Assembly (NCBI RefSeq): GCF_004364635.1
Contig: NZ_SOAX01000006.1
Span: 62,001 to 126,000 of the forward strand
Reading direction: 5' to 3'
Length of the DNA: 64,000 nt
Source: Halospina denitrificans
GTDB taxonomy: Bacteria; Pseudomonadota; Gammaproteobacteria; Pseudomonadales; Oleiphilaceae
Position numbers and translations under genes: made by a program. Below are positions 1 through 64,000 of this stretch, piece after piece. The notes below the pieces were generated by a model, which worked only from the letters and a program-made list of their open reading frames with translations, did not search any database and was not told the DNA's origin. Numbering within the stretch: the stretch's first letter is position 1; each line of letters begins with the position of its first letter.

Positions 1-746
1 TCATCCAGGAACGGGTGGAGCGCGAATACGGCATCGACCTCATCACCACCGCACCGACCGTGGTCTACGAAGTGGTGATGGTGGACGGCAGCGTCGAGTA
101 CATCGAGAACCCGTCGCGCCTGCCGGATCCGGCCGAGATCGAGGAAATCCGCGAACCGATCTGCGAGGCGAACATACTGGTTCCGCAGGAGTTCCTGGGT
201 AATGTGATTGCGCTCTGCGAGGAGCGCCGGGGCAGCCAGACGAGCATGAACTTCCTGGCGACCCAGGTCCAGGTGGTCTATGAATTGCCCATGAGCGAAG
301 TGGTTCTGGATTTCTTCGATCGACTCAAGAGCGCCACTCGTGGCTACGCATCCCTGGACTACCAGTTCCAGCGTTTCCAGGCGGCGAACCTGGCCCGTCT
401 CGATATACTGATCAACGGGGATCGTGTCGATTCACTCGCCATCGTGGTCCATCGGGAGCAGGCCCACAGCAAGGGGCGGGCGCTGGCAGAGAAGATGAAG
501 GAACTGATTCCGCGCCAGATGTTTGATATTGCCATCCAGGCTGCGATCGGGAACCACGTGGTGGCCCGCCAGACCGTCAAGGCGCTGCGCAAGAATGTAA
601 CGGCCAAGTGTTACGGCGGCGACGTCAGCCGGAAGAAGAAACTGCTCCAGAAGCAGAAGGAAGGCAAGAAGCGCATGAAACAGGTCGGCAATGTGGAAGT
701 GCCCCAGGAAGCCTTCCTTGCGGTATTGCGGGTGAATGATGACTAG
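1..746 (+). CDS. lepA: Elongation factor 4 (LepA), C-terminal part
   Basis: Ribosome-associated translational GTPase that back-translocates stalled or mis-translocated ribosomes. The gene starts before the window, so the GTPase domain is not visible; about 247 codons are seen. They cover the EF-G domain V-like segment and the LepA-specific C-terminal domain, which ends in a basic tract ([18 protein letters not shown]) followed by [10 protein letters not shown], a hallmark LepA tail. lepB follows after 8 bases, the usual lepA-lepB arrangement of proteobacteria, so the two are very likely co-transcribed. Nothing odd is seen in the visible part. Confidence 0.97.
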
Positions 747-754
747 GACGGCCC

Positions 755-1555
755 ATGAACATTAATTTTCCGCTTCTGCTGGTGGCGCTGACGGCAGCGG
801 CCGGCATTATCTGGCTCATCGATGCACGCTTTTTCAGGCCGGCAAGGCTGGCGCGCTACGAGGAGGAGGGGGCACGCAAATCGGTGGAAGAGGCAGCGGA
901 CGCCGAGGATCCGGATCAGCCCTGGCTGGCCGAGATCAGTCGCTCCTTCTTCCCGATCCTGCTGGTGGTTCTGCTGTTGCGCTCCTTCCTGGTGGAGCCC
1001 TTCCAGATCCCGTCCGGCTCAATGCTGCCGACGCTGCAGGTCGGGGACTTCATCCTGGTCAACAAGTTCGCCTATGGGTTGCGGTTGCCGGTGGCCCACT
1101 ACGAGTTTCTCAGTGTGGACGATCCCGAGCGCGGGGACATCATGGTCTTCCGTTATCCTGTTGAGCCTTCTATCAACTATATTAAGAGGGTAGTGGGAAC
1201 ACCTGGTGACCGGGTTCGGTACGAGGATAAGCAGCTATATATCAATGGTGACCGGGTTGAGACGGATTTCGTGGCACGGCTCCCGAATGAAGATTTGCTG
1301 GAGGAGACGCTCGATGGAACACGCCATCGCCTGCTTCATTCATCCGGGCGCAGCGATCCCAGGGCGGAAGGCGAGTGGGTCGTTCCCGATAACCACTACT
1401 TTGTCATGGGAGACAACCGGGACAACAGCCGTGACAGCCGTTACTGGGGAATGGTTCCGGAAGACCATGTGGTGGGCGAGGCCTTTGCCATATGGATGCA
1501 CTGGGAATCCCTGACGAGCCTGCCGAGTTTCCATCGGGTGGGTTGGATTGAATAA
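755..1555 (+). CDS. lepB: Signal peptidase I
   Basis: Inner-membrane serine protease that removes signal peptides from exported preproteins. The 266-residue protein has two N-terminal membrane segments (about residues 4-22 and 64-80) separated by a charged cytoplasmic loop, then the periplasmic catalytic domain. The nucleophile is S89 in IPSGSMLPTL and the general-base lysine is K144 in YIKRVVGTPGD, matching S90/K145 of the E. coli enzyme. The GDNRDNSRDSRYWG box (domain E) is intact. Length is below E. coli LepB (324) but usual for pseudomonad-type enzymes. It sits between lepA and rnc. Confidence 0.97.
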   Translation: MNINFPLLLVALTAAAGIIWLIDARFFRPARLARYEEEGARKSVEEAADAEDPDQPWLAEISRSFFPILLVVLLLRSFLVEPFQIPSGSMLPTLQVGDFILVNKFAYGLRLPVAHYEFLSVDDPERGDIMVFRYPVEPSINYIKRVVGTPGDRVRYEDKQLYINGDRVETDFVARLPNEDLLEETLDGTRHRLLHSSGRSDPRAEGEWVVPDNHYFVMGDNRDNSRDSRYWGMVPEDHVVGEAFAIWMHWESLTSLPSFHRVGWIE

Positions 1556-1575
1556 CACTAGCAACAGGGCAGCTT

Positions 1576-1965
1576 ATGTTGAATGACCAACGTCCCCCCA
1601 GCCACCAGGGTGGCTTTTCCATGATTGCCATCATGATGGCAATCATAATCGGTTTTTTTCTCCTCACCGTGGTGGTGAGGGTTGTTCCTGTCTATATCGA
1701 TGACTTCACGCTCAGTCAGATCATCGACTCCATTGATGACCGCGATAGTCGCCGCGGTATTGACTCGGAACGTGACGTCCGTGTGTACCTGAAGAAACGC
1801 TTACGACTGGAAAGGATTGAAAGCGTCAGCGTTTCAGATATGGATATCAAGTATGGCAATGAACTGCTCACGATTGATTTTGAGTACGAGGCCCGAACGC
1901 CGTTCATGGGTAACATTGATACGGTCATCAAGTTTGAACACCACCACGAGATGGGGGTTCAGTGA
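1576..1965 (+). CDS. DUF4845 single-pass membrane protein
   Basis: A 129-residue protein of the DUF4845 family, regularly found between lepB and rnc in gammaproteobacteria; function unknown. After a short N-terminal tail it has one strongly hydrophobic helix (about residues 16-37, [20 protein letters not shown]) and then a soluble, probably periplasmic domain of about 90 residues. The N-terminus resembles a minor-pilin-like anchor but lacks a prepilin cleavage site. Its TGA stop overlaps the GTG start of rnc by 4 bases, implying translational coupling in the lepA-lepB-rnc-era-recO-pdxJ run. Confidence 0.85.
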
Positions 1966-2657
1966 CGGAAGCGGAACGCCTTGCTCAGCTACAGAAACGC
2001 ATTGGTTATCATTTTGCCGACCTGGATCACCTGAGACTGGCACTGACCCACCGAAGCTATGCCGGCCGCAACAATGAACGCCTGGAATTCCTGGGGGATT
2101 CCATCCTGAACATGGTGATGGCCCAGTACCTTTTCCATCAGTTTCCACAGGCCCGTGAGGGCCAGCTCAGCCGTCTGCGTGCCCGGCTGGTTCGCGGTGT
2201 AACGCTCGCGGAGATTGCCCTGGAGTTCGAGCTGGGGGATTGTCTCCGTCTGGGCTCCGGGGAGCTCAAGAGTGGCGGATTCCGTCGCGAGTCCATCCTG
2301 GCCGATGCGGTTGAATCCATTGTCGGGGCCATTTATCTGGACAATGGCCTGGAAGCGGCCCGGGAACGACTGCTGGCCTGGTACGACAGGCGCCTCGACA
2401 ACCTGAGCCTGCAGGACACGCAGAAAGACCCGAAGACCCGGCTTCAGGAGTATCTCCAGTCCCGGCGCCAGGCGCTGCCCCAGTATGAGGTGACGGCGGT
2501 TCGTGGTGAGGCCCATCAGCAGACCTTCTATGTGACCTGCACCGTGCCGCTTCTGGACGAGCCTACCGAGGGTCGTGGCGGAAGCCGACGAACCGCCGAA
2601 CAGGAATCCGCGCGCGCCGCACTTGAAGCCATAGGGGCAGAAGGATCCAATGAATGA
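1962..2657 (+). CDS. rnc: Ribonuclease III
   Basis: Double-strand-specific endoribonuclease that processes rRNA precursors and some mRNAs. The 231-residue protein has the RNase III domain (about 5-150) with the signature [13 protein letters not shown]39, E42, D46, D115 and E118 line up with the metal-binding acidic residues of E. coli RNase III. A dsRNA-binding domain follows (about 155-228). The start is GTG, within a GTGA overlap with the stop of the preceding gene. Its own stop overlaps the era start (ATGA), the conserved rnc-era coupling. Confidence 0.98.
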
Positions 2658-3553
2658 CTGATCAACCGGAACGCTGCGGATTCATCGCCCTGCTGGGCCG
2701 GCCCAACGTGGGCAAGTCCACACTGATGAATCACCTGCTCGGGCAGAAGCTCAGTATTACCTCGCGCAAACCGCAGACCACCCGCCACCAGGTTCTGGGA
2801 ATTCATACCCTGGATAGAGACCAGATGATTTTTGTGGATACGCCGGGTATCCACACCGAGGAACCCAGGGCCCTGAACCGTCATATGAACCGGGAGGCGA
2901 CGACGGCTCTCCGGGATGTGGATCTGGTGATTTTCGTGGTCGAGCGTGATCTCTGGAATGAGGGCGATGCCCATGTTCTTGAGAAGCTGTCCCACCTGGA
3001 ATGCCCGGTGATACTGGTCATCAACAAGGTCGACCGGATGGCGGATCCGGACCAGCTGCTGCCACACATGCAGTGGCTCAGTGAGCAGTACCCCTTTACG
3101 GAAATCGTCCCCGTTTCGGCCCTGCGTTCCCGCAACCTGGACCGCCTCGAGGAGACCATCCGCGGTTATCTGCCCGAGGGTCCGCATCACTTTGAGCCCG
3201 ATGAGCTGACCAACCGCAGCTCCCGTTTTCTGGCCTCGGAGCTGATCCGCGAGAAGATCACGCGCCAACTGGGAGCCGAACTTCCCTATACCATGGCCGT
3301 GGAGATTGAGGCGTTTGAGCAGGAAGGCCGGGTGCTGCACATCAACGGCCTGATCCTTGTTGAGACCAAGGGCCAGAAGAAGATCGTCATCGGGGAGCAG
3401 GGTGCGCGTCTGCGCCAGATTGGCAAGGAAGCCAGGGAGGACATGGAGGCCCTGTTTGACCAGAAGGTGATGCTGCGTCTCTGGGTCAAGGTCCGCAAGG
3501 GATGGGCGGATGACGAACGGGCACTGCGAAGCCTGGGGTACGGGGCAAGCTGA
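2654..3553 (+). CDS. era: GTPase Era
   Basis: Ras-like GTPase that binds 16S rRNA during assembly of the 30S subunit. 299 residues: G1 motif GRPNVGKST (about 15-23), G3 DTPGIH, G4 NKVDRM, then a C-terminal KH RNA-binding domain containing the [17 protein letters not shown] segment (about residues 235-251). Start and stop overlap neighbours on both sides (4 bases with rnc, 1 base with recO), so rnc-era-recO is a coupled unit. Confidence 0.98.
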
Positions 3554-4263
3554 TGCCGGGTGGCGAGCTGGAGGCGGCATTTGTGCTGCACCGTCGCCCC
3601 TACCGGGAAACCAGCCTGATCGTGGACTTTCTGACCCTGAATCATGGGCGCCTTTCGGCCGTGGCCCGGGGCGCTGGTCGGGCGGGTAACCGCTGGCAGG
3701 CGGAACTCCAGCCCTTTCATCCCCTTCGACTCTCCTGGCGCGGTAACCGTCCGCTGAAAACGCTCACCGGCTCTGAATCCACGGCGCCCGCCCTGAACCT
3801 CAAGGGGAACCGGCTTTTCTGTGGTTTCTACCTCAACGAATTGCTGCAGCGCCTGCTCACGGAGGCGGAACCTGCTCCGGGGCTCTTCAGCGCCTACCTC
3901 AATGCCCTGGAAGAGCTGACCCGTGCGGATGCCCCCATGGAGCCAATACTCCGTCGGTTTGAGCAGTATCTTGCGACGGAACTTGGATTTGGTATCTCAT
4001 GGGGCCAGGCGATGGATACCGGCAACGCCGTATACAGCGAGGGCCGATACGGTTTTGACCCGGGGCGCGGCGTTCTGGAGACCGAGCGGGGCGTGGTGGA
4101 AGGGATTGCCGGCTGGCAACTCCTGGCCCTGGCCGGGGATGACCTGTCCGACCCGGGGGTTCTGAGGTTGGCGAAGCAACTGATGCGCTATCTGATGGAT
4201 CACCTGTTACAGGGGCGCCCGCTGCACAGCCGTCGCCTTTTCTCTCAAAAAGGAGTCCAGTAA
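3553..4263 (+). CDS. recO: DNA repair protein RecO
   Basis: RecF-pathway mediator that loads RecA on SSB-coated single-stranded DNA and anneals strands. The 236-residue protein has the N-terminal OB fold (residues 1-80, with the family start [20 protein letters not shown]) and the helical C-terminal domain containing [15 protein letters not shown]. Length is typical (E. coli 242). No zinc-binding cysteine cluster is present, as in other gammaproteobacterial RecO. The start codon overlaps the era stop (TGATG) and the stop overlaps the pdxJ start (TAATG). Confidence 0.95.
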
Positions 4264-5021
4264 TGACGGAGACGACCCAGTTCCGACCCCGGGGCGTACT
4301 GCTCGGGGTCAATATTGACCATGTGGCCACCCTGCGTCAGGCCCGCGGCACACGCTACCCGGATCCCGTCCAGGCGGCGCTGCTTGCCGAGGAGGCGGGC
4401 GCCGACGGGATTACCGTGCATCCCCGGGAGGATCGGCGCCATATTCAGGACCGTGATGTTCACCTGTTGCGCGAAACCCTGTTAACGCGGATGAATCTCG
4501 AAATGGCGGTCACCGACCGGATGCTGGCGTTCGCGGAACAGGTCAGGCCCGAGCACTGCTGTTTTGTGCCGGAAAAGCGCGAGGAGCTGACCACCGAGGG
4601 TGGGCTCGACGTGGCCGGTCAGAGGGAACGCGTTGCCGACGCCTGCCGGCGGATGGCGGAGCTGGGCTCGGAGGTGTCACTCTTTATCGACCCGGAGCCT
4701 GAGCAGATCGACGCGGCAGCGGCGTGCGGCGCTCCGGCCATCGAGCTCCACACGGGCGAATACGCGCTGGCAGCCAATGAACAATCCCGGAAGAGGGAGC
4801 TGGTGCGTCTGAGTGACTGCACGGCCTACGCGACGTCGCTGGGGCTGGTCGTTAACGGCGGCCATGGTCTTCATTACCATAATACTGCGGAGGTGGCCGC
4901 AATCCCGGGTATGAACGAGCTCAACATCGGTCATGCCATTATCGCCCGGGCCCTGATGACCGGGCTCAAGGAATCGGTCGGGGAGATGAGGAACCTTATT
5001 GACCGGGCGACTCGTCGTTAG
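4263..5021 (+). CDS. pdxJ: Pyridoxine 5'-phosphate synthase
   Basis: Condenses 1-deoxy-D-xylulose 5-phosphate with 3-amino-2-oxopropyl phosphate to make pyridoxine 5'-phosphate, the last ring-forming step of DXP-dependent vitamin B6 synthesis. 252 residues, a TIM barrel, with the family segments [16 protein letters not shown] and [17 protein letters not shown] near the N-terminus and [11 protein letters not shown] and [13 protein letters not shown] toward the C-terminus. recO-pdxJ adjacency is classical. The 3' end overlaps the convergent gacS gene by 26 bases. Confidence 0.97.
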
Positions 5022-7848
5022 CGACCGTGCGAAGCTGTTCCTGCCAATTGGTCTGCCGACACCAGTTCTCGAGCCGGTCAATGGCCTCAATCAGGGCATC
5101 AATGGCGTCACCAATGCCATCCTCGCCCTGTTTGAGCATGGATTCGAGCTTATTGGCGCGGGCCCGCAGCTCGGGAACGCCAGCGTAGCGTGTGGCGCCG
5201 TGCAGCTTGTGGACCCGCTCCAGCAGTGCCTTCTGTTCCCCGTTCGCGTAATGGGCCCGAATCGCATCCCGGTCGTGATGCACATGGTCCAGGAGCATGC
5301 TCAGAAGCTCCTCTGCCAGGTCCACCTTTCCCCCGGCCAGCTGTACGCAGGCGTCGGGGTCCACCACTGACTGTTGCCGGGTTCTCGCCGAGGGCCGGAT
5401 TGCCGGCGCTTCTGTTTCTGTTTCGGGGGCATCCTCGGCCTGGATGCCCGTGCCGGTATGGCGCTCAAGCGTGCGAGCAATCATGGATTGGCTGATTGGT
5501 TTGGTCATGTAACCATCAAACCCGGAGCCCAGCAGTTGTTCGCGTTCCTCCGACAGGGCGTGGGCCGTCAGGGCGATTACCGGCAGGCGTGCGTTGGCAT
5601 TATCGAGGGTACGTATGCGCGCTGTTGTCTCGGTGCCGTCCATCCCGGGCATCTGAACGTCCATGAAAACCAGGTCAAAGCGGTTCTTCTGGAGATGCTG
5701 CAGGGCCTCATAGCCGCTTGATGCGCCCTGGACCGATAGATTGAGGTCGCGCAGCAGTGTCACGATCAATTTGAGGTTGGCCTCGTTGTCATCCACCGCC
5801 AGAATACGGGGAGAGTCCGTGTCAGGGCCCAGTGCCGGTATACGTTCCCGGGGCTGGCGCGTGGTGATGTCCGGCTCCTGACCATGGACCAGCTGATAGA
5901 GCTTCTCAAACAGGCGCTCCCTGCGAACGGGCTTGGTCAGATGGGCTGACACCAGATCCACCAGAGAGCTGTTTTCCTCATTGAGGGTCGGTGTGAGCAG
6001 AAGGACCCGGCAATCACACTCGTATTCCAGGGTGCGAACCAGCTCCCTGTGCTGGTTGGAGTGCAGCAGGTGGCGAGCCAGTCCGAGGATGACCACGGCA
6101 AAGCCCAGCTTGCCGGTCTGCGCCTCCTGGACGGCCTGGATTACCTCAGTCGGCGTGGCTGCCCGCTGCACGTCCATACCCCACTCCCGCAACTGGTTCT
6201 CGGTGGCCAGTCCCGTGGTTTCCTGGTATTCCAGGTAGAGCGCGCGTTCCTGTTCCAGGCCTTTACGAACGGGTTGAGAGTCGTTTTCAGAGGCAATATC
6301 GGCGGGCAGAGTAAACCAGAAACAGGAGCCCTTGCCGAGTTCGCTTTCCACGCCAATCTCGCCGCCCATCTCCTCAACCAGGCGTCGTGAGATGACAAGG
6401 CCAAGCCCAGTCCCTCCGTATTGGCGGGCCGTGGAGGGATCCGCCTGGTTGAAGGCGTGGAAGAGACTCTGCTGCTGGTTCTGGGAGAGGCCGACGCCGG
6501 TATCCGTAATGCTGATACGTATGCGGGTGCCGCTGCTGTCATCGTCGTCCAGCATGGCCCTGAGCACCACCTCGCCGCTCTGGGTGAACTTGATGGCGTT
6601 GTTGATGAGGTTGGTGATGACCTGTTTGATCCGCAGCGGGTCCCCCATGATGGCGTCCGGCACGTCGTTGTAGACCAGCGGGACCAGGTCCAGGTTCTTG
6701 TCGTGGGCCGCCGGCGCCAGCATCACGATGACCTCCTCAATGGTGTCGCGCAGACGGAAGGGGGTGCGATCCAATACCAGCTTGCCTGCCTCGATCTTGG
6801 AGAAGTCCAGTATGTCGTTGATGATGGTGAGCAGGATTTCGGACGACTTGCGGATGGTGCTGAGATGATCCCGTTGCTGGGCCGATGACGGCGATTTGAG
6901 CAGCAGGTCGGTGAAACCAATGATGCCGTTCAGGGGCGTGCGGATCTCGTGACTCATATTGGCCAGGAATTCGGACTTGATCCGGCTTGCCTCCAGGGCC
7001 TGTTTCCGGGCCAGGTCCAGTTCGATGTTCTGGACCTCAATGGTTTCCAGGGTTTCCCTCAGGTCCTCGGTGGCCTGGTCCACATTCTGCTGCATCTCGT
7101 CCTGGGCCTGCTGCTGGCTCTCGGCCACGGCATTGAGGCCCGCGGCCAGTTCCTCAAGTTCGGGGCTGGCGTCCATGTCCACTCGCGTATCGAGTTTACC
7201 CTCGCGCAGGCGGCTGATCGCACGCGTCAGTTCGTGAATGGGGTCGGTGACCGAGCGGCTGAGATGAACCGCGATCAGTGTGTTGATCAGCAACCCACCA
7301 CCGATCAGCAGCAGGCTGACCAGCAGGGCCTGGTACTGTTCCTTTTCCGTGGTGGCATGGGAGAGTTCCACGCTGGCCCAGCCCAGGGGAGTCTCCTCCG
7401 AGTCCGATGAGGGTTTGTTCATATCCAGGAGTCCATCGATCATCAGGTCCTGGGGGTAGATGGGAGCAATGAACAGGGAGGCATCCTCACCCTCGCGCAT
7501 GCTTGAACTGGTGACATTCTGAATCAGTTCAGGCCCGGGTACCTGGCGTCTGGGGCCCGTGTGGACCAGCTCACGGCCATTGCTGTCATAGATGGTGACC
7601 GCACGCACGTCCTCCTCGTCCAGTATTGAGCTGGCCACGCCAAAGAGCAGGTTGCGGTTACCCGTGAATGCGCCATACTCGGACGCCGAGGCGAGCTGGC
7701 GGCTGAGCGAATGGCCCCGGTCCTGTAACATGTGGGTGAGATTGCTGACCCAGCTGTGGGTGAAGTAGACGCCCACCACAATCATCAGGACCATGGTGGG
7801 GACCAGGGAGAGGAAAAAGACCTTTTTCTGAATTCCCCAGCGGCGCAT
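4996..7848 (-). CDS. gacS: Hybrid sensor histidine kinase, GacS/BarA type
   Basis: Membrane hybrid kinase of the Gac/Rsm global switch, which phosphorylates GacA/UvrY. I chose the internal ATG (950 residues) because it gives MRRWGIQKK, the usual GacS N-terminus; a GTG 48 bases upstream is possible. Order: TM1 (about 9-30), periplasmic sensor, TM2 (about 172-196), HAMP (197-249), HisKA with phospho-accepting H300 in [15 protein letters not shown], HATPase with NLINNAIKF and GGTGLGL, a first receiver-like domain, a canonical receiver with D730 in [11 protein letters not shown], and a C-terminal HPt domain with H883 in [11 protein letters not shown]. The first receiver lacks the aspartate ([10 protein letters not shown] in its place) and is probably structural. 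It converges on pdxJ. Neither gacA nor rsm small RNAs are in this window. Confidence 0.93.
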
Positions 7849-7990
7849 CGGAAGGGTTCGCCCCCTGCATTTGAAGTCATCGGGCCGGTTGGGCACGGGC
7901 CCGGATCAGCGTATCATGTGCTCCGGATGCTAACACACCAGACCAGCGGCTGTGCTCCGCCGGTGTCACATTCAACGGGAGACGGCACTC

Positions 7991-8884
7991 ATGGCATACC
8001 CCACCATTGAAGATTATGTAGGCAATACGCCCCTGGTGCGGCTCCAGCGGTTGCCCGGTGATACCACGAACACCATTCTGGTCAAGCTTGAGGGCAATAA
8101 TCCTGCCGGCTCGGTGAAGGACCGCCCGGCCATGAGCATGATCCGGGAAGCGGAACGGCGTGGCGAAATCCAGCCGGGGGATACGCTGATCGAGGCCACC
8201 AGTGGCAACACCGGTATTGCTCTGGCCATGGCCGCCGCCATCCGTGGCTATCACATGGTGCTCATCATGCCCGAGCACATGAGCGAGGAGCGCCGGGCCT
8301 CAATGCGGGCCTACGGGGCCGAGATCGTGACCGTTACCCGCGAGGAGGGCATGGAAGGCGCCCGCGACCTGGCACAGCAGATGGCCGGTGAAGGGCGTGG
8401 CCGGGTGTTGGACCAGTTTGCCAACCCGGACAATCCACTGGCCCATTACCGCACCACGGCGCCCGAGATCTGGGAAGGCACTCACGGGGCCATTACCCAT
8501 TTCGTATGCTCCATGGGAACAACGGGCACTGTCATGGGAGCGTCGAAGTATTTCCGGGAGCGCAATCCTGACATCCAGATCATTGGCCTTCAGCCAGCCG
8601 ATGGCGCGGCCATCCCCGGTATCCGGCGCTGGCCCGAAGCCTACCTGCCGAGTATTTTTGATGCCTCCGCCGTGGACCGCACCCTGGAAATGGGCCAGCA
8701 GGAAGCCGAGGATACCATGCGGGCCCTGGCGTCCCAGGAGGGCATCTTCTGTGGCGTGTCTTCCGGTGGCTGTGTTGCCGGCGCATTACGGATTTCCCGG
8801 GAGGTTGAAAATGCCACCATCGTCGCCATTATCTGCGACCGGGGCGATCGGTATCTTTCAACGGGTGTATTTTCCCAGGAATAA
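7991..8884 (+). CDS. cysM: Cysteine synthase B (O-acetylserine sulfhydrylase)
   Basis: PLP enzyme that makes cysteine from O-acetylserine with sulfide or thiosulfate. The ATG chosen (297 residues; E. coli CysM has 303) is preceded by GGGAGA at proper spacing and gives the family start MAYPTIEDYVGNTPLV; the longer frame from a GTG at 7952 has no such support. The PLP-binding lysine is K43 in EGNNPAGSVKDRPA. The phosphate-binding GTTGT loop is present (residues 177-181), as is CysM-type SQEGIFCGVSSGG near the C-terminus. Divergent from gacS, next to rlmD, as in pseudomonads. Confidence 0.95.
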   Translation: MAYPTIEDYVGNTPLVRLQRLPGDTTNTILVKLEGNNPAGSVKDRPAMSMIREAERRGEIQPGDTLIEATSGNTGIALAMAAAIRGYHMVLIMPEHMSEERRASMRAYGAEIVTVTREEGMEGARDLAQQMAGEGRGRVLDQFANPDNPLAHYRTTAPEIWEGTHGAITHFVCSMGTTGTVMGASKYFRERNPDIQIIGLQPADGAAIPGIRRWPEAYLPSIFDASAVDRTLEMGQQEAEDTMRALASQEGIFCGVSSGGCVAGALRISREVENATIVAIICDRGDRYLSTGVFSQE

Positions 8885-8922
8885 GAGCCAGCCCCCGTCA
8901 TGCATGAACAGCAGAGGTCCCC

Positions 8923-10266
8923 ATGAGCCGACGCCGGCGCGGCCCGCGTATCCCCAGTGAACCTGTCAGTCTTGAGATAGAAAGCCTCAGCCATGAAGGC
9001 CGCGGGGTGGCTCGGAACGAGGGCAAGACTGCCTTTGTGGACGGAGCCCTCCCCGGAGAGCGGGTCCTTGCCCGTTATCTCGAGGTGCGCCGGCGCCACG
9101 ACGGGCTCAGAGCTCTTGAGGTGGAGGCCTCGCCTTCGCCGCAGCGGGTCGAGCCGCCGTGCCCCCATGCCGGGCTCTGCGGTGGCTGCAGCCTCCAGCA
9201 TATGGATCCGGACGCCCAGATCCGCTTCAAGGCGGATACGCTGAGGGAGCAGTTCACGCATTTCGGGGGTATCGAGCCTCTGGAATGGGCGGAGCCGCTG
9301 ACCGGCCAGACGCTGGGTTACCGTCGCAAGGCCCGGCTGGGCGTGCGCTATGTGACCAAGCGTGATGAAGTGCTGGTGGGCTTCCGGGAAAAGCGCAACA
9401 ACTTTATTACCGCCATTGATGCCTGTGTCGTCCTGGATCCCAGGGTGGGGCAGCGGATCGAGGCCCTGAAGGAACTCATTCACGGGCTCTCCGTCTACAA
9501 CCGCATTGCCCAGATCGAGGTGGCCTGTGGCGATGACGATGTGGCGCTCGTCCTTCGCCACCTGGACCCGCTGTCAGAGGCGGACAGGGAGGCCCTGGTT
9601 GCCTTTGCGCAGCAGCACGACATCCAGATCTACCTGCAGCCCAAGGGTCCGGATACGGTCCACCGCCTCTGGCCGGAGTCAGGGCCGGAGCGGCTGCATT
9701 ACCGCTTGCCGGACTCCGACCTGGAAATGGTCTTCCACCCCATGGATTTCACCCAGGTCAATGCCGATATCAACCAGCGCATGATCAAGCAGGCAATGGA
9801 CTGGCTTGCACCCGAGCCGGACAGCCGGGTTCTCGACCTGTTCTGCGGGCTGGGCAACTTCTCCCTGCCGATTGCCCGTCATGCAAGGGAAGTGGTTGGC
9901 GTTGAGGGTGACGAAGCACTGGTGGTGCGGGCGCGTGAGAATGCGGAACACAACCGGCTGGCTAATGCCCGTTTTCTGGCCACGGACCTGCAGGCGGATT
10001 TCACCACCGAACCCTGGGCGCGCGAGGGCTTTGATCGCATCCTGATTGACCCGCCACGTTCCGGCGCCCAGGAGGTGGTTGAGACCCTGGCCTCGGCGGG
10101 CGCTGAAAGGATTGTCTATGTCTCCTGCAACCCGGCCACTCTGGCCCGGGATGCGGGTATTCTGGTGAGCAAGGGGTATCGGCTCGTGCGAGCCGGTGTT
10201 ATGGATATGTTCCCCCACACCGCCCACGTGGAATCCATGGCGTTGTTTGAGCGGGAGTCGTCCTGA
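8923..10266 (+). CDS. rlmD: 23S rRNA (uracil-1939-C5)-methyltransferase RlmD
   Basis: SAM-dependent enzyme that makes m5U1939 in 23S rRNA. 447 residues: N-terminal TRAM/OB RNA-binding domain (about 10-70), a 4Fe-4S centre formed by C80, C86, C89 and C168, and the Rossmann methyltransferase domain with [22 protein letters not shown] and the catalytic nucleophile C402 in [12 protein letters not shown]. The iron-sulfur cysteines separate it from TrmA. relA starts three bases after its stop, so they are likely one transcript. Confidence 0.96.
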
Positions 10267-10269
10267 ATC

Positions 10270-12513
10270 ATGGTCAAGGTTCGTGAAAGTTACGCGGCTA
10301 CCGACGATGGCCGCATCGATGTCGCCGCCTGGGTGGACCATATCGGCTCGCAGCAGCCTCTGGAGGATCCGGGGCAGCTGATCCGTGCCTGTGAGCGCAG
10401 CCTCGCCATTGACCAGAAGGCCGCTCACGAGGACCGGCTCTGGGCGCCGGGCGCCAGCAGCTTTGAAACCGGACTGGAAATGGCGCAGATCCTGACAGAG
10501 CTGCGTCTGGACCAGGAGACCCTCGTCGCCGCAGTTCTCTACCGGGCTGTGCGCGAGGAGCGGATGATGCTGTCCGAGGTGGAAGCGGACTTCGGTTCGG
10601 CCGTGTCCGGCCTGATTGACGGCGTTCTCAGGATGGCATCCATTTCCACACTCCATACGCCGCTCAAGGGCAACGTACTCGGTCAGAGCCAGGGCCAGCT
10701 TGATAATGTCCGCCGGATGCTGGTCACCATGGTGGACGATGTGCGGGTGGCGCTGATCAAGCTTGCCGAGCGCACCTGTGCCATTCGGGCGGTCAAGGAC
10801 GCGCCTCCCGAAAAGCGGCTGCGCGTTGCGCGGGAAGTGTTCGATATCTACGCGCCCCTGGCGCACCGGCTGGGCATTGGTCATATCAAGTGGGAACTGG
10901 AGGACCTGTCCTTTCGTTACCTGCACGAGTCTGCCTATAAGAAGATCGCCAAGCTCCTCGACGAAAAACGCCTGGACCGGGATGCCTACGTCAAGCGTGT
11001 CGCGTCGACGCTCCAGACCGAATTGGGCAACGCGGGCATCGAGGCGGATGTGGCCGGTCGTGCCAAGCACATCTACAGCATCTGGCGGAAGATGCGGCGC
11101 AAGGGGATCGATTTCTCCGAGGTCTACGATATCCGTGCCTTGCGGGTCCTGGTTCCGGAGGTGCGGGACTGCTATGCGGCCATCGGGGTTGTTCACGGGC
11201 TCTGGCGCCATATTCCGCACGAGTTTGATGACTATATTGCCAACCCCAAGGAAAATGGTTACCAGTCGCTGCATACGGCTGTTGTCGGGCCCGAGGGCAA
11301 GACCATGGAAGTGCAGATCCGGACCCACAGCATGCACGAGGATGCGGAGCTTGGCGTCTGTGCCCACTGGCGCTATAAGGGGACGGATACAAACCGCTCC
11401 GAGGCGGGTTACGAGGCCAAGATCAACTGGCTGCGCCAGGTCATCGAGTGGCAGGAGGAGCTGGGTGATGTTTCGGGACTGGTGGATCAGCTGCGCAGTG
11501 ATGTGGGCAGTGAGCGCATCTATGTGTTCACGCCCGAGGGGCATGTGGTGGATATGCCGCGCGGAGCCACGCCCGTGGATTTCGCCTACAAGATCCATAC
11601 GGAAGTTGGCCACAAGTGCCGGGGCGCCAAGGTCAATGGGCGTATTGTGCCGTTGACCTATCAACTGCGCACTGGCGATCAGGTGAATATCCTCACCACC
11701 ACCGAAGCCGCCCCGAGCCGCGACTGGCTGAATCCGGGACTGGGCTATATCCAGACGTCCCGCGCCCGGGCCAAGGTCACGCACTGGTTCAAGATGCAGG
11801 ACCGGGGGCAGAACATTTCGGATGGGCGCCTGGTGCTGGAGGACGAGCTGGGGCGCCTGTCCCTGCGGGACCTGGATCTGGACGATCTCGCGCGCAAGGT
11901 GAACTACCAGTCCGCCGATGATATGTTTGCTGCTGTTGGAGCGGGGGATCTCAAGCCTGTCCAGGTGGTGAATGTTGCCCAGGAAATCCTTGAACCGCGT
12001 GATCGGCAACTGGATCTCCGACTGCCGCGGCTGCGGGGGCGCTCGGAAAGTCGGGGAGACCCGGACGTCCGGATCCAGGGTGTGGGCAACCTCAAGACCA
12101 ACATTGCCCGCTGCTGCGCCCCGGTTCCCGGCGACCCCATCGTGGGTTATATCACCGTCGGGCGGGGCGTCACCATCCACCGGGATGACTGCATGAACCT
12201 CCTGCAGCTGCGCGAACAGGAGGCCAATCGGATCATTGAGGTGGACTGGGGTGAGGATGCCGAGGCCCGCTATCCCGTTGATATCGAGATCCAGGCCTAT
12301 GACAGGGAGGGGCTGCTGCGGGATATCACCTCAGTCCTGGCCAACCGCAAGACCAATGTCCTGTCCCTGCAGACCCAGTCGGACGTGGATTCACACACCG
12401 CCACCATTGCCCTGACGGTGGAGATCAGCAACATTGAGCAACTGTCACAGCTGCTGGCCAAAATCCGTCAGCTGAGCAACGTGATGGATGTGCATCGTCG
12501 GCGTGACAGTTGA
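10270..12513 (+). CDS. relA: GTP pyrophosphokinase (ppGpp synthetase I)
   Basis: Ribosome-associated alarmone synthetase of the stringent response. 747 residues: N-terminal pseudo-hydrolase domain, synthetase domain (about 230-380, with HEFDDYIANPKENGYQSLHT), TGS domain (about 405-465, VFTPEGHVVDMPRGATPVDF), helical and zinc-finger-like region (ARCCAPVPGD) and C-terminal ACT domain. In the hydrolase part the HD pair of SpoT is absent (LYRAVREE at 91-98), so this is RelA rather than bifunctional SpoT. It follows rlmD by 3 bases and precedes mazG. Confidence 0.97.
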   Translation: MVKVRESYAATDDGRIDVAAWVDHIGSQQPLEDPGQLIRACERSLAIDQKAAHEDRLWAPGASSFETGLEMAQILTELRLDQETLVAAVLYRAVREERMMLSEVEADFGSAVSGLIDGVLRMASISTLHTPLKGNVLGQSQGQLDNVRRMLVTMVDDVRVALIKLAERTCAIRAVKDAPPEKRLRVAREVFDIYAPLAHRLGIGHIKWELEDLSFRYLHESAYKKIAKLLDEKRLDRDAYVKRVASTLQTELGNAGIEADVAGRAKHIYSIWRKMRRKGIDFSEVYDIRALRVLVPEVRDCYAAIGVVHGLWRHIPHEFDDYIANPKENGYQSLHTAVVGPEGKTMEVQIRTHSMHEDAELGVCAHWRYKGTDTNRSEAGYEAKINWLRQVIEWQEELGDVSGLVDQLRSDVGSERIYVFTPEGHVVDMPRGATPVDFAYKIHTEVGHKCRGAKVNGRIVPLTYQLRTGDQVNILTTTEAAPSRDWLNPGLGYIQTSRARAKVTHWFKMQDRGQNISDGRLVLEDELGRLSLRDLDLDDLARKVNYQSADDMFAAVGAGDLKPVQVVNVAQEILEPRDRQLDLRLPRLRGRSESRGDPDVRIQGVGNLKTNIARCCAPVPGDPIVGYITVGRGVTIHRDDCMNLLQLREQEANRIIEVDWGEDAEARYPVDIEIQAYDREGLLRDITSVLANRKTNVLSLQTQSDVDSHTATIALTVEISNIEQLSQLLAKIRQLSNVMDVHRRRDS

Positions 12514-12529
12514 ACTGTGGGAGTAACCG

Positions 12530-13405
12530 ATGAGCAGCCAGTATGATGTGCAGGACCTGCTTGAGCTTATGGATCGTCTCAGGGACCCGGAAACCGGCTG
12601 TCCCTGGGACCTGAAGCAGGACTATCGCAGCATTGTGCCGCATACGGTCGAGGAAACCTATGAGGTGGCCGACGCCATTGAGCGCGGTGACCTGGCACAT
12701 CTTCCCGATGAGCTCGGAGACCTGCTGTTCCAGGTGGTGTTCTACGCGAGGCTGGGCAAGGAAGAGGGGCGCTTTGACTTCGATGCCGTGGTCGATCAGG
12801 TTACCCGCAAGCTGATACGCCGCCATCCGCACATCTTTCCGGACGGGACTCTGGAGAGCCGGCCTGCGTCCGTCGATGGCATGACGGACTCCGATGTGCT
12901 CGTGAACTGGGACCGGATCAAGGCCGAGGAAGCGAAAGCGCGCGGGGAGGAACCTGGGGGTGCCGATGACGCGCCCGCGAGTCAGCTTGATGACATCACG
13001 CCCGGACTGCCCGCCTTCCAGAAAGCGGCCAAGCTCCAGAAGCGGGCCGCGAAGGTGGGCTTTGACTGGCCGGATACGGGCATGGTCTTTGAAAAGCTGG
13101 CGGAGGAGAGCCGGGAACTCCGGGCCGCCTACTCGGCCATGAAGGATGAAACGGATACCGATGCCGTGGAAGACGAGCTGGGGGACCTGCTCTTCGTGGC
13201 GGTCAACCTCAGCCGTTTCCTTGGTGTGGATGCCGAGCAGGCGCTGCGCCGCTCCAACCGCAAGTTTGAGAGACGCTTCCGCCGCATGGAAACCATGCTG
13301 GCGGAAGAGGGCGTGGAACTCGCCGGTCAGCCGGTCGAGCAGCTGGAGCTTTTCTGGCAGGACGCCAAGCAGCGGTCCGACGCCGATACTCCGGAAGACG
13401 CCTGA
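12530..13405 (+). CDS. mazG: Nucleoside triphosphate pyrophosphohydrolase MazG
   Basis: Hydrolyses (d)NTPs to monophosphate and pyrophosphate, a house-cleaning enzyme that can also lower ppGpp under starvation. 291 residues with two tandem MazG domains: the first has PWDLKQ and EETYEVADAIERGD followed by DELGDLLFQVVFYA; the second has EESRELRAAYSAM followed by EDELGDLLFVAVNLSRFL. The paired E-x-x-E / E-x-x-D metal motifs are intact in both. Length is above E. coli MazG (263) because of a charged linker near residues 130-150. It lies directly after relA, as in E. coli. Confidence 0.95.
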   Translation: MSSQYDVQDLLELMDRLRDPETGCPWDLKQDYRSIVPHTVEETYEVADAIERGDLAHLPDELGDLLFQVVFYARLGKEEGRFDFDAVVDQVTRKLIRRHPHIFPDGTLESRPASVDGMTDSDVLVNWDRIKAEEAKARGEEPGGADDAPASQLDDITPGLPAFQKAAKLQKRAAKVGFDWPDTGMVFEKLAEESRELRAAYSAMKDETDTDAVEDELGDLLFVAVNLSRFLGVDAEQALRRSNRKFERRFRRMETMLAEEGVELAGQPVEQLELFWQDAKQRSDADTPEDA

Positions 13406-13505
13406 CGCCTTCGCATACGTACAATCCGTTACCTTGGGCCCCTCACGCTGTTGACCCCAATCAACTACAGTAGGGGATAGAAGTCAGGTATCTACGGAGG
13501 CAGTC

Positions 13506-13844
13506 ATGCGGCTTAAGAATCTTGTCAATTACTGGGATCAGCACGCCCGAGGTCGTTTGGCGAGTGATCGTATGAAGGTCCGTATCTCGGATGGGGACCA
13601 GGAGGCCCTGGATGCCCTGGCGCGTCAATATCCGCTGAAGTCCCGGGAGGACCTGCTGCGCGACCTCATGTGCGCGGCGCTGACCGAGCTGGAAGCCTGC
13701 TTTCCCTACCGCGAGGGAACCCGTGTTGTGGCGCGGGATGAGGATGGCTTCGAGATCTATGAGGATGCCGGCCTCACCCCGCGGTTCCTGGATCTCTCCA
13801 AGAAGTACATGAAGGAACTCAAGAACGGGTCCCGGGTGGCCTAG
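13506..13844 (+). CDS. Small protein of unknown function, paralog of the convergent gene
   Basis: 112 residues, preceded by ACGGAGG, a strong ribosome binding site. The N-terminus reads MRLKNLVNYWDQHA; a central segment (about 20-60, KVRISDGDQEALDALARQYP then SREDLLRDLMCAALTELE) resembles the main segment of the convergent 70-residue gene at 13851-14063. This one has an extra C-terminal part (FPYREGTRVVARDEDGFEIY and a basic tail). The predicted structure is a strand followed by two helices, reminiscent of ribbon-helix-helix-type small proteins but not diagnostic. Similar genes in pseudomonads carry the automatic name type 1 pili tip component, which has no support here. Function unknown. Confidence 0.75.
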   Translation: MRLKNLVNYWDQHARGRLASDRMKVRISDGDQEALDALARQYPLKSREDLLRDLMCAALTELEACFPYREGTRVVARDEDGFEIYEDAGLTPRFLDLSKKYMKELKNGSRVA

Positions 13845-13850
13845 CCACCC

Positions 13851-14063
13851 TCAGCGCTTGCTCCCCGGGTCCGGGAGATCCGAGAGGGCGGCATTGAGCA
13901 GGTCGCTCAGCAACTCCTCCTCAGAATAGTCCGGGTAGAGCTCCGCCAACGCTCTGAGCCGGGCTGCATCCTCAAGCGTCACCGTCATCTCGTACTCGTG
14001 TTTGCGTTCTTCGTCGCAGGATTTTCCGGTTTCCCATTGATTGGGCAGGTCGGCGATTTTCAT
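13851..14063 (-). CDS. Small protein of unknown function, shorter paralog
   Basis: 70 residues, ATG preceded by GGAGAG at 10 bases. It starts MKIADLPNQWET, parallel to MRLKNLVNYWDQ in the convergent gene, and carries VTLEDAARLRALAELYP and SEEELLSDLLNAALSDL, which align with the central segment of that protein. The two genes end 6 bases apart, tail to tail. This copy lacks the C-terminal extension. It is divergent from ppc, so the 107-base gap 14064-14170 should hold promoters for both. Too short for confident family assignment, but the shared pattern with its neighbour argues that it is real. Confidence 0.7.
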   Translation of the reverse strand: MKIADLPNQWETGKSCDEERKHEYEMTVTLEDAARLRALAELYPDYSEEELLSDLLNAALSDLPDPGSKR

Positions 14064-14170
14064 GGTCTTGCGTCTCTCCGGTCATGATGGGGCATACTGC
14101 ACCCTGAGGCTTGCTCATAGCGTAGCACGGCCCGCCACTATTGTTGACCGGATACAGGGAACCGACCTTC

Positions 14171-16801
14171 ATGACAGAGCTCCATCCCGCGTTGCGAGAA
14201 AATGTGCGCCTGTTGGGCGAGATCCTCGGCGATTGCATCCGCGAGAAACCCGGCCCCGAATGGTTTGAACGGGTGGAGGAAGTACGTCAGGCGGCCAAGT
14301 CCGACCGTATGCAGGAAAGCGGCTCGGGGCAGCGCCTTGGTGAGCTTCTCAGCAGCCTCACGGATGACCAGCTTGTGCCGGTGACCCGTGCTTTCAACCA
14401 GTTCCTCAACCTTGCCAACCTGGCGGAGCAGTACCATGGCATACGTCGTCACAGGGATGAGGAGACCACGGTGGAACCCGTACGCCAGACCCTGGCGCGC
14501 CTGGCCCGTCAGGGTGTAAGCCCGGAGCGTCTGCATGAATGCATCCGCGACATGCGCCTCGAATTCGTGTTGACGGCCCATCCGACCGAGGTGGCCCGAC
14601 GCACCCTCATCATGAAATACGACGAGATGTCCGCCTGCCTGGAGCGTCTGGACCGTGACGACCTTCTGGATGAAGAGCTCGAAGCCGAAACGGCAAGGCT
14701 GCGCCAGCTGATTACCCAGGCCTGGAACACGGACGAGATCCGCCATGAACGTCCGACTGCCGTGGATGAAGCCCGCTGGGGCTTTGCTGTGATCGAAAAC
14801 AGCCTCTGGGAAGCGCTGCCGGATTTCCTGAACCAACTGGATGGGGCCCTGTGGGAGGAGACCGGAGAGCGGCTCCCCCTGTCCGCCAACCCCATACGCA
14901 TTGCCTCCTGGATGGGCGGCGACCGGGATGGCAACCCCAACGTCACGTCGGAGGTGACCCGGGAAGTTCTGCTGTTGAGCCGTTGGATGGCTGCGGATCT
15001 GTTTCTCCGGGACCTGCAGCGGCTGCGGGCGGAGCTGTCCATGTGGGAGGCGACGCCTGAGCTCCAGGAGCGTGTTGGCGGGCACAGGGAACCCTATCGG
15101 GCGCTGCTTTCGGAGTTGCGTGATCGTCTCAGTGCGACCCGGGACTGGGCGGAAGAGGCCGTGCGCCACAATGTTGCACCCGATGACCGGGTGTTGCTCA
15201 ATTCCGCGGACCTTATTGAGCCGCTGCAGCTGTGTTACGACTCCCTCCGGGCCTGTGGTATGGAAAGCGTTGCGGAAGGCCCGCTCCGGGACACCCTGCG
15301 CCGGGCCTATTGCTTTGGGCTCGAACTGATCCGCCTGGATATCCGCCAGGAGGCCAGCCGCCATACCCAGGCCATTGCCGAAATACTGAAGCACCTGGGG
15401 ATGGGCGACTACGAGAGCTGGTCCGAGGCGGATCGTCAGGCGTTCCTGATCAAGGAACTGGAGGGCGCGCGCCCGCTGGTCCCGAGACACTGGGAGCCGT
15501 CCCCGGAGACCCGCGAGGTGCTGGATACCTGCTCGGTCATCGCCCGTCAGACGCCGGAAGCCCTGGGATCCTATGTGATTTCCATGGCGGCCCAGCCCTC
15601 GGACGTACTGAGTGTCATCCTGCTGCTGCGCGAGTGCGGCATGAGCCATAACATGCGGATCGTACCGCTGTTTGAAACACTGAAAGATCTGGAGTATGCC
15701 CCGCAGGCACTGACGTCGCTTCTTGAGCTCGACTGGTATCGCCAGTACACCGGGGGTCAGCAGGAGGTGATGATCGGCTATTCCGATTCCGCCAAGGACG
15801 CTGGCCAGATGATGGCCGCCTGGGCCCAGTACCAGGCTCAGGAGCAGCTGACCGACGTGGCGCGGCGCTACGGCGTTCATCTGACGCTGTTCCACGGTCG
15901 GGGCGGCACTGTGGGGCGAGGCGGTGGACCCGCCAACCAGGCTATCCTGTCCCAGCCCCCGGGTTCGGTGAATGGCAGTCTGAGGGTGACGGAGCAGGGC
16001 GAGATGATCCGCTTCAAGTTCGGGCTTCCCCGGATTGCCCACCAGAGCCTTACTCTATACACCAGTGCTGTTCTGGAAGCTTCTGTAGCGCCGGCACCGG
16101 ATCCTGCTCCGGAGTGGCGCGAGACCATGGATCACCTTACGCAGGAGGCCGTCCAGTCCTATCGGGCCCTGGTCCGTGATACGCCGGAATTCGTGACCTA
16201 TTTCCGCCAGGCAACGCCCGAACAGGAGCTGGGAAAACTGGCCCTCGGCAGTCGTCCCGCAAGGCGCAAGCCCACCGGCGGTGTTGAGAGTCTGCGGGCC
16301 ATCCCCTGGATTTTCGCCTGGACCCAGATGCGCCTCATGCTCCCGGCCTGGCTCGGCAGTGATGAAGCGCTTGGTAATGCACTGAAGGCTGGTCATGAGG
16401 ACCAGCTCAAGGAGATGATCCGGCACTGGCCCTTCTTCCGGACCCATGTCGATATGCTGGAAATGGTGCTGGCCAAGGCGGATCTGCGGATTGTTCACTA
16501 TTATGAGCAGAAGATGGTCGAACCCGAACTGCGGCCATTGGGGGAAAACCTGCGTGAACGCCTGTCAGCCTGCGTGGAGGCGGTGAAACGCCTCAAAGGG
16601 CAGACCGAACTCCTCGAGGACCAGCCGGGTTTTGCGCATTCCATGAAGGTCCGCAACACCTACACCGATCCACTTCATTACCTGCAGGCGGAGCTGCTCC
16701 ATCGGGACCGCGAGGCCGCGGGCCGCGTACCGGAGAACGTGGAAAAGGCCCTGAAAGTGACGATGGCTGGCATTGCGGCGGGTATGCGCAACACTGGATG
16801 A
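14171..16801 (+). CDS. ppc: Phosphoenolpyruvate carboxylase
   Basis: Anaplerotic enzyme that carboxylates PEP to oxaloacetate. The ATG chosen gives 876 residues (E. coli 883) beginning MTELHPALRENVRLLG; the open frame extends 30 bases upstream to a TTG, which is less likely. Active-site segments are intact: VLTAHPTEVARRTL with the catalytic histidine, the glycine-rich GYSDSAKDAG and FHGRGGTVGRGGGP loops, and the conserved C-terminal AGMRNTG that contributes to the inhibitor (Asp/malate) site. It stands alone as a transcription unit between the small-protein pair and adk. Confidence 0.98.
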   Translation: MTELHPALRENVRLLGEILGDCIREKPGPEWFERVEEVRQAAKSDRMQESGSGQRLGELLSSLTDDQLVPVTRAFNQFLNLANLAEQYHGIRRHRDEETTVEPVRQTLARLARQGVSPERLHECIRDMRLEFVLTAHPTEVARRTLIMKYDEMSACLERLDRDDLLDEELEAETARLRQLITQAWNTDEIRHERPTAVDEARWGFAVIENSLWEALPDFLNQLDGALWEETGERLPLSANPIRIASWMGGDRDGNPNVTSEVTREVLLLSRWMAADLFLRDLQRLRAELSMWEATPELQERVGGHREPYRALLSELRDRLSATRDWAEEAVRHNVAPDDRVLLNSADLIEPLQLCYDSLRACGMESVAEGPLRDTLRRAYCFGLELIRLDIRQEASRHTQAIAEILKHLGMGDYESWSEADRQAFLIKELEGARPLVPRHWEPSPETREVLDTCSVIARQTPEALGSYVISMAAQPSDVLSVILLLRECGMSHNMRIVPLFETLKDLEYAPQALTSLLELDWYRQYTGGQQEVMIGYSDSAKDAGQMMAAWAQYQAQEQLTDVARRYGVHLTLFHGRGGTVGRGGGPANQAILSQPPGSVNGSLRVTEQGEMIRFKFGLPRIAHQSLTLYTSAVLEASVAPAPDPAPEWRETMDHLTQEAVQSYRALVRDTPEFVTYFRQATPEQELGKLALGSRPARRKPTGGVESLRAIPWIFAWTQMRLMLPAWLGSDEALGNALKAGHEDQLKEMIRHWPFFRTHVDMLEMVLAKADLRIVHYYEQKMVEPELRPLGENLRERLSACVEAVKRLKGQTELLEDQPGFAHSMKVRNTYTDPLHYLQAELLHRDREAAGRVPENVEKALKVTMAGIAAGMRNTG

Positions 16802-16909
16802 CGCCTGGACACCTGATTTGCCACACCCGGCTTGCTACGTATAATGAGCAGTTCCAATCCGCAACGACCGGCCCCAGAGGGGCCAGCAAGCCAAGGGGAG
16901 CGAACAGCT

Positions 16910-17566
16910 ATGCGAATTATTCTGCTCGGTGCACCAGGAGCGGGGAAAGGAACCCAGGCCGCCTATATCACGGAAGCCTTTGATATTCCCCAGATTTCCA
17001 CCGGTGACATGCTGCGCGCTCAGGTCAAGGCCGGCACGCCTCTGGGTAAGAAAGCGGAAGAGGTGATGGCCTCCGGTGGCCTGGTGTCCGACGATATCAT
17101 CATCGGCATGCTCAGGGACCGGGTGGCCGAGGATGACTGCAGGAACGGCTACCTTCTGGACGGCGTCCCCCGCACCATCCCCCAGGCCCAGTCCCTGCGC
17201 GACGAGGGCGTCAAGATTGACTATGTGGTTGAGATTGCCGTGGACGATGAGGAAATCGTTGAGCGCCTGTCCGGTCGCCGGATCCACGAACCCAGCGGCC
17301 GTGTCTATCACGTTACCCACATGCCGCCCAAAGAGCCCGGGAAGGATGACGTGACCGGGGAGCCCCTGGTTCAGCGCGAGGACGATAAGGAAGAAACCGT
17401 TCGGAACCGCCTCAACGTCTATCACAAGGAGACGGAGCCGCTGGTCAGGTTCTATCAGGATTTTGAAGCCAAGGATCCCGAAAATGCGCCGCACTATGTG
17501 CGCGTTGAGGGCGTCGGCTCCACGGAGGAGATCCGCGACCGGATCATGGCCGCCCTGCGTGGCTGA
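16910..17566 (+). CDS. adk: Adenylate kinase
   Basis: Interconverts ATP + AMP and 2 ADP. The ATG is preceded by AAGGGGAG; it yields 218 residues (E. coli 214) starting [17 protein letters not shown] with the P-loop at 8-14. The AMP-binding segment [18 protein letters not shown], the NMP-lid [11 protein letters not shown] and the long LID domain (residues about 122-160, [12 protein letters not shown]) are present; the LID has no zinc-binding cysteines, as is normal for gammaproteobacteria. A longer frame upstream has no support. tsaB follows 11 bases later. Confidence 0.97.
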
Positions 17567-17577
17567 GTAATCCTCTG

Positions 17578-18276
17578 ATGGCGCGATTGCTCGCAGTTGA
17601 TACCTCCGCCCAGCGGGGGTCGGTGGCGCTGGCTGTTGATGGTGAGGTCATCGTCGAACACAGTGACGAGCCGCGCTCCCATACCCGCCTGCTCGAGCCC
17701 ATGATGAATCGTCTCCTGGCTCGAGCCGGCCTGTCTCTCAATGACCTGGATGGTCTTGCTTACGGTCGTGGGCCGGGGTCCTTTACGGGGCTTCGGATCA
17801 CTGCCGGGTTTGTCCAGGGCATTGCCTGGGGGCTGGATTGCCCGGTTGTTCCGGTTTCCTCGCTGGCGGCGATGGCCCTCTCGGTCAGTCCCGGCAGTGG
17901 CTCTGTGCCCGTGGCGTCCGCGCTGGACGCGCGCATGGGTGAGGTCTACTGGAGCTGTTACCGCGTTTCTGCCGACCGGACCCTGCAGGTGCTCGTTGAT
18001 GACTGCCTTCTGCTCCCCGGCGACCTCTCTCTGCCTTCAGTGGCTGACCATGATTCCTGGGTCGGCGTCGGAACCGGCTGGCAGTACCATGAGGCTATTC
18101 CCGAGGCGCTGATGTCGGCGATGACGTCGATTGACGCGGATGCCATGCCTGATGCGGCTGATGTGGCAAGACTCGCGCTTCCGGAGCTGGCGCGCGGGAA
18201 TACCGTTGATGCGGCGGCCGTGCAGCCTTCCTACATCCGCGATGATGTGGGATGGCAGAAGACGCCGGGCCGTTAG
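17578..18276 (+). CDS. tsaB: tRNA threonylcarbamoyladenosine synthesis protein TsaB
   Basis: Scaffold subunit of the TsaBDE complex that makes t6A37 in ANN-decoding tRNAs. 232 residues of the ASKHA fold: MARLLAVDTSAQRGSVAL at the N-terminus, the HTRLLEPMMNRLLARAGL segment and the GRGPGSFTGLRIT loop that identify TsaB. The C-terminal PSYIRDDVGWQK fits the family ending. It follows adk in the same direction and precedes rsmJ. Confidence 0.94.
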   Translation: MARLLAVDTSAQRGSVALAVDGEVIVEHSDEPRSHTRLLEPMMNRLLARAGLSLNDLDGLAYGRGPGSFTGLRITAGFVQGIAWGLDCPVVPVSSLAAMALSVSPGSGSVPVASALDARMGEVYWSCYRVSADRTLQVLVDDCLLLPGDLSLPSVADHDSWVGVGTGWQYHEAIPEALMSAMTSIDADAMPDAADVARLALPELARGNTVDAAAVQPSYIRDDVGWQKTPGR

Positions 18277-18357
18277 CGGGTCGGTTACTGAACCGGCTAT
18301 ACTGGACGGTGTTAACAGATACCCTGACAACCAACCCGCGTAAGGGGCAGTGTTCCA

Positions 18358-19161
18358 ATGACCGGCCGTGTTTCCGGCGACATTCCCCTCTCGGTTGCCG
18401 CCATTGATAAGGTTCTGATGCCCTATGCCGAAGCCCTGGCCAACAGGCTTGGGGTGAATCTTCTGCCCTATGCTGTACCGGAGCCGCGTCGTCATGATAA
18501 CGCCGCGGTGCTGCTGGTATTCGGCTTTGACGGCCTCTATCTCCAGAAAACCGGGAAGAAGGCGCCTGGCCCGGTTATGGTTGACTGGGCCAGCGGCAAA
18601 AACGCCCATCGCCGTCGCCAGGGCGGCGGCGAACTGGTGGTCAAGGCCGTGGGCGCTGCCCGTGCCACAAGACCACTCACGGTGATTGATGCGACCGCCG
18701 GGCTGGGGGAGGATGCCCTGGTCCTGGCCAGCCACGGCTGCCATGTGACCATGCTGGAGCGTTCCGCCGTGATGGCGGAACTGCTGGCGGATGGCATGCG
18801 ACGCGCTGCGGGTGATCCGGAACTTGCGCCGGTGCTTGAGCGCATGAGGCTGCTGGGTGACAACGCGGTGAACTGGCTGCGGGATCATCCGGAGGCGGCG
18901 GACGTGGTCTATCTCGATCCCATGTTCCCGGAGCGACGCCAGTCCGCCGAGGTCCGCAAGGAAATGCGGATCTGTCGGGATCTGGTGGGTGACGACGCCG
19001 ACGCGGGTGAGCTGCTTGAGGCGGCCCTTGCCGCCGCGGGCCACCGGGTCGTGGTCAAGCGTCCACGCAAGGCCGAGGCACTCCCCGGCCCATCACCGGC
19101 CTCATCCGTGGTCGGACGCAGCAGCCGGTTTGACATCTACAGCCGGCGGGCGCTGCCCTGA
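18358..19161 (+). CDS. rsmJ: 16S rRNA (guanine-1516-N2)-methyltransferase RsmJ
   Basis: SAM-dependent methyltransferase (formerly YhiQ) that modifies G1516 of 16S rRNA. 267 residues with the family segment VMVDWASGKNAHRRRQGGGE, then the SAM fold TVIDATAGLGEDALVLASHG, and VVYLDPMFPERRQSAEVRKE, which is diagnostic for RsmJ. The C-terminus (VVKRPRKAEALPG) also matches. It is convergent with plsB, 12 bases apart. Confidence 0.94.
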   Translation: MTGRVSGDIPLSVAAIDKVLMPYAEALANRLGVNLLPYAVPEPRRHDNAAVLLVFGFDGLYLQKTGKKAPGPVMVDWASGKNAHRRRQGGGELVVKAVGAARATRPLTVIDATAGLGEDALVLASHGCHVTMLERSAVMAELLADGMRRAAGDPELAPVLERMRLLGDNAVNWLRDHPEAADVVYLDPMFPERRQSAEVRKEMRICRDLVGDDADAGELLEAALAAAGHRVVVKRPRKAEALPGPSPASSVVGRSSRFDIYSRRALP

Positions 19162-19173
19162 CCGGTTCGATGG

Positions 19174-21660
19174 CTACTGTTCGGACTGTTCCGGTACCGG
19201 TACGCTGACGTTGGTTACCTGCAGGATGGACTGGCGAAGCTCCGAACTCAGCACAAGTCGGGCCTCCTCCGCGACTTCCTCCAGTCCTGAACGGTAGGAG
19301 AGACGGCCTTCGTCATCGGTCTTGAGAATGCCGTTCGCCTGTAGGTTGGCGATGAAGTTCCGGAACAGGGTCTTGTCGAAAAATTCCGGCGCATTCAGGC
19401 CAAACAGCACGGACACGCGTTCCGCCAGCAGTGTGGACTGCTCCTCCAGCTCCTCGGCGGTAATCGCGTTGGACCCGAACTTCCTGAGGATCGCGATGCT
19501 CAGGTAGTAGCGCTGCAGCGTCTGGATGATCCCGTGAGAGAGGATGCTCAGGCGGACCACGTCCGCGGTGCCGGGCGCGGGCCGGTAAAGGAGGTTGCCC
19601 TCGGCCACCAGAAGCCCTTCATCCACCAGGCGGTCAATCCAGTCATTGAGTATCCCGTCGATGGAGGCCGGGTCCCACCGCAGGAAGAGTTCCGACCGTA
19701 TGTAGGGATAGATGGAGCGGGCCAGGAAAATCAGGCGTTCGCGTTCCAGGGAACTGTTGTTCTCGAACAGGCTCGCGATCAGTGCCGGAATCGCAAAAAG
19801 ATGCTGCACGTTGTTCCGGTAGTAGGTCATCAGCACCGCATGGCGCCCCTCCAGCATGATGATGTCGCCCAGCCTCTGGCGACGGCGGACAATCAGGCCC
19901 ATCTTCTCGTTATAGGCAATCCAGTCCGCTCCGCTTCCTTCCGGGAAGGTCATCCGGTCGCTGTAGGGCTGTTGGCGGAGAAGGTTGCACAGATCCTCCA
20001 TCAGCTGGGCCAGCAGGCGTTCGTCCATGGCCAGCCGCTCGGTGGCGAGCATGACGGTGGCCAGCAGGTTCACCGGATTGAGCGCGGCGGCCTCGTTGAT
20101 GCGTGTGACCGTCTGCCTGGCGAGATCATTGACCACCGAGGGGAGCCACTCGGGCCTGTAGTCTTCATCATAGCTCTCGGTGCGCCAGCCCGGTCTCTGC
20201 TCGTCGAGCACCTCTGCGAGCTGGATGGGCTGCCCGAAGTTCACCGAGACCTGGCCAAAGGAGCGCTTCAGGTTCCGTACCGAGCGCACCAGGCCGAGCA
20301 GCCCTTCCTTTTTCTTGCGGGTGCCCTGGAGCTCGCCCAGATAGGATCCCCCTTCCAGGACCTTTTCATAGCCGAAGTAGACGGGGACGAACACAATGGG
20401 CTTGCGCGGATCGCGCAGGAAACTGCGAACCGTCATCGAGAGCATGCCGGGCCGTGGCTGCAGGGTCCGGCCGGTACGGCTGCGCCCGCCCTCGACGAAA
20501 TATTCAACCGAGAAACCCCGGGTGAACATCACGTGCATGTATTCATTGAACACCGCCGAATAGAGCGGGTTATCCCGAAAGCTGCGGCGCATGAAAAAGG
20601 CGCCGCCGCGTCTCAGCAGGGGGCCGATGATCGGCATGTTCAGGTTGATGCCAGCAGCGATGTGCGGTGGCATCAGACCGTTCTTGTAGAGAACATAGGA
20701 CAACAGCAGGTAATCAATGTGCGAGCGGTGACTGGGCACATAGACAACGGCATTGTCCTGGGCCGCTTCCTGGGCGGTTTCGATGTTGTTGATCCGGATC
20801 CCGTCATAGAGACGGTTCCAGAGCCAGCTGAGTACCACCTCCAGAAAGCGGATGGTCGCCATGGAAAAGTTGGAGGCAATCTCGTGGGCATATTTCAGCG
20901 CCCGGTCCCGGGCTTTGAGCCGGGGGATGTTTTCGTGCTCCGCGGTTTCACGGATAGCCTTTTTGACCGGCTGGCTGCGCACCAGGGAGTTAACCAGGGT
21001 CCGCCTGTGGGACAGGTCCGGTCCGATGACGGCCTGACGGACGCGACGGAAGTGGACCCGCAGAACGCGCGCGAGTTTGCGCTGGGCCAGCTCTTCGTTG
21101 GGGGATTCGGCAATGGCGTCTTTCAGCGAGAACGGCCGGCTGAACTGGACGAAGAGGTTTCGGCCGTGGATCAGGATGGTGAAAAACTTCTGCAGCGGCC
21201 CGGTGACCGACCAGCTGTCGGCCAGGATGATCTTAAGCAGCGAGCGCTCCTTGTCCGGGGAACGTCCCCAGAAGAGCGAGACCGGCACGATCTGGACATC
21301 CAGCGAGGGTTCGTTGACGCTCAGGTTTACAAGCTCCCTGAGACGAGGCGTCATGGTCGGCGGTTGCCGCCGCCGCCTGATTCGTACGCGGCGGTAATAG
21401 AGGAAAAAGAAAGACCGACGCGGGCCTCCCGGGACACTCAGTCGCTGCTCTGCTGATGGCAGGCCGGCCCGCCTCAGTTCCTGCTCCAGAACCAGGCGGC
21501 TGGAAAGGGAATTGTGCTGGATGACGTAGCAGACCGGCTTTTCCGGATCCAGGTCGAGCTGGTCGCGGCTGGCGCCGACCACTTTGCTGCGGACCCACAG
21601 GTAAAGAAATTTGCGCAGCAGAGTTAATAGGAGGCTCGTCAATCCCGTCAAGGAACGCAT
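19174..21660 (-). CDS. plsB: Glycerol-3-phosphate 1-O-acyltransferase
   Basis: Inner-membrane enzyme that acylates sn-glycerol 3-phosphate at position 1 (acyl-CoA or acyl-ACP donor), the first step of phospholipid synthesis. 828 residues (E. coli PlsB 807). The four acyltransferase blocks are present in order: VPSHRSHIDYLLLSY with the catalytic H311-x4-D316, GGAFFMRRSF, FVEGGRSRTGR and PIVFVPVYFGYEKV. GGGAG stands 7 bases before the ATG. Single gene, convergent with rsmJ and divergent from nudC. Confidence 0.97.
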   Translation of the reverse strand: MRSLTGLTSLLLTLLRKFLYLWVRSKVVGASRDQLDLDPEKPVCYVIQHNSLSSRLVLEQELRRAGLPSAEQRLSVPGGPRRSFFFLYYRRVRIRRRRQPPTMTPRLRELVNLSVNEPSLDVQIVPVSLFWGRSPDKERSLLKIILADSWSVTGPLQKFFTILIHGRNLFVQFSRPFSLKDAIAESPNEELAQRKLARVLRVHFRRVRQAVIGPDLSHRRTLVNSLVRSQPVKKAIRETAEHENIPRLKARDRALKYAHEIASNFSMATIRFLEVVLSWLWNRLYDGIRINNIETAQEAAQDNAVVYVPSHRSHIDYLLLSYVLYKNGLMPPHIAAGINLNMPIIGPLLRRGGAFFMRRSFRDNPLYSAVFNEYMHVMFTRGFSVEYFVEGGRSRTGRTLQPRPGMLSMTVRSFLRDPRKPIVFVPVYFGYEKVLEGGSYLGELQGTRKKKEGLLGLVRSVRNLKRSFGQVSVNFGQPIQLAEVLDEQRPGWRTESYDEDYRPEWLPSVVNDLARQTVTRINEAAALNPVNLLATVMLATERLAMDERLLAQLMEDLCNLLRQQPYSDRMTFPEGSGADWIAYNEKMGLIVRRRQRLGDIIMLEGRHAVLMTYYRNNVQHLFAIPALIASLFENNSSLERERLIFLARSIYPYIRSELFLRWDPASIDGILNDWIDRLVDEGLLVAEGNLLYRPAPGTADVVRLSILSHGIIQTLQRYYLSIAILRKFGSNAITAEELEEQSTLLAERVSVLFGLNAPEFFDKTLFRNFIANLQANGILKTDDEGRLSYRSGLEEVAEEARLVLSSELRQSILQVTNVSVPVPEQSEQ

Positions 21661-21789
21661 TCCAGCTCCCGAGTCGTTGGTGTTGAGTGCAGCTTACAGC
21701 AGGCCAAGTCTACTTGCTCGCGAAGTCGGGGCAAAGTATAAAGCGGCTCCTGCCTTGTGGGGTCTTCGGGGTGGGATTATAGTTCGTGC

Positions 21790-22599
21790 ATGAGTGAAAT
21801 CACGGAATTTGTAGCGGAACCGTTACCAGAGGCGCCAGCCGAGCATGACCGTATCCTTCTGTTCGATGACGCCTTCAACCTCTGTCCCAGCCCCGATGGC
21901 GGTATCTGGTGGCCCCGTGAGGGGTTTGCCGGGATTGTCCCGCCTCCGGAACTGCTGCCGGTGGGACGGATTGGTGAACGCCGGGTTCTGGCTGCCCGCG
22001 TTGGCGATGAGCGCGAGGATGCCCTGTCGCTGCGGTCGCTTTTCGGTGAAACCGATGCGGCGGAACGCGCGGCGCTGGGGGCGGCAAAGCAACGACTCCA
22101 GTGGGTCTGGGATCACCGTTTCTGTGGCCGCTGTGGCCGGCAAACCAGGTGGCATGAAGGCGAGTACGCGCTGTATTGCGCCCATTGCGAGCGCCGACAT
22201 TATCCGCGCTTGTCTCCCTGTATCATCATTGCCATACGAAACGGGGACTGGCTGCTTCTGGGGCGGAGTCACCGACACCCACCGGACCTCTGGTCTCTGA
22301 TTGCCGGCTTCATCGAACCCGGGGAATCGGCAGAACAGGCGGTGGCGAGGGAAGTGGCGGAGGAAACCGGGATTGCGGTAACGAATGTCCGTTATCAGGG
22401 CTCGGAAAGCTGGCCTTTCCCGCATCAGTTGATGCTGGGTTATGTGGCCGATTTTGCCGGTGGGGAACTGCAGCGTGCCGAGGATGAACTGGCCGGGCTG
22501 GATTGGTTCCATCGTGATGCGTTGCCGCGGGTGCCCGGCGACTGGACCATTGCCGGGCGGTTGATCCGCCTGGTGGCCGGGGGGGAGTCGGATGCCTGA
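21790..22599 (+). CDS. nudC: NADH pyrophosphatase / RNA deNADding hydrolase NudC
   Basis: Nudix hydrolase that splits NAD(H) and removes NAD caps from RNA. The chosen ATG gives 269 residues (E. coli 257). Four zinc cysteines occur as CGRC and CAHC (FCGRCGRQ...YCAHCERRHYP). The Nudix box is GFIEPGESAEQAVAREVAEE and the NudC-specific motif is SESWPFPHQLMLGY, close to the SQPWPFP consensus. An open frame to 21757 adds 11 residues without support. Its 3' end overlaps murI by 8 bases. Confidence 0.94.
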   Translation: MSEITEFVAEPLPEAPAEHDRILLFDDAFNLCPSPDGGIWWPREGFAGIVPPPELLPVGRIGERRVLAARVGDEREDALSLRSLFGETDAAERAALGAAKQRLQWVWDHRFCGRCGRQTRWHEGEYALYCAHCERRHYPRLSPCIIIAIRNGDWLLLGRSHRHPPDLWSLIAGFIEPGESAEQAVAREVAEETGIAVTNVRYQGSESWPFPHQLMLGYVADFAGGELQRAEDELAGLDWFHRDALPRVPGDWTIAGRLIRLVAGGESDA

Positions 22600-23449
22600 G
22601 GGTCGTCCGCGTATCCTGCTGTTTGACAGCGGCATGGGCGGGCTGAGCATCGCCCGTTCTCTGTGGCGTCATTTACCCGGCCTCGGCATCGTGTATCTCG
22701 CTGATAATGCCCGATTTCCCTATGGCGACCGTTCCGAGGGCGAAGTGGTTGAACGCTGTGTGGCTCTTGTGGAACATACCCTGGCGGAATACCCCTGTGA
22801 TGTTGTCGTGGTTGCCTGCAACACGGCGAGCACAGTGGTCCTCCCGGAACTCAGGGCTCGGATTGGCCAGCCCGTGGTCGGCGTTGTGCCGGCGATCAAG
22901 CCTGCCGCTGCCATGAGCGGCAACCGTCGAATCGGGCTGTTGGCGACGCCAGCGACGGTAGACCGACCCTACCTGCAGCGATTGATTGATGATTATGCCT
23001 CGGACTGCGAGATCATCCGTGTGGGCAGTTCCGAGTTGGTTCGACTGGCGGAGGACAGTCTGGAGACGGGAGCAGTTGCCGGGCACCGGGTCGAGCCCAT
23101 CCTGGCTCCGTTCATTCGCGGTGGCGTTGATACCGTCGTCCTGGGGTGTACCCACTTCCCACTGATTCGTGAGTCCCTGATGGCGGCCATGCCTGGAGAC
23201 ATTGCCTGGGTGGATTCCGGAGGAGCTATTGCCCGTCGGGTGGAGCAGCTTCTCCGTGATATGGGAACCGCGCACGTAAGCGGGCGAAGCGCGATGGAGG
23301 CGTTTTTGCTGACCGGCGCGGCGCCATCAGGCCTGGAGGCCTGGATGGACCGTGCCGGCACTGAGCACGGCGTTGAAATGCCGCGTCAGAGCAGCCGAGT
23401 CAGCTTGAACATGGCGAGAAACTCAAGCATCGGCAAAGCGGGGCGGTGA
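22592..23449 (+). CDS. murI: Glutamate racemase
   Basis: Supplies D-glutamate for peptidoglycan. 285 residues with the two-cysteine, cofactor-independent mechanism: FDSGMGGLS near the N-terminus (D12, S13), the first catalytic cysteine in VVACNTASTVVLPELR and the second in VLGCTHFPLIRE. The start overlaps nudC by 8 bases, so they are coupled. The 3' end overlaps the convergent DUF2156 gene by 64 bases, an unusually long tail-to-tail overlap; the last 20 or so residues of MurI are not part of the usual conserved fold. Confidence 0.95.
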   Translation: MPEGRPRILLFDSGMGGLSIARSLWRHLPGLGIVYLADNARFPYGDRSEGEVVERCVALVEHTLAEYPCDVVVVACNTASTVVLPELRARIGQPVVGVVPAIKPAAAMSGNRRIGLLATPATVDRPYLQRLIDDYASDCEIIRVGSSELVRLAEDSLETGAVAGHRVEPILAPFIRGGVDTVVLGCTHFPLIRESLMAAMPGDIAWVDSGGAIARRVEQLLRDMGTAHVSGRSAMEAFLLTGAAPSGLEAWMDRAGTEHGVEMPRQSSRVSLNMARNSSIGKAGR

Positions 23450-24393
23450 CAGCAGTATGTCTTTTCAACGTCGCCCCGGAACCGAGACTTGGTGAACTCG
23501 AGCCCCTTGAAGTTATAGAACATGTTGCCGTGCTGATAGACCTTCCGGCAAAGTCCCTTGAGCATGCGGCTCTCCTGGGGCTCATTCTCGTCATGGAGGC
23601 TCAGCGGGATCAGACCCAGGTCCAAATAGGGCACGCCTTCGGCCTGGAAGACTTCCATGGCGTGTGCCATCACGGCATAGAAAATACCCTGACGGAAATT
23701 GGCATTGGCCCGGGAAATATTGGGCACGTAGCTGACGATCTCGTTTCTGTAGTAAATCGGGTCAAAGTAGATGAAGCCAACCGCCTTGCCATCCTGATAG
23801 GCATAGAAATGGCGCTCGTTTTCCCGGTATTCCATGTGCATTGGCCGGATCAGGAAGCGGATTTCCTTGCTTTTGACCTTGCGGGTCTTGATCCAGGCGT
23901 CGGAAATCTCGCGGGTGTGGTCATCACTGAAACGTTCCTGAACGGTAATGCCCGCCTCTTCCGCGCGGTTGAGCGCCGTCCGGATCACCTGCTTCTTCTT
24001 GCCCTTCAGCGACCACTTGCTGAGATCGACCCGGGCTTCCGAGCCGAACTGGGTGCCGTAGTAACCGAAGCGATTGGAGAGAATGTCCACAACCGGGCGT
24101 GATACCTGGATGTAGGAGACATTGGAGACGCTGCGCTCGAAACGTGAGATCAGGAATTCACGATGCTCTGGGGCGCACACCGGGTCGGAAAGCACGAAGT
24201 TCATGCCCCACTTCTTCATGTAGCCGATGTAGCCAACGCCCGGCACGTCGAAATAGTGCATGCCCGGCTGCAGAGTGGAAAAGGATTGCGAATGCCCACC
24301 GTGCTGCTTCAGCAGATCCACGCGTTCCGCAAAGGACATGGGGCCTTCGGGGAGGTCGTGGATGCCATCAAGGGTCAGGGTCTGGTGTGTCAT
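23386..24393 (-). CDS. DUF2156 (LPG-synthase C-terminal-like) protein
   Basis: 335 residues of the GNAT-like fold found in the C-terminal domain of aminoacyl-phosphatidylglycerol synthases (MprF) and in stand-alone DUF2156 proteins. Typical pieces are GMHYFDVPGVGYIGYMKKWG, VLSDPVCAPEHR, GKKKQVIRTALNRAEEAG and YLDLGLIPLS near the C-terminus. There is no membrane flippase domain. AGGAGG lies 9 bases before the ATG. It is downstream of, and in the same direction as, a SAM methyltransferase (61-base gap). By family it may transfer an aminoacyl group from tRNA to a lipid or another acceptor; the substrate cannot be read from the sequence. Confidence 0.8.
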   Translation of the reverse strand: MTHQTLTLDGIHDLPEGPMSFAERVDLLKQHGGHSQSFSTLQPGMHYFDVPGVGYIGYMKKWGMNFVLSDPVCAPEHREFLISRFERSVSNVSYIQVSRPVVDILSNRFGYYGTQFGSEARVDLSKWSLKGKKKQVIRTALNRAEEAGITVQERFSDDHTREISDAWIKTRKVKSKEIRFLIRPMHMEYRENERHFYAYQDGKAVGFIYFDPIYYRNEIVSYVPNISRANANFRQGIFYAVMAHAMEVFQAEGVPYLDLGLIPLSLHDENEPQESRMLKGLCRKVYQHGNMFYNFKGLEFTKSRFRGDVEKTYCCHRPALPMLEFLAMFKLTRLL

Positions 24394-24454
24394 GGTTCTG
24401 TTCCTCCTGTGCCGGCCCCGATGGGCAGCGATTCATGCTTCTTTTTATTCCGTT

Positions 24455-25108
24455 CTAACCACGCTTCTCGGCGAGAATTGACCAGTAACAGTTGATGTTC
24501 AGCAGTGAGAAACGCTTCTTGTCGCGAATTTCCAGGCCGAGGTTCTCCAGATGCTCCGGGTAGTTGTAGACCTGGTGGAAGGCGTTGTTGGTGAACAGCC
24601 AGAAGATGAAAACCGCGGTGTACCAGTAGGCCTTCTTGAAGAGTCGCGCCAGGATGTTGCCCGTGGGGTAGATGAAATCGCCCACGACCAGTTGGGCGCG
24701 TGGCTTGCCGAGACTGATCAGGTGCCTGAGTACCTCGACCATCCTTGGTTCATCGAAGACATTGAGGAAGAAATTGGCGACCACCATGTCATAACTCTCA
24801 TGTTCATCGATGTTCATGATGTCGTCATGGATGGTGCGAACACTGAGTTCGGGCGCTTCCGATTCCAGCAGCTCGCGGAACTTGCGGAGCATGGTTTCCG
24901 ACAGGTCGACGACGGTTACATCCGCGCCGAGCTGTGCCGCCCGCAGTGCATCCCGTCCGTGGCCAACGCCCGCAATGAGGATACGATCTCCGGGTTTGAC
25001 GTTGTTGGCATCCAGCATTGCGGTCTTACAGTCCTGAATGCTTTTGCCGCTGTATAGATTGCTCAGAAAATCGTAAACCGGGCCGATGTGCTTGTATTTG
25101 TCCTGCAT
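24455..25108 (-). CDS. Class I SAM-dependent methyltransferase, UbiE/PmtA-like
   Basis: 217 residues. It opens with YKHIGPVYDFLSNLYSGKSI, the kind of N-terminal amphipathic segment seen in UbiE and phospholipid N-methyltransferases, followed by the SAM-binding ILIAGVGHGRDALRAAQLGA and VTVVDLSETMLRKFRELL. Residues about 160-180 (KAYWYTAVFIFWLFTNNAF) are aromatic and hydrophobic, suggesting membrane association. It is first in a two-gene unit with the DUF2156 gene. The substrate is unknown; a lipid head group is a fair guess from the neighbour and the membrane-loving segment. Confidence 0.75.
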   Translation of the reverse strand: MQDKYKHIGPVYDFLSNLYSGKSIQDCKTAMLDANNVKPGDRILIAGVGHGRDALRAAQLGADVTVVDLSETMLRKFRELLESEAPELSVRTIHDDIMNIDEHESYDMVVANFFLNVFDEPRMVEVLRHLISLGKPRAQLVVGDFIYPTGNILARLFKKAYWYTAVFIFWLFTNNAFHQVYNYPEHLENLGLEIRDKKRFSLLNINCYWSILAEKRG

Positions 25109-25346
25109 GGTCGGTACTGCCAGCCTTGTTTTGGGTCTGTCGGAGGAATGGGTGCGTCTCCGAATGTGATTCCATGCTAAACAAGGGCAAGCGTTACTGC
25201 TGTGTAACAGGCCGCATTTTTATGGTGCGCGAGTTAACGGAATGGCCAAAAAAACCAAAATTAATCAATAAATTATTATGATTGTCAGACAATACGTTAG
25301 GGTAATGTTCTACAATCGGTTTGGGTGGGAGGGCAGGGTGGACCCG
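25109..25346. other. AT-rich intergenic region upstream of the methyltransferase gene
   Basis: 238 bases between two minus-strand genes, visibly richer in A and T than its surroundings (for example 25245-25285). It should contain the promoter for the methyltransferase/DUF2156 pair. The one structured signal seen is a 13-base inverted repeat at 25281-25293. No convincing small gene or intrinsic terminator was found. Confidence 0.5.
25281..25293. promoter_or_regulatory. 13-base inverted repeat, possible operator
   Basis: ATTGTCAGACAAT is a perfect inverted repeat around a single central base. It lies in the AT-rich region 173-185 bases upstream of the methyltransferase start. TTGTCnGACAA resembles sites bound by FCD-type GntR regulators, but no such regulator is encoded nearby, so the assignment is only suggestive. 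Confidence 0.35.
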
Positions 25347-27503
25347 TCAGCTTACTCCTGAATAGCGGGCCAGGGGGGCCTTGGCGGAGGGCAGTTCAAG
25401 CCAGTCGACCGGGCGGGCATCACCGAAGTAATAGCCCTGAACACTGTCACACCCGAGCTCGCGCAGGTAGCTCAGCTGTCCCTGGGTTTCCACGCCCTCG
25501 GCGATGATGTCGAGCTTGAGCCCGCGCGCCATGGCGACAATGGCATTGACGATGCAGGCGCCTTCCTCGCCGTGGCGGATGTCCCGGATAAAGCTCTGGT
25601 CCACCTTAAGGGTATGAATGGGCAGTCGGTGCAGATAATTGAGGGACGAGTAACCGGTGCCGAAGTCATCAATAGCAACCCGTACGCCATAACTCGAAAG
25701 CTGGTCCAGCTTGCGGCTGATCGGTTCAAGATCGTTGATGATCATGTTCTCTGTGATCTCAATCTCAAGCTTTTCCGGAGGCAGGTCATAGTAGTCCAGC
25801 TTCTGGAGCAGGAGCTCCACGAACCTGGGGTGCTCAACCTGCATGGGAGAGAAGTTGACGGAAAGGCGCAGGTCCTCGTCCGCATCCCTGAGCCAGGGTC
25901 TCATCTCGCGACAGGCCGTTGCCAGCACCCACTCGCTCAGGTCTCCAATAAGGCGGGTCTCCTCCGCGAGGGGCAGGAACTCGCCCGGGTGAAGCAGCCC
26001 GCGTGTGGGGTGCTGCCAGCGTACCAGTGCCTCGAAACCGCGGCACAGTCCCGTTCGCAGGTTGACCTGGGGTTGATAGAACACGCGAAGCTCGCCGGCC
26101 TGGAGCGCCCTTCGGAGGTCCCGTTCCAGGCCCAATCGATAGGTTGTGTTGACGTTCATGGATTCGCTGAAGAACTGGTACCCGTCCTTGCCGCGCCCCT
26201 TGACGTGGTACATGGCGACGTCGGCCTGCTGGACCAGCTCCTCAAGGCCCGACCCCGAATCCGGATACATGGAGATGCCAATGCTTACACCGACGAACAC
26301 CTCGTGTTCACCCAGCTTGAAGGGCGTTTTCAGTGCGTCCATCAGTTTGCGGGCAATGGTGCGGGCATCTTCGGTGTTATGGATTTCGGGCAGCAGCAGG
26401 GTGAACTCATCCCCGCCAAAACGGGACAGGGTGTCTCCCTGGCGAAGGCAGCCTTCCAGGCGCTGGGTGACGGCCTGTAACAGACGGTCCCCCATGGCAT
26501 GGCCCAGGGTGTCATTAATGACCTTGAAACGGTCCAGGTCGATGAACATTATCGCCAGTTTCTGATGGTTGCGTTCGGCCTGGGAGATGCTCAGGCCCAG
26601 GCGATCCTTGAACAGGGCCCGGTTGGGGAGGCGGGTCAGCAGGTCATGGTAAGCCTGGAAGTTGATGAAGGCTTCCGCTTCCTTGCGTTCGGTGATATCA
26701 CGGGCGGTACCGTAAATCTGGCGGATATGGATGCCGTTTTCCGCCTCCTTGGTGACCGGAAAGGCCGTTACCTCAAAATGGCGGTTGCCGCGGGCGCTGC
26801 CACGGGACTTGAGGCGAAGTTCAATGGTTCTCGGGTTCTCGGCCGAAATTGAGGGATCCCGGAATGCCCAGTCCGCACGCCCCAGATCCTGGTCCTCAAT
26901 CAGGTGCCGGATGTGGCGGCCCTGAAGGTCGGACGGCCGGTATCCCAGAAGGCTTTCCACCTTACTGTTGAGGAACTGGAAATGCCCCCAGCCATCCAGC
27001 ATGAAGACGATGTCTGGGGAGCTGTTGACTATGTAGCGGTGCAGCTGCTCGGACTGGTGGAGCCGGGACCGGGCCTCTTCGTGGGACTGTTCGAGGTTCC
27101 GGGTTTCAAGGACGCTGGCGACGGTCGCCGTGAGTTCCTCGGCGTCGTAGGGTTTTCTCAGGTAATCGTAGGCGCCGCGACGCAGTGCACGGCTGATGGA
27201 CTTGAAAGACGTGTCGCCACTGATAACCACCACGGCCGTGTCGATGCCGCTGTGATGCATGAAGGTGATTACGTCCTGGCCATGCATGTCGGGAAGGCGC
27301 AGATCCAGAAGCACGAGTCCATACTGACCCGTTAGCAGTTTCTGGCACGCCTGTTCGCCCGTAGCGGCCATGTCGGCTTGATGACCGTGATGCTGGAGCA
27401 GTTGCGTGATGCTGGCAAGCACATCCTGATCATCATCAACAACCAGCAGGGATGCCTGGCCTGCGGACGTTGTGCCACTGTTATCGTTATTATCGAGGCT
27501 CAT
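25347..27503 (-). CDS. Cyclic di-GMP protein with REC, PAS, GGDEF and EAL domains
   Basis: 718 residues from the ATG at 27503; a TTG 36 bases upstream is less likely. Order: receiver domain (about 19-130) with D67 in LVLLDLRLPDMHG and K117 in YLRKPY; PAS domain (about 158-275); GGDEF domain with an intact active site (363-367, SRFGGDEFTLLLP); EAL domain with EALVRWQHP (491-493) and the DDFGTGYSSLNYL loop. Both catalytic motifs are complete, so either synthesis or hydrolysis of c-di-GMP is possible. No partner histidine kinase is adjacent. Cytoplasmic: no membrane segment or signal peptide. Confidence 0.92.
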   Translation of the reverse strand: MSLDNNDNSGTTSAGQASLLVVDDDQDVLASITQLLQHHGHQADMAATGEQACQKLLTGQYGLVLLDLRLPDMHGQDVITFMHHSGIDTAVVVISGDTSFKSISRALRRGAYDYLRKPYDAEELTATVASVLETRNLEQSHEEARSRLHQSEQLHRYIVNSSPDIVFMLDGWGHFQFLNSKVESLLGYRPSDLQGRHIRHLIEDQDLGRADWAFRDPSISAENPRTIELRLKSRGSARGNRHFEVTAFPVTKEAENGIHIRQIYGTARDITERKEAEAFINFQAYHDLLTRLPNRALFKDRLGLSISQAERNHQKLAIMFIDLDRFKVINDTLGHAMGDRLLQAVTQRLEGCLRQGDTLSRFGGDEFTLLLPEIHNTEDARTIARKLMDALKTPFKLGEHEVFVGVSIGISMYPDSGSGLEELVQQADVAMYHVKGRGKDGYQFFSESMNVNTTYRLGLERDLRRALQAGELRVFYQPQVNLRTGLCRGFEALVRWQHPTRGLLHPGEFLPLAEETRLIGDLSEWVLATACREMRPWLRDADEDLRLSVNFSPMQVEHPRFVELLLQKLDYYDLPPEKLEIEITENMIINDLEPISRKLDQLSSYGVRVAIDDFGTGYSSLNYLHRLPIHTLKVDQSFIRDIRHGEEGACIVNAIVAMARGLKLDIIAEGVETQGQLSYLRELGCDSVQGYYFGDARPVDWLELPSAKAPLARYSGVS

Positions 27504-27829
27504 GGCAGTACATTGTTTATCAGTTGCCCGGGGCAACAACCGGATTCTGCCTCCGGATGGATTCAGACAGGTATTCTAGTTGTTTGACACATCAGGGCGA
27601 GGAGCAACCCTTTAAACTTTGAATCCCGTCTCACTTTATCTGTTATTCCGAAGCGTAATTCAGACCTCTTCAAAATGAAAGGCTTGATTGAGCAAGTTGA
27701 ATTTCCACTCAAGGAAACGAATCGAATCACCGGAAATAACAACTGATCAGTTCGTGATGCAGTTCTGTCCTCCGTTGATCAATCGGCGTACAATGCTGCC
27801 AGTGCGGTTGGCAGTAGCTGCGGTGTCAT
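27504..27829. other. Intergenic region between divergent genes
   Basis: 326 bases between the minus-strand c-di-GMP gene and the plus-strand ATPase gene; it must hold both promoters. It is AT-richer than the flanking genes. A TACAAT at 27789-27794 is a possible -10 element for the ATPase gene but no good -35 is found at the right distance. No small gene, hairpin terminator or repeat could be supported. Confidence 0.4.
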
Positions 27830-29092
27830 ATGGGCCAAAACAAGAATCATTCCAGCGCAGTAAGCCGCCACGGGAATAATGCAGAGCAGGGTGGAACCGA
27901 GCATGCCCCGCTGACTCTGGCAGTGACCGGCGGCAAGGGCGGTGTGGGAAAAACCCAGGTTGCGCTTAATCTGGCGCTGGTGCTGGCAAAGCAGGGCTAC
28001 CGGACCCTGCTGCTTGACGGCGATGTCGAGCTGGCCAACGTGAACGTCATGCTGGGTGTGTATCCGGGGATGACGCTTGAGCATGTTGTGCTGGGCGAGC
28101 GCACCCTGGATGAGGTGCTCCTGCCGGTGACGGAAAACCTGGATCTGTTGCCTGGCGCTTCGGGGGTTCCCGGCTGCCTGGAGATGGGGAGTCAGGATCG
28201 CGAGACCTTCCTGGAGAACCTGGCCAATCTTGAACGGCGGTACGACCGGGTCATTATTGACACAGCGGCCGGCCTCACCAGCCAGGCTCTGCACATGGTG
28301 GCCGCGGCGCACCTTGCCACCATTGTCGTAACACCGGATCCCACCTCGATGACCGATGCCTTTTCGCTGGTCAAGGTGCTTCACCGGAAGGGGTATCGGC
28401 GCACCCCCAGCGTAATCGTCAACATGGCCCGGGGTGCCACTGAAGCCCAGACGATATACCGTCGTTTTTCCGCGGCGGTGTCACGCTACATCGGCGTGCA
28501 GCTCCACTATCTCGGGGCAATCTGGCGGGACGAGACTATTGCCCAGTCCATCACCACACAGCGGCCGGTGGCCATGATGGCCCCGGAGGACCCGTCCTGC
28601 CGTCAGTTCTGGACCCTTGCTGATATGCTTACTGTCCGCTGGTCCCAGGGGGTGCAGCCGGCCAATGGCTTTGCGCGCTACTGGGCACGGCTTGTACGCC
28701 GTCGCCACCAGCGCCGCCAGACAGGGGAGGCCGCTGGAAGGCAGCCATCCAGCGAGGCCTCAATCAATGAGTGGTTGAACCATTTTCGGGAGCGTCTTTC
28801 CAGCAGCCGGGATGATCCCCTGCTCCAGTATCGCCTGATCACAGGGGTGCTTGAAGCCCTCGGCGAGGAGATCGACGAGGATCGTGTTGAGGCACTGCAG
28901 ACGGGGCTTGCCGCGATGAACTGGGATGCGGCGAGTAATCCTGTGCGCCGCAGTGCAGCCGCCCACTTCGATCAGCTTGCCCGGTATGTTGCTCCGCCCG
29001 GCGGGACCACTCCCGAGGAAGCAATGGCTTTAAGCAAAGGCAATGGCTCATCCCTGGACCGTCTGCTCAGCAGTATCCGCGAGAACGATTGA
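27830..29092 (+). CDS. Orphan MinD/FleN-like ParA-family ATPase with extra C-terminal region
   Basis: 420 residues. Residues about 28-285 are a deviant-Walker P-loop ATPase: KGGVGKT at 36-42, a FleN-like switch DGDVELANVNVMLGVYPG, and the Walker B VIIDTAAG. The pattern resembles FleN/FlhG, the flagellar number regulator, but no flagellar genes are nearby and the protein is about 140 residues longer. The extra C-terminal part begins with a basic stretch (RYWARLVRRRHQRRQ) and continues as predicted helices with no recognised domain. No strong ribosome binding site precedes the ATG. It lies 97 bases before the fatty acyl reductase gene. Its target is unknown. Confidence 0.85.
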   Translation: MGQNKNHSSAVSRHGNNAEQGGTEHAPLTLAVTGGKGGVGKTQVALNLALVLAKQGYRTLLLDGDVELANVNVMLGVYPGMTLEHVVLGERTLDEVLLPVTENLDLLPGASGVPGCLEMGSQDRETFLENLANLERRYDRVIIDTAAGLTSQALHMVAAAHLATIVVTPDPTSMTDAFSLVKVLHRKGYRRTPSVIVNMARGATEAQTIYRRFSAAVSRYIGVQLHYLGAIWRDETIAQSITTQRPVAMMAPEDPSCRQFWTLADMLTVRWSQGVQPANGFARYWARLVRRRHQRRQTGEAAGRQPSSEASINEWLNHFRERLSSSRDDPLLQYRLITGVLEALGEEIDEDRVEALQTGLAAMNWDAASNPVRRSAAAHFDQLARYVAPPGGTTPEEAMALSKGNGSSLDRLLSSIREND

Positions 29093-29189
29093 AGCCTGTT
29101 GGCGGAAATTGGAAAACAGTCACATTAATACCTCCCAGCGATCAGGGATGATAGTGTGAGAGTTCAGTTTCTGCTCAAGCGGAGGGGAT

Positions 29190-30734
29190 ATGACAGACCT
29201 GAATAAGAACGAGGGATCGTCCGGAGCACATTCCAATGCGCTTCGCCAGCTTCATGGCAGGCGGGTCCTGGTCACAGGTACGACCGGGTTTCTGGGGAAG
29301 GTTGTCCTCGAGAAGCTGATGCGCTCGGTGCCCGGTATCGGTGGTGTCACCCTGCTTATCCGCGGCAACCATCACTTTGCCTCTGCCCGCGACCGGTTCC
29401 TGAATGAGGTCGCGAGCGCCTCCGTTTTTGATCATTTAAAGGTGGATCACCCCGAGTATTTCGACCGCTTTCTCGAGGAGAAGGTGGCGTGTGTCACCGG
29501 CGAGTTCACGGAACCCCTGTTCGGTCTCACCCAATCGGGTTTCACGGAACTCGCTGAACAGACCGATGCGGTTATCAATGTGGCCGCCAGCGTCGACTTT
29601 CGGGAAGAGCTGGACAAAGCCCTGGCCATCAACACCCTGAGCCTTCGCAATATCACCGAGCTGGTGCAGGCGGCTGGCGATGTACCGCTGATTCAGGTCT
29701 CCACCTGTTACGTCAACGGCTATAACAGTGGCCACCGTCATGAGGAGCTGGTGACCCCCGCCAGGGGAACTGTCGAGCGGGACGAGGACGGCACCTGTCG
29801 TGTGGAGGATCTGATCCTGACACTCCAGGACCGGATCGCGGACACCAAAAGCCGATTCAGTGGCCAGCGGCTCCGGGATGAACTGGTCAACCTGGGTATC
29901 CGCGAAGCCAACCGTCTTGGCTGGAACGACACCTATACCCTGACCAAGTGGATTGGCGAGCAGCTGCTGGCGCGCAGCCTGCGTGGCGGGTCGCTGACGA
30001 TCCTCAGGCCCTCGATCATTGAGAGCACGCTCGAGGAGCCTGTTCCCGGCTGGGTTGAGGGGGTAAAAGTCGCCGATGCCATCATCATGGGGTACGCCCG
30101 CGGTCAGGTGTTGTTCTTCCCGGGCAGAACCAGGGCCGTCATCGATGTTATTCCCGCGGATCTGGTTGCCAACAGCGCGATTCTGTCACTGGCCGAGCAG
30201 CTTCAATCTCCGGGGCGGCAGCGGATTTACCAGTGCTGCAGCGGCTCCAGCAATCCCCTCAAGCTGGGTGAGTTTATCGAACACGTCCAGAGGGAAGCAC
30301 AGGAAAACCATCAGGCGTACGAGCATCTGTTCTACAAGCGTCCGACGCTGCCATTTGTGGCCGTCAACCGGCGTATCTTCAATACCGTGACTCGCGGCGT
30401 CCACTTGCCACTGAATGGAGTGGAAAAGGGACTGAAGCTCCTTGGTCAGGACGCGGAACTGCGCACAGTAAAGAATTTCCAGACGACCATGAAGCTGGCG
30501 ACCATATTCGGCTTCTACTCCTGTCCGAACTACATCTTCCACAACGAGCGGTTGGTGGAGATGGCTGACCGTATGGGGCTGGAGGACAAGAAGCTGTTCC
30601 CCGTGGATGCCCGGCGTATTGGCTGGCGCCATTACCTGAGGGAGGTGCACCTTGCCGGGCTGAATCGTTATGCCCTGCAGGAGCGCAAGCTCTATCGGCT
30701 TCGCGCGGCTGCGAAAAAGCGCAAGGTGGCCTGA
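29190..30734 (+). CDS. Fatty acyl-CoA/ACP reductase, wax-ester type
   Basis: NADPH-dependent enzyme that reduces fatty acyl thioesters to fatty alcohol, feeding wax ester synthesis. 514 residues, resembling along its whole length the Marinobacter reductase known as Maqu_2220 (about 513 residues). Rossmann motif TGTTGFLGKVVLEKL (GTTGFLG at 30-36), active-site Y249 and K253 in YTLTKWIGEQ, LTILRPSIIESTLEEP, IYQCCSGSSNP, and a C-terminal FAR domain ending in LNRYALQERKLYRLR. GGAGGGG precedes the ATG. No wax ester synthase (WS/DGAT) gene is in the window. It is followed by acetyl-CoA synthetase on the same strand. Confidence 0.92.
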   Translation: MTDLNKNEGSSGAHSNALRQLHGRRVLVTGTTGFLGKVVLEKLMRSVPGIGGVTLLIRGNHHFASARDRFLNEVASASVFDHLKVDHPEYFDRFLEEKVACVTGEFTEPLFGLTQSGFTELAEQTDAVINVAASVDFREELDKALAINTLSLRNITELVQAAGDVPLIQVSTCYVNGYNSGHRHEELVTPARGTVERDEDGTCRVEDLILTLQDRIADTKSRFSGQRLRDELVNLGIREANRLGWNDTYTLTKWIGEQLLARSLRGGSLTILRPSIIESTLEEPVPGWVEGVKVADAIIMGYARGQVLFFPGRTRAVIDVIPADLVANSAILSLAEQLQSPGRQRIYQCCSGSSNPLKLGEFIEHVQREAQENHQAYEHLFYKRPTLPFVAVNRRIFNTVTRGVHLPLNGVEKGLKLLGQDAELRTVKNFQTTMKLATIFGFYSCPNYIFHNERLVEMADRMGLEDKKLFPVDARRIGWRHYLREVHLAGLNRYALQERKLYRLRAAAKKRKVA

Positions 30735-30754
30735 GCTTATACTTTGGTATAACA

Positions 30755-30766
30755 GGTACTAGTACC
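30755..30766. promoter_or_regulatory. 12-base perfect palindrome upstream of acs
   Basis: GGTACTAGTACC is a perfect palindrome 61 bases before the acs start, in the 92-base gap between the reductase and acs. Just upstream is TTGGTATAAC. It could be an operator or part of the acs promoter; there is no T-run to make it a terminator. Confidence 0.35.
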
Positions 30767-30826
30767 CTCGTCAAAGCTGTCATACAGTCATGGTAAGCGC
30801 TCTTGCTCTAACACGGAGATACGGCC

Positions 30827-32770
30827 ATGGCTGAAGACAGCAGATACCCCATCAAGGATTCCATGAAAGATGCACTCGTAGACCGGCAAACCTACGAGAC
30901 GATGTACCGGGAATCCATCGAGGATCCGGACGGATTCTGGCGCAAGCACGGCGAGCGCATTGATTGGATCAAACCCTACACCAAAGTGAAAAACACCAGC
31001 TTCGAGCGCGGCAAGGTGGATATCCGCTGGTACGAGGACGGCACCCTGAACGCCTCCGTTAACTGCCTTGACCGTCATCTTGCTGAGCACGGCGATGACA
31101 CCGCCATTATCTTCGAGGGCGATGACCCCGGTATTTCACGCCACATAAGCTATCGCGAACTGCATGAGAAGACCTGCCGTTTCGCCAATGTTCTGAAAGG
31201 GCTGGGCGTCAAAAAAGGCGATGTGGTTACTCTCTATATGCCCATGCTTGTTGAGACGGCTGTTGCGATGCTGGCCTGCGTTCGGATCGGTGCCCTCCAC
31301 TCGGTGGTGTTTGGGGGCTTTTCGCCGGAGGCACTGGGTGCACGTATTGAGAATGGCCATTCCCGGTTCGTGATCACGGCCGACGAGGGTATGCGGGGTG
31401 GGCGCAGGATTCCGCTGAAGAACAACGTTGACGAGGCGGTGGAAAACCCGGCGCTCGACTTTGTTGAGAAGGTGATTGTGCTTCGTTATACGGGCGCCGA
31501 TATCGACTGGCACGACCAGCGTGACGTGGACTTCGCCCGGCTGATGGAAGAGGCGGAACCCTGGTGTGAGCCGGAGGAAATGAAAGCGGAGGATCCCCTC
31601 TTCATGCTCTACACCTCCGGTTCCACGGGGGCGCCCAAAGGGGTATTGCATACCACCGGGGGGTACATGGTCTACACCAGCATGACCCACGAGTATGTCT
31701 TCGATTACCGCCGTGGTGAGATTTTCTGGTGTACGGCGGACCTTGGCTGGATAACCGGCCACAGCTACACGCTCTACGGTCCCCTGGCCAATGGGGCCAC
31801 GACCGTGATTTTCGAGGGAGTTCCCAATTATCCCGATGCCTCGCGTGTTGGCCAGATCGTGGACAAGCACAACGTCAGCACCCTCTATACCGCGCCGACG
31901 GCCATAAGGGCCCTGATGGCCGGGGGCGACCACGTTATGGACGGCACTTCCCGCAAGAGCCTTCGGCTATTGGGGACTGCGGGCGAGCCGATCAATCCCC
32001 AGGCCTGGGAATGGTTCTACCGGGTTATCGGCAACGAGCAGGCGCCCATTCTGGATACCTGGTGGCAGACCGAGACGGGCGGCATAATGATCGCGCCGTT
32101 CCCCGGAGCAACTGAACTCAAGCCCGGTTCGGCGACGAAGCCATTCTTTGGCATCCAACCCGCGCTCTTTGATAACGAAGGCAATGAGCTGGAAGGGGCC
32201 GCGTCAGGAAACCTGGGCATCAAGGACAGCTGGCCCGGGCAGATGCGCAGCGTCTTTGGTGATCATGAGCGCTTCATGAAGACCTACTTCAGTACCTATG
32301 ACGGTGTTTACTTCACGGGTGATGGTGCCAAGCGTGACGAGGATGGCGACTACTGGATCACGGGCCGGGTTGACGACGTACTGAATGTGTCAGGCCACCG
32401 CCTGGGTACCGCTGAAGTTGAAAGTGCACTGGTTGCTCACGACAAGGTGGCCGAGGCAGCCGTGGTTGGCTATCCCCACGATGTGAAGGGGGAGGGTATC
32501 TACATCTACGTTACCCTGATGAGCGGTGAGGACCCGAGTGATGAACTGCGCGATGAACTGGTCCAGTGGGTGCGTAAGCGCCTGGGGCCGCTTGCCGCGC
32601 CGGATGTCATTCAGTGGGCGCCGAGTCTTCCCAAGACCCGCTCGGGTAAGATCATGCGCCGGATCCTGCGTAAGATCGCCTCCAACGAGACTGAGAATCT
32701 CGGGGATACGTCCACACTCGCAGATCCCGGAGTTGTGGATGAGCTCATGGAGCACCGCGCCTTCCGTTGA
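30827..32770 (+). CDS. acs: Acetyl-CoA synthetase (AMP-forming)
   Basis: Activates acetate to acetyl-CoA through acetyl-AMP. 647 residues (E. coli 652). The adenylate-forming core has [29 protein letters not shown] and [20 protein letters not shown]; the C-terminal lysine that is catalytic and regulated by acetylation is K608 in [11 protein letters not shown]. Start chosen because ACGGAGA lies just upstream. The preceding gap contains a 12-base palindrome. It converges on the porin gene. Confidence 0.97.
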
Positions 32771-32781
32771 TCGATAGCCGA

Positions 32782-32815
32782 CTGCCCCTGGAGGTGTGAT
32801 GGCCGCCAGGGGCAG
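32782..32815. terminator. Hairpin between acs and the convergent porin gene
   Basis: CTGCCCCTGG at 32782-32791 pairs perfectly with CCAGGGGCAG at 32806-32815 across a 14-base loop, midway between two convergent stop codons. Position suggests a shared bidirectional terminator. Neither side carries a T-run, so it may instead act with Rho or as an mRNA 3' end stabiliser. Confidence 0.4.
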
Positions 32816-32831
32816 GGGATTGGCATCAGGT

Positions 32832-34064
32832 TCAGAATGAAGCCTGAACCCAGAGCCAGGCCTTATCCGTGTCCACGCTGAAATCGTCCGCGCTGTAGCT
32901 GGCGGCCTTGAAGCCCAGTGTGTAGGTCTCGTTCAGCGGCTTGGTGGCCAGTACGCCTGTTTCGGTCCCATAATCCTGGTTCGCGGTATCGCTCTCGAAC
33001 TGGTGGTGAATGGCCATGAGCTTGATGTCCCCGGCCTTACCGCCAATAGAGGCGTAGGTATCAACAAGACCGTTGGCCGGTGTGCCAAGGAACTTGTCCG
33101 TCCAGCCGTTCATGGCATGGAGTGTGGCCAGAGGCGTCTGGAAGGCGGCATTACCGTCATCCGACCCAAGCATTTCCTGACCCAGCTTGAGGGTGACGCC
33201 GGAAACACTGGCCCCACCTTCGACCCGATAATAATCCACATCGAAGCTGTTGGGGTTGTCGGCATAGTCAGACTGCTGAGCGTACTCCAGCGTGTACAGT
33301 CCCCTGACGTTGTCGCTCAGGTCGGTCCCGCCTGTGAAACGAAGGCCGTAACTGCTGGTGGAGTTGGTATCGACGCTGTCATAGTCCAGCAGGTAGCTGT
33401 AGGCCGTCAGTGAGCCGGCCGAAAGCCCGTCATAGCGCGCGTTGAAGATACCGCTCTGCATGCCGTGATCGCCCGCCGCGCCGGCGGCTTCGGAGAAAAT
33501 CCGATTGACGTTGTGGATGTAGCCGGCCGTCAGGGTTGTGTCCGCGAGGGATTGGTTCACCACCGTGGCTGCATCATAGGTCTGCTCATTCTGGCGCCAG
33601 CCGACGTGTCCGACGAACCGGTGGTTATCCAGGGTAAAGAGCTGGCGACCGTACTTGATGTCCGTATCCGCCAGGCCCTGATACCGGAGGTAGGCCTGGT
33701 TGATCTCCGTTTCAGTCGGATCCGCGACCACCGGGTGGTTAGTGACGTTGTTCGTGGGGCTCGCGAAATTCTCAGATCCGATAGCGGTAACACTTTCAGC
33801 CTCCAGGAAGCCGCTGAAGCCACTGACCTTGCCCGTGCGATAGCCGAGTTTGGTCTTCAGTGTGGAGGCGTGGGCGTCATTGGGGATGGTGGCCTGGTCC
33901 ACGAATTCGTAGCGGTAGCGGGCACTCAGCGAGGCCTCACCGTTTTTGATGGCCTCTGTGACCGGGTCTGCGGCTACCGGCGCTGCGGCCAATGGCGCCG
34001 TGGCCAGAGCCAATACCAGGGGCATCCTGACTGTCGCGAGATGGGGTTTACGGTTTTTAATCAT
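32832..34064 (-). CDS. Outer-membrane porin, alginate-export/OprD-like beta barrel
   Basis: 410 residues with a signal peptide (about 1-32, ending APVAA-DP) and a body of alternating polar and hydrophobic strands ending in W-V-Q-A-S-F, the terminal aromatic that Bam recognises. Sections such as SLSARYRYEFVDQA, TEINQAYLRYQG, IKYGRQLFTLDNHRFVG and the Asp/Asn-rich turns fit the alginate-export or porin family of marine gammaproteobacteria. GGGAG lies 9 bases before the ATG. The solute is not known. It is transcribed alone, convergent with acs and divergent from the glutamine amidotransferase gene. Confidence 0.8.
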   Translation of the reverse strand: MIKNRKPHLATVRMPLVLALATAPLAAAPVAADPVTEAIKNGEASLSARYRYEFVDQATIPNDAHASTLKTKLGYRTGKVSGFSGFLEAESVTAIGSENFASPTNNVTNHPVVADPTETEINQAYLRYQGLADTDIKYGRQLFTLDNHRFVGHVGWRQNEQTYDAATVVNQSLADTTLTAGYIHNVNRIFSEAAGAAGDHGMQSGIFNARYDGLSAGSLTAYSYLLDYDSVDTNSTSSYGLRFTGGTDLSDNVRGLYTLEYAQQSDYADNPNSFDVDYYRVEGGASVSGVTLKLGQEMLGSDDGNAAFQTPLATLHAMNGWTDKFLGTPANGLVDTYASIGGKAGDIKLMAIHHQFESDTANQDYGTETGVLATKPLNETYTLGFKAASYSADDFSVDTDKAWLWVQASF

Positions 34065-34190
34065 GGGTTGTTTCTCCCTTGAGGTTGCTTTGAGTCTTCA
34101 TCGTGTGAGTAGCGTCGTTCAGTTAAGAAATATTTAAAATGATTGTTCTCAATGAATTTTAAAAAACCGTGTTGGTCGTTTCAGGAGCGC

Positions 34191-34210
34191 TTCCCGGGAA
34201 TGGCATTCCC
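34191..34210. promoter_or_regulatory. Overlapping palindromes upstream of the amidotransferase gene
   Basis: TTCCCGGGAA (34191-34200) and GGGAATGGCATTCCC (34196-34210) are perfect inverted repeats sharing five bases. They sit 27-46 bases before the start of the gene at 34237 in the divergent gap with the porin gene. They could be an operator pair. Confidence 0.35.
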
Positions 34211-34236
34211 ACTTTACAGGGGCAGGAGGAGCATGG

Positions 34237-34977
34237 ATGATTCGCGTGAACGCCGATAAGGGGATCAGGAGCATGAGCCGGAAAGCGATCGCCATTCGCC
34301 ATCTCGCCTTTGAGGATTTGGGGCTGCTGGAACCACTGCTGTTACGACATGGCTACCGCGTGTCCTACCGCGAAGCCGGGGTGGATGACCTCAAGCGCAT
34401 CGAACAGGAGAAGCCGGATGTTCTGATCATTCTGGGAGCGCCGATCTCGGTGAATGACCCCATGCGTTACCCCTTCCTCGAGGACGAGTTCCGGTTGGTT
34501 TCCGAACTGGCAGGGGCAGGGACTGCCGTTCTGGGCATCTGCCTTGGAGCCCAGGTTATTGCGCGGTCCTGGGGAGCGCCGGTCACGCCGATGACGGGGA
34601 AGGAGATCGGTTTTTCCAGCCTGGAGCTGACAGAGGCGGGCCAGGATTCGGTGCTTGCGCCCCTGGCGGATGGGCATGATGTCCTGCACTGGCACGGCGA
34701 GGAGTGTGCGCTTCTGACAATGGCGCCTTCATTGGCGGAAACCGGGATGTGCAATAACCAGGCATTCCAGCCAGTACCCCATGTGCTGGGGTTGCAGTTT
34801 CATCTGGAAGTGACGCTTTCGAGCTTTGAGCGCTGGCTGATTGGGCATTGCGCCGAGCTGGAGGCGGCGGGGCTGGATGTTTCTGCGCTCAGGGAGAGGG
34901 CCCGTGAGTGTCTTCCTGCACTGGAGCCGGTTGCTAGTGAGGTATTTGAGCGCTGGTTGGCGCAGATTGAACGATAG
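34237..34977 (+). CDS. Class I glutamine amidotransferase (GMP synthase-like)
   Basis: 246 residues of the stand-alone GATase1 type. The catalytic triad is visible: nucleophile C102 in LGICLGAQVIARSWGA, H189 and E191 in LGLQFHLEVT. Such proteins hydrolyse glutamine or gamma-glutamyl compounds, sometimes for polyamine or glucosamine use, but the synthetase partner is absent here and the substrate cannot be named. GGAGGA precedes the ATG by 6 bases; an ATG four bases earlier is in another frame. A pair of palindromes lies just upstream. Confidence 0.85.
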   Translation: MIRVNADKGIRSMSRKAIAIRHLAFEDLGLLEPLLLRHGYRVSYREAGVDDLKRIEQEKPDVLIILGAPISVNDPMRYPFLEDEFRLVSELAGAGTAVLGICLGAQVIARSWGAPVTPMTGKEIGFSSLELTEAGQDSVLAPLADGHDVLHWHGEECALLTMAPSLAETGMCNNQAFQPVPHVLGLQFHLEVTLSSFERWLIGHCAELEAAGLDVSALRERARECLPALEPVASEVFERWLAQIER

Positions 34978-34984
34978 GGCGACG

Positions 34985-35428
34985 CTAGCGCTGTTGCAGT
35001 AACCGGTCCAGATGGTTGGCAAAAGCCTGTTTTTCACGGGGGCCCAATGGTGGTGGTCCGCCGGTCTGGACGCCGCTGGACCGCATGGTATCCATGAAGT
35101 CGCGCATGTTCAGACGCACGCGGATATTGTCCCTGGTGTAGAGTTCCCCGCGTGGATTGAGCGCATGCCCCCCTTTCTCCATAACTTCCGCCGCCAGCGG
35201 TATATCGGCGGTTATCACGAGATCCCCGGGCTCAACACGACGCACGATTTCATCGTCCGCCACGTCGAAACCGGACGAGACCTGAAGGCTGTCGATCAGC
35301 CTGGACGGGGGAGTGCGAACCGGCTGGTTGGCCACGAGCGTCACCCGGGTTCCGGTGCGCTCGGCGGCCCTAAAGAGGATTTCCTTGATGACGCCGGGGC
35401 AGGCGTCGGCGTCGACCCAGATTGTCAT
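34985..35428 (-). CDS. yaiI: YaiI/YqxD family protein (DUF188)
   Basis: 147 residues, the usual length for this family of NYN/PIN-like proteins of unknown role. Recognised by [20 protein letters not shown] at the N-terminus, [20 protein letters not shown] and [10 protein letters not shown]. The conserved acidic residues in VDADACP and TADIPLA may form a nuclease-like site. It is convergent with the amidotransferase gene (7 bases apart) and upstream of nothing in the same direction. Confidence 0.9.
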
Positions 35429-35488
35429 AGCATGTCCCGCGTGGTCCGGTCACTGAATTCGGCATGAACGGACCAGCATAGCATGACT

Positions 35489-36907
35489 TCAACGCCCGCG
35501 ACGGCGTACGGCCCTGGGCGTAAAGTAGCGCTCGCCCGGAACCTTATCGGTAATCACGCGGGTTTTGCCTTCCTCGGTATCCAGGCCCTGGACGTGATAG
35601 CGCCTTGATTGCAGGTCATGGAATATATCCATGGCGGTCCAGACGGTGGGAACCTCGTAGAAATTCTTCAGCATCGCCTGGCTGACCCGCCAGAGCTCGC
35701 CCCGGCTGTCGTACTGGTCCACGCTTACGACTTTCCAGCTGTCCGCATCGATGTAGAAGACGCGCTTCGAGAAGATGTGGCGCTGCCCTTCCTTCAGGGT
35801 GGCGACAACCACATGCACCCGCTGGCGCTCCCAGCGTTGGAGATCCGGGTTGGTGTGGTGCGGCGTCAGGATCTCATCGTAGGTGACGCCTTCCTGGGCA
35901 ATCCGGTAGTTGTTATAGGGAATGAAGTACTGCTTGAGTCCGCGGTATTCCCAGTTGTAGCGGTCCAGGGCTCCGTTGAACAGATCGGTCTCATCGGCGG
36001 TCCGCAGGTTCTCGGCGGCGGCGACCGGTGAGTCATACGCCAGATTGGGCGCACGCCGCACACGACGCTGGCCCGGGTTGTACCCCCAGGCCTGACGCGG
36101 TTCCTGCACCTGGTTCAGGGTTTCGTGGATCAGGACAGCGCCGCCGGCAAGGCGGGCGGGAGACTTGGTCTTGGACAGGTAGTAGAACAGGGTGTTGTCC
36201 AGCGTCTCTTCGCTGCCCTCTGGGTTGTAGAAGTTGTAGAAGACGTCCTGTTCCGACATCACCAGGCTGTAGGAACCACCCGGCTCGACCACGGCTTCGC
36301 CGGAACGCCGGTTCACGTGAATGCCGCGCCAGCTGGTCTTGTGGTTCCAGATGGCCTGCATGGCATGGTCTTCGTTGGTTCCGTGGAGAATCGGGAAGGG
36401 GATGCCGCCGTAGGCACCCTCAATGCCATCGCCGCTGGCAACCAGGGTCGCCTCCGTGGCGTTTTCCCGGGTATTTTCAGCTACCCAGTCGGGCATGGCC
36501 GCGCTGCGCCGGGAGGGATAGACCTTCAGCTCATAGGTCTCGGGGTAGGTTTTCAGCAGCGCCTGAGTGCCCTGTGTCAGATAGTCACTGTACTCATCCA
36601 TATTGTCCGCGGTTACGGTGAAGCGCGGATCATCGCCGGCATACGGATCCGGATGGAAATCACCCGATCCGTCGTAACCCTCTACATGCGGTGGTGGCTC
36701 CTCGATCCCGCCGTCCCATGCCGGAATAACGCCGTCCTCGCTTCCCGCTCGCGGCGCGCCGGCGGGGGTCAATCGGTCACTGCCAAGGAGTTCCGCCTTT
36801 TCGGGGGATACCGCGCCCATGGCAGGAATCGCGCAGAACATGAAGAGTGCAAAAACGCCCAGCGTGAGGCGGCTCACGGGACCCTTATGGGGGTTCGAGT
36901 CAAACAT
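35489..36907 (-). CDS. DUF1329 periplasmic protein (LolA-like fold family)
   Basis: 472 residues from the ATG that gives MFDSNPHKGPVSRL and a signal peptide (hydrophobic core LGVFALFMFCAIP, probable cleavage after MGA); an upstream start adds 18 residues without a signal. DUF1329 segments: GSDRLTPAGAPRAGSEDGVI, IPFPILHG, RRVRRAPNLAYDSP, and a C-terminal part with FYIDADSWKVVSVDQYDSRG. Members are exported proteins related to outer-membrane lipoprotein sorting factors and are abundant in lipid- and steroid-degrading bacteria, often near BKD-like or RND exporters; none is adjacent here. Function unproven. Confidence 0.85.
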   Translation of the reverse strand: MFDSNPHKGPVSRLTLGVFALFMFCAIPAMGAVSPEKAELLGSDRLTPAGAPRAGSEDGVIPAWDGGIEEPPPHVEGYDGSGDFHPDPYAGDDPRFTVTADNMDEYSDYLTQGTQALLKTYPETYELKVYPSRRSAAMPDWVAENTRENATEATLVASGDGIEGAYGGIPFPILHGTNEDHAMQAIWNHKTSWRGIHVNRRSGEAVVEPGGSYSLVMSEQDVFYNFYNPEGSEETLDNTLFYYLSKTKSPARLAGGAVLIHETLNQVQEPRQAWGYNPGQRRVRRAPNLAYDSPVAAAENLRTADETDLFNGALDRYNWEYRGLKQYFIPYNNYRIAQEGVTYDEILTPHHTNPDLQRWERQRVHVVVATLKEGQRHIFSKRVFYIDADSWKVVSVDQYDSRGELWRVSQAMLKNFYEVPTVWTAMDIFHDLQSRRYHVQGLDTEEGKTRVITDKVPGERYFTPRAVRRRGR

Positions 36908-37071
36908 GATCGGGAACCTTGGTCTATCAATGGAAATGTTGAGTGTGATGCGGGGAGGCACGAATCATCAGGAGGCGCGAAGAATATCAGGACTGGGTTG
37001 CCGTTGAAACAGCAAGCCCCGGAGCTTTTACAGTCTTTTGCGTATTGAAAAAACGGTTACAGACGGCCGGG

Positions 37072-37929
37072 TCAGTCGAAAACCACCGTGCGGTTGTCGT
37101 AGCTGAGAACCTTTCGTTGTATATGGAACCAGATGGCCCTGGCGAGCACCGTGCGCTCCAGGTCCCTACCTTTGCGGACGAGTGCGTCCACGGGGTCGCG
37201 ATGGGTGATAGGTGTCACGTCCTGGGCAATGATGGGGCCGGAATCCAGTTCTTCCGTGACGTAATGGCTGGTCGCACCAATGATCTTAACGCCCCTTGCG
37301 TGGGCCGAATGGTAGGGCCTGGAGCCGGGAAAGGCGGGTAGAAAGGAGTGGTGGATATTGATGATCCGTGCGTCAAAGGCATTGATCAGCCTTGGCGACA
37401 GCACCTGCATATAGCGGGCGAGGACCACCAGGTCGATCGCGAATTCATGCAGCAGCGCCAGCTCCCGTTCTTCCTGTTCAGCCTTGTTGGTGGCATCGAT
37501 GGGAAAGACCCGGAACTCAATACCGAACTGCTCCGCCACGGGCCGCAGTGTATCGTGGTTGCTGATGATCAGCGGAATCTCGACCTGCCACTCGCCCGAC
37601 TGCCAGCGGGCAAGGAGATCGGTGAGGCAGTGAGGCAGGCGCGAGACAAAGATGGCCATTCGAGGCCGTTCATTGGAGAAGTGTAGTTGCCACTGCATGT
37701 GAAAGGGCGTACCGATGGCGTCGCCGAAGCGTTCAGCAATCTGTGGCAACGGAATCCTGAAACCGGCCAGATCCCACTCAACCCGCATGAAAAACACGCC
37801 CCGCTCATCGTCCACATGCTGGTCCAGATCCAGGATGTTGCCGCCGTTGTCCGCTATGAAGTTGGAAATGGCGGCCACCAGGCCGGGTTGGTCCGGGCAG
37901 TGGATGAGCAGGATGGCCGAGACGTCCAT
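37072..37929 (-). CDS. purU: Formyltetrahydrofolate deformylase
   Basis: Hydrolyses 10-formyl-THF to formate and THF, supplying formate for PurT and balancing one-carbon pools. 285 residues (E. coli 280): N-terminal ACT domain (about 5-85, ILLIHCPDQPGLVAAISNFI) and formyltransferase domain with the N-H-D catalytic set in NIHHSFLPAFPGSRPYHSA and EELDSGPIIAQD. AGGAGAT lies 9 bases before the ATG. Single gene. Confidence 0.96.
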   Translation of the reverse strand: MDVSAILLIHCPDQPGLVAAISNFIADNGGNILDLDQHVDDERGVFFMRVEWDLAGFRIPLPQIAERFGDAIGTPFHMQWQLHFSNERPRMAIFVSRLPHCLTDLLARWQSGEWQVEIPLIISNHDTLRPVAEQFGIEFRVFPIDATNKAEQEERELALLHEFAIDLVVLARYMQVLSPRLINAFDARIINIHHSFLPAFPGSRPYHSAHARGVKIIGATSHYVTEELDSGPIIAQDVTPITHRDPVDALVRKGRDLERTVLARAIWFHIQRKVLSYDNRTVVFD

Positions 37930-38078
37930 AACGGTATCTCCTGGTTGGGGGTTGTCGGCTTCTCATCGCTGGGAGAGCCTGCTATGTTCCATTTCAGTGT
38001 CATCATAACCCGCCGGGCAGGCATTCCGGTGGAAACGGAAAAAAGTCGCGCAGTGGCGGCGTATTAAACGGAGGTACA

Positions 38079-39377
38079 ATGAGTTCACTTGCCACGGACG
38101 AGGACCGCGTCCCGCCCATCTGGGAGCGGCTGCCCCAGGTGTTCGGCTATCCCTTCAAGTCAGCCTGCCTGACGGCCCTCAGTCTTTACGCGGTCCTTTA
38201 TGCCATTGGAATCCTGATTCCTGTCATCGGTCTGTTGTTTGGGTTGGCCGCCTGGATCGGGCTGTACAAGTTTGCCTACGACGTTCTGGATGCCACCGCC
38301 CGCGGCTGGGATTCGCCCCCCGAGATCCAGCGGGGCACGAGCAGCCTTGTGCTGTTCAAGACGATAGGACTTTTCATGGTCCTGATCTTTGGTCTTGTCA
38401 TGATCGCAAGCGTCACAGGATCGATGTTGCTGCTGATTGCCGGGGTCGTGTTCATAGTGCTGGCGACGCCCGCAGCCATTATCACCCTGGCTATTACCGG
38501 CAGCCTGATCAATGCGCTCAATCCCGCCACCTGGGTCGATATCATGCGCACCGTGGGCCTGCCCTATTTCATCGCCTCGTTGCTGCTCTTTATGCTGGGT
38601 ATCAGCCGAGGAGTTGCCGAGTCCCTGCTTACCGGTGCGGTGGGTGCGGGATTTATTGGTCATATTGGTCTTTTCCTTGTGGGGGGCTACTTCCTGATCG
38701 CCTCTTTTCACCTCATGGGGTACCTGGTTTTCCAGCATCATGATGCACTTGGGGTTCAGCAGGAAGTTGATGCAAGCACCCGTGCCGCCGCCAATGACAG
38801 TCGCAGCCCCACGCTCCAGCAGGCAGAGGCGCTGGTGCGGGACGGGAATGTGGACGAGGCGATCGCGCTGCTTTATCGCGAACTGCGTACCGGGGGACAG
38901 CCGGAGGAACACGACCGCTACCGCAAGCTGCTTGAGCTGCAGGGGCGCAATGAGGATCTGCTCGCCCATGGCCGAGAATACATTCCGGTTCTGCTGTATG
39001 GGGTTGAGCAGCCCAAAAAGGCCCTGGGCGTGGCCGAGCACTGCCTGAAGATCGATCCCCGGTTTGAACCGTCCGACCCCAGACAGGTCCGGGACCTGGC
39101 CCGCATTGCGGACCGTTACGACTGGCATGAGCTGGTCATGCGGCTGACCAATGGTTTTGCCAAACGCCATCCCAGTCATCCGGACGTGGTGGAGAATTAT
39201 TATCTCGGCGCCAGGGCGCTTTTCTACGGTCGCGGGGATGAAACCAAGGCCCTTGGAGTGCTTCGCCAGCTGCAGAAACGGTTCCCGGAACATCCGCTGA
39301 AGGATGATATTGACCAGCTGGCAGCGACCGCGGAAAACGTCGCCAACAGCGTGGTCGGAAACAGCAGCAGTGCCTGA
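38079..39377 (+). CDS. Membrane protein with C-terminal TPR-like region
   Basis: 432 residues. The N-terminal half (about 28-225) has six or seven membrane segments, for example VLYAIGILIPVIGLLFGLAA and LLLIAGVVFIVLATPAAIIT. The C-terminal half (about 245-425) is soluble and made of helical pairs resembling tetratricopeptide repeats (PTLQQAEALVRDGNVDEAIA, KALGVAEHCLKIDPRF, KALGVLRQLQKRFPEHPLKD). GGAGGT precedes the ATG. It ends 6 bases from the end of a convergent rhomboid protease that also carries a helical C-terminal extension. No function is assigned. Confidence 0.75.
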   Translation: MSSLATDEDRVPPIWERLPQVFGYPFKSACLTALSLYAVLYAIGILIPVIGLLFGLAAWIGLYKFAYDVLDATARGWDSPPEIQRGTSSLVLFKTIGLFMVLIFGLVMIASVTGSMLLLIAGVVFIVLATPAAIITLAITGSLINALNPATWVDIMRTVGLPYFIASLLLFMLGISRGVAESLLTGAVGAGFIGHIGLFLVGGYFLIASFHLMGYLVFQHHDALGVQQEVDASTRAAANDSRSPTLQQAEALVRDGNVDEAIALLYRELRTGGQPEEHDRYRKLLELQGRNEDLLAHGREYIPVLLYGVEQPKKALGVAEHCLKIDPRFEPSDPRQVRDLARIADRYDWHELVMRLTNGFAKRHPSHPDVVENYYLGARALFYGRGDETKALGVLRQLQKRFPEHPLKDDIDQLAATAENVANSVVGNSSSA

Positions 39378-39383
39378 ACGGAC

Positions 39384-40862
39384 CTAGCCCAGGTTCCTGG
39401 CCGCGTTCAGCAGGGCCGGGTCCTCGGTGAGCTTCGGGACCTGCTCGACGTAGGGCCGGGCCTCATCACCGCGCCCGTCCGCGGACAGCTTGTTTGCCAG
39501 CTTGAGACAGGCGGTGGCCAGCCCCTCCTTGTCCCTGGGCTTGCGCAGGAGCCCATTCAGCAGGAGGCGACCCTCGTCGAGCGCCCCCCAGTGGATGAGT
39601 CGGGAGGCAAGCTGAAGGGCCTGGCTGCCATCCATGCGCATGCCGGCGCGTCGGCGGTGTTCCCGGAAGGTATCAATCACCAGCTGGCGTTCGTCGCTGT
39701 CTTCGCCTTTGAGGGCCAGTATGCGGCGGGCGGCATCATTCACTTCCGGATCGTCCGCCTTGAGCTTGCAGGCCCCGTACCAGGCCTTGAGTACGGCGGT
39801 ATCTCCGGGATGACGCTCCAGCAGTGGCCTGAGCTTGTGCTTGGCCTGGGGGACGCGCAGTTCCGCAATATCCGCGCGTGCTGACGCCAGTGTTTCCCGG
39901 TCATCGTCACGCTGGGATTCCTCCTCCAGAAAATCATCTCTCTGCCAATCCAGCTGGCGAACCCCGAAAGCCAGTAGTGCCCCCGTCACAATGCCGCCCA
40001 TATGGGCTTCATAGGCAACATTGGTGCCGTCCGCCATCAGGAACTGTAAAAGCTCCCAGCCAAGCCAGGCGGGCAGCAGGATAATGGCCGGAGCCCGGAC
40101 ATAATCGAAGTAGACCCAGACCCAGTAGAAAAAACGCACCCTGAGCCGGCCGTAGAGAACGGTGAAGAGCCCCATCAACCCGGCAATGGCTCCCGAGGCC
40201 CCGAGCATCCCCGTGGGCAATCCCCAGTGAACCGCCAGTGAGGCCGAGGCGGCGCCAAATCCCGCAACCAGGTAGCTTGCCAGGAAAAGCCCCCGACCCA
40301 GGGCCCCTTCGACCAGGATCCCCAACAGAAGCAGAAACACCATGTTGCCTACCAGGTGCCCCACGCCGCCATGCATGAACATGTGCGTCAGGGCGGTGAC
40401 TGGATCAAAATCGTCGTAACGCATCAGGTAGCGGCGGGTGAAGCTCCTGTCGATCAGCGCTTCGTAGTCGCGCCGATCGGAGTGCCAGGCGTTGTATTCG
40501 TCGGTGCCGGGTTCGGCGAAGGCGCCGTCCTGGGCGGCATCAAGAAAGTCCGGATGGGACTCGACCACCCGTGATCGGACCATGGCTACCAGCTCCGGGT
40601 CATATTCCGCCTCCTCCAGCGCGTCGGCCTCCTTCATATCCTCACGAAAGGCCTGGTCCTGCGGCGGCACGTAACTGTCCAGCCATTGCCACTCGCGCTC
40701 TTCCAGGCCACTTTCGTGGTAATAGCGGGCGGCCTCCATCTCAACTTCCGTGTCGCCCCCCTGCAATCCGAGGTAAACAAAGACGTTTGCCAGGATGAGA
40801 AGGAGGGTGACGAGTGGGAAATTCCTGCGGGAGAGTTTCTTGTGAAGGGGGATGATCAACAC
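39384..40862 (-). CDS. Rhomboid-family intramembrane serine protease with long insertion and helical tail
   Basis: 492 residues from a GTG start. After TM1 (about 17-33) there is an unusually long, acidic insertion (about 36-150), then the six-helix rhomboid core: HMFMHGGVGHLVGNMVFLLL, the catalytic S223 in LGASGAIAGLM and H287 in YEAHMGGIVTGALLAFG. S223/H287 make the usual dyad, so the enzyme should be active. Beyond about 300 is a soluble region of helical repeats (RVPQAKHKLRPLLERHPGD, LLNGLLRKPRDKEGLATACL). Its substrate is unknown. Confidence 0.88.
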   Translation of the reverse strand: MLIIPLHKKLSRRNFPLVTLLLILANVFVYLGLQGGDTEVEMEAARYYHESGLEEREWQWLDSYVPPQDQAFREDMKEADALEEAEYDPELVAMVRSRVVESHPDFLDAAQDGAFAEPGTDEYNAWHSDRRDYEALIDRSFTRRYLMRYDDFDPVTALTHMFMHGGVGHLVGNMVFLLLLGILVEGALGRGLFLASYLVAGFGAASASLAVHWGLPTGMLGASGAIAGLMGLFTVLYGRLRVRFFYWVWVYFDYVRAPAIILLPAWLGWELLQFLMADGTNVAYEAHMGGIVTGALLAFGVRQLDWQRDDFLEEESQRDDDRETLASARADIAELRVPQAKHKLRPLLERHPGDTAVLKAWYGACKLKADDPEVNDAARRILALKGEDSDERQLVIDTFREHRRRAGMRMDGSQALQLASRLIHWGALDEGRLLLNGLLRKPRDKEGLATACLKLANKLSADGRGDEARPYVEQVPKLTEDPALLNAARNLG

Positions 40863-40980
40863 GGCAACAAAGGTCCTTTTGTCATGCGGCTGGGGTTATC
40901 GGATACGAATGCGTCCCTGCATTTTTGTCCATCTTTTCCAATCTGTCATTGTTGGTCCGGATGGACCCCGCTATCCACGG

Positions 40981-42177
40981 CTACAGGCCCTGTCCGGCGT
41001 GTTGCCGACGTACCGCTCGTGGCGCTCCGGCCGCGAGCACCACACAGCCGAGTGAGCAGGCGGCCATGGTCAGCACGATGGGCAGCAGGGTTCCGCCGGC
41101 GAGGGCCGCTGATGTGGCGCTGATTGCCCCTGCCACCGTAAACTGCGAAGCCCCCAGCAGGGCTGAGGCCGTACCCCCCAGTTTGGGGAAGAACTCCAGA
41201 GCATTGGCCATGTTGTTGGGCACCAGGGCGCCCATGCAGCCGGTAGCCACAATGATGCAGGCGGCAACCGCCCAGTAGGGGGTCTCCAGCAAGGTGCAGA
41301 CGACGATTGCGGCGATGGCGGCGCCCTGTAGAAACACCCATGTTCGCAGCAGTCTCACGGACTCGAAGTGCAGCAGCAGTTTGCGGTTGAGCAGATTGAA
41401 CGTGGCCATGCCGCCGATGTTGGCGGCGAAGAGAGCGGAGAATAGAGTGCTCGAGAGGCCGAACCACTCCTGGTAGATGAAAGAGGCGTGGGTGATGAAT
41501 ACCAGCATGGCGCTGAATGCCAGGGCCTGGAGCGCAATAAAACGCATGGTTACGGGGTGTCTCAGAACCAGAAGGTAGTTGGTCACCAGGGTGTGAACCG
41601 GGGTGCTTTCGGTTTCCCTGGGTGGCAGTCGCCGGAAAAGCGCAAAGTGCAGAAGAATGGCGAGCAGCGCCGCATAGCAGGCCAGCATCACAAAGATCGC
41701 GGGCCAATCGCTGACCGTGAGCAGCAGGGTGCCGATGGAAGGCGCCGCAGCCGGGGCAATGAACATCATCAGGCCAATCAGCCCGAACAGGCGGGCAGAC
41801 TCCGATCCACGGAACTGGTCCCGGACCAGTGCCGGCACCGAGACCGCGCACAGGGCACCGCCAATGCCCTGGGTGGCGCGCCAGGTGAGCATCTCCGACA
41901 GCGTCTGCGCCTGTGCGACCATCAGTGCCGAGGCCGCAAAGATGGCCAGCCCCGAGAACAGGATCCGCTGTCGCCCGTAACGGTCCGACAGTGGCCCCCC
42001 GATAAGCTGGGCCAGGCCCAGCGAGGCCACATAGGCACTCAGGGTAAGCCCGATATCCGAGTTCATGGCGCCCAGGTCCTCAGCGATCCTCGGAAATGCG
42101 GGCAGGTAGGCATCCAGCGCCAGTGGCCCCAGGGCCACGGTCATTCCCAGCAGAAGGGCGAACTGGATGTGGGGCAT
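40981..42177 (-). CDS. MFS drug efflux transporter, Bcr/CflA family
   Basis: Proton-driven exporter of the Bcr/CflA group (12 membrane helices). 398 residues from the ATG with AGGAGGAG about 9 bases upstream; a TTG 27 bases further out is less likely. Family pieces: LGPLALDAYLPAFPRIAEDL, GGPLSDRYGRQRILFSGLA, WRATQGIGGALCAVSVPALV, and LIGLMMFIAPAAAPSIGTLL. The loop 2-3 motif GPLSDRYGRQ is typical MFS. The substrate is not predictable. It runs in the same direction as the EamA gene upstream of it. Confidence 0.9.
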   Translation of the reverse strand: MPHIQFALLLGMTVALGPLALDAYLPAFPRIAEDLGAMNSDIGLTLSAYVASLGLAQLIGGPLSDRYGRQRILFSGLAIFAASALMVAQAQTLSEMLTWRATQGIGGALCAVSVPALVRDQFRGSESARLFGLIGLMMFIAPAAAPSIGTLLLTVSDWPAIFVMLACYAALLAILLHFALFRRLPPRETESTPVHTLVTNYLLVLRHPVTMRFIALQALAFSAMLVFITHASFIYQEWFGLSSTLFSALFAANIGGMATFNLLNRKLLLHFESVRLLRTWVFLQGAAIAAIVVCTLLETPYWAVAACIIVATGCMGALVPNNMANALEFFPKLGGTASALLGASQFTVAGAISATSAALAGGTLLPIVLTMAACSLGCVVLAAGAPRAVRRQHAGQGL

Positions 42178-42292
42178 GAATCGGGTCTCCTCCTGGCGGC
42201 GCAACCACCGGATTTTATCATTGATCGGTGATATCCCGTTAGGAGGCTAATCAATGCAGGCGTCCGTGAATACCGCGATACTCCAGGCGGGA

Positions 42293-43162
42293 TCAGGCCA
42301 GGCGCAGGCGTGCATAGCGCGAGAACCGCGCATTCACCCAGAGTGACAGGCCGATCACGGCGCCACCGGCCACAAGTCGCGCCAGGTTGGCATCCTGGTT
42401 CCAGATTACCAGGTTGACCAGCAGACCGGCGGGAACCAGTGCATTGTTCATCACCGCCAGGGTGCCCGCATCCACCAGGCAGGCGCCACGATTCCAGAGG
42501 AACAGTCCGATTCCGGATGCGGCAAAACCCAGCCAACCGAGAACCGCCCAATGCGTCGTGGTTGCGGGGAGCATCGTGCGGTCACCGAAAACCAGGAATG
42601 CGGGCAGGGCGATCACCAGTGCGCCCAGGAAGAAGAACCCGAAATAGCGCCAGGCCGGAACCGTGGTGGGGTAGAAGCGGAACAGGTGCTTGTAGCCCAC
42701 CTGCCCCGCCGCAAAGGCCGCGTTGGCGCCCTGCATCAGAAGGAATCCCGTCAGGAATCCCGGACTCAGCCCGTCATAGCGGATGATGACCGCGCCCAGG
42801 GTTGCGATGGCCGCAGCCAGCAGCGCGACCGGCGCAAAGCGGCGGTAGAACGCATCGTCGATGAGCGTGATGTAGAGGGGCGTAAAGACGGTGAACAGCA
42901 GTACTTCCGGCACATTCAGGAAGGCAAAGGAGCGGTAGAGGAGCAGGTAGGTTACGCCGAACTGGAGCATGCCCACTACCATGACCCCCAGCAGCAGCCC
43001 AGGCGCCAGCCCTCGCCAGCGGATCAGTGGCAGGAAGACGAGGGCGCCGCAGGTGACGCGGGTCAGCACGGCAAAGTCACTGTCCACTGCGCCGGCCAGA
43101 TACTCCCCAATCAGGCTGAATGAAAAGGCCCAGAGAACCGTGACGAAAACCAGGTATGCCAA
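42293..43162 (-). CDS. EamA (DMT) family transporter
   Basis: 289 residues with ten predicted membrane helices in two EamA repeats (about 2-135 and 145-280), for example FVTVLWAFSFSLIGEYLAGA and WAVLGWLGFAASGIGLFLWN. The start is TTG, with GGAG 7 bases upstream. Drug/metabolite superfamily members move amino acids, cofactors or metabolites; the solute is unknown. It is upstream of the Bcr/CflA exporter and downstream of the tspO-like gene. Confidence 0.88.
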   Translation of the reverse strand: MAYLVFVTVLWAFSFSLIGEYLAGAVDSDFAVLTRVTCGALVFLPLIRWRGLAPGLLLGVMVVGMLQFGVTYLLLYRSFAFLNVPEVLLFTVFTPLYITLIDDAFYRRFAPVALLAAAIATLGAVIIRYDGLSPGFLTGFLLMQGANAAFAAGQVGYKHLFRFYPTTVPAWRYFGFFFLGALVIALPAFLVFGDRTMLPATTTHWAVLGWLGFAASGIGLFLWNRGACLVDAGTLAVMNNALVPAGLLVNLVIWNQDANLARLVAGGAVIGLSLWVNARFSRYARLRLA

Positions 43163-43235
43163 TTAACCACTCCATGAAACGGGCACGCATTGTACCCCGG
43201 TGTCCCGTTCAAAGGCAGTGCCCGCTTCCGGGCGA

Positions 43236-43730
43236 TCAGAGCAGCTGCGGATTGAGCTGCCAGACGCTGATATTGAGTGCCACCGCAAGGCTGACCCAGA
43301 GCAGGTAGGGGACCAGAAGCACAGCGGCTAACGGCTTTGTCCGCCAGAATGCAATCAGGGTGGCGACGATCAGTACCCACAGCACCAGGATGTTGGCGAC
43401 CGACAGTGCGCCTAGATGCCAGGCAAAGAAGAGCCAACTCCAGAGCACATTGGGAACAAGCTGGATCAGGAAGATCGACAGTGGTAGCGCGGCACCCCGG
43501 AACCCCTGATCACGCCAGATGAGCCAGGCGGCCAGGGTCATCAGGGTATAGAGGGTCGTCCAGACAGGGCCGAACCAGCTTCCGGGCGGTGCCCAGGCCG
43601 GTTGTGTCAGCGTCTGGTAGAAGCTGCCCGCGTTGATCGAGGCAACCGCACCCAGAACCGCCACAAACACCATAATCACGAACCACCCAGCCAGACCTGC
43701 CAGCTGTTCAGTTGTGGAAAAACGCGACAT
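43236..43730 (-). CDS. tspO: TspO/MBR family tryptophan-rich sensory protein
   Basis: 164 residues, five membrane helices, rich in tryptophan. TspO signatures are LTQPAWAPPGSWFGPVWTTL and LFFAWHLGALSVANILVLW, and the WxPP turn is intact. TspO proteins bind porphyrins and cholesterol-like ligands and take part in stress and tetrapyrrole handling. GGAG lies 8 bases before the ATG. No photosynthesis or haem gene is adjacent. Confidence 0.93.
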   Translation of the reverse strand: MSRFSTTEQLAGLAGWFVIMVFVAVLGAVASINAGSFYQTLTQPAWAPPGSWFGPVWTTLYTLMTLAAWLIWRDQGFRGAALPLSIFLIQLVPNVLWSWLFFAWHLGALSVANILVLWVLIVATLIAFWRTKPLAAVLLVPYLLWVSLAVALNISVWQLNPQLL

Positions 43731-43765
43731 TCATCATTCTCCGAACTGGAACCGGGATCAGCCGC

Positions 43766-44347
43766 TCAGCGGACAGGGCGCTGGACTTCCTCATCGCTAC
43801 CAGCAGGAACCAGGGCAATGCGACCGGGCTTGATGGCCACCTTCAGGTTCATCATGCCGAACAGCCGGGCGGCTCCGTCATCCTCATCCAGTCGATAGAC
43901 CGGGTTTTCGTTCAACAGCTGCGAGGCAAAATCCGACAGGGTTCCTTTCAGCGGGGACAGGTTAAAGGCGCTTCCAGCGGCCTCGATCTCCGAGGACAGC
44001 AGTTTCACATTGCGCACATAGATCGCTTTTTCCTCAGGCTCGTACTCGGGCTTGCCCTCCACGCTGAACCGGATGTCGATGGGCACGCGCGGCACCTGCA
44101 GAATGGCCTTGCCCGCAAAGTCGATCACGACGATTTCCCGGTTATCCGGCCCAATCGCCACATCGGCCTGGTTCAGCTGAAGGGTGATGGGCAGGCCGCT
44201 GGCCTGGATGTCCCGGGAGACGTTCTGGATCTGTTCCGCCAGGTGGCCCTGGACTGTCGCTTCATCAATGCTGTAGGGGCTGAAGCTGGCGCAGCCGCTG
44301 GCCATACCCAGCAGCAGCGCCGCAACCATGATACGTAATCCTTTCAA
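43766..44347 (-). CDS. DUF1439 lipoprotein, YceB-like
   Basis: 193 residues. A lipoprotein signal peptide ends in the lipobox MASGC, so the mature protein begins at C19 (cysteine, then ASF). The TTG start is preferred because it supplies K and R before the hydrophobic core; the internal ATG at 44329 lacks them. The body resembles E. coli YceB: VKLLSSEIEAAG, NENPVYRLDEDDG and LKVAIKPGRIALVPAG. Function unknown; outer-membrane or periplasmic anchoring is expected. It lies 28 bases from the aminotransferase gene, in the same direction. Confidence 0.85.
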   Translation of the reverse strand: MKGLRIMVAALLLGMASGCASFSPYSIDEATVQGHLAEQIQNVSRDIQASGLPITLQLNQADVAIGPDNREIVVIDFAGKAILQVPRVPIDIRFSVEGKPEYEPEEKAIYVRNVKLLSSEIEAAGSAFNLSPLKGTLSDFASQLLNENPVYRLDEDDGAARLFGMMNLKVAIKPGRIALVPAGSDEEVQRPVR

Positions 44348-44374
44348 GATTCCGATTCCTGTGTGTTCCGTTGA

Positions 44375-45604
44375 TCAGAAGTTCTGCTTTTTCATCCAGG
44401 GGATGATGCGGTCAAAGGCTTCCTCAATCTTCTCGCTTGATGTGGAGAACGAGAACCGGATCGAGTTGGTGCAGTGTTCCCCGAAGGCATCGCCGGGAAC
44501 GGCGCAGACACCGGTTTCCTTGAGCATGCGGAGGCAGACATCGGCCGCGTCCACATGGTCCGGAAGGTCCGGGAAGATGAAGAAGCCGCCGCCCGGCTTG
44601 TAGCCGGTCAGGTGTGGCGTCTGGTTCACCAGGTCGACGATCAGGTCCCGCCGTTCACGGTAGATGTCGATCATGTCCCGCACGCTCTGCTGGTCGCCTT
44701 CCAGTGCTGCCACGCCGCCAAACTGGGCGGGCGTGTTGGCCACCGAGGTGGTGAACATGTGGTAGCGTCGCAGCTTCTTGATCGCGCCCTGGCTGGAGAT
44801 AACCCAGCCCACGCGAAGACCCGCCATGCTGTAGGTCTTGGAGAAGCTGGAGATGCACATGAGGTGGTCCAGGTCCGTACCGCAGCTCAGCACGCTGGCG
44901 TATTCCTCGTCATCCAGGATCATGTGGTCGTAGACCTCGTCACTGAACACCTGGATGCCCCGGAAAGCGCACTCTTCCACGATGGCCTCGATCGTGGATT
45001 TGGGATAGACCGCACCCGTGGGGTTATTCGGTGAGTTCAGGACCACCGCAAAGGTGCGCATGCCGATGTTCTTGATGATGTCGTCCGGGTCCAGCTGGTG
45101 GCCGTTTTCCGGGCGGGTCGGGATGAATTTCACCTCGCCACCGTTCATGCGTATGAGCGGGGCATAAAGGAGAAAGGAAGGATCCACTACAAGGAACTGG
45201 CGTCCGGGCGCTGCTGTTGCTGACAGCGCGAGGTACATGGCCTCGGTGGCACCGCTGGTGACCAGGATGTTCTCCGTGGACAGCTCGCGTCCGTAGCGGT
45301 TGCCATAATAGTCGCGTAGTGCCACCAGCAGCTCCGGCAGGCCAGCATCCATGGTGTACCCGGTCTGGCCTGCATGGAGGGCGTCAACCACGGCATCGGT
45401 GACGTGCTTGGGTGTGGGGAGATCCGGCTGGCCAATGGACAGGTGGATCACATCGTCCATTTCCGCGGCCATGTTCACCATCCGGCGGATGCCCGGTACC
45501 GGTATCGCCTGCATGGACGGATGCCAGCGAGCCTTCGCCTTACGGTAGGTCAGCTTGCGCTTGGGTGCACTCGGAGCGACTGCCTTGCCCGGAGATGTTG
45601 CCAT
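44375..45604 (-). CDS. PLP-dependent aminotransferase, class I
   Basis: 409 residues, fold type I. The PLP lysine lies in SFSKTYSMAGLRVGWV; NSPNNPTGAVYP and SDEVYDHMILDD are the other typical blocks, and the C-terminal arginine that holds the substrate carboxylate is in NSIRFSFSTSSEKI. The long form with an N-terminal extension (KAVAPSAPKRKLTYRKAKAR) is unusual. Best described as an aspartate-aminotransferase-like enzyme; the substrate is not assignable. GGGAGAG precedes the ATG. Divergent from the hydroxyacid dehydrogenase. Confidence 0.92.
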   Translation of the reverse strand: MATSPGKAVAPSAPKRKLTYRKAKARWHPSMQAIPVPGIRRMVNMAAEMDDVIHLSIGQPDLPTPKHVTDAVVDALHAGQTGYTMDAGLPELLVALRDYYGNRYGRELSTENILVTSGATEAMYLALSATAAPGRQFLVVDPSFLLYAPLIRMNGGEVKFIPTRPENGHQLDPDDIIKNIGMRTFAVVLNSPNNPTGAVYPKSTIEAIVEECAFRGIQVFSDEVYDHMILDDEEYASVLSCGTDLDHLMCISSFSKTYSMAGLRVGWVISSQGAIKKLRRYHMFTTSVANTPAQFGGVAALEGDQQSVRDMIDIYRERRDLIVDLVNQTPHLTGYKPGGGFFIFPDLPDHVDAADVCLRMLKETGVCAVPGDAFGEHCTNSIRFSFSTSSEKIEEAFDRIIPWMKKQNF

Positions 45605-45788
45605 GAACCGCTCTCCCGTGTCTGGATGGACATATAATTACTTCCACAATGGCCAATAAAGCCCCGGAAAGCAAGGGACTCACGGCCGCCCGCGAATCCG
45701 TGAAAACCCTTATCATGCCGGTATGGAATGGTAAAGTCAGCCCCCAGGCTCTATGCTGACGTCAGAACGCACCCGCAGGAGGTTTCTC

Positions 45789-46781
45789 ATGGCCAGCACG
45801 GACAACAAGCCCGTCATCACGGTACTCACGGCGCCGGACGAGGAGCGTCCACCAGGACTTGACCCCTTGTTCGACAGGGCCGCCGACGTCCGCTTTGCGT
45901 GGGACGCCGAAACCCTGCGCCAGACCCTGCCGGGCACGCACATCATGATGGTGACGGACTTCCGCACCGAGGCCCTGCGCGAGGCCTGGCCCTCGGCGGA
46001 TGCGCTGCAGTGGATCCATGCGACCAGCGCCGGCGTTGATGCACTGATGTTCCCCGAACTGGTCAACAGCGAAGTCACGGTTACCAATGCCCAGGGGATT
46101 TTCGACCGGGGCATTGCCGAATACGTGCTCTGCACCATTCTGATGTTCGCCAAGGACTTCCCCACCTCCATGCGGCTGCAGCTCCAGCACCATTGGAAGC
46201 ACCGGGATACGGAAAAGGCAAAGGGCGCACGGGTTCTGGTGGTGGGCGCCGGCTCCATCGGCCGGGAGATCGCCCGACTGACGTCTGCCATCGGCCTGGA
46301 AGTCCATGGCATTGCCCGCCGCTCACGCAGTGATGACCCGGACTTTGTGGCCGTGCATGACAACGCCGCGTTGCACGATCAGCTTGGCCTGGCCGACTTC
46401 GTGGTCATTGCCGCGCCGTTGACACCGGCCACCGAAAAGCTCTTCGACGCCAAGGCCTTCAAGGCCATGAAGTCCACCGCCCGCCTGATCAATATCGGCC
46501 GTGGCCCCATCGTGGACACCCAGGCCCTGGTAAGCGCTTTACAGAATGGCGACATTGCCGGCGTCGGGCTGGATGTGTTCGAGGAAGAACCCCTGCCGTC
46601 CGACCACCCCCTCTGGGCTATGGACAACGCCATCCTCACCGCCCACATGGCCGGCGACCTCATCGGCTGGAAAGCGGCCCTGACGGAGCAGTTCCTGGAG
46701 AACCTGGCCAACCGGGAGAAGGGCGAGGCGCTCTTCAACGTGGTGGATAAGGCCTCCGGGTATGTGCCGAACCGTCGTTGA
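45789..46781 (+). CDS. D-2-hydroxyacid dehydrogenase
   Basis: NAD(P)-dependent reductase of 2-oxoacids. The ATG chosen (330 residues) has GCAGGAGG 6 bases upstream; a start 36 bases earlier is unsupported. Rossmann motif VVGAGSIGREIARL, then VIAAPLTPATEKLF, the catalytic arginine in LINIGRGPIVDTQAL, the glutamate in LDVFEEEPLP and the histidine in NAILTAHMAGDL. Closest in style to the GhrA/GyaR-type glyoxylate/hydroxypyruvate reductases, but the substrate is uncertain. Convergent with the transglutaminase gene. Confidence 0.92.
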   Translation: MASTDNKPVITVLTAPDEERPPGLDPLFDRAADVRFAWDAETLRQTLPGTHIMMVTDFRTEALREAWPSADALQWIHATSAGVDALMFPELVNSEVTVTNAQGIFDRGIAEYVLCTILMFAKDFPTSMRLQLQHHWKHRDTEKAKGARVLVVGAGSIGREIARLTSAIGLEVHGIARRSRSDDPDFVAVHDNAALHDQLGLADFVVIAAPLTPATEKLFDAKAFKAMKSTARLINIGRGPIVDTQALVSALQNGDIAGVGLDVFEEEPLPSDHPLWAMDNAILTAHMAGDLIGWKAALTEQFLENLANREKGEALFNVVDKASGYVPNRR

Positions 46782-46790
46782 GCTCGGTTG

Positions 46791-48986
46791 TCAGCGGTGG
46801 TGATGGTAAAGGCGGTTGAACGCCTCCAGAAGTGGATCCGTGGTATCGCTTCCAGGCACCTCCTCCTCGCTGTAGAACAGCGTATTGATCAGGGTGACGA
46901 TCTCCCGTGGCTCGGCGAGATCTGCCTGATCCTCCAGTAGCCGGGTGTAGTGCTCAATGGTCATCCCTGGCGGACGCTCAAGACCGCGCCGCGCCATCAT
47001 GGCCTGCAGGTGCTTCAGGTAGAATCCGGCGGCCTGCTTCGGGTCCGAGGGCTGGTAGCGGTTCACACGCCAGTAACTGATCCGGTCCTGAATCCGGTTT
47101 CGATTCAGACGCCACAGCAGGTAGCCGGCCAGAACGAGTGCGGCACCACCAATCAGCAACGGCCAGACGGTCATCACGAAGAGTTTGATCAGGGCCAGTA
47201 GAGCGATGCTGTAACGGTAGAGGACGTCCCAGAGCCCGAGCATCAGACCCCGCCAGGTGAATTCCCGGTCGTTGCCCAGGGCGTTCTCCATTTGTTGCAG
47301 GCGCTGGGCGTACTCCTGGATCTGGTTGGCGGTGAGGGTCTCCTGTTCCGGCTTCGGTAGCTGGTAATAGGCGGTGGGTTCCAGCAGGACCCAGCCGACA
47401 CCGTCGATCCAGGCTTCCACCCAGGCGTGGCCGTCAAGGGCGCGGATCTCGTAATAGCCGGTGAGCGGGTTGCGGTCCGTCGCGGAGAAGCCGGTGACCA
47501 GGCGGGCGGGGATGTCCAGGGTGCGGAGCATCACGGCCAGTGAGCTGGCGAAGAATTCACAGTGGCCCTTGCGGTCCTCGAACAGGAACCGGGGAAGTGG
47601 CGTGCGGTTCTGGGACTCGAACACGGATTCCAGGCTGTAGTCGTATTCCGTGCGCAGGTGTTCTTCCAGTGCCAGGGCGGCCTGCCAGCGGCTATCCGTG
47701 TCCTCGGTAACGGATTCCGCCAGCTGCTGGATGCGTGGATCCAGATCCTCGGGCAGGGCGAGATCGGCGTCCCGTGGTGGTGGCGTGTTGCCCGCCAGCT
47801 CGCGGCCTTTATGCTGCCGACTGACCGACTCCACGGCATAGCGGGTGCCGTCCTGCAAGCCCGAGGGCAGCTTGATGTTGCCGTAGGCATCGATGGCCAC
47901 CACCGAGGCGGGCAGGTGAAGCAGGGCGGGCACGGGGGCTGCCGGAATGAAGCGGCCCATGGGTTGTTCTATGTGGATCTGCTGCTGGAAGTTGGCGTCC
48001 TCCCCGGTGATGCCCAGGTCGCCGTCGTTTTCCGCAAGCAGGTGCTTACGCTGGCCGTTGCTGGTCCTGGACCAGGTGACGCCGTCAAAGCGGTCAAAGG
48101 TCTCCACTTTCAGGTAGGCGCCCCTGTCGGCCCGCATCCGGGCCACGATGGCATTACTGAAGCGTTGGTTGTCCGGATCCGGGTCGCGGATGTCCATCCG
48201 GTCGCTGAACCCCTGGTAACCGGTGCTGCCCTCATTGGGAGTGGCCGGGCTGCCACCCTCCCGGCCAGGGTCGCGGCTCTCGCTGTTCCTGCTCCTGTCC
48301 TGTTGGAGGGGATCGCTGTCTCTCTGCGCTTCCTGTTCCCATTCGCGGTCCTGGTAGAACTCGGGGGCGCTGGCCATCTGGTTGCCGATGTTGGCGGCCG
48401 GAAGTCGGGGCATGACCAGGTAGATGCCCAGGGCAAGCACCATCAGGACCAGCGACACCTGGGCCTTGTCCCGATGGCGCCATACCGGTGTGGCATCGCC
48501 GCTGTGGTTCTGGCCAAGCTGTCGGTCCATGTAGGCATAACCCAGACAGAGGCAGCCGCTGATGCAGTAGAGCGCGAAGAACAGCAGGTAGCCGCCATGG
48601 GTGGCCCGGGAGGCGCCGAACATCAGCACCGCGAAGGTAACCATGAGGCTGAAGTAGAGGTGGCGGTGCAGCCGGAAAACCAGGTTCATGCCGAGTTGCG
48701 CCGCGCACAGCAGTCCCAGCAGCGCGGGCACCAGACCGGCAGTAAAGAGCAGGAACACGAACAGGAACATGCCGGCGATCAGCACCGGGTCGGACGCCCA
48801 CTTGAGCGCATCCGCACGGGCGCGTTTGCGCCAGGCCGCCCAGAGGCTGAGGACGCTGGCTGCGAGCGTGGCGGCGCCCCCAAGCATTGCGGCTGGCACT
48901 GACACCAGAACCGAAAGGGCCCCGGCGACGGCGGTGGCGAAGAGCACGGACAGCCACCAGTGAACGCGGAAGGATTCGATCGTCAT
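46791..48986 (-). CDS. TgpA-type membrane transglutaminase (DUF3488)
   Basis: 731 residues. The N-terminal part (about 10-210) holds several membrane segments; a periplasmic transglutaminase-like domain follows, with the active cysteine in DRKGHCEFFASSLAVMLR, the histidine in LDGHAWVEAW and an acidic residue in GWVLLEPT (glutamate where many family members have aspartate). A further TM is near 595-620 and the C-terminal DUF4129-like tail ends in HYTRLLEDQADL. Known TgpA of Pseudomonas is essential or nearly so. The start overlaps the DUF58 stop (ATGA). Confidence 0.93.
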   Translation of the reverse strand: MTIESFRVHWWLSVLFATAVAGALSVLVSVPAAMLGGAATLAASVLSLWAAWRKRARADALKWASDPVLIAGMFLFVFLLFTAGLVPALLGLLCAAQLGMNLVFRLHRHLYFSLMVTFAVLMFGASRATHGGYLLFFALYCISGCLCLGYAYMDRQLGQNHSGDATPVWRHRDKAQVSLVLMVLALGIYLVMPRLPAANIGNQMASAPEFYQDREWEQEAQRDSDPLQQDRSRNSESRDPGREGGSPATPNEGSTGYQGFSDRMDIRDPDPDNQRFSNAIVARMRADRGAYLKVETFDRFDGVTWSRTSNGQRKHLLAENDGDLGITGEDANFQQQIHIEQPMGRFIPAAPVPALLHLPASVVAIDAYGNIKLPSGLQDGTRYAVESVSRQHKGRELAGNTPPPRDADLALPEDLDPRIQQLAESVTEDTDSRWQAALALEEHLRTEYDYSLESVFESQNRTPLPRFLFEDRKGHCEFFASSLAVMLRTLDIPARLVTGFSATDRNPLTGYYEIRALDGHAWVEAWIDGVGWVLLEPTAYYQLPKPEQETLTANQIQEYAQRLQQMENALGNDREFTWRGLMLGLWDVLYRYSIALLALIKLFVMTVWPLLIGGAALVLAGYLLWRLNRNRIQDRISYWRVNRYQPSDPKQAAGFYLKHLQAMMARRGLERPPGMTIEHYTRLLEDQADLAEPREIVTLINTLFYSEEEVPGSDTTDPLLEAFNRLYHHHR

Positions 48987-50206
48987 CGGAAAAGCCCCTC
49001 CAGCGCCGTGTTGCGAGTGATGGAGTAGGTCAGGGTGTTGCCGTGCCGGTCGCCCCAGCTCTGCTCGAAGCGGCGTAATGGATAGATGAAGCTTTCGTCC
49101 ACCAGTTCCATATCCAGAAGGGTCACGCCCGGGGGCGGTTCGATCGTCTGGCGCCGGGAACGGTTGCGGAACGTCATCAGGGTGTTGGTCTGCGGGAAGG
49201 TTGCCAGGGCCTCGTGAACCAGGCCGGGATAGGCGTCTTCGTCATCGTTGCCGTCAGCGCTGGCGTGGGCCAGTTGCTCCAGGTAGGGCCGTATGTCACG
49301 ACAGTGCGACGGTACGCTGAAGCGGGTTTCATGCTGGCCGCGACCCATGACGTGCACGGCCATGCCCGCTTCCATGGCGTGGCGGATGACCGAGGCACAG
49401 AGTGTTATCGCGGTTTCGAAGGTGGATTCCGGCGCCTCGCCAATGTTGGCGGCGGCGGACTGGTCCAGTACCACCAGCAGGCTGGGGCGGTCCTGGTCCT
49501 CGTATTCCTTGACCACCATTTCCTGGTGCCGGGCCGAGGCCGCCCAGTGGATGTGGCGCAGGCTGTCACCCTGGCGGTATTCGCGCACTCCGGCGAACTC
49601 GTGCTGGGCACCGGTCCCTGTGGTCTGGATGGTGCCGTCGACGGAGTGCTGCCGCGAGGTCAGCATCGGCGGCGCGCCAATGGCGACGGTGCGCGGCAGG
49701 ATGGTGACTTCCATCGGCCGGGTTTCCAGGGTTTTGTGATAACGGAAGACCCCGAAGGGGTAGGCGCAGGCAAGCCGCAGCCGGCTCAGTGTGAACACGC
49801 CCCGCTGGCGACAGGTGACCGGCAGGTCCAGCTCCGCGCGTTTCGGTAGATGGGAGATAAAATGGCCGGGGTGCTCCTCTTCCACGGCAAAGGGCAGCTC
49901 GTCGGTGAGCTCGATGTGATAGGCATTGTGTCTGTGGGTCAGCGTGTAGCGCAGATGCAGGGTGCCGCCCACCTGGGCTTCGGCCTGCCGGGGCCGCGAC
50001 ACGCCAATGCCGCGCAGGTGCCACAGGGGATAGAGGTAGGACATCGCCAGCACCGCCAGCAGCAGCGCCAGCATGCCGTAGAGCAGCGCCAGGCCCCGGT
50101 TCCAGGCAATCAGGAAACAGGCCAGGGCGAGCAGCCACAGGAACCAGTGCAGGCTGAGGTGCTGCTTGATGCGCTCTTTCAGGGGCATGGGCTCAGGCCG
50201 TGGCAT
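48983..50206 (-). CDS. DUF58 domain protein
   Basis: 407 residues. Two N-terminal membrane segments (about 16-55) are followed by a beta-rich region and the DUF58 domain with its VWA-like character: GVREYRQGDSLRHIHWAASARHQ and PSLLVVLDQSAAANIGE. Always found with MoxR ATPases; the pair is thought to assist metal insertion or maturation of partner proteins, with the ATPase as chaperone. Overlaps moxR by 14 bases at its start and TgpA by 4 bases at its end, so the three are coupled. Confidence 0.93.
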   Translation of the reverse strand: MPRPEPMPLKERIKQHLSLHWFLWLLALACFLIAWNRGLALLYGMLALLLAVLAMSYLYPLWHLRGIGVSRPRQAEAQVGGTLHLRYTLTHRHNAYHIELTDELPFAVEEEHPGHFISHLPKRAELDLPVTCRQRGVFTLSRLRLACAYPFGVFRYHKTLETRPMEVTILPRTVAIGAPPMLTSRQHSVDGTIQTTGTGAQHEFAGVREYRQGDSLRHIHWAASARHQEMVVKEYEDQDRPSLLVVLDQSAAANIGEAPESTFETAITLCASVIRHAMEAGMAVHVMGRGQHETRFSVPSHCRDIRPYLEQLAHASADGNDDEDAYPGLVHEALATFPQTNTLMTFRNRSRRQTIEPPPGVTLLDMELVDESFIYPLRRFEQSWGDRHGNTLTYSITRNTALEGLFR

Positions 50207-51164
50207 CCGCGCTCGGGTTGTCCGGCACGGCGACCTCTTCCATCAGGCGTTCCAGCACCCGGGCCTGGTCCTGGGGCGTGGCCAGGCTGGCGTCCTTGAA
50301 CACCAGCCGGTGCAGCAGCACCGAGGGCGCCACCTGCTGGACCCGTTCGGGGGTTACCTCCTTCTCACCGCTTAACAGCGCCATGGCGCGGGCGGCACGC
50401 ATCAATGCAAGCGACCCCCGCGGGCTGGCGCCCAGGCGAATGCCGGGGAAGTCCCGGGTGGCGCGTACGATGCGGGCGATGTAATCCATGATGGTGTCGC
50501 TGAGGGTGATTCGCTCCGCGTAACGCTGCCAGCTCTGGAGCTGTTCCGCGGACATCACGGGTTGAATGGCCTCGAGCGGGTGTCCGTTCCGCTGGCTTCG
50601 CATGATGCGGACTTCGTCCTCGTGCTCCGGATAGCCCAGGGAAATACGCATGAAGAAGCGATCCATCTGTGCTTCCGGCAACGGGTAGGTGCCGCTGAAC
50701 TCAATCGGGTTCTGGGTGGCGATCACCAGGAAGGGATCAGGAAGGGCGTGTGTTTCGCGCTCCAGGCTCACCTGGCCTTCGGCCATGGCTTCCAGCAGGG
50801 CCGACTGGCTCCGGGGCGTGGCGCGGTTGATTTCGTCCGCTACCAGTATGTTGGTGAAGACGGGACCCGGTATGAAGCGGAACGCGTGTTCCTCCTGGGA
50901 GAAGATATTGACGCCGGTGATGTCCGAGGGCAGCAGGTCCGGGGTGCACTGGAGCCGCTTGAAATCCACGTTGAGCGAGGTCGCAAGGGCCCGTGCCAGG
51001 GTGGTCTTGCCCAGGCCGGGGACATCCTCGAGCAATACATGGCCACGGCAGATCAGCGCCACGAGCAGCAGTTTCATTGTCTCGCTCTTGCCCAGAATGA
51101 CCGAGGACAGGTTCCTGTGCAGGGCGGTCAGGGCTTCTTTGGGGCTTTGTTCCTCCATCAGCAT
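50193..51164 (-). CDS. MoxR family AAA+ ATPase
   Basis: 323 residues: Walker A EDVPGLGKTTLARALA, Walker B ILVADEINRATPRSQSALLE, sensor 1 VIATQNPIE and arginine finger region, followed by a C-terminal helical domain. MoxR ATPases act as chaperones for VWA or DUF58 proteins. The start codon overlaps the stop of the upstream IPMDH-family dehydrogenase by one base, so translation of the four genes from 52324 down to 46791 is linked. Confidence 0.95.
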   Translation of the reverse strand: MLMEEQSPKEALTALHRNLSSVILGKSETMKLLLVALICRGHVLLEDVPGLGKTTLARALATSLNVDFKRLQCTPDLLPSDITGVNIFSQEEHAFRFIPGPVFTNILVADEINRATPRSQSALLEAMAEGQVSLERETHALPDPFLVIATQNPIEFSGTYPLPEAQMDRFFMRISLGYPEHEDEVRIMRSQRNGHPLEAIQPVMSAEQLQSWQRYAERITLSDTIMDYIARIVRATRDFPGIRLGASPRGSLALMRAARAMALLSGEKEVTPERVQQVAPSVLLHRLVFKDASLATPQDQARVLERLMEEVAVPDNPSADATA

Positions 51165-52324
51165 CAGGCTCCCAATCGCGCGAGGATGGCGTCACCAATG
51201 GCATCGGTGGCGCGCGTCTCGTGGCCGTGCTCTTCCAGGTCGGCGGCAACGGCCTCAAACAGGGCCTTGCCGGCGTCAGCCAGGGGTGGCCTGGTTTCAC
51301 CCAGCCAGTCCAGCATGCGGGCGGTGGTGAAGAGCATGGCCGTGGGGTCGGCCTTGTTCTCGCCGGCAATGTCCGGGGCGCTGCCGTGGGTGGGTTCGAA
51401 CATGGAGGGGCGGCTGGGGTCGTCCGGGTTGAGGTTGCAGGACGGCGCCACGCCCAGGCCGCCGGAGATGACCGCTGCCAGGTCCGTGAGGATGTCCCCC
51501 TGCAGATTGCTCGCCACGACCACGTCGAACTGCCAGGGCGCCTGGACGAACTTCATGCAGGCGGCATCGATCAGCTCATGGGTCGTCGCCACGTCCGGGT
51601 AGTCCTTCGCCACTTCGGCGAATACCTCGGTATAGAGGTCACCCCAGTACCGCAGGGCGTTGCGCTTGGTGATGACGCAGACCTGGCTCTCGTACGTCTG
51701 CCCGTCCAGCGCCTCGAAGGTGCGGGCCTCGTTCGCCGCGCGGCGTTCCGCCGCCCGTTTTTGCGCCCGGTCAAAGGCGTACCGGATGATGCGTTCGGTG
51801 GCGAAACGCGTGAAGATCTCGGTCTGGGTGGCGATTTCGCCGGGCTGGCCCTGGCGCAGCCGCCCGCCCTGACCAACGTACTCGCCCTCGCTGTTCTCGC
51901 GGATCACCAGCATGTCGGTATCCGCCGCGCGCGGGTCCGCCAGGTACTGCCGGGCTCCGCGAAGCTGGCGGGCGGGGCGTTCACAGACCCACTGGTCAAA
52001 GCCCTTGCGCATCTCCAGAAGCGGGGAGAGAGAAACGCTGTCCGAGAGCACGTAGCGGTTGGGATCCCGGCGTGGCCCGGGGTCGCCCAGTGCCCCCAGC
52101 AGGATGGCGTCGTAGGCGGCCAGCTGTTCCATGGCATCCTCCGGCATCATGCTGCCGTGGCGGCGGTGCCAGTCCGTGGAAGGCCATTCCAGTTGATCCC
52201 ATTCCAGCGGCAGTCCGTATTGGCTACGCAGATGCTCCAGTACGCGAAGCGACTGGTGGATGACTTCGGGGCCGATGCCGTCCCCGGGTGTGACCGCAAC
52301 GCGGGCTGGTTTGGCAGTGCTCAT
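51164..52324 (-). CDS. Isocitrate/isopropylmalate-type dehydrogenase, tartrate/D-malate dehydrogenase-like
   Basis: 386 residues. Family blocks: VAVTPGDGIGPEVIHQSLRV, RENSEGEYVGQGG with the catalytic tyrosine, ITKRNALRYWG with the lysine, VVASNLQGDILTDLAAVISG with metal aspartates, and FEPTHGSAPDIAGENKADP. The RENSEGEYVG block and the SVSLSPLLEMR segment fit the tartrate/D-malate/decarboxylating group better than LeuB; the exact substrate is uncertain. NAD-linked oxidative decarboxylation is expected. AGGA lies 10 bases before the ATG. It heads the moxR operon, an unexplained pairing. Divergent from the small membrane protein. Confidence 0.85.
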   Translation of the reverse strand: MSTAKPARVAVTPGDGIGPEVIHQSLRVLEHLRSQYGLPLEWDQLEWPSTDWHRRHGSMMPEDAMEQLAAYDAILLGALGDPGPRRDPNRYVLSDSVSLSPLLEMRKGFDQWVCERPARQLRGARQYLADPRAADTDMLVIRENSEGEYVGQGGRLRQGQPGEIATQTEIFTRFATERIIRYAFDRAQKRAAERRAANEARTFEALDGQTYESQVCVITKRNALRYWGDLYTEVFAEVAKDYPDVATTHELIDAACMKFVQAPWQFDVVVASNLQGDILTDLAAVISGGLGVAPSCNLNPDDPSRPSMFEPTHGSAPDIAGENKADPTAMLFTTARMLDWLGETRPPLADAGKALFEAVAADLEEHGHETRATDAIGDAILARLGA

Positions 52325-52445
52325 GGCGCGTTATCCTGAAAGAGAAGATGACATTTTCTACTGTAGGTGCTGTTGTTTTTGTGGCAAGTTCTATATTCAA
52401 ATTGATGCGCTATCATTTCCCGACCCCGTGTTCCCGGACTGATTC

Positions 52446-52796
52446 ATGTTCTATCGAGTGATTATCTTTGCCATCGGACTGCTGCTGATCCTGCTCACCT
52501 TCGGCCTGATGTGGGGTGGGGCGGCCCTTTTCATGCGGAGCATGGGGGACACGGAACGGCTTTTCGAACGCTCCCGCATCATCGCCGTCTGGACCTTTGC
52601 AGGATTTGGGGTCGGACTGCTGTTCATGGGATTCGGCGGGCCCATCCTCGGAACCTTTGCCTTCTTCCGCAGCGCCCGAGGCGTCATGCCCCAGATCCAT
52701 GAAGCCACTGTGCTCCTCTGGGGTTTTTCGGTCGTGCTGGTGAGTTCCGCGTTGGCGGGTGGGCTGCTGTTCGGCGGCCTCTACCTGGTCGCCTGA
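52446..52796 (+). CDS. Small three-helix membrane protein, unknown function
   Basis: 116 residues, almost all hydrophobic: helices at about 4-28, 46-70 and 88-114. The cytoplasmic loop carries MRSMGDTERLFERSRII. No family recognised. No strong ribosome binding site is present before the ATG. Its 3' end overlaps the LysR gene by 16 bases, tail to tail. Codon use and length look like a real gene, but evidence is limited. Confidence 0.65.
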   Translation: MFYRVIIFAIGLLLILLTFGLMWGGAALFMRSMGDTERLFERSRIIAVWTFAGFGVGLLFMGFGGPILGTFAFFRSARGVMPQIHEATVLLWGFSVVLVSSALAGGLLFGGLYLVA

Positions 52797-53686
52797 AGCT
52801 GGCGCAACCGTTCCCGGAACCACATCAGCGCCGGTTCCCGTTCGTACTGGCGGTGCCAGTACAGGTGCACGTCCACATCCGGCATGGTCTCCGGCGCCGC
52901 CATCAGGCAGACATCCAGGTACTGGCTGATGATGCCGGCGTAGGTGGCCGGCATGGTCACCAGCAGATCCGTCTCGGAGGCCACCCGGCAGGCCGCGAAA
53001 TAGTGCTGGCACCGCAGCACGATCTTGCGCCGCTGCCCGCGAGCACTCAGCGCAAAATCCTCCAGCCCCTGGCCCTCCGAACGGGAGGAGACCAGTATGT
53101 GATTCTGGGCCAGATAGTCCTGCATGCTGATTTGTTCCCCCGCCACCGGATGATCCTTCCAAGCCACCACCACCAGCTGATCCTCATGCAGCCGTTCGTG
53201 CGCTGTCTGATCGCTGACCGGCAGCAGGACATCCACCGCGAAATCAAGCTTCCCGGAGGCAAGCTGCTGCTCCATTTCCCGTCGCGGCACCCGCTTACTG
53301 ACCACTTCAATACCCGGATAATTCGCCATGTCCTGCATGAGCGGGGGCAGGAAGGTGGCTTCCAGGACATCACGCAGAGCGATGTTGAAAACTCGGGGTT
53401 GTTGTTCCGGGGCAAAATCATGAAACGAGTTCAGCGCGGCGTGGATTTCGCTCAGGCCGGGGTGGATGGAGTTAGCCAGGCGTTGGGCCAGGGGGGTGGG
53501 GACCATCTTGTTGCCCTGGCGGCGGAAGAGGGGGTCATCGAATTGCTCCCTTAGCCTTGCCAGGGAGTGGCTCACTGCCGGCTGAGTCAGGTGCAGGATT
53601 TCGCTTGCCTTGGTCAGGCTGCTTTCCCGGTAGATCGTGATGAATATGTTCAGGAGGTTCAGGTCCAGGCGGTTGGTTGGTATCAC
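52781..53686 (-). CDS. LysR-family transcriptional regulator
   Basis: 301 residues from the GTG at 53686, the standard LysR length. The open frame runs on to 53848, but those codons read through a large hairpin repeat and are not coding. HTH (about 1-60): LLNIFITIYRESSLTKASEI then HLTQPAVSHSLARLREQF; effector domain to the C-terminus. GAGAGG lies about 10 bases upstream of the GTG. It is divergent from the acyl-CoA dehydrogenase gene, so the usual expectation is that it controls the 54150-57967 operon and itself. A possible LysR box is at 53917-53933. The inducer is unknown. Confidence 0.88.
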   Translation of the reverse strand: MIPTNRLDLNLLNIFITIYRESSLTKASEILHLTQPAVSHSLARLREQFDDPLFRRQGNKMVPTPLAQRLANSIHPGLSEIHAALNSFHDFAPEQQPRVFNIALRDVLEATFLPPLMQDMANYPGIEVVSKRVPRREMEQQLASGKLDFAVDVLLPVSDQTAHERLHEDQLVVVAWKDHPVAGEQISMQDYLAQNHILVSSRSEGQGLEDFALSARGQRRKIVLRCQHYFAACRVASETDLLVTMPATYAGIISQYLDVCLMAAPETMPDVDVHLYWHRQYEREPALMWFRERLRQLQATR

Positions 53687-53725
53687 TTTTTGCTGGCCTC
53701 TCTGGTTTGTTGGCTTTTGTGCCGG

Positions 53726-53874
53726 GGGCTGGTCGTGGTGCTGGGGGCCGGGTGTGGTGCAGCTTTCCGGGACACGCCGTGAATACGTCCCTGTAGGCTC
53801 GCTTTCGCCATCCATGGCGAAAGACGGTCCCGGAAAGCTGCACCACACCCGGCCCCCAGCACCACGACCAGCCC
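53726..53874 (-). repeat. Hairpin repeat, copy A (inverted), 48-bp perfect arms
   Basis: Left arm 53726-53773 and right arm 53827-53874 are perfectly complementary over 48 bases; the apical segment 53774-53826 is exactly 53 bases. Read on the minus strand the apex contains GCCATGGATGGCG and TACAGGGACGTATTCACGG; it matches copy C at 39 of 53 positions. Inside the apex a nested hairpin (CTTTCGCCAT with ATGGCGAAAG) forms. On the plus strand the right arm is followed by TTTTCT. It lies between the lysR start and its expected promoter. Confidence 0.9.
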
Positions 53875-53916
53875 TTTTCTACCTTGTGCGGGGAGTCCGG
53901 ACGTGAACTGAATTGG

Positions 53917-53933
53917 TATTAGTGAAACGAATA
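53917..53933. promoter_or_regulatory. Possible LysR-type box
   Basis: TATT-N9-AATA is an inverted repeat containing the T-N11-A pattern of LysR regulator sites. It lies between the divergent lysR (starts 53686) and acyl-CoA dehydrogenase (starts 54150) genes, about where an activator site would be expected. One match of this type is common by chance. Confidence 0.35.
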
Positions 53934-54004
53934 ACGTGGGATAAGAATAATTCAGTGGCCTAATGCAGTCCAGGCTCCTAGACTCGTGAAGTATCAGGCT
54001 AATA

Positions 54005-54115
54005 GGGGATGAGCGGGTGGCCTCTTCCGGGAAGCTCCGGAGCCATGGATGGCGGAGGGCAGCGTACATGGATGTATTCATAGCGGTTCCCGGAAGAGGC
54101 CACCCGCTCCTCCCC
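54005..54115 (+). repeat. Hairpin repeat, copy B
   Basis: Arms 54005-54033 and 54087-54115 pair over 29 bases with one mismatch (54010 against 54110). The apical segment 54034-54086 is 53 bases and is 48/53 identical to copy C. The outer part of the left arm (GATGAGC at 54008-54014) and the last bases before the apex (CGGGAA) are shared with copy C; the middle of the arm is not. It is 34 bases before the acyl-CoA dehydrogenase start. No T-run follows. Confidence 0.9.
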
Positions 54116-54149
54116 GACCCAAACCCAGAGGCAAAACCGGGAGGCTGCC

Positions 54150-55355
54150 ATGGATTTTGAACTCTCCGAGAAGGGCCAGGATTTTTATAATCGGGTCCGG
54201 CAGTTCATGAAAGACGAAATTGAACCCGTGGAACCCGAGTATCTGCGGGAACTGCGCAGCCTCGATAACCCCTGGGTTGTCCTGCCGGTTATCGAAGAAC
54301 TCAAGGCCAAGGCGAAGAGTCAGGGGCTTTGGAACATGTTCCTGCCCAAGAGTGATCTGGGTGCCGGGCTAAGCAATGCTGACTATGCCGCTATTGCGGA
54401 GCAGACCGGGCGCAGCTATATCGCTCCGGAGATCTTCAACTGCAACGCGCCCGATACCGGCAATATGGAAGTGCTGTATTACTACGGCTCCGAGGAGCAG
54501 CAGGAGCGCTGGCTCAAGCCGCTGCTGGCGGGTGAGATCCGTTCCGCCTTCTGCATGACCGAGCCGGACGTGGCGTCCTCCGATGCGACCAATATGTCCG
54601 CCACCGCTAAGGTCGAGGGTGACGAGGTGGTGTTGAACGGGCGTAAGTGGTGGAGTACCGGTATCGGGCATCCGAACTGCCAGGTGCTGATCTTCATGGG
54701 GCTGACCGACCCGGAGGCGAACCGTCACCAGCGCCATTCCATGGTGGTGGTCCCCAAGGATACGCCCGGGGTTAAGGTTGAGCGGATGCTGACCGTCTTC
54801 GGGGACTACGATGCGCCGAGCGGGCATGGCGAGGTGAGCTTCAATAACGTTCGGCTGCCGAAGAGTGCCATCATCACGGCGCCGGGTGCCGGGTTTGAAA
54901 TTGCCCAGGGGCGGCTCGGGCCGGGGCGGGTGCACCATTGCATGCGCGCGATCGGCGCGGCGGAGCGGGCGCTGGAGATCATGATCCAGCGGTCCCTGTC
55001 CCGGGAAGCCTTCGGCAAGCCGCTGGCCAAGCTGGGTGGCAATCCGGATATTATTGCCCGTGCCCGGATGAACATTGAGCAGGCACGGCTGCTGACGCTC
55101 AAGACGGCCTGGCTGCTGGATACCAAGGGTATCGGCGGGGCATTGAGCGAAGTGTCACAGATCAAGGCCGCGATTCCGGAGATGCTGTGCAACATCGTGG
55201 ATCAGGCGATCCAGATGCATGGCGGCGGCGGTGTCAGTGAGGATCACGAGCTGGCGACCATGTATGGCCAGGCCCGCTCCCTGCGTCTCGCGGATGGACC
55301 GGATGAAGTACACCGTGCCATGGTGGCGCGACTGGAACTGGCAAAATATAAATAA
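54150..55355 (+). CDS. Acyl-CoA dehydrogenase, ACAD10/11 and LvaC-like
   Basis: FAD flavoprotein, 401 residues. Blocks: FCMTEPDVASSDATNMSATA, VLNGRKWWSTG, AIQMHGGGGVSEDHELATMY and RLADGPDEVHRAMVARLEL. The latter, with its neighbours (SDR, APH kinase), points to the ACAD11/LvaC branch, which acts on 4-phosphoacyl-CoA and removes phosphate to give an enoyl- or 3-hydroxyacyl-CoA, rather than classical beta-oxidation. That role is inferred. GGAGG is 6 bases before the ATG. First gene of a run of four, divergent from lysR. Confidence 0.92.
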   Translation: MDFELSEKGQDFYNRVRQFMKDEIEPVEPEYLRELRSLDNPWVVLPVIEELKAKAKSQGLWNMFLPKSDLGAGLSNADYAAIAEQTGRSYIAPEIFNCNAPDTGNMEVLYYYGSEEQQERWLKPLLAGEIRSAFCMTEPDVASSDATNMSATAKVEGDEVVLNGRKWWSTGIGHPNCQVLIFMGLTDPEANRHQRHSMVVVPKDTPGVKVERMLTVFGDYDAPSGHGEVSFNNVRLPKSAIITAPGAGFEIAQGRLGPGRVHHCMRAIGAAERALEIMIQRSLSREAFGKPLAKLGGNPDIIARARMNIEQARLLTLKTAWLLDTKGIGGALSEVSQIKAAIPEMLCNIVDQAIQMHGGGGVSEDHELATMYGQARSLRLADGPDEVHRAMVARLELAKYK

Positions 55356-55370
55356 CAGGGGAAACAAGGA

Positions 55371-56186
55371 ATGAGCCAACGGGTTTTCATTACCGGCGGG
55401 GCCAGTGGCCTCGGCCGGGCACTGGCATTGAACTACGCACGCCAGGGGGCGCGGGTCTGCATCGGTGACATCACCCCGGAGCAGGGCGTCGAGACCGAGG
55501 CGGAAATCAACAAGGCAGGCGGTGAAGGCCTCTTCCTGGAGTGCGATGTCCGCCGGATCTCGGATTTCGAGAAAGTGAAGGACCGCCTGGTGAAGGACTG
55601 GGGCGGCGTGGATGTGGTCGTGAACAACGCGGGCGTGGCCTCCGCGGGCTCCATCGAGGACACCACCATTGCCGACTGGGAGTGGATCCTGGACATCAAC
55701 GTCATGGGCGTGGTCCGGGGCTGCAAGGTGTTCACGCCGGTCCTGAAGGAGCAGGGTAGTGGCACCATCGTCAACATCGCCTCCATGGCCGGCCTTATGC
55801 TGGCGCCTCTGATGAACAGCTACAACGTTTCCAAGGCCGGAGTCATCGCGCTTTCCGAAACCATGAACCATGAGTTCATCGGCACCGGCGTGAACGTCTG
55901 CGTGGTCTGCCCGGCCTTCTTCCAGACCAACCTGACCAGCTCCATGCGCTCGAGCATTCCCGGCATACAGAAGAACGTGAACAAGCTGATGCAGCGCTCC
56001 AGCGTCACAGCGGATGACGTCGCAAATGACATCGCCCGCGCGGTGCGCAAGGGCCAGTTCTGGGTGCTGCCGCACAAGACCGAACGGCGGCTCTGGTACA
56101 TCAAGCGCGCCAGCCCGAAGGCTTTTGACTTCCTGCTCGGGCTCGAGAGCAAGCGCTGGATGAAGAAGATGCAGACCCAGAACTGA
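55371..56186 (+). CDS. Short-chain dehydrogenase/reductase
   Basis: 271 residues. NAD-binding TGGASGLGRALALNYARQG, NNAGVAS, catalytic serine in IVNIASMAGLM and YNVSKAG with the Y-x3-K pair. Second gene of the cluster, 15 bases after the dehydrogenase. In the 4-hydroxyacid model it would be the LvaD-like 3-hydroxyacyl-CoA (or acid) dehydrogenase. The C-terminus (LPHKTERRLWYIKRASPKAF) is longer and more basic than in simple SDRs. Confidence 0.92.
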   Translation: MSQRVFITGGASGLGRALALNYARQGARVCIGDITPEQGVETEAEINKAGGEGLFLECDVRRISDFEKVKDRLVKDWGGVDVVVNNAGVASAGSIEDTTIADWEWILDINVMGVVRGCKVFTPVLKEQGSGTIVNIASMAGLMLAPLMNSYNVSKAGVIALSETMNHEFIGTGVNVCVVCPAFFQTNLTSSMRSSIPGIQKNVNKLMQRSSVTADDVANDIARAVRKGQFWVLPHKTERRLWYIKRASPKAFDFLLGLESKRWMKKMQTQN

Positions 56187-56197
56187 AAGGTGGAATC

Positions 56198-57262
56198 ATG
56201 ACCCTTATTGATCAGCCCACGGACATCCGGGAAGGCGAGGCGCTGGACCCGGCGGTTGTCGACGGCTTCATGAAAGAGAAGCTGCCGGAACTCAGTGGCG
56301 AGCCCGTGATCCGCCAGTACCCGGGCGGCGCCTCGAACCTGACCTACCAGATCGACTACGGTGATCGCTCCTTTGTGCTGCGGCGTCCGCCCTTCGGTCA
56401 CAAGGCCAAGTCCGCCCACGACATGCTGCGCGAAGCGCGCATCATGAGCGCGCTGAAGCCGGTGTATCCCTACGTGCCCAACATCATCGCCATCTGCGAT
56501 GACCACAGCGTGCTGGGGGATGATTTCTACGTGATGGAGCGCCTGGAAGGCATCATCCTGCGCCAGGATTTTCCCGAGGGTTTCGAGCTGAGTGAGTCGG
56601 ATACCAACAAGCTCTGCAAAAACGTTGTCGACAAGCTGGTGGACCTGCACCGCGTGGATTACCAGTCCGCCGGCCTCGACCAGATCGGCAAGGGCGCAGG
56701 TTACGTCAAGCGCCAGATCGACGGCTGGAGCGACCGTTTCCGCAAGGCGCGTACCGAGGACGTGGCGGACTTCGAATCCGTGATGGCCTGGCTGCAGGAG
56801 AAAATGCCGGAGGATGTGGCCACCTGCATCATCCACAACGACTTCCGCTTCGATAACGTCGTCCTCAACCCGGACAACCCCTTCGAAGTGATCGGCATCC
56901 TGGACTGGGAAATGGCCACCTTGGGCGACCCGCTCATGGACCTGGGCAACAGCCTCGCGTACTGGGTCCAGGCCGACGACGACCAGTTCTTCCAGATGCT
57001 GCGCCGCCAGCCCACGCACCGCCCAGGCATGATGACCCGCGACGAGGTCGTGGCCTACTACATGGAGCGCTCTGGCTACCACGCCGAGAACTTCGACTTC
57101 TACGAAGTCTACGGCCTCTTCCGCCTGGCCGGCATCGTGCAGCAGATCTACTACCGCTACTACCACGGCCAGACCACGGACAAGCGCTTCGCCGGCTTCG
57201 GCCAGGCCGCGAACTACCTCGAACAGCGCTGCAAGCGCCTGATCGACCAGAGCAGCCTCTAG
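56198..57262 (+). CDS. APH-family phosphotransferase, LvaA/ACAD10-like kinase
   Basis: 354 residues of the aminoglycoside/choline-kinase-like fold. ATP-binding lobe GGASNLTYQIDYGDRSFVLR; catalytic Brenner motif CIIHNDFRFDNVVLNPDNP; metal-binding ILDWEMATLGDPLMDLGN. By context it is a candidate 4-hydroxyacyl-CoA kinase, the step that puts phosphate on the 4-hydroxyl before the dehydrogenase acts. It lies 11 bases after the SDR gene. An antibiotic-modifying role is unlikely given the neighbours. Confidence 0.9.
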   Translation: MTLIDQPTDIREGEALDPAVVDGFMKEKLPELSGEPVIRQYPGGASNLTYQIDYGDRSFVLRRPPFGHKAKSAHDMLREARIMSALKPVYPYVPNIIAICDDHSVLGDDFYVMERLEGIILRQDFPEGFELSESDTNKLCKNVVDKLVDLHRVDYQSAGLDQIGKGAGYVKRQIDGWSDRFRKARTEDVADFESVMAWLQEKMPEDVATCIIHNDFRFDNVVLNPDNPFEVIGILDWEMATLGDPLMDLGNSLAYWVQADDDQFFQMLRRQPTHRPGMMTRDEVVAYYMERSGYHAENFDFYEVYGLFRLAGIVQQIYYRYYHGQTTDKRFAGFGQAANYLEQRCKRLIDQSSL

Positions 57263-57274
57263 CGGAGCGGACCC

Positions 57275-57967
57275 ATGGCAACCCTGCACCTGATCCGCCA
57301 CGGCCAGGCCAGCTTCGGCGCCTCCGACTACGACCGACTCTCACCCAAGGGGTGGGAGCAGGGCCGAGTCCTCGGCCGCTGGCTGGCCCGCCACACAACG
57401 CCGGACCAGATCATTGGCGGCGAACTCCGCCGCCACCGCGAAACCATCGACGCCATGACCGAAGGCTACGGCGACGGACTCCCCGAACCCGGCATCCACC
57501 CCGGACTCAACGAATTCGACCACCTGTCCGTCCTCGAAGCCTACCGCCCCGGCTGGGCCAACCCGGATGTCATGACCCGTGAACTGGCCAAAACCGACGA
57601 CCCCAGAAAGGCCTTCCAGAAAGCCTTCACCGAAGCCATCACCCGCTGGGTCAGCGGCCACAACGACGCCGACTACCCCGAACCCTGGCGCGACTTCCGC
57701 GACCGGGTCACCAAGGGCCTGGACGACATCATCCACGACGCCGGCGACGCCAAAGACATCTACGCCATCACCTCCGGCGGCCCCATCAGCGTCATCGCCC
57801 AGTCCCTGCTCGACCTGGACGACCGCCGCGCCCTGAAACTCAACGAAGTCCTGGCCAACGCCAGTATTTCACGGGTCCTGTTCAGCGGCAGCCGTCGCAG
57901 CCTGGCGGTTTTCAACAGTTACGGTCATCTGGAAGGTGAGGATCCTGGCTTGGTGACCTACCGATGA
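57275..57967 (+). CDS. Histidine phosphatase family protein (phosphoglycerate-mutase-like)
   Basis: 230 residues. The RHG motif is LIRHGQASFG near the N-terminus; the second catalytic histidine expected in this family is less clear (ITSGGPISVIAQSLLDLDD occupies the position, with no obvious H), so activity is uncertain. It is 12 bases after the kinase gene and could clear a phospho-acid by-product or regulate the pathway; that is inferred. Codons end in C almost everywhere, more so than in most of the window. Confidence 0.85.
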   Translation: MATLHLIRHGQASFGASDYDRLSPKGWEQGRVLGRWLARHTTPDQIIGGELRRHRETIDAMTEGYGDGLPEPGIHPGLNEFDHLSVLEAYRPGWANPDVMTRELAKTDDPRKAFQKAFTEAITRWVSGHNDADYPEPWRDFRDRVTKGLDDIIHDAGDAKDIYAITSGGPISVIAQSLLDLDDRRALKLNEVLANASISRVLFSGSRRSLAVFNSYGHLEGEDPGLVTYR

Positions 57968-58005
57968 TTTCGGCGAACGAATAATTCACAGGAAGCACGG
58001 GATGA

Positions 58006-58114
58006 GCAGGGATTGGGGCCCCTCAAACGGGAAGCTCCGGAGCCATGGATGGCGGAGGGCAGCGTACAGGGACGTATTTACAGCGATTCCCGTTTGAGGG
58101 GCCCCAATCCCTGC
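58006..58114 (+). repeat. Hairpin repeat, copy C
   Basis: Arms 58006-58033 and 58087-58114 are perfectly complementary over 28 bases; apical segment 58034-58086 is 53 bases, 48/53 identical to copy B and 39/53 to copy A. The bases GATGAGC (58001-58007) match copy B; the arm centre does not. It lies between the histidine phosphatase and the second SDR gene. No T-run follows the right arm. Confidence 0.9.
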
Positions 58115-58185
58115 GACCAGCAAACTCCCAAACAACCGGCAATTCTGAAGTTGCCGGCAAACAAACATGAAGAAGGACTGAAACA

Positions 58186-58950
58186 ATGAGCGACCTTTTC
58201 GATCTCACCGGACGCATAGCATTAGTAACCGGCGCCAGCCGCGGCATCGGCGAAGAAATCGCCAAACTACTCGCCAAACAAGGCGCCCAGGTCATCGTCT
58301 CCAGCCGCAAGATCGACGGCTGCGAAGCCGTCGCCAAGGCCATCCGCGACGACGGCGGCAAAGCCGAAGCCATCGCCTGCCACATCGGAGAAATGGAACA
58401 GATCGACGCCATCTTCGCCGACATCGAAGGTCGCTACGGCAAACTCGACATCCTCGTCAACAACGCCGCCGCCAACCCCTACTTCGGCCCCATCGAAGAC
58501 ACCGACGAAACCGCCTTCCAGAAAACCATCGACGTCAACATCCGCGGCTACTTCTTCATGACCAGCAAGGGCGTGAACCTCATGAAGAAAAACGGCGGCG
58601 GCTCCATCGTGAACGTCGCCTCCGTCAACGGCGTCATCCCCGGCCACTACCAGGGCATCTACTCCATCAGCAAGGCCGCCGTCATCCAGATGACCAAGTC
58701 CTTCGCCACCGAACTGGGCACCAAGGGCGTGCGCGTGAATGCGCTGCTGCCGGGCCTGACCGACACCAAGTTCGCCAGTGCCCTGACCACCAACGACAGC
58801 ATCAAGCAGCAGGCCCTGGCACACATCCCCCAGAAGCGGATCGCCGAACCCAGCGAAATGGCCGGCGCGGTTCTCTACCTCGTCTCCGACGCCGCAAGTT
58901 ACACCACCGGCACCTGCCTGAACGTGGATGGCGGCTACCTCACCGTCTAA
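58186..58950 (+). CDS. Short-chain dehydrogenase/reductase
   Basis: 254 residues. GASRGIGEEIAKLLAKQGAQ binds the nucleotide; NNAAANPYFGP, IVNVASVNGVIPG (catalytic serine) and YSISKAAVIQMTKSFATELG (Y-x3-K) follow; LNVDGGYLT closes it as in classical SDRs. It has GAAGGA upstream of the ATG and is separated from the phosphatase by hairpin copy C. Possibly a further oxidoreductase of the same pathway. C-ending codons dominate. A strong intrinsic terminator follows. Confidence 0.92.
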   Translation: MSDLFDLTGRIALVTGASRGIGEEIAKLLAKQGAQVIVSSRKIDGCEAVAKAIRDDGGKAEAIACHIGEMEQIDAIFADIEGRYGKLDILVNNAAANPYFGPIEDTDETAFQKTIDVNIRGYFFMTSKGVNLMKKNGGGSIVNVASVNGVIPGHYQGIYSISKAAVIQMTKSFATELGTKGVRVNALLPGLTDTKFASALTTNDSIKQQALAHIPQKRIAEPSEMAGAVLYLVSDAASYTTGTCLNVDGGYLTV

Positions 58951-58960
58951 CCCGTTACCC

Positions 58961-59000
58961 GCCGGAACCACTAACTTCTCCCCGGTGGTTCCGGCTTTTT
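58961..59000 (+). terminator. Rho-independent terminator after the SDR gene
   Basis: GCCGGAACCAC (58961-58971) pairs perfectly with GTGGTTCCGGC (58985-58995), loop 13 bases, followed by TTTTTCTTT. It lies 10 bases after the SDR stop and ends the transcription unit. Nothing else is supported in 59001-59227. Confidence 0.9.
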
Positions 59001-59227
59001 CTTTCCCGATTCAAAACGTATTTACATTCCTCTGGCGCTCCGGTGAACGAGCTCAAGCTCGATCCTTTATCCAGATTCCGGATGAAGAGCGGGTCACTTT
59101 CTGGGGTATCCCATGCCGGCTTCCGAATTCCGCAGTCTTGTGCATGAGCACTTGTCAATCCTGTCCTGATCCCCCATCTTAAAGGTTCAGGAACTCCTTT
59201 TTCAGTCTGACTGGTTGCAGGACGCTG

Positions 59228-60652
59228 ATGATGCGAATGGCTCCGCGGTGGGTGTTTTATCTCTGCCTGTTGATGCTTGGCGGCTTGCTGCTGCTCGCCG
59301 CCCAGGCCCAGGAAACGGAAGAGAGTAGTGGTCCCGCGGACGTCCGGGTGATGACCCTTGAGGGGTCCATTGGCCCGGCGGTGAGCGACTGGTTCACCCG
59401 AACCCTTTCCGATGCGGAAGAAGGCGGTGCCGATCTGCTGGTGCTTGAGCTGGACACGCCCGGCGGCCTCGACAGCTCCATGCGCGATATGATCAAAGCC
59501 ATTCTCAGCTCGGACGTTCCCGTGGCTACCTATGTCACACCCAGGGGTGCCCGTGCTGCCAGCGCTGGAACCTACCTTCTTTATGCTTCCCATATTGCCG
59601 CCATGGCACCAGCCACCAACCTGGGGTCCGCCACGCCTGTGCAGATTGGTGGTGGCGGTGGTGGTGATGACGGCGGTGATACGCCTTTCAGTCTGCAGAC
59701 TGAGGGCGGTACGGAAGATACTCAGGAAGGTGAGGCGGATTCCCCGGATAATCGGAGCGCCATGGATAAGAAGGTGATCAATGATGCCGTTGCCTATATC
59801 CGGGGGCTGGCGGAACTGCGGGGGCGCAACGCTGATTGGGCGGAAGCGGCGGTGCGGGAAGCGGTAAACCTCTCCTCCAGCGAAGCCCTTGAAAAGAACG
59901 TGATCGATATCCGGGCCGACAGCCTTGCCGATATGCTGGAACAGGCCGACGGTCGGGAAGTGGACGTCAACGGTGTGATGCGCATGCTGGCTCTGAAGGA
60001 GCACAGCCTGGCCCGGGTGGAGAAGGACTGGCGCACGGAATTCCTGACCGTGATCACCAATCCCAATGTGGCTTATATCCTGATGCTGGTGGGCATCTAT
60101 GGCCTGATCCTCGAGTTCTATAACCCCGGCATGGGCGTGCCCGGCGTCGTGGGCGGGATTTCACTTCTGGTGGGGTTGTATGCACTCCAGATGCTGCCCA
60201 TCAGCTATGTGGGGCTTGGGCTTATCCTGCTGGGTATCGGGTTGATGGCGGTCGAGGCCTTTTCGCCCAGTTTCGGAATCCTGGGCGGCGGTGGCGCCGT
60301 ATCCTTTATTGTGGGGTCAATCATGCTGATGGATACCGACCTTCCGGGTTACCAGATTGCCATGCCGCTGATTGCGGCGCTGGCCGTGACCACCGTGGTG
60401 ATCATGGTGTTCGTGGTCCGTATGGCCCTGTACGCATGGAACACGACCATCGTCACGGGCCAGGAGGGGATGGAGGGGACCACGGCGGTGGCCATTCATG
60501 GATTTGAGAATGGTCGAGGCCGCGTGCGCGTGCTGGGTGAAATCTGGCAGGCGGAATCGGACGAACCAATCAGCGAAAACGATATTGTGCGTATTCTGGA
60601 AGTTAAAGGACTTAAACTCAGGGTGAAGCCAGAGGGGCAATCCAATGTTTGA
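59228..60652 (+). CDS. NfeD-family membrane serine protease (ClpP class)
   Basis: 474 residues: signal peptide (about 1-27), a periplasmic ClpP-like protease domain with nucleophile S112 in [10 protein letters not shown] and K182 in [10 protein letters not shown], then four or five membrane helices (about 270-400, e.g. [20 protein letters not shown]), and a C-terminal NfeD OB domain ([14 protein letters not shown]). Between S112 and K182 is a Gly/Asp/Glu-rich insertion (about 141-178) not usual in archaeal homologs. It is coupled to the slipin gene (8-base overlap). Such pairs are thought to degrade or regulate stomatin oligomers. Confidence 0.92.
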
Positions 60653-61505
60653 ATATTTCACCATCGCCATTGTACTGATCGTCATCAGCTTGCTGATCAG
60701 TATGTTCCGTATCCTCAGGGAGTATGAGCGCGGCGTCATCTTCCTGCTTGGCCGCTTCCAGAAGGTTAAGGGGCCCGGCCTGATCATTGTCATCCCCTTC
60801 ATTCAGCAGATGGTACGCACGGATCTGCGCACCATCGTGCTGGACGTGCCCTCCCAGGACGTGATTTCCCGGGATAACGTGTCCGTCAAGGTGAACGCGG
60901 TCCTGTATTTCCGGGTCATGGACCCGCAGCACGCGGTCATCAATGTGGAGAACTTCTACGCCGCAACCAGTCAGCTGGCGCAGACCACGCTGCGTTCAGT
61001 ACTGGGTAAGCATGAACTGGATGACATGCTGGCGTCCCGGGACAAGCTTAATGAGGACATCCAGGATATCCTGGACTCCCAGACGGATGCCTGGGGCATC
61101 AAGGTCTCGAATGTTGAGATCAAGCACGTGGACCTGGATGAGTCCATGATCCGGGTGATTGCCCGCCAGGCGGAGGCGGAACGCACGCGGCGCGCCAAGA
61201 TCATTCACGCCGAGGGTGAGCATGAGGCGTCCAAACGCCTGCTTGAGGCTGCCAGGACGCTGTCCAAGCGTTCTGAAGCCCTGCAGCTTCGTTACCTGCA
61301 GACCCTGACCGAGATCTCCAGTGACAAGACCAACACCATTGTCTTCCCCGTGGATCTGCTGCGGGATCTGCGCAAAGGCCTTGGCCTGGGCGCAGATGCG
61401 CCGGATGATGACCTCGACACTGCCGATACCGGGGAAGAAGCCGCCAGTAGTGACAGCTTCGTCGATACCAGCGAGCTCATGGGCGACCAGCCCGATAAGG
61501 GCTGA
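60645..61505 (+). CDS. Slipin (stomatin/prohibitin-like SPFH protein)
   Basis: 286 residues: N-terminal membrane hairpin (about 1-25), SPFH domain with [20 protein letters not shown] and [20 protein letters not shown], then a coiled-coil-like helical region ([20 protein letters not shown]) and an acidic tail. Scaffold protein of membrane microdomains and partner of NfeD proteases. Convergent with the arsenite methyltransferase gene; the stops abut. Confidence 0.95.
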
Positions 61506-62552
61506 TCAGCAGCAGCCACCGGAGGCGGTGTCCGAGGTGTCGGCGCTGTCAAAGGGCAGTGCGGTGCCGCAGCCCTCGAAGATGCCGTAATGGCGCTCGA
61601 AGTTGCCGATGAACTCGAAGTGGGGCGCGAAACGCGTATCCGCCAGCATCTTCCAGGTGTTGCCACAGACCGGGAAGACCCGGCCCGCCTCGATGTGGTG
61701 GTGCTTGTCCAGGCGGAAGAGCGCTTCTTCGCCCTCTACAGTGCCCTTATAGATAACGGCCTGCCCGTAGTCCTCGCAGTGGGGCTCCAGGTCGCCCAGC
61801 TTGAAAAGCCGGTAGGTGGCGGAAAAGAAACGCGCCGGCGCCAGCTTGGCCTCAATGGTCTCGTTATCAATGGTCAGGGGCCTGTCTTCCACCAGTCTCG
61901 GGTCCGTGAAGCCCACGGCGCGGGACAGGTTGTGGAAGTCATTCCAGTACAGGGCGCCCGACAGGCATTCGCCGTACAGCACCGGGTCATCCTTCAGGCG
62001 GGATGGGATCCGCCGATCCGAGTAGACATCCGAGAAATAGAACTCTCCCCCGGGCATGAGGACACGGAAGACCTCCGAGAGCACCTTTTCCTTGTCCGGG
62101 CTCAGGTTGATCACGCAATTGGAGATGACAATGTCAAAGTAATTGTCCTCCAGCCCCAGCTCATCGAGCTGCTCAATGTAGCCTTCCAGGAAGCGCACAT
62201 TGGAGCGGCTGTAGCCGAAGGTTTCCCGGTGATACTCTTCGTGGCGGCGGGCGACCGCAAGCTGTTCCGGGGTCATGTCCACGCCCACCACTTCACCGGA
62301 TTCACCGACGAGCTTTGAGAGCACGTAGCAGTCCCGGCCACTGCCGCTGCCCAGATCCAGGATCCGCATGCCTTCCAGTTCCTGGGGGGCAACCAACCCG
62401 CAGCCATAGTATTTGGCCAGGACTTCGTCGTGGATGCTGGCAAGGATGGGTTTCAGCCAGTTCGGGGGCGCCTGGTCACAGCAGGCATTGGTTTGGAGAT
62501 CCTCGGTGCCCTGCAGCTGTTTGCCGTAGTAATCCTGAACCTCGTCTCGCAT
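61506..62552 (-). CDS. arsM: Arsenite methyltransferase, AS3MT type
   Basis: SAM-dependent enzyme that methylates arsenite to methyl- and dimethylarsenicals. The ATG with GGAG 9 bases upstream gives 348 residues; an ATG 21 bases further out lacks a binding site. The SAM-binding core is ILDLGSGSGRDCYVLSKLVG. The arsenic-binding cysteines are C51 (YYGCGLV), C146 (SNCVINLSPDK) and C196 (GECLSGALYW); C24-C25 (NACC) and the terminal GGCC add more thiols. Segments such as YYGCGLVAPQEL, GSGSGRDCYVLS and GGEFYFSDVYSD closely resemble human AS3MT. No arsR, arsB or arsC is nearby. Convergent with slipin; divergent from the next gene. Confidence 0.93.
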   Translation of the reverse strand: MRDEVQDYYGKQLQGTEDLQTNACCDQAPPNWLKPILASIHDEVLAKYYGCGLVAPQELEGMRILDLGSGSGRDCYVLSKLVGESGEVVGVDMTPEQLAVARRHEEYHRETFGYSRSNVRFLEGYIEQLDELGLEDNYFDIVISNCVINLSPDKEKVLSEVFRVLMPGGEFYFSDVYSDRRIPSRLKDDPVLYGECLSGALYWNDFHNLSRAVGFTDPRLVEDRPLTIDNETIEAKLAPARFFSATYRLFKLGDLEPHCEDYGQAVIYKGTVEGEEALFRLDKHHHIEAGRVFPVCGNTWKMLADTRFAPHFEFIGNFERHYGIFEGCGTALPFDSADTSDTASGGCC

Positions 62553-62646
62553 AATCGGTGTCTCCGGTTGCATTAGGTGCGATGGGGCATTCCCGCCTGC
62601 ATTGCCCGCTGCACGAACGCACTATTTGGACAAGGAGCGACCCTGA

Positions 62647-63312
62647 TTGTTACAGGAAGCGCACCCGTATTCGTGTCCGGTCTGTGAATCGGTAGCACCC
62701 CATTTTTTCATGAGCGTGGCGGAGCGTCATTATTACCGGTGCCCGGACTGCATGGCCACGTTTCTGGCCCCGGATCAGCGTCCGCTGCCCTCCGCGGAGA
62801 AGGCTGAATACGACCAGCACCGGAATGACGTTAGCGATCCCGGGTACCGCCGTTTTCTGGGCAGACTTGCGGATGTGCTCATGCCGCGCCTTGACCCCGG
62901 CGCCAGGGGGCTGGATTTCGGCTGTGGACCCGGCCCTGCGCTGATTGCCATGCTGAATGAGTCCGGATTCCAGACCCTCGGGTACGATCCCTTCTGCGCC
63001 CCGGATCAGCGCCTGCTGTCGGATACCTACGACTTCGTTACCTGTACCGAGGTGGTTGAGCACCTGCACGATCCGGCCGGCACCTTCCAGCTTCTGGATC
63101 AGTGCCTGAATCCCGGCGGCTGGCTGGGCGTGATGACCTGTTTCCAGACGGACGATGAGCGGTTCGCCGGCTGGCATTACCGGCGTGATCCGACCCATGT
63201 CGTATTCTACCGTCAGGAGACGATGCGGGTGCTGGCCGGGCGTTTCGGGTGGGAGTGCACGATTCCGCGCAAGGATGTGGCGCTGTTCCGGAAGGCAGGG
63301 AGGGCTGGGTGA
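62647..63312 (+). CDS. Methyltransferase with N-terminal zinc ribbon
   Basis: 221 residues from a TTG with AGGAG about 9 bases upstream. The N-terminus has C10, C13, C32 and C35 (CPVC and CPDC), a zinc ribbon; the rest is a class I SAM domain with GLDFGCGPGPALIAMLN, CTEVVEHLHDPAGTFQLLDQ and HYRRDPTHVVFYRQETM. The pattern is typical of a group of uncharacterised methyltransferases, often acting on sugars or peptides. Substrate unknown. It is divergent from arsM and convergent with fdxA, the stops adjoining. Confidence 0.85.
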   Translation: MLQEAHPYSCPVCESVAPHFFMSVAERHYYRCPDCMATFLAPDQRPLPSAEKAEYDQHRNDVSDPGYRRFLGRLADVLMPRLDPGARGLDFGCGPGPALIAMLNESGFQTLGYDPFCAPDQRLLSDTYDFVTCTEVVEHLHDPAGTFQLLDQCLNPGGWLGVMTCFQTDDERFAGWHYRRDPTHVVFYRQETMRVLAGRFGWECTIPRKDVALFRKAGRAG

Positions 63313-63639
63313 TCAGCCCTCTTCGAGATACTGCTTCTTGCCGGGGACACCATCCCACTCCTCGGCATCCGGCGGCGGATCCTTCTTCTCGGTGATGTTG
63401 GGCCACTTGGCGGCCATATCCGCATTGATTTCCAGGAATACGGCCTGATCGTCCGGCACTTCGTCCTCGGAGTAGATCGCTTCGGCGGGACACTCGGGCT
63501 CACAGAGGGCGCAGTCGATGCACTCGTCCGGATCAATGGCCAGGAAATTGGGCCCTTCATAGAAGCAGTCCACGGGACAGACTTCCACGCAATCCGTGTA
63601 TTTGCACTTGATGCAGTTCTCTGTAACAACAAAGGTCAT
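63313..63639 (-). CDS. fdxA: 7Fe ferredoxin FdxA
   Basis: 108 residues with one 3Fe-4S and one 4Fe-4S cluster. The cysteines are C9, C17, C21 (with C12), C25, C40, C43, C46 and C50; this spacing is that of Azotobacter ferredoxin I. The C-terminal extension (about 55-108, [20 protein letters not shown]) is typical of FdxA in gammaproteobacteria. AGGA lies 10 bases before the ATG. It sits between the zinc-ribbon methyltransferase gene and mutS, a conserved neighbourhood (mutS-fdxA). Confidence 0.97.
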
Positions 63640-63686
63640 GATTGAATCCTGCTTTTCATCAGAGCCGGCTATTCTAGGGTGCCGTG

Positions 63687-63746
63687 GTCATGCCTGCAAG
63701 CCGTACCCCCTAGCATGACGGCACTCCGCCTTCGCCGGCAATGACC
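63687..63746. repeat. REP-like palindromic segment between mutS and fdxA
   Basis: GTCATGC (63687-63693) is repeated inverted as GCATGAC (63713-63719), and the following bases to 63746 read GCCTTCGCCGGCAATGAC, like the intergenic REP units common in this group. Only one copy is in the window, so it could be chance or part of the mutS 3' region. Confidence 0.35.
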
Positions 63747-63750
63747 GACC

Positions 63751-64000
63751 TCAAGATGAGGGGTTGAGTCGTGCTTCCAGCTGCTCGCGCAACTCGTAGA
63801 GCCGGTTGAGCGCCTGGCGTGGCGTCATGTCGTCCGGGTTCAGCTCCAGGAGCGCGTTTTCCTCCGGCGAGGGCTCCAGGCTGGCAAACATATCGGCCTG
63901 CAGGGTGGCTGGCGCCGGGGTGCTGGAAGAAGCGGGTTCCGCCGCGTTTGCCGATTCCAGTTCCCTGAGTTTGCTCCGAGCATTGTCGATCACCTCTGGG
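63751..64000 (-). CDS. mutS: DNA mismatch repair protein MutS, C-terminal end
   Basis: The last 82 or so residues of MutS; the gene continues beyond the window. The visible end carries a linker rich in Ala/Ser/Pro and the C-terminal tetramerisation segment LNPDDMTPRQALNRLYELRE, which matches the conserved MutS ending (DPDxLTPRQAL). It is transcribed toward fdxA. Only this short, variable part is visible, but the TPRQAL motif is distinctive. Confidence 0.92.
   Translation of the reverse strand, partial: PEVIDNARSKLRELESANAAEPASSSTPAPATLQADMFASLEPSPEENALLELNPDDMTPRQALNRLYELREQLEARLNPSS

Follow-up and report, generated by a model that had tools for sequence, protein, structure and literature searches.

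The three long hairpins in the window, which is the whole stretch of 64,000 nt of Halospina denitrificans DNA that was analysed, are members of a family that numbers at least 80 copies in the same genome. These hairpins are probably a dispersed structured RNA element of the TwoAYGGAY type carrying paired candidate CsrA/RsmA sites, as judged from sequence. Each tip consists of two small hairpins (P1 and P2) with hexaloops ANGGAY closed by C-G, and the two GGAs are 23 nt apart. The reading would link a repeat family matched in about a fifth (72 of 370) of the gammaproteobacterial genomes sampled to a global regulator. It would also widen TwoAYGGAY, a predicted class of RNA, to include high-copy elements of distinctive design.

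The sequence-only reading had described three inverted repeats with exactly 53 bases between the arms. All three are real, and both the arm coordinates and the gaps are exact (Table 1). The apex identities given there (48/53 for copies B and C, 39/53 for A and C) were also obtained by hand count on the sequence. Compared with dinucleotide shuffles, copies A, B and C have strongly negative z-scores in DNA folding (-17.4, -9.0 and -9.3) and in RNA folding (-16.4, -7.2 and -9.3); thus, the hairpins are not due to chance. Nested hairpins are present in each apex as reported, and the 3-base bulge assigned to copies B and C can alternatively be read from the sequence as a 3x3 GGA/GGA internal loop. 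The bit scores of model R1 are 103.1, 93.3 and 91.8 for A, B and C, respectively. P2 is not always drawn as modelled in single-sequence RNA folds; in copy B a pairing different from that of model R1 is drawn there.

Table 1. Coordinates of the hairpins and their parts in the window.
Feature	Position	Strand	Structure	Basis
Copy A, whole hairpin	53726..53874	-	arms 53726-53773/53827-53874, 48 bp, 100% paired, gap 53	
Copy A, hairpin P1	53802..53823	-	CTTTCGCC-ATGGAT-GGCGAAAG, hexaloop 53810-53815	sequence and model R1
Copy A, hairpin P2	53784..53795	-	TAC-AGGGAC-GTA, hexaloop 53787-53792	sequence and model R1
Spacer between head-to-head pair A/B	53875..54004	.	130 bp, GC 0.45 vs 0.62 in its locus	
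Copy B, whole hairpin	54005..54115	+	arms 54005-54033/54087-54115, 29 bp, one mismatch, gap 53	
Copy B, hairpin P1	54035..54060	+	GGA/GGA 3x3 internal loop, hexaloop ATGGAT 54045-54050	sequence and RNA fold
Copy B, hairpin P2	54065..54076	+	TAC-ATGGAT-GTA, hexaloop 54068-54073	sequence and model R1
Copy C, whole hairpin	58006..58114	+	arms 58006-58033/58087-58114, 28 bp, 100% paired, gap 53	
Copy C, hairpin P1	58035..58060	+	GGA/GGA internal loop, hexaloop ATGGAT 58045-58050	sequence and RNA fold
Copy C, hairpin P2	58065..58076	+	TAC-AGGGAC-GTA, hexaloop 58068-58073	sequence and model R1

Copy A lies upstream of a LysR-type gene (52781-53686, minus strand) and in the sense of that gene. Copy B precedes an acyl-CoA dehydrogenase-like (ACAD) gene, starting at 54150 on the plus strand, by 34 bp. 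The spacer between A and B, part of which is conserved in three relatives, is presumably the divergent promoter region of these two genes. Copy C is located between a phosphoglycerate-mutase-like gene ending at 57967 and an SDR gene at 58186 (plus strand).

The loops of the tip are conserved. A-N-G-G-A is kept in all 41 complete P1 loops, 35 of which read ATGGAT, and 37 of 38 simple P2 hexaloops are ANGGAY. Around these kept loops the helices vary (GCC/GGC, CGC/GCG and GGC/GCC in P1; TAC/GTA, TCC/GGA and CCC/GGG in P2), and in each of the four modelled helices at least one base pair has changed at both of its positions. The covariation score is 0.699, compared with 0.166 for shuffled and at most 0.135 for slid alignments; a second sequence set gave 0.527 versus 0.128. 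Between species, the apex is inverted at two of five shared Halovibrio loci and in one of ten Marinobacter ortholog pairs, which tells against the RNA reading. The 72 copies with a gap of 53–54 and stems of at least 26 were used for the apex-pair and outer-stem tests. They contain 12 identical apex pairs, whereas shuffled columns yield 0.02 and shuffling the two halves as blocks yields 7.0 (P 0.03); the 54-nt apex type has 2 identical pairs versus 2.0 expected by half-block shuffling. A recent spread of complete apex haplotypes that left the stems behind is unsupported, since the excess shrinks under the half-block shuffle.

The 88 motif contexts of the H. denitrificans genome comprise 75 with arms, four long-apex copies, which have arms too, and nine other motif matches that were left out. 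In Halovibrio, additional GGA hairpins, e.g. TTTAC-ACGGAG-GTAAA, are found in the long-apex variant (131–135 nt). An inverted-repeat search blind to the apex, covering the window and 31 stretches (32 sources, four species), found 28 repeats: 24 are family members, one joins two members as a merged pair, and the remaining three are one unrelated orthologous repeat. Close pairs of copies are head-to-head in 24 of 26 cases. A Pectobacterium query matched a place present in five of 5,426 E. coli genomes; the three matches inspected all adjoin a threonine ammonia-lyase/alcohol dehydrogenase pair. Carriage on plasmids or phages is unsupported, a single Marinobacter query having matched nothing in the plasmid or the phage collection. 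Among the matches listed for the open-licence PMC literature, the excerpts do not describe the hairpins as a genome-wide repeat.

Stems are 21–48 bp long and 2322 of 2341 pairs are Watson-Crick. They had been described as unrelated in sequence, which is true of the outer part; the innermost ~11 bp are similar across 72 copies (CTTTCCGGGAA), and G is kept at stem positions 16 and 17, each in 71/72 copies. The mean identity of the outer stems of paralogs (0.465) equals the column-shuffle null, and its correlation with apex identity is 0.01. Identical stems or missing complementarity, named in the sequence-only reading as contrary outcomes, are absent from the H. denitrificans genome, where the stem differs at every locus. 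Equal stems, which that reading expected of transposon ends, are partly seen in Stenotrophomonas maltophilia. There, 29 of 40 scored matches align across the whole 93 nt including the stem (11 are partial), and a common stem with at most two substitutions is present in 19 of 20 inspected loci, chosen mostly from the top of the match list. Differing stems elsewhere are therefore better read as a sign of age than of special copying, and the stem diversity fits old copies that drift with pairing kept. In Marinobacter orthologs stem changes are matched on both arms, and hairpins stay at the same loci between species that are ~80–90% identical.

The imperfect stem pairs provide a test, based on counts of G.U and A.C, that separates selection on a folded strand from maintenance of a DNA palindrome. 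On the GGA strand of 256 distinct hairpins, 64 G.U and 10 A.C faults are present (p 9e-11); 20 of these hairpins ('class') were supplied by the model itself, and without them the counts are 58 and 9. Collapsing similar stems to 156 hairpins leaves 46 G.U and 9 A.C (p 4e-7). The lean has the same direction in all six groups; the H. denitrificans genome alone contributes 9 versus 2 (p 0.065). The hairpins were required to have ANGGAN loops, so loop conservation is outside the scope of this count. An excess on one strand is not expected from strand-symmetric processes at the DNA level; it speaks for selection on the GGA strand in its folded form, in the simplest case as RNA. Together with the helix covariation, it supports the earlier suggestion of selection for a folded nucleic acid. 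G.U makes up 0.9% of the stem pairs, which is low for an RNA helix; thus, DNA-level correction of the stems probably acts alongside.

In the H. denitrificans genome, copies between co-directional genes are oriented in sense in 30 and antisense in 15 cases (p 0.036). For other genomes the counts are 21 and 20 (pooled 51 to 35, p 0.11), obtained from 78 of 104 contexts (the rest lay too close to an end, had short stems or lacked called genes) with rough gene calls and uncollapsed orthologs; at one Marinobacter locus, L146 was given the strand opposite to L124, L150 and L183. A strict sense-strand mRNA leader is unsupported by these counts. Intrinsic terminators are likewise unsupported: by eye, no run of T is seen downstream of the stems, and a terminator consensus scan of the window region, limited to loops of 3–8, gave 3 sites versus 3.4 in shuffles, none of them at the hairpins. 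One promoter-like site was found in the window region (1.0 expected), no promoter of their own was seen for the copies, and no shared promoter is obvious by eye in 21 head-to-head spacers.

The loops match the published CsrA/RsmA consensus twice per tip. According to the excerpt of PMC7652899, the SELEX consensus of CsrA is RUACARGGAUGU and bridged sites are 10–63 nt apart. The family has ANGGA in hairpin loops, two such sites and a spacing within this range, and GTACAGGGATGT is present in family copies. The H. denitrificans genome has one csrA gene. Among the sampled genomes, csrA is present in 71 of 72 that bear the element, G236 being the sole exception, and in 253 of the 298 genomes without it (Fisher test, p 5e-4), a comparison confounded by phylogeny and genome reduction.

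We infer that RNA rather than single-stranded DNA is the functional form, and that CsrA may bind the apex with an effect on expression or on CsrA itself. In a transcript of the GGA strand, the long locus-specific stem would hold up the two GGA-loop hairpins and one CsrA dimer could bridge both hexaloops of a tip. Copies would sit in 3' or 5' untranslated regions or between genes, and those read in sense would tether or titrate CsrA, so that either that transcript or the pool of free CsrA would be affected. After spread, loops and pairing would be kept while the stem sequence drifts, with mismatches corrected or counter-selected; the apex may sometimes flip or swap between the inverted arms. 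GGA-dependent, high-affinity binding of CsrA to the apex is the direct prediction. A wider version is rather doubtful: a mobile RNA element would have seeded the genome with dozens of two-site CsrA docking hairpins of high affinity, transcription of host untranslated regions instead of a sponge gene would set free CsrA, the stem would be a sequence-free insulating rod and the tip a cassette that flips or swaps between copies.

Alternatively, the hairpins could act as single-stranded DNA: a strand-specific HUH-type transposase would bind the top strand of a non-autonomous mobile element, as with REP or IS200-family ends, the loops would serve as contacts for a protein in mobility, and the likeness to CsrA sites would have arisen by convergence. 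HUH enzymes act on one strand, so the strand bias of the stem faults fits this explanation too. The high copy number, the intergenic sites, the occupied and empty orthologous sites and the stem common to many S. maltophilia copies are in line with it, as is the head-to-head pairing, also found in REP dimers (excerpt of PMC3733652). It is nevertheless unlikely. REP stems are 5–13 bp long with a GTAG or CGTC tag (same excerpt), far from the stem lengths of the hairpins; by eye, neither tag is conspicuous at the stem foot in flank composition tables, although GTAG occurs inside the stem in a few copies (L085, L105, L181), and the twin ANGGAY loops closed by C-G agree in detail with CsrA sites.

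Functionless palindromes maintained purely at the DNA level, with arms equalised by template switching at replication forks and apices alike by kinship alone, would account for the almost exclusive Watson-Crick pairing, the apex flips between arms and, in one relative, a palindrome that has been shortened internally. They predict equal numbers of G.U and A.C on either strand, so the strand test already disfavours them; the loops kept while their helices covary and the persistence at the same loci likewise make this origin improbable. Very improbable is a stem derived from the target, each insertion mirroring its local flank as had been proposed: paralogous outer stems do lack genealogical signal and an 11-mer of an arm is present at one empty site, but own arms ranked best among 73 arms at only one of six hairpin-free orthologous sites, on which mirror copying was rejected, arms show no unusual similarity to the flanks next to them (median rank 0.70, n=72), many S. 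maltophilia copies have a common stem and orthologous Marinobacter stems drift in step.

Among known repeats, MITE-like elements are resembled by the S. maltophilia copies with their common stem, in contrast to the H. denitrificans copies; a target duplication was not established at empty orthologous sites. REP/BIME elements are likewise intergenic, multi-copy and palindromic, with close pairs mostly head-to-head; the hairpins differ from REPs by their longer, locus-specific stems and the conserved structured apex. The sponge RNAs CsrB, RsmX, RsmY and RsmZ share GGA in loops, which in these RNAs bind CsrA/RsmA. They are encoded by one or few dedicated genes with many sites, whereas an ordinary hairpin has two sites and many copies exist. 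No rsm or csr family of Rfam matches inside a hairpin. With 28.2 bits against a cut-off of 56, rsmX gives a weak match next to hairpin L223, on the other strand. MicroRNA precursor models match the long hairpins, often on both strands, and some outscore TwoAYGGAY in the window; they were disregarded.

The closest known family is TwoAYGGAY (RF01731, clan CL00106), which the excerpt of PMC4333381 predicts to bind CsrA. As in the hairpins, a long external stem encloses two hairpins with AYGGAY-like loops; tandem G.A in a stem and a poorly conserved external stem, which the same excerpt gives for TwoAYGGAY, are also shared. GGA/GGA or GA/GA is found in P1 of copies B, C and many others, and P1 of copy A is fully paired. 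Copy B has two AYGGAY loops, and in A and C position 2 of the second loop is R, not Y. Several genomes of the class sample likewise contain RF01731 matches in multiple copies, and long outer stems are visible at loci of its top matches. In the hairpins the second loop is often ARGGAY and the external stem is longer and exactly paired. An Rfam scan of the window found no RF01731 match at the gathering cut-off of 43 bits: copy C scores 23.0 and other copies 31.1, 32.0 and 34.2 bits, all tested copies being below the cut-off. One match was reported in the H. denitrificans genome (34.2 bits, E 0.0017, seven candidates scored). Conversely, model R1 gave at best 24.3 bits on eight top RF01731 loci, with five matches up to E 1. 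With scores of 23–34 bits, the hairpins are thus set apart as a variant of TwoAYGGAY.

The window contains three hairpins (copies A, B and C) at the positions, and with the arms and 53-base gaps, given by the sequence-only reading. They lie far beyond chance expectation, tested as DNA and as RNA. Hairpins of this family, referred to here as the element, have an outer stem of 21–48 bp (most commonly 29 bp, 24/75 copies) and an inner stem close to CTTTCCGGGAA. Inside the inner stem, hairpin P1 carries the hexaloop ATGGAT, with a GGA/GGA internal loop in many copies. It is followed by P2, whose hexaloop ANGGAY lies within a short GC[CTG]/[GA]GC helix; the third pair of this helix is often unformed. 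The start of the second GGA is 23 nt from that of the first. The flanks are weakly conserved: 31/52 copies have GCAC no more than 12 nt from the 3' foot, compared with 1/52 in a stretch 14–25 nt upstream of the 5' foot. In a long-apex variant, a multi-hairpin block is inserted into the P2 loop. In Halovibrio (the inferred genus label of the source genome and its relatives) this block bears extra GGA loops, e.g. TTTAC-ACGGAG-GTAAA. A long-apex locus in one species can hold a short apex in others. Next to one long-apex hairpin, on the opposite strand, rsmX matches weakly, at 28.2 bits against a cut-off of 56. In the spacer between the LysR-type and acyl-CoA dehydrogenase-like (ACAD) genes, a block GATAATTCAGT.G.C.TA.. 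is conserved in three relatives and is perhaps a LysR operator and promoter.

Positions of the hairpins and associated features (L numbers are individual fetched loci; names of window genes are read from translations alone)
Feature	Position	Setting or remark
Copy A	window 53726-53874 (-)	divergent spacer between LysR-type and acyl-CoA dehydrogenase-like genes; co-directional with its downstream gene
Copy B	window 54005-54115 (+)	same spacer; co-directional with its downstream gene
Copy C	window 58006-58114 (+)	between phosphoglycerate-mutase-like gene and SDR gene
Conserved block	window about 53940-53990	LysR/ACAD spacer
Close copy pairs	window 53726-54115; L064, L076, L085, L031, L298, L259, L149, L177, L180, L139, L141, L158 and others	
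Long-apex variants	L099:4939-5129; L223:1440-1629; L225:6634-6806; L295 near 1151	also source-genome copies in L043, L053, L058, L061
Weak rsmX match	L223:1641-1728	
Distinct inverted repeat	L225:11982-12206; L227:10410-10628; L228:10051-10269	26-bp arms

At least 80 copies were counted in the source genome, an assembly of 3.3 Mb in 16 contigs. Arms were present in 75 of the 88 examined contexts, and four more have a longer apex between arms of 27–42 bp with at most one mismatch. One additional copy was recovered later by an inverted-repeat search. A pattern search allowing up to two mismatches gave 133 matches, against 8 with the reversed control. Among 370 sampled gammaproteobacterial genomes, 72 contain the element (E ≤ 1e-4, with at most 11 candidates scored per genome). 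Distinct copies less than 500 bp apart are arranged head-to-head (- then +) in 24 of 26 pairs, with spacers of 39–366 nt; such pairs occur in Halovibrio, Marinobacter, Stenotrophomonas and others. In wastewater E. coli (L212–L214, plasmids and chromosome) one copy adjoins a threonine ammonia-lyase/alcohol dehydrogenase pair among IS elements. Three Halovibrio relatives share a distinct orthologous inverted repeat, whose arms (cagtcccgga..caccgggttccc) flank 167–173 nt.

The structure of the element is under constraint. Among 35 diverse copies, both partners vary in 26 of 33 pairs; covariation scores 0.699, compared with 0.166 for shuffled and at most 0.135 for slid alignments. A second alignment, of 42 matches in 38 distinct rows (one of them another element read in reverse), was built on the model and is thus biased towards the modelled structure; it scored 0.527 versus 0.128. 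Its loci outside the window came from synteny or from similarity to one copy, without use of a loop pattern. Here the P1 loop reads ANGGA in 41/41 complete cases despite closing helices of GCC/GGC, CGC/GCG or GGC/GCC. Simple P2 hexaloops read ANGGAY in 37/38 (the exception is ACAGAC), with TAC/GTA, TCC/GGA or CCC/GGG helices. Two copies have long insertions.

Read on the strand that shows P1 and P2 with their GGA loops, the stem mismatches are unequal: 64 G.U against 10 A.C in 256 distinct hairpins (binomial p 9e-11), and 46 against 9 in the 156 hairpins with stems less than 75% alike (p 4e-7). G.U exceeds A.C in every group of hairpins. The bulk of the excess comes from the named-loci group (39 against 5); the source genome alone, with 9 against 2, is not significant (p 0.065). 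Thus, selection probably sees the folded GGA strand. The selected form is most simply read as RNA, or less simply as the same strand in single-stranded DNA. Taken alone, the Watson-Crick pairing of 2322/2341 stem pairs would suggest upkeep at the DNA level. A G.U on one strand is an A.C on the other, so that DNA-level processes should yield equal counts.

Most differences between stems are explained by age and kept pairing. Outer stems of source-genome paralogs are as identical as independent draws (0.465 in both cases) and do not track apex identity (rho 0.01). Between two Marinobacter genomes (20 loci fetched), 7 loci could be paired, and these hold 10 pairs of elements. Their stems are alike at most loci, with changes on both arms, and largely different in at least one pair; one pair combines a short and a long apex. 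Orientation is the same in 9/10; the L287/L299 pair has an inverted apex. Comparison with three relatives placed 11 of 15 source-genome loci within a short spacer. The hairpin is found in at least one relative at five and in none at six, which could be gains in the source genome or losses in the relatives. Two of the five shared loci have the apex inverted in some of the species; such flips are expected from inverted arms. At one locus a short palindrome alone is left in one relative and a single arm in another, read as deletion products. The proposal that a flank is copied as an inverted mirror found support at only one of the six empty sites.

In S. maltophilia SJTL3, 29 matches aligned over the full 93-nt query including the stem and 11 partly (40 scored of 125 candidates). 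A common 25-bp stem is present within two substitutions at 19 of 20 fetched loci, mostly from the top of the ranking, and missing at one. Thus, a large subfamily spread together with its stem. This high-copy form (L243–L262) has partly conserved flanks and adjoins other palindromic repeats.

SELEX gave RUACARGGAUGU as the CsrA consensus, its GGA presented in a hairpin loop; one CsrA dimer is able to bridge sites 10–63 nt apart (PMC7652899). P2 follows (G)TAC-ANGGAY-GTA, so copies with GTACAGGGATGT match the consensus at every letter; P1 has the same hexaloop type. The source genome has one csrA. A csrA match was found in 71/72 genomes with the element and 253/298 without (p 5e-4), where the 46 genomes scored as lacking csrA are those absent among the matches listed. 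This co-occurrence is consistent with CsrA binding but confounded by phylogeny. One 98%-complete genome (G236) has 8 element matches and no csrA match, owing to an assembly gap or a true exception. Counting against the reading as a CsrA-binding RNA, orientation relative to genes is not decisive: between co-directional genes it is 30 sense versus 15 antisense in the source genome (p 0.036) and 21 versus 20 in other genomes (pooled p 0.11). Most likely, this widespread element is a scattered RNA of the TwoAYGGAY kind with predicted binding of CsrA.

The TwoAYGGAY model (RF01731) matches 28/370 genomes at E ≤ 0.01, 14 of them above its cut-off, and six genomes have at least 7 matches each. Several gammaproteobacterial genomes carry over-threshold matches in more than one copy, and some of the fetched matches (L304–L309, L311) have long, near-perfect outer stems by eye. 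Because copies of the element score 23.0–34.2 bits, below the cut-off of 43, and RF01731 has no match in the window at gathering level, the element is filed as a variant of this kind and not as a certified member. PMC2864571 lists TwoAYGGAY as a probable RNA from sequences of the human gut, gammaproteobacteria and Clostridiales, and PMC4333381 later predicted that it binds CsrA. In TwoAYGGAY an extended external stem of low conservation encloses two AYGGAY-loop hairpins, with tandem G.A; the element shares this layout, its second loop being often ARGGAY.
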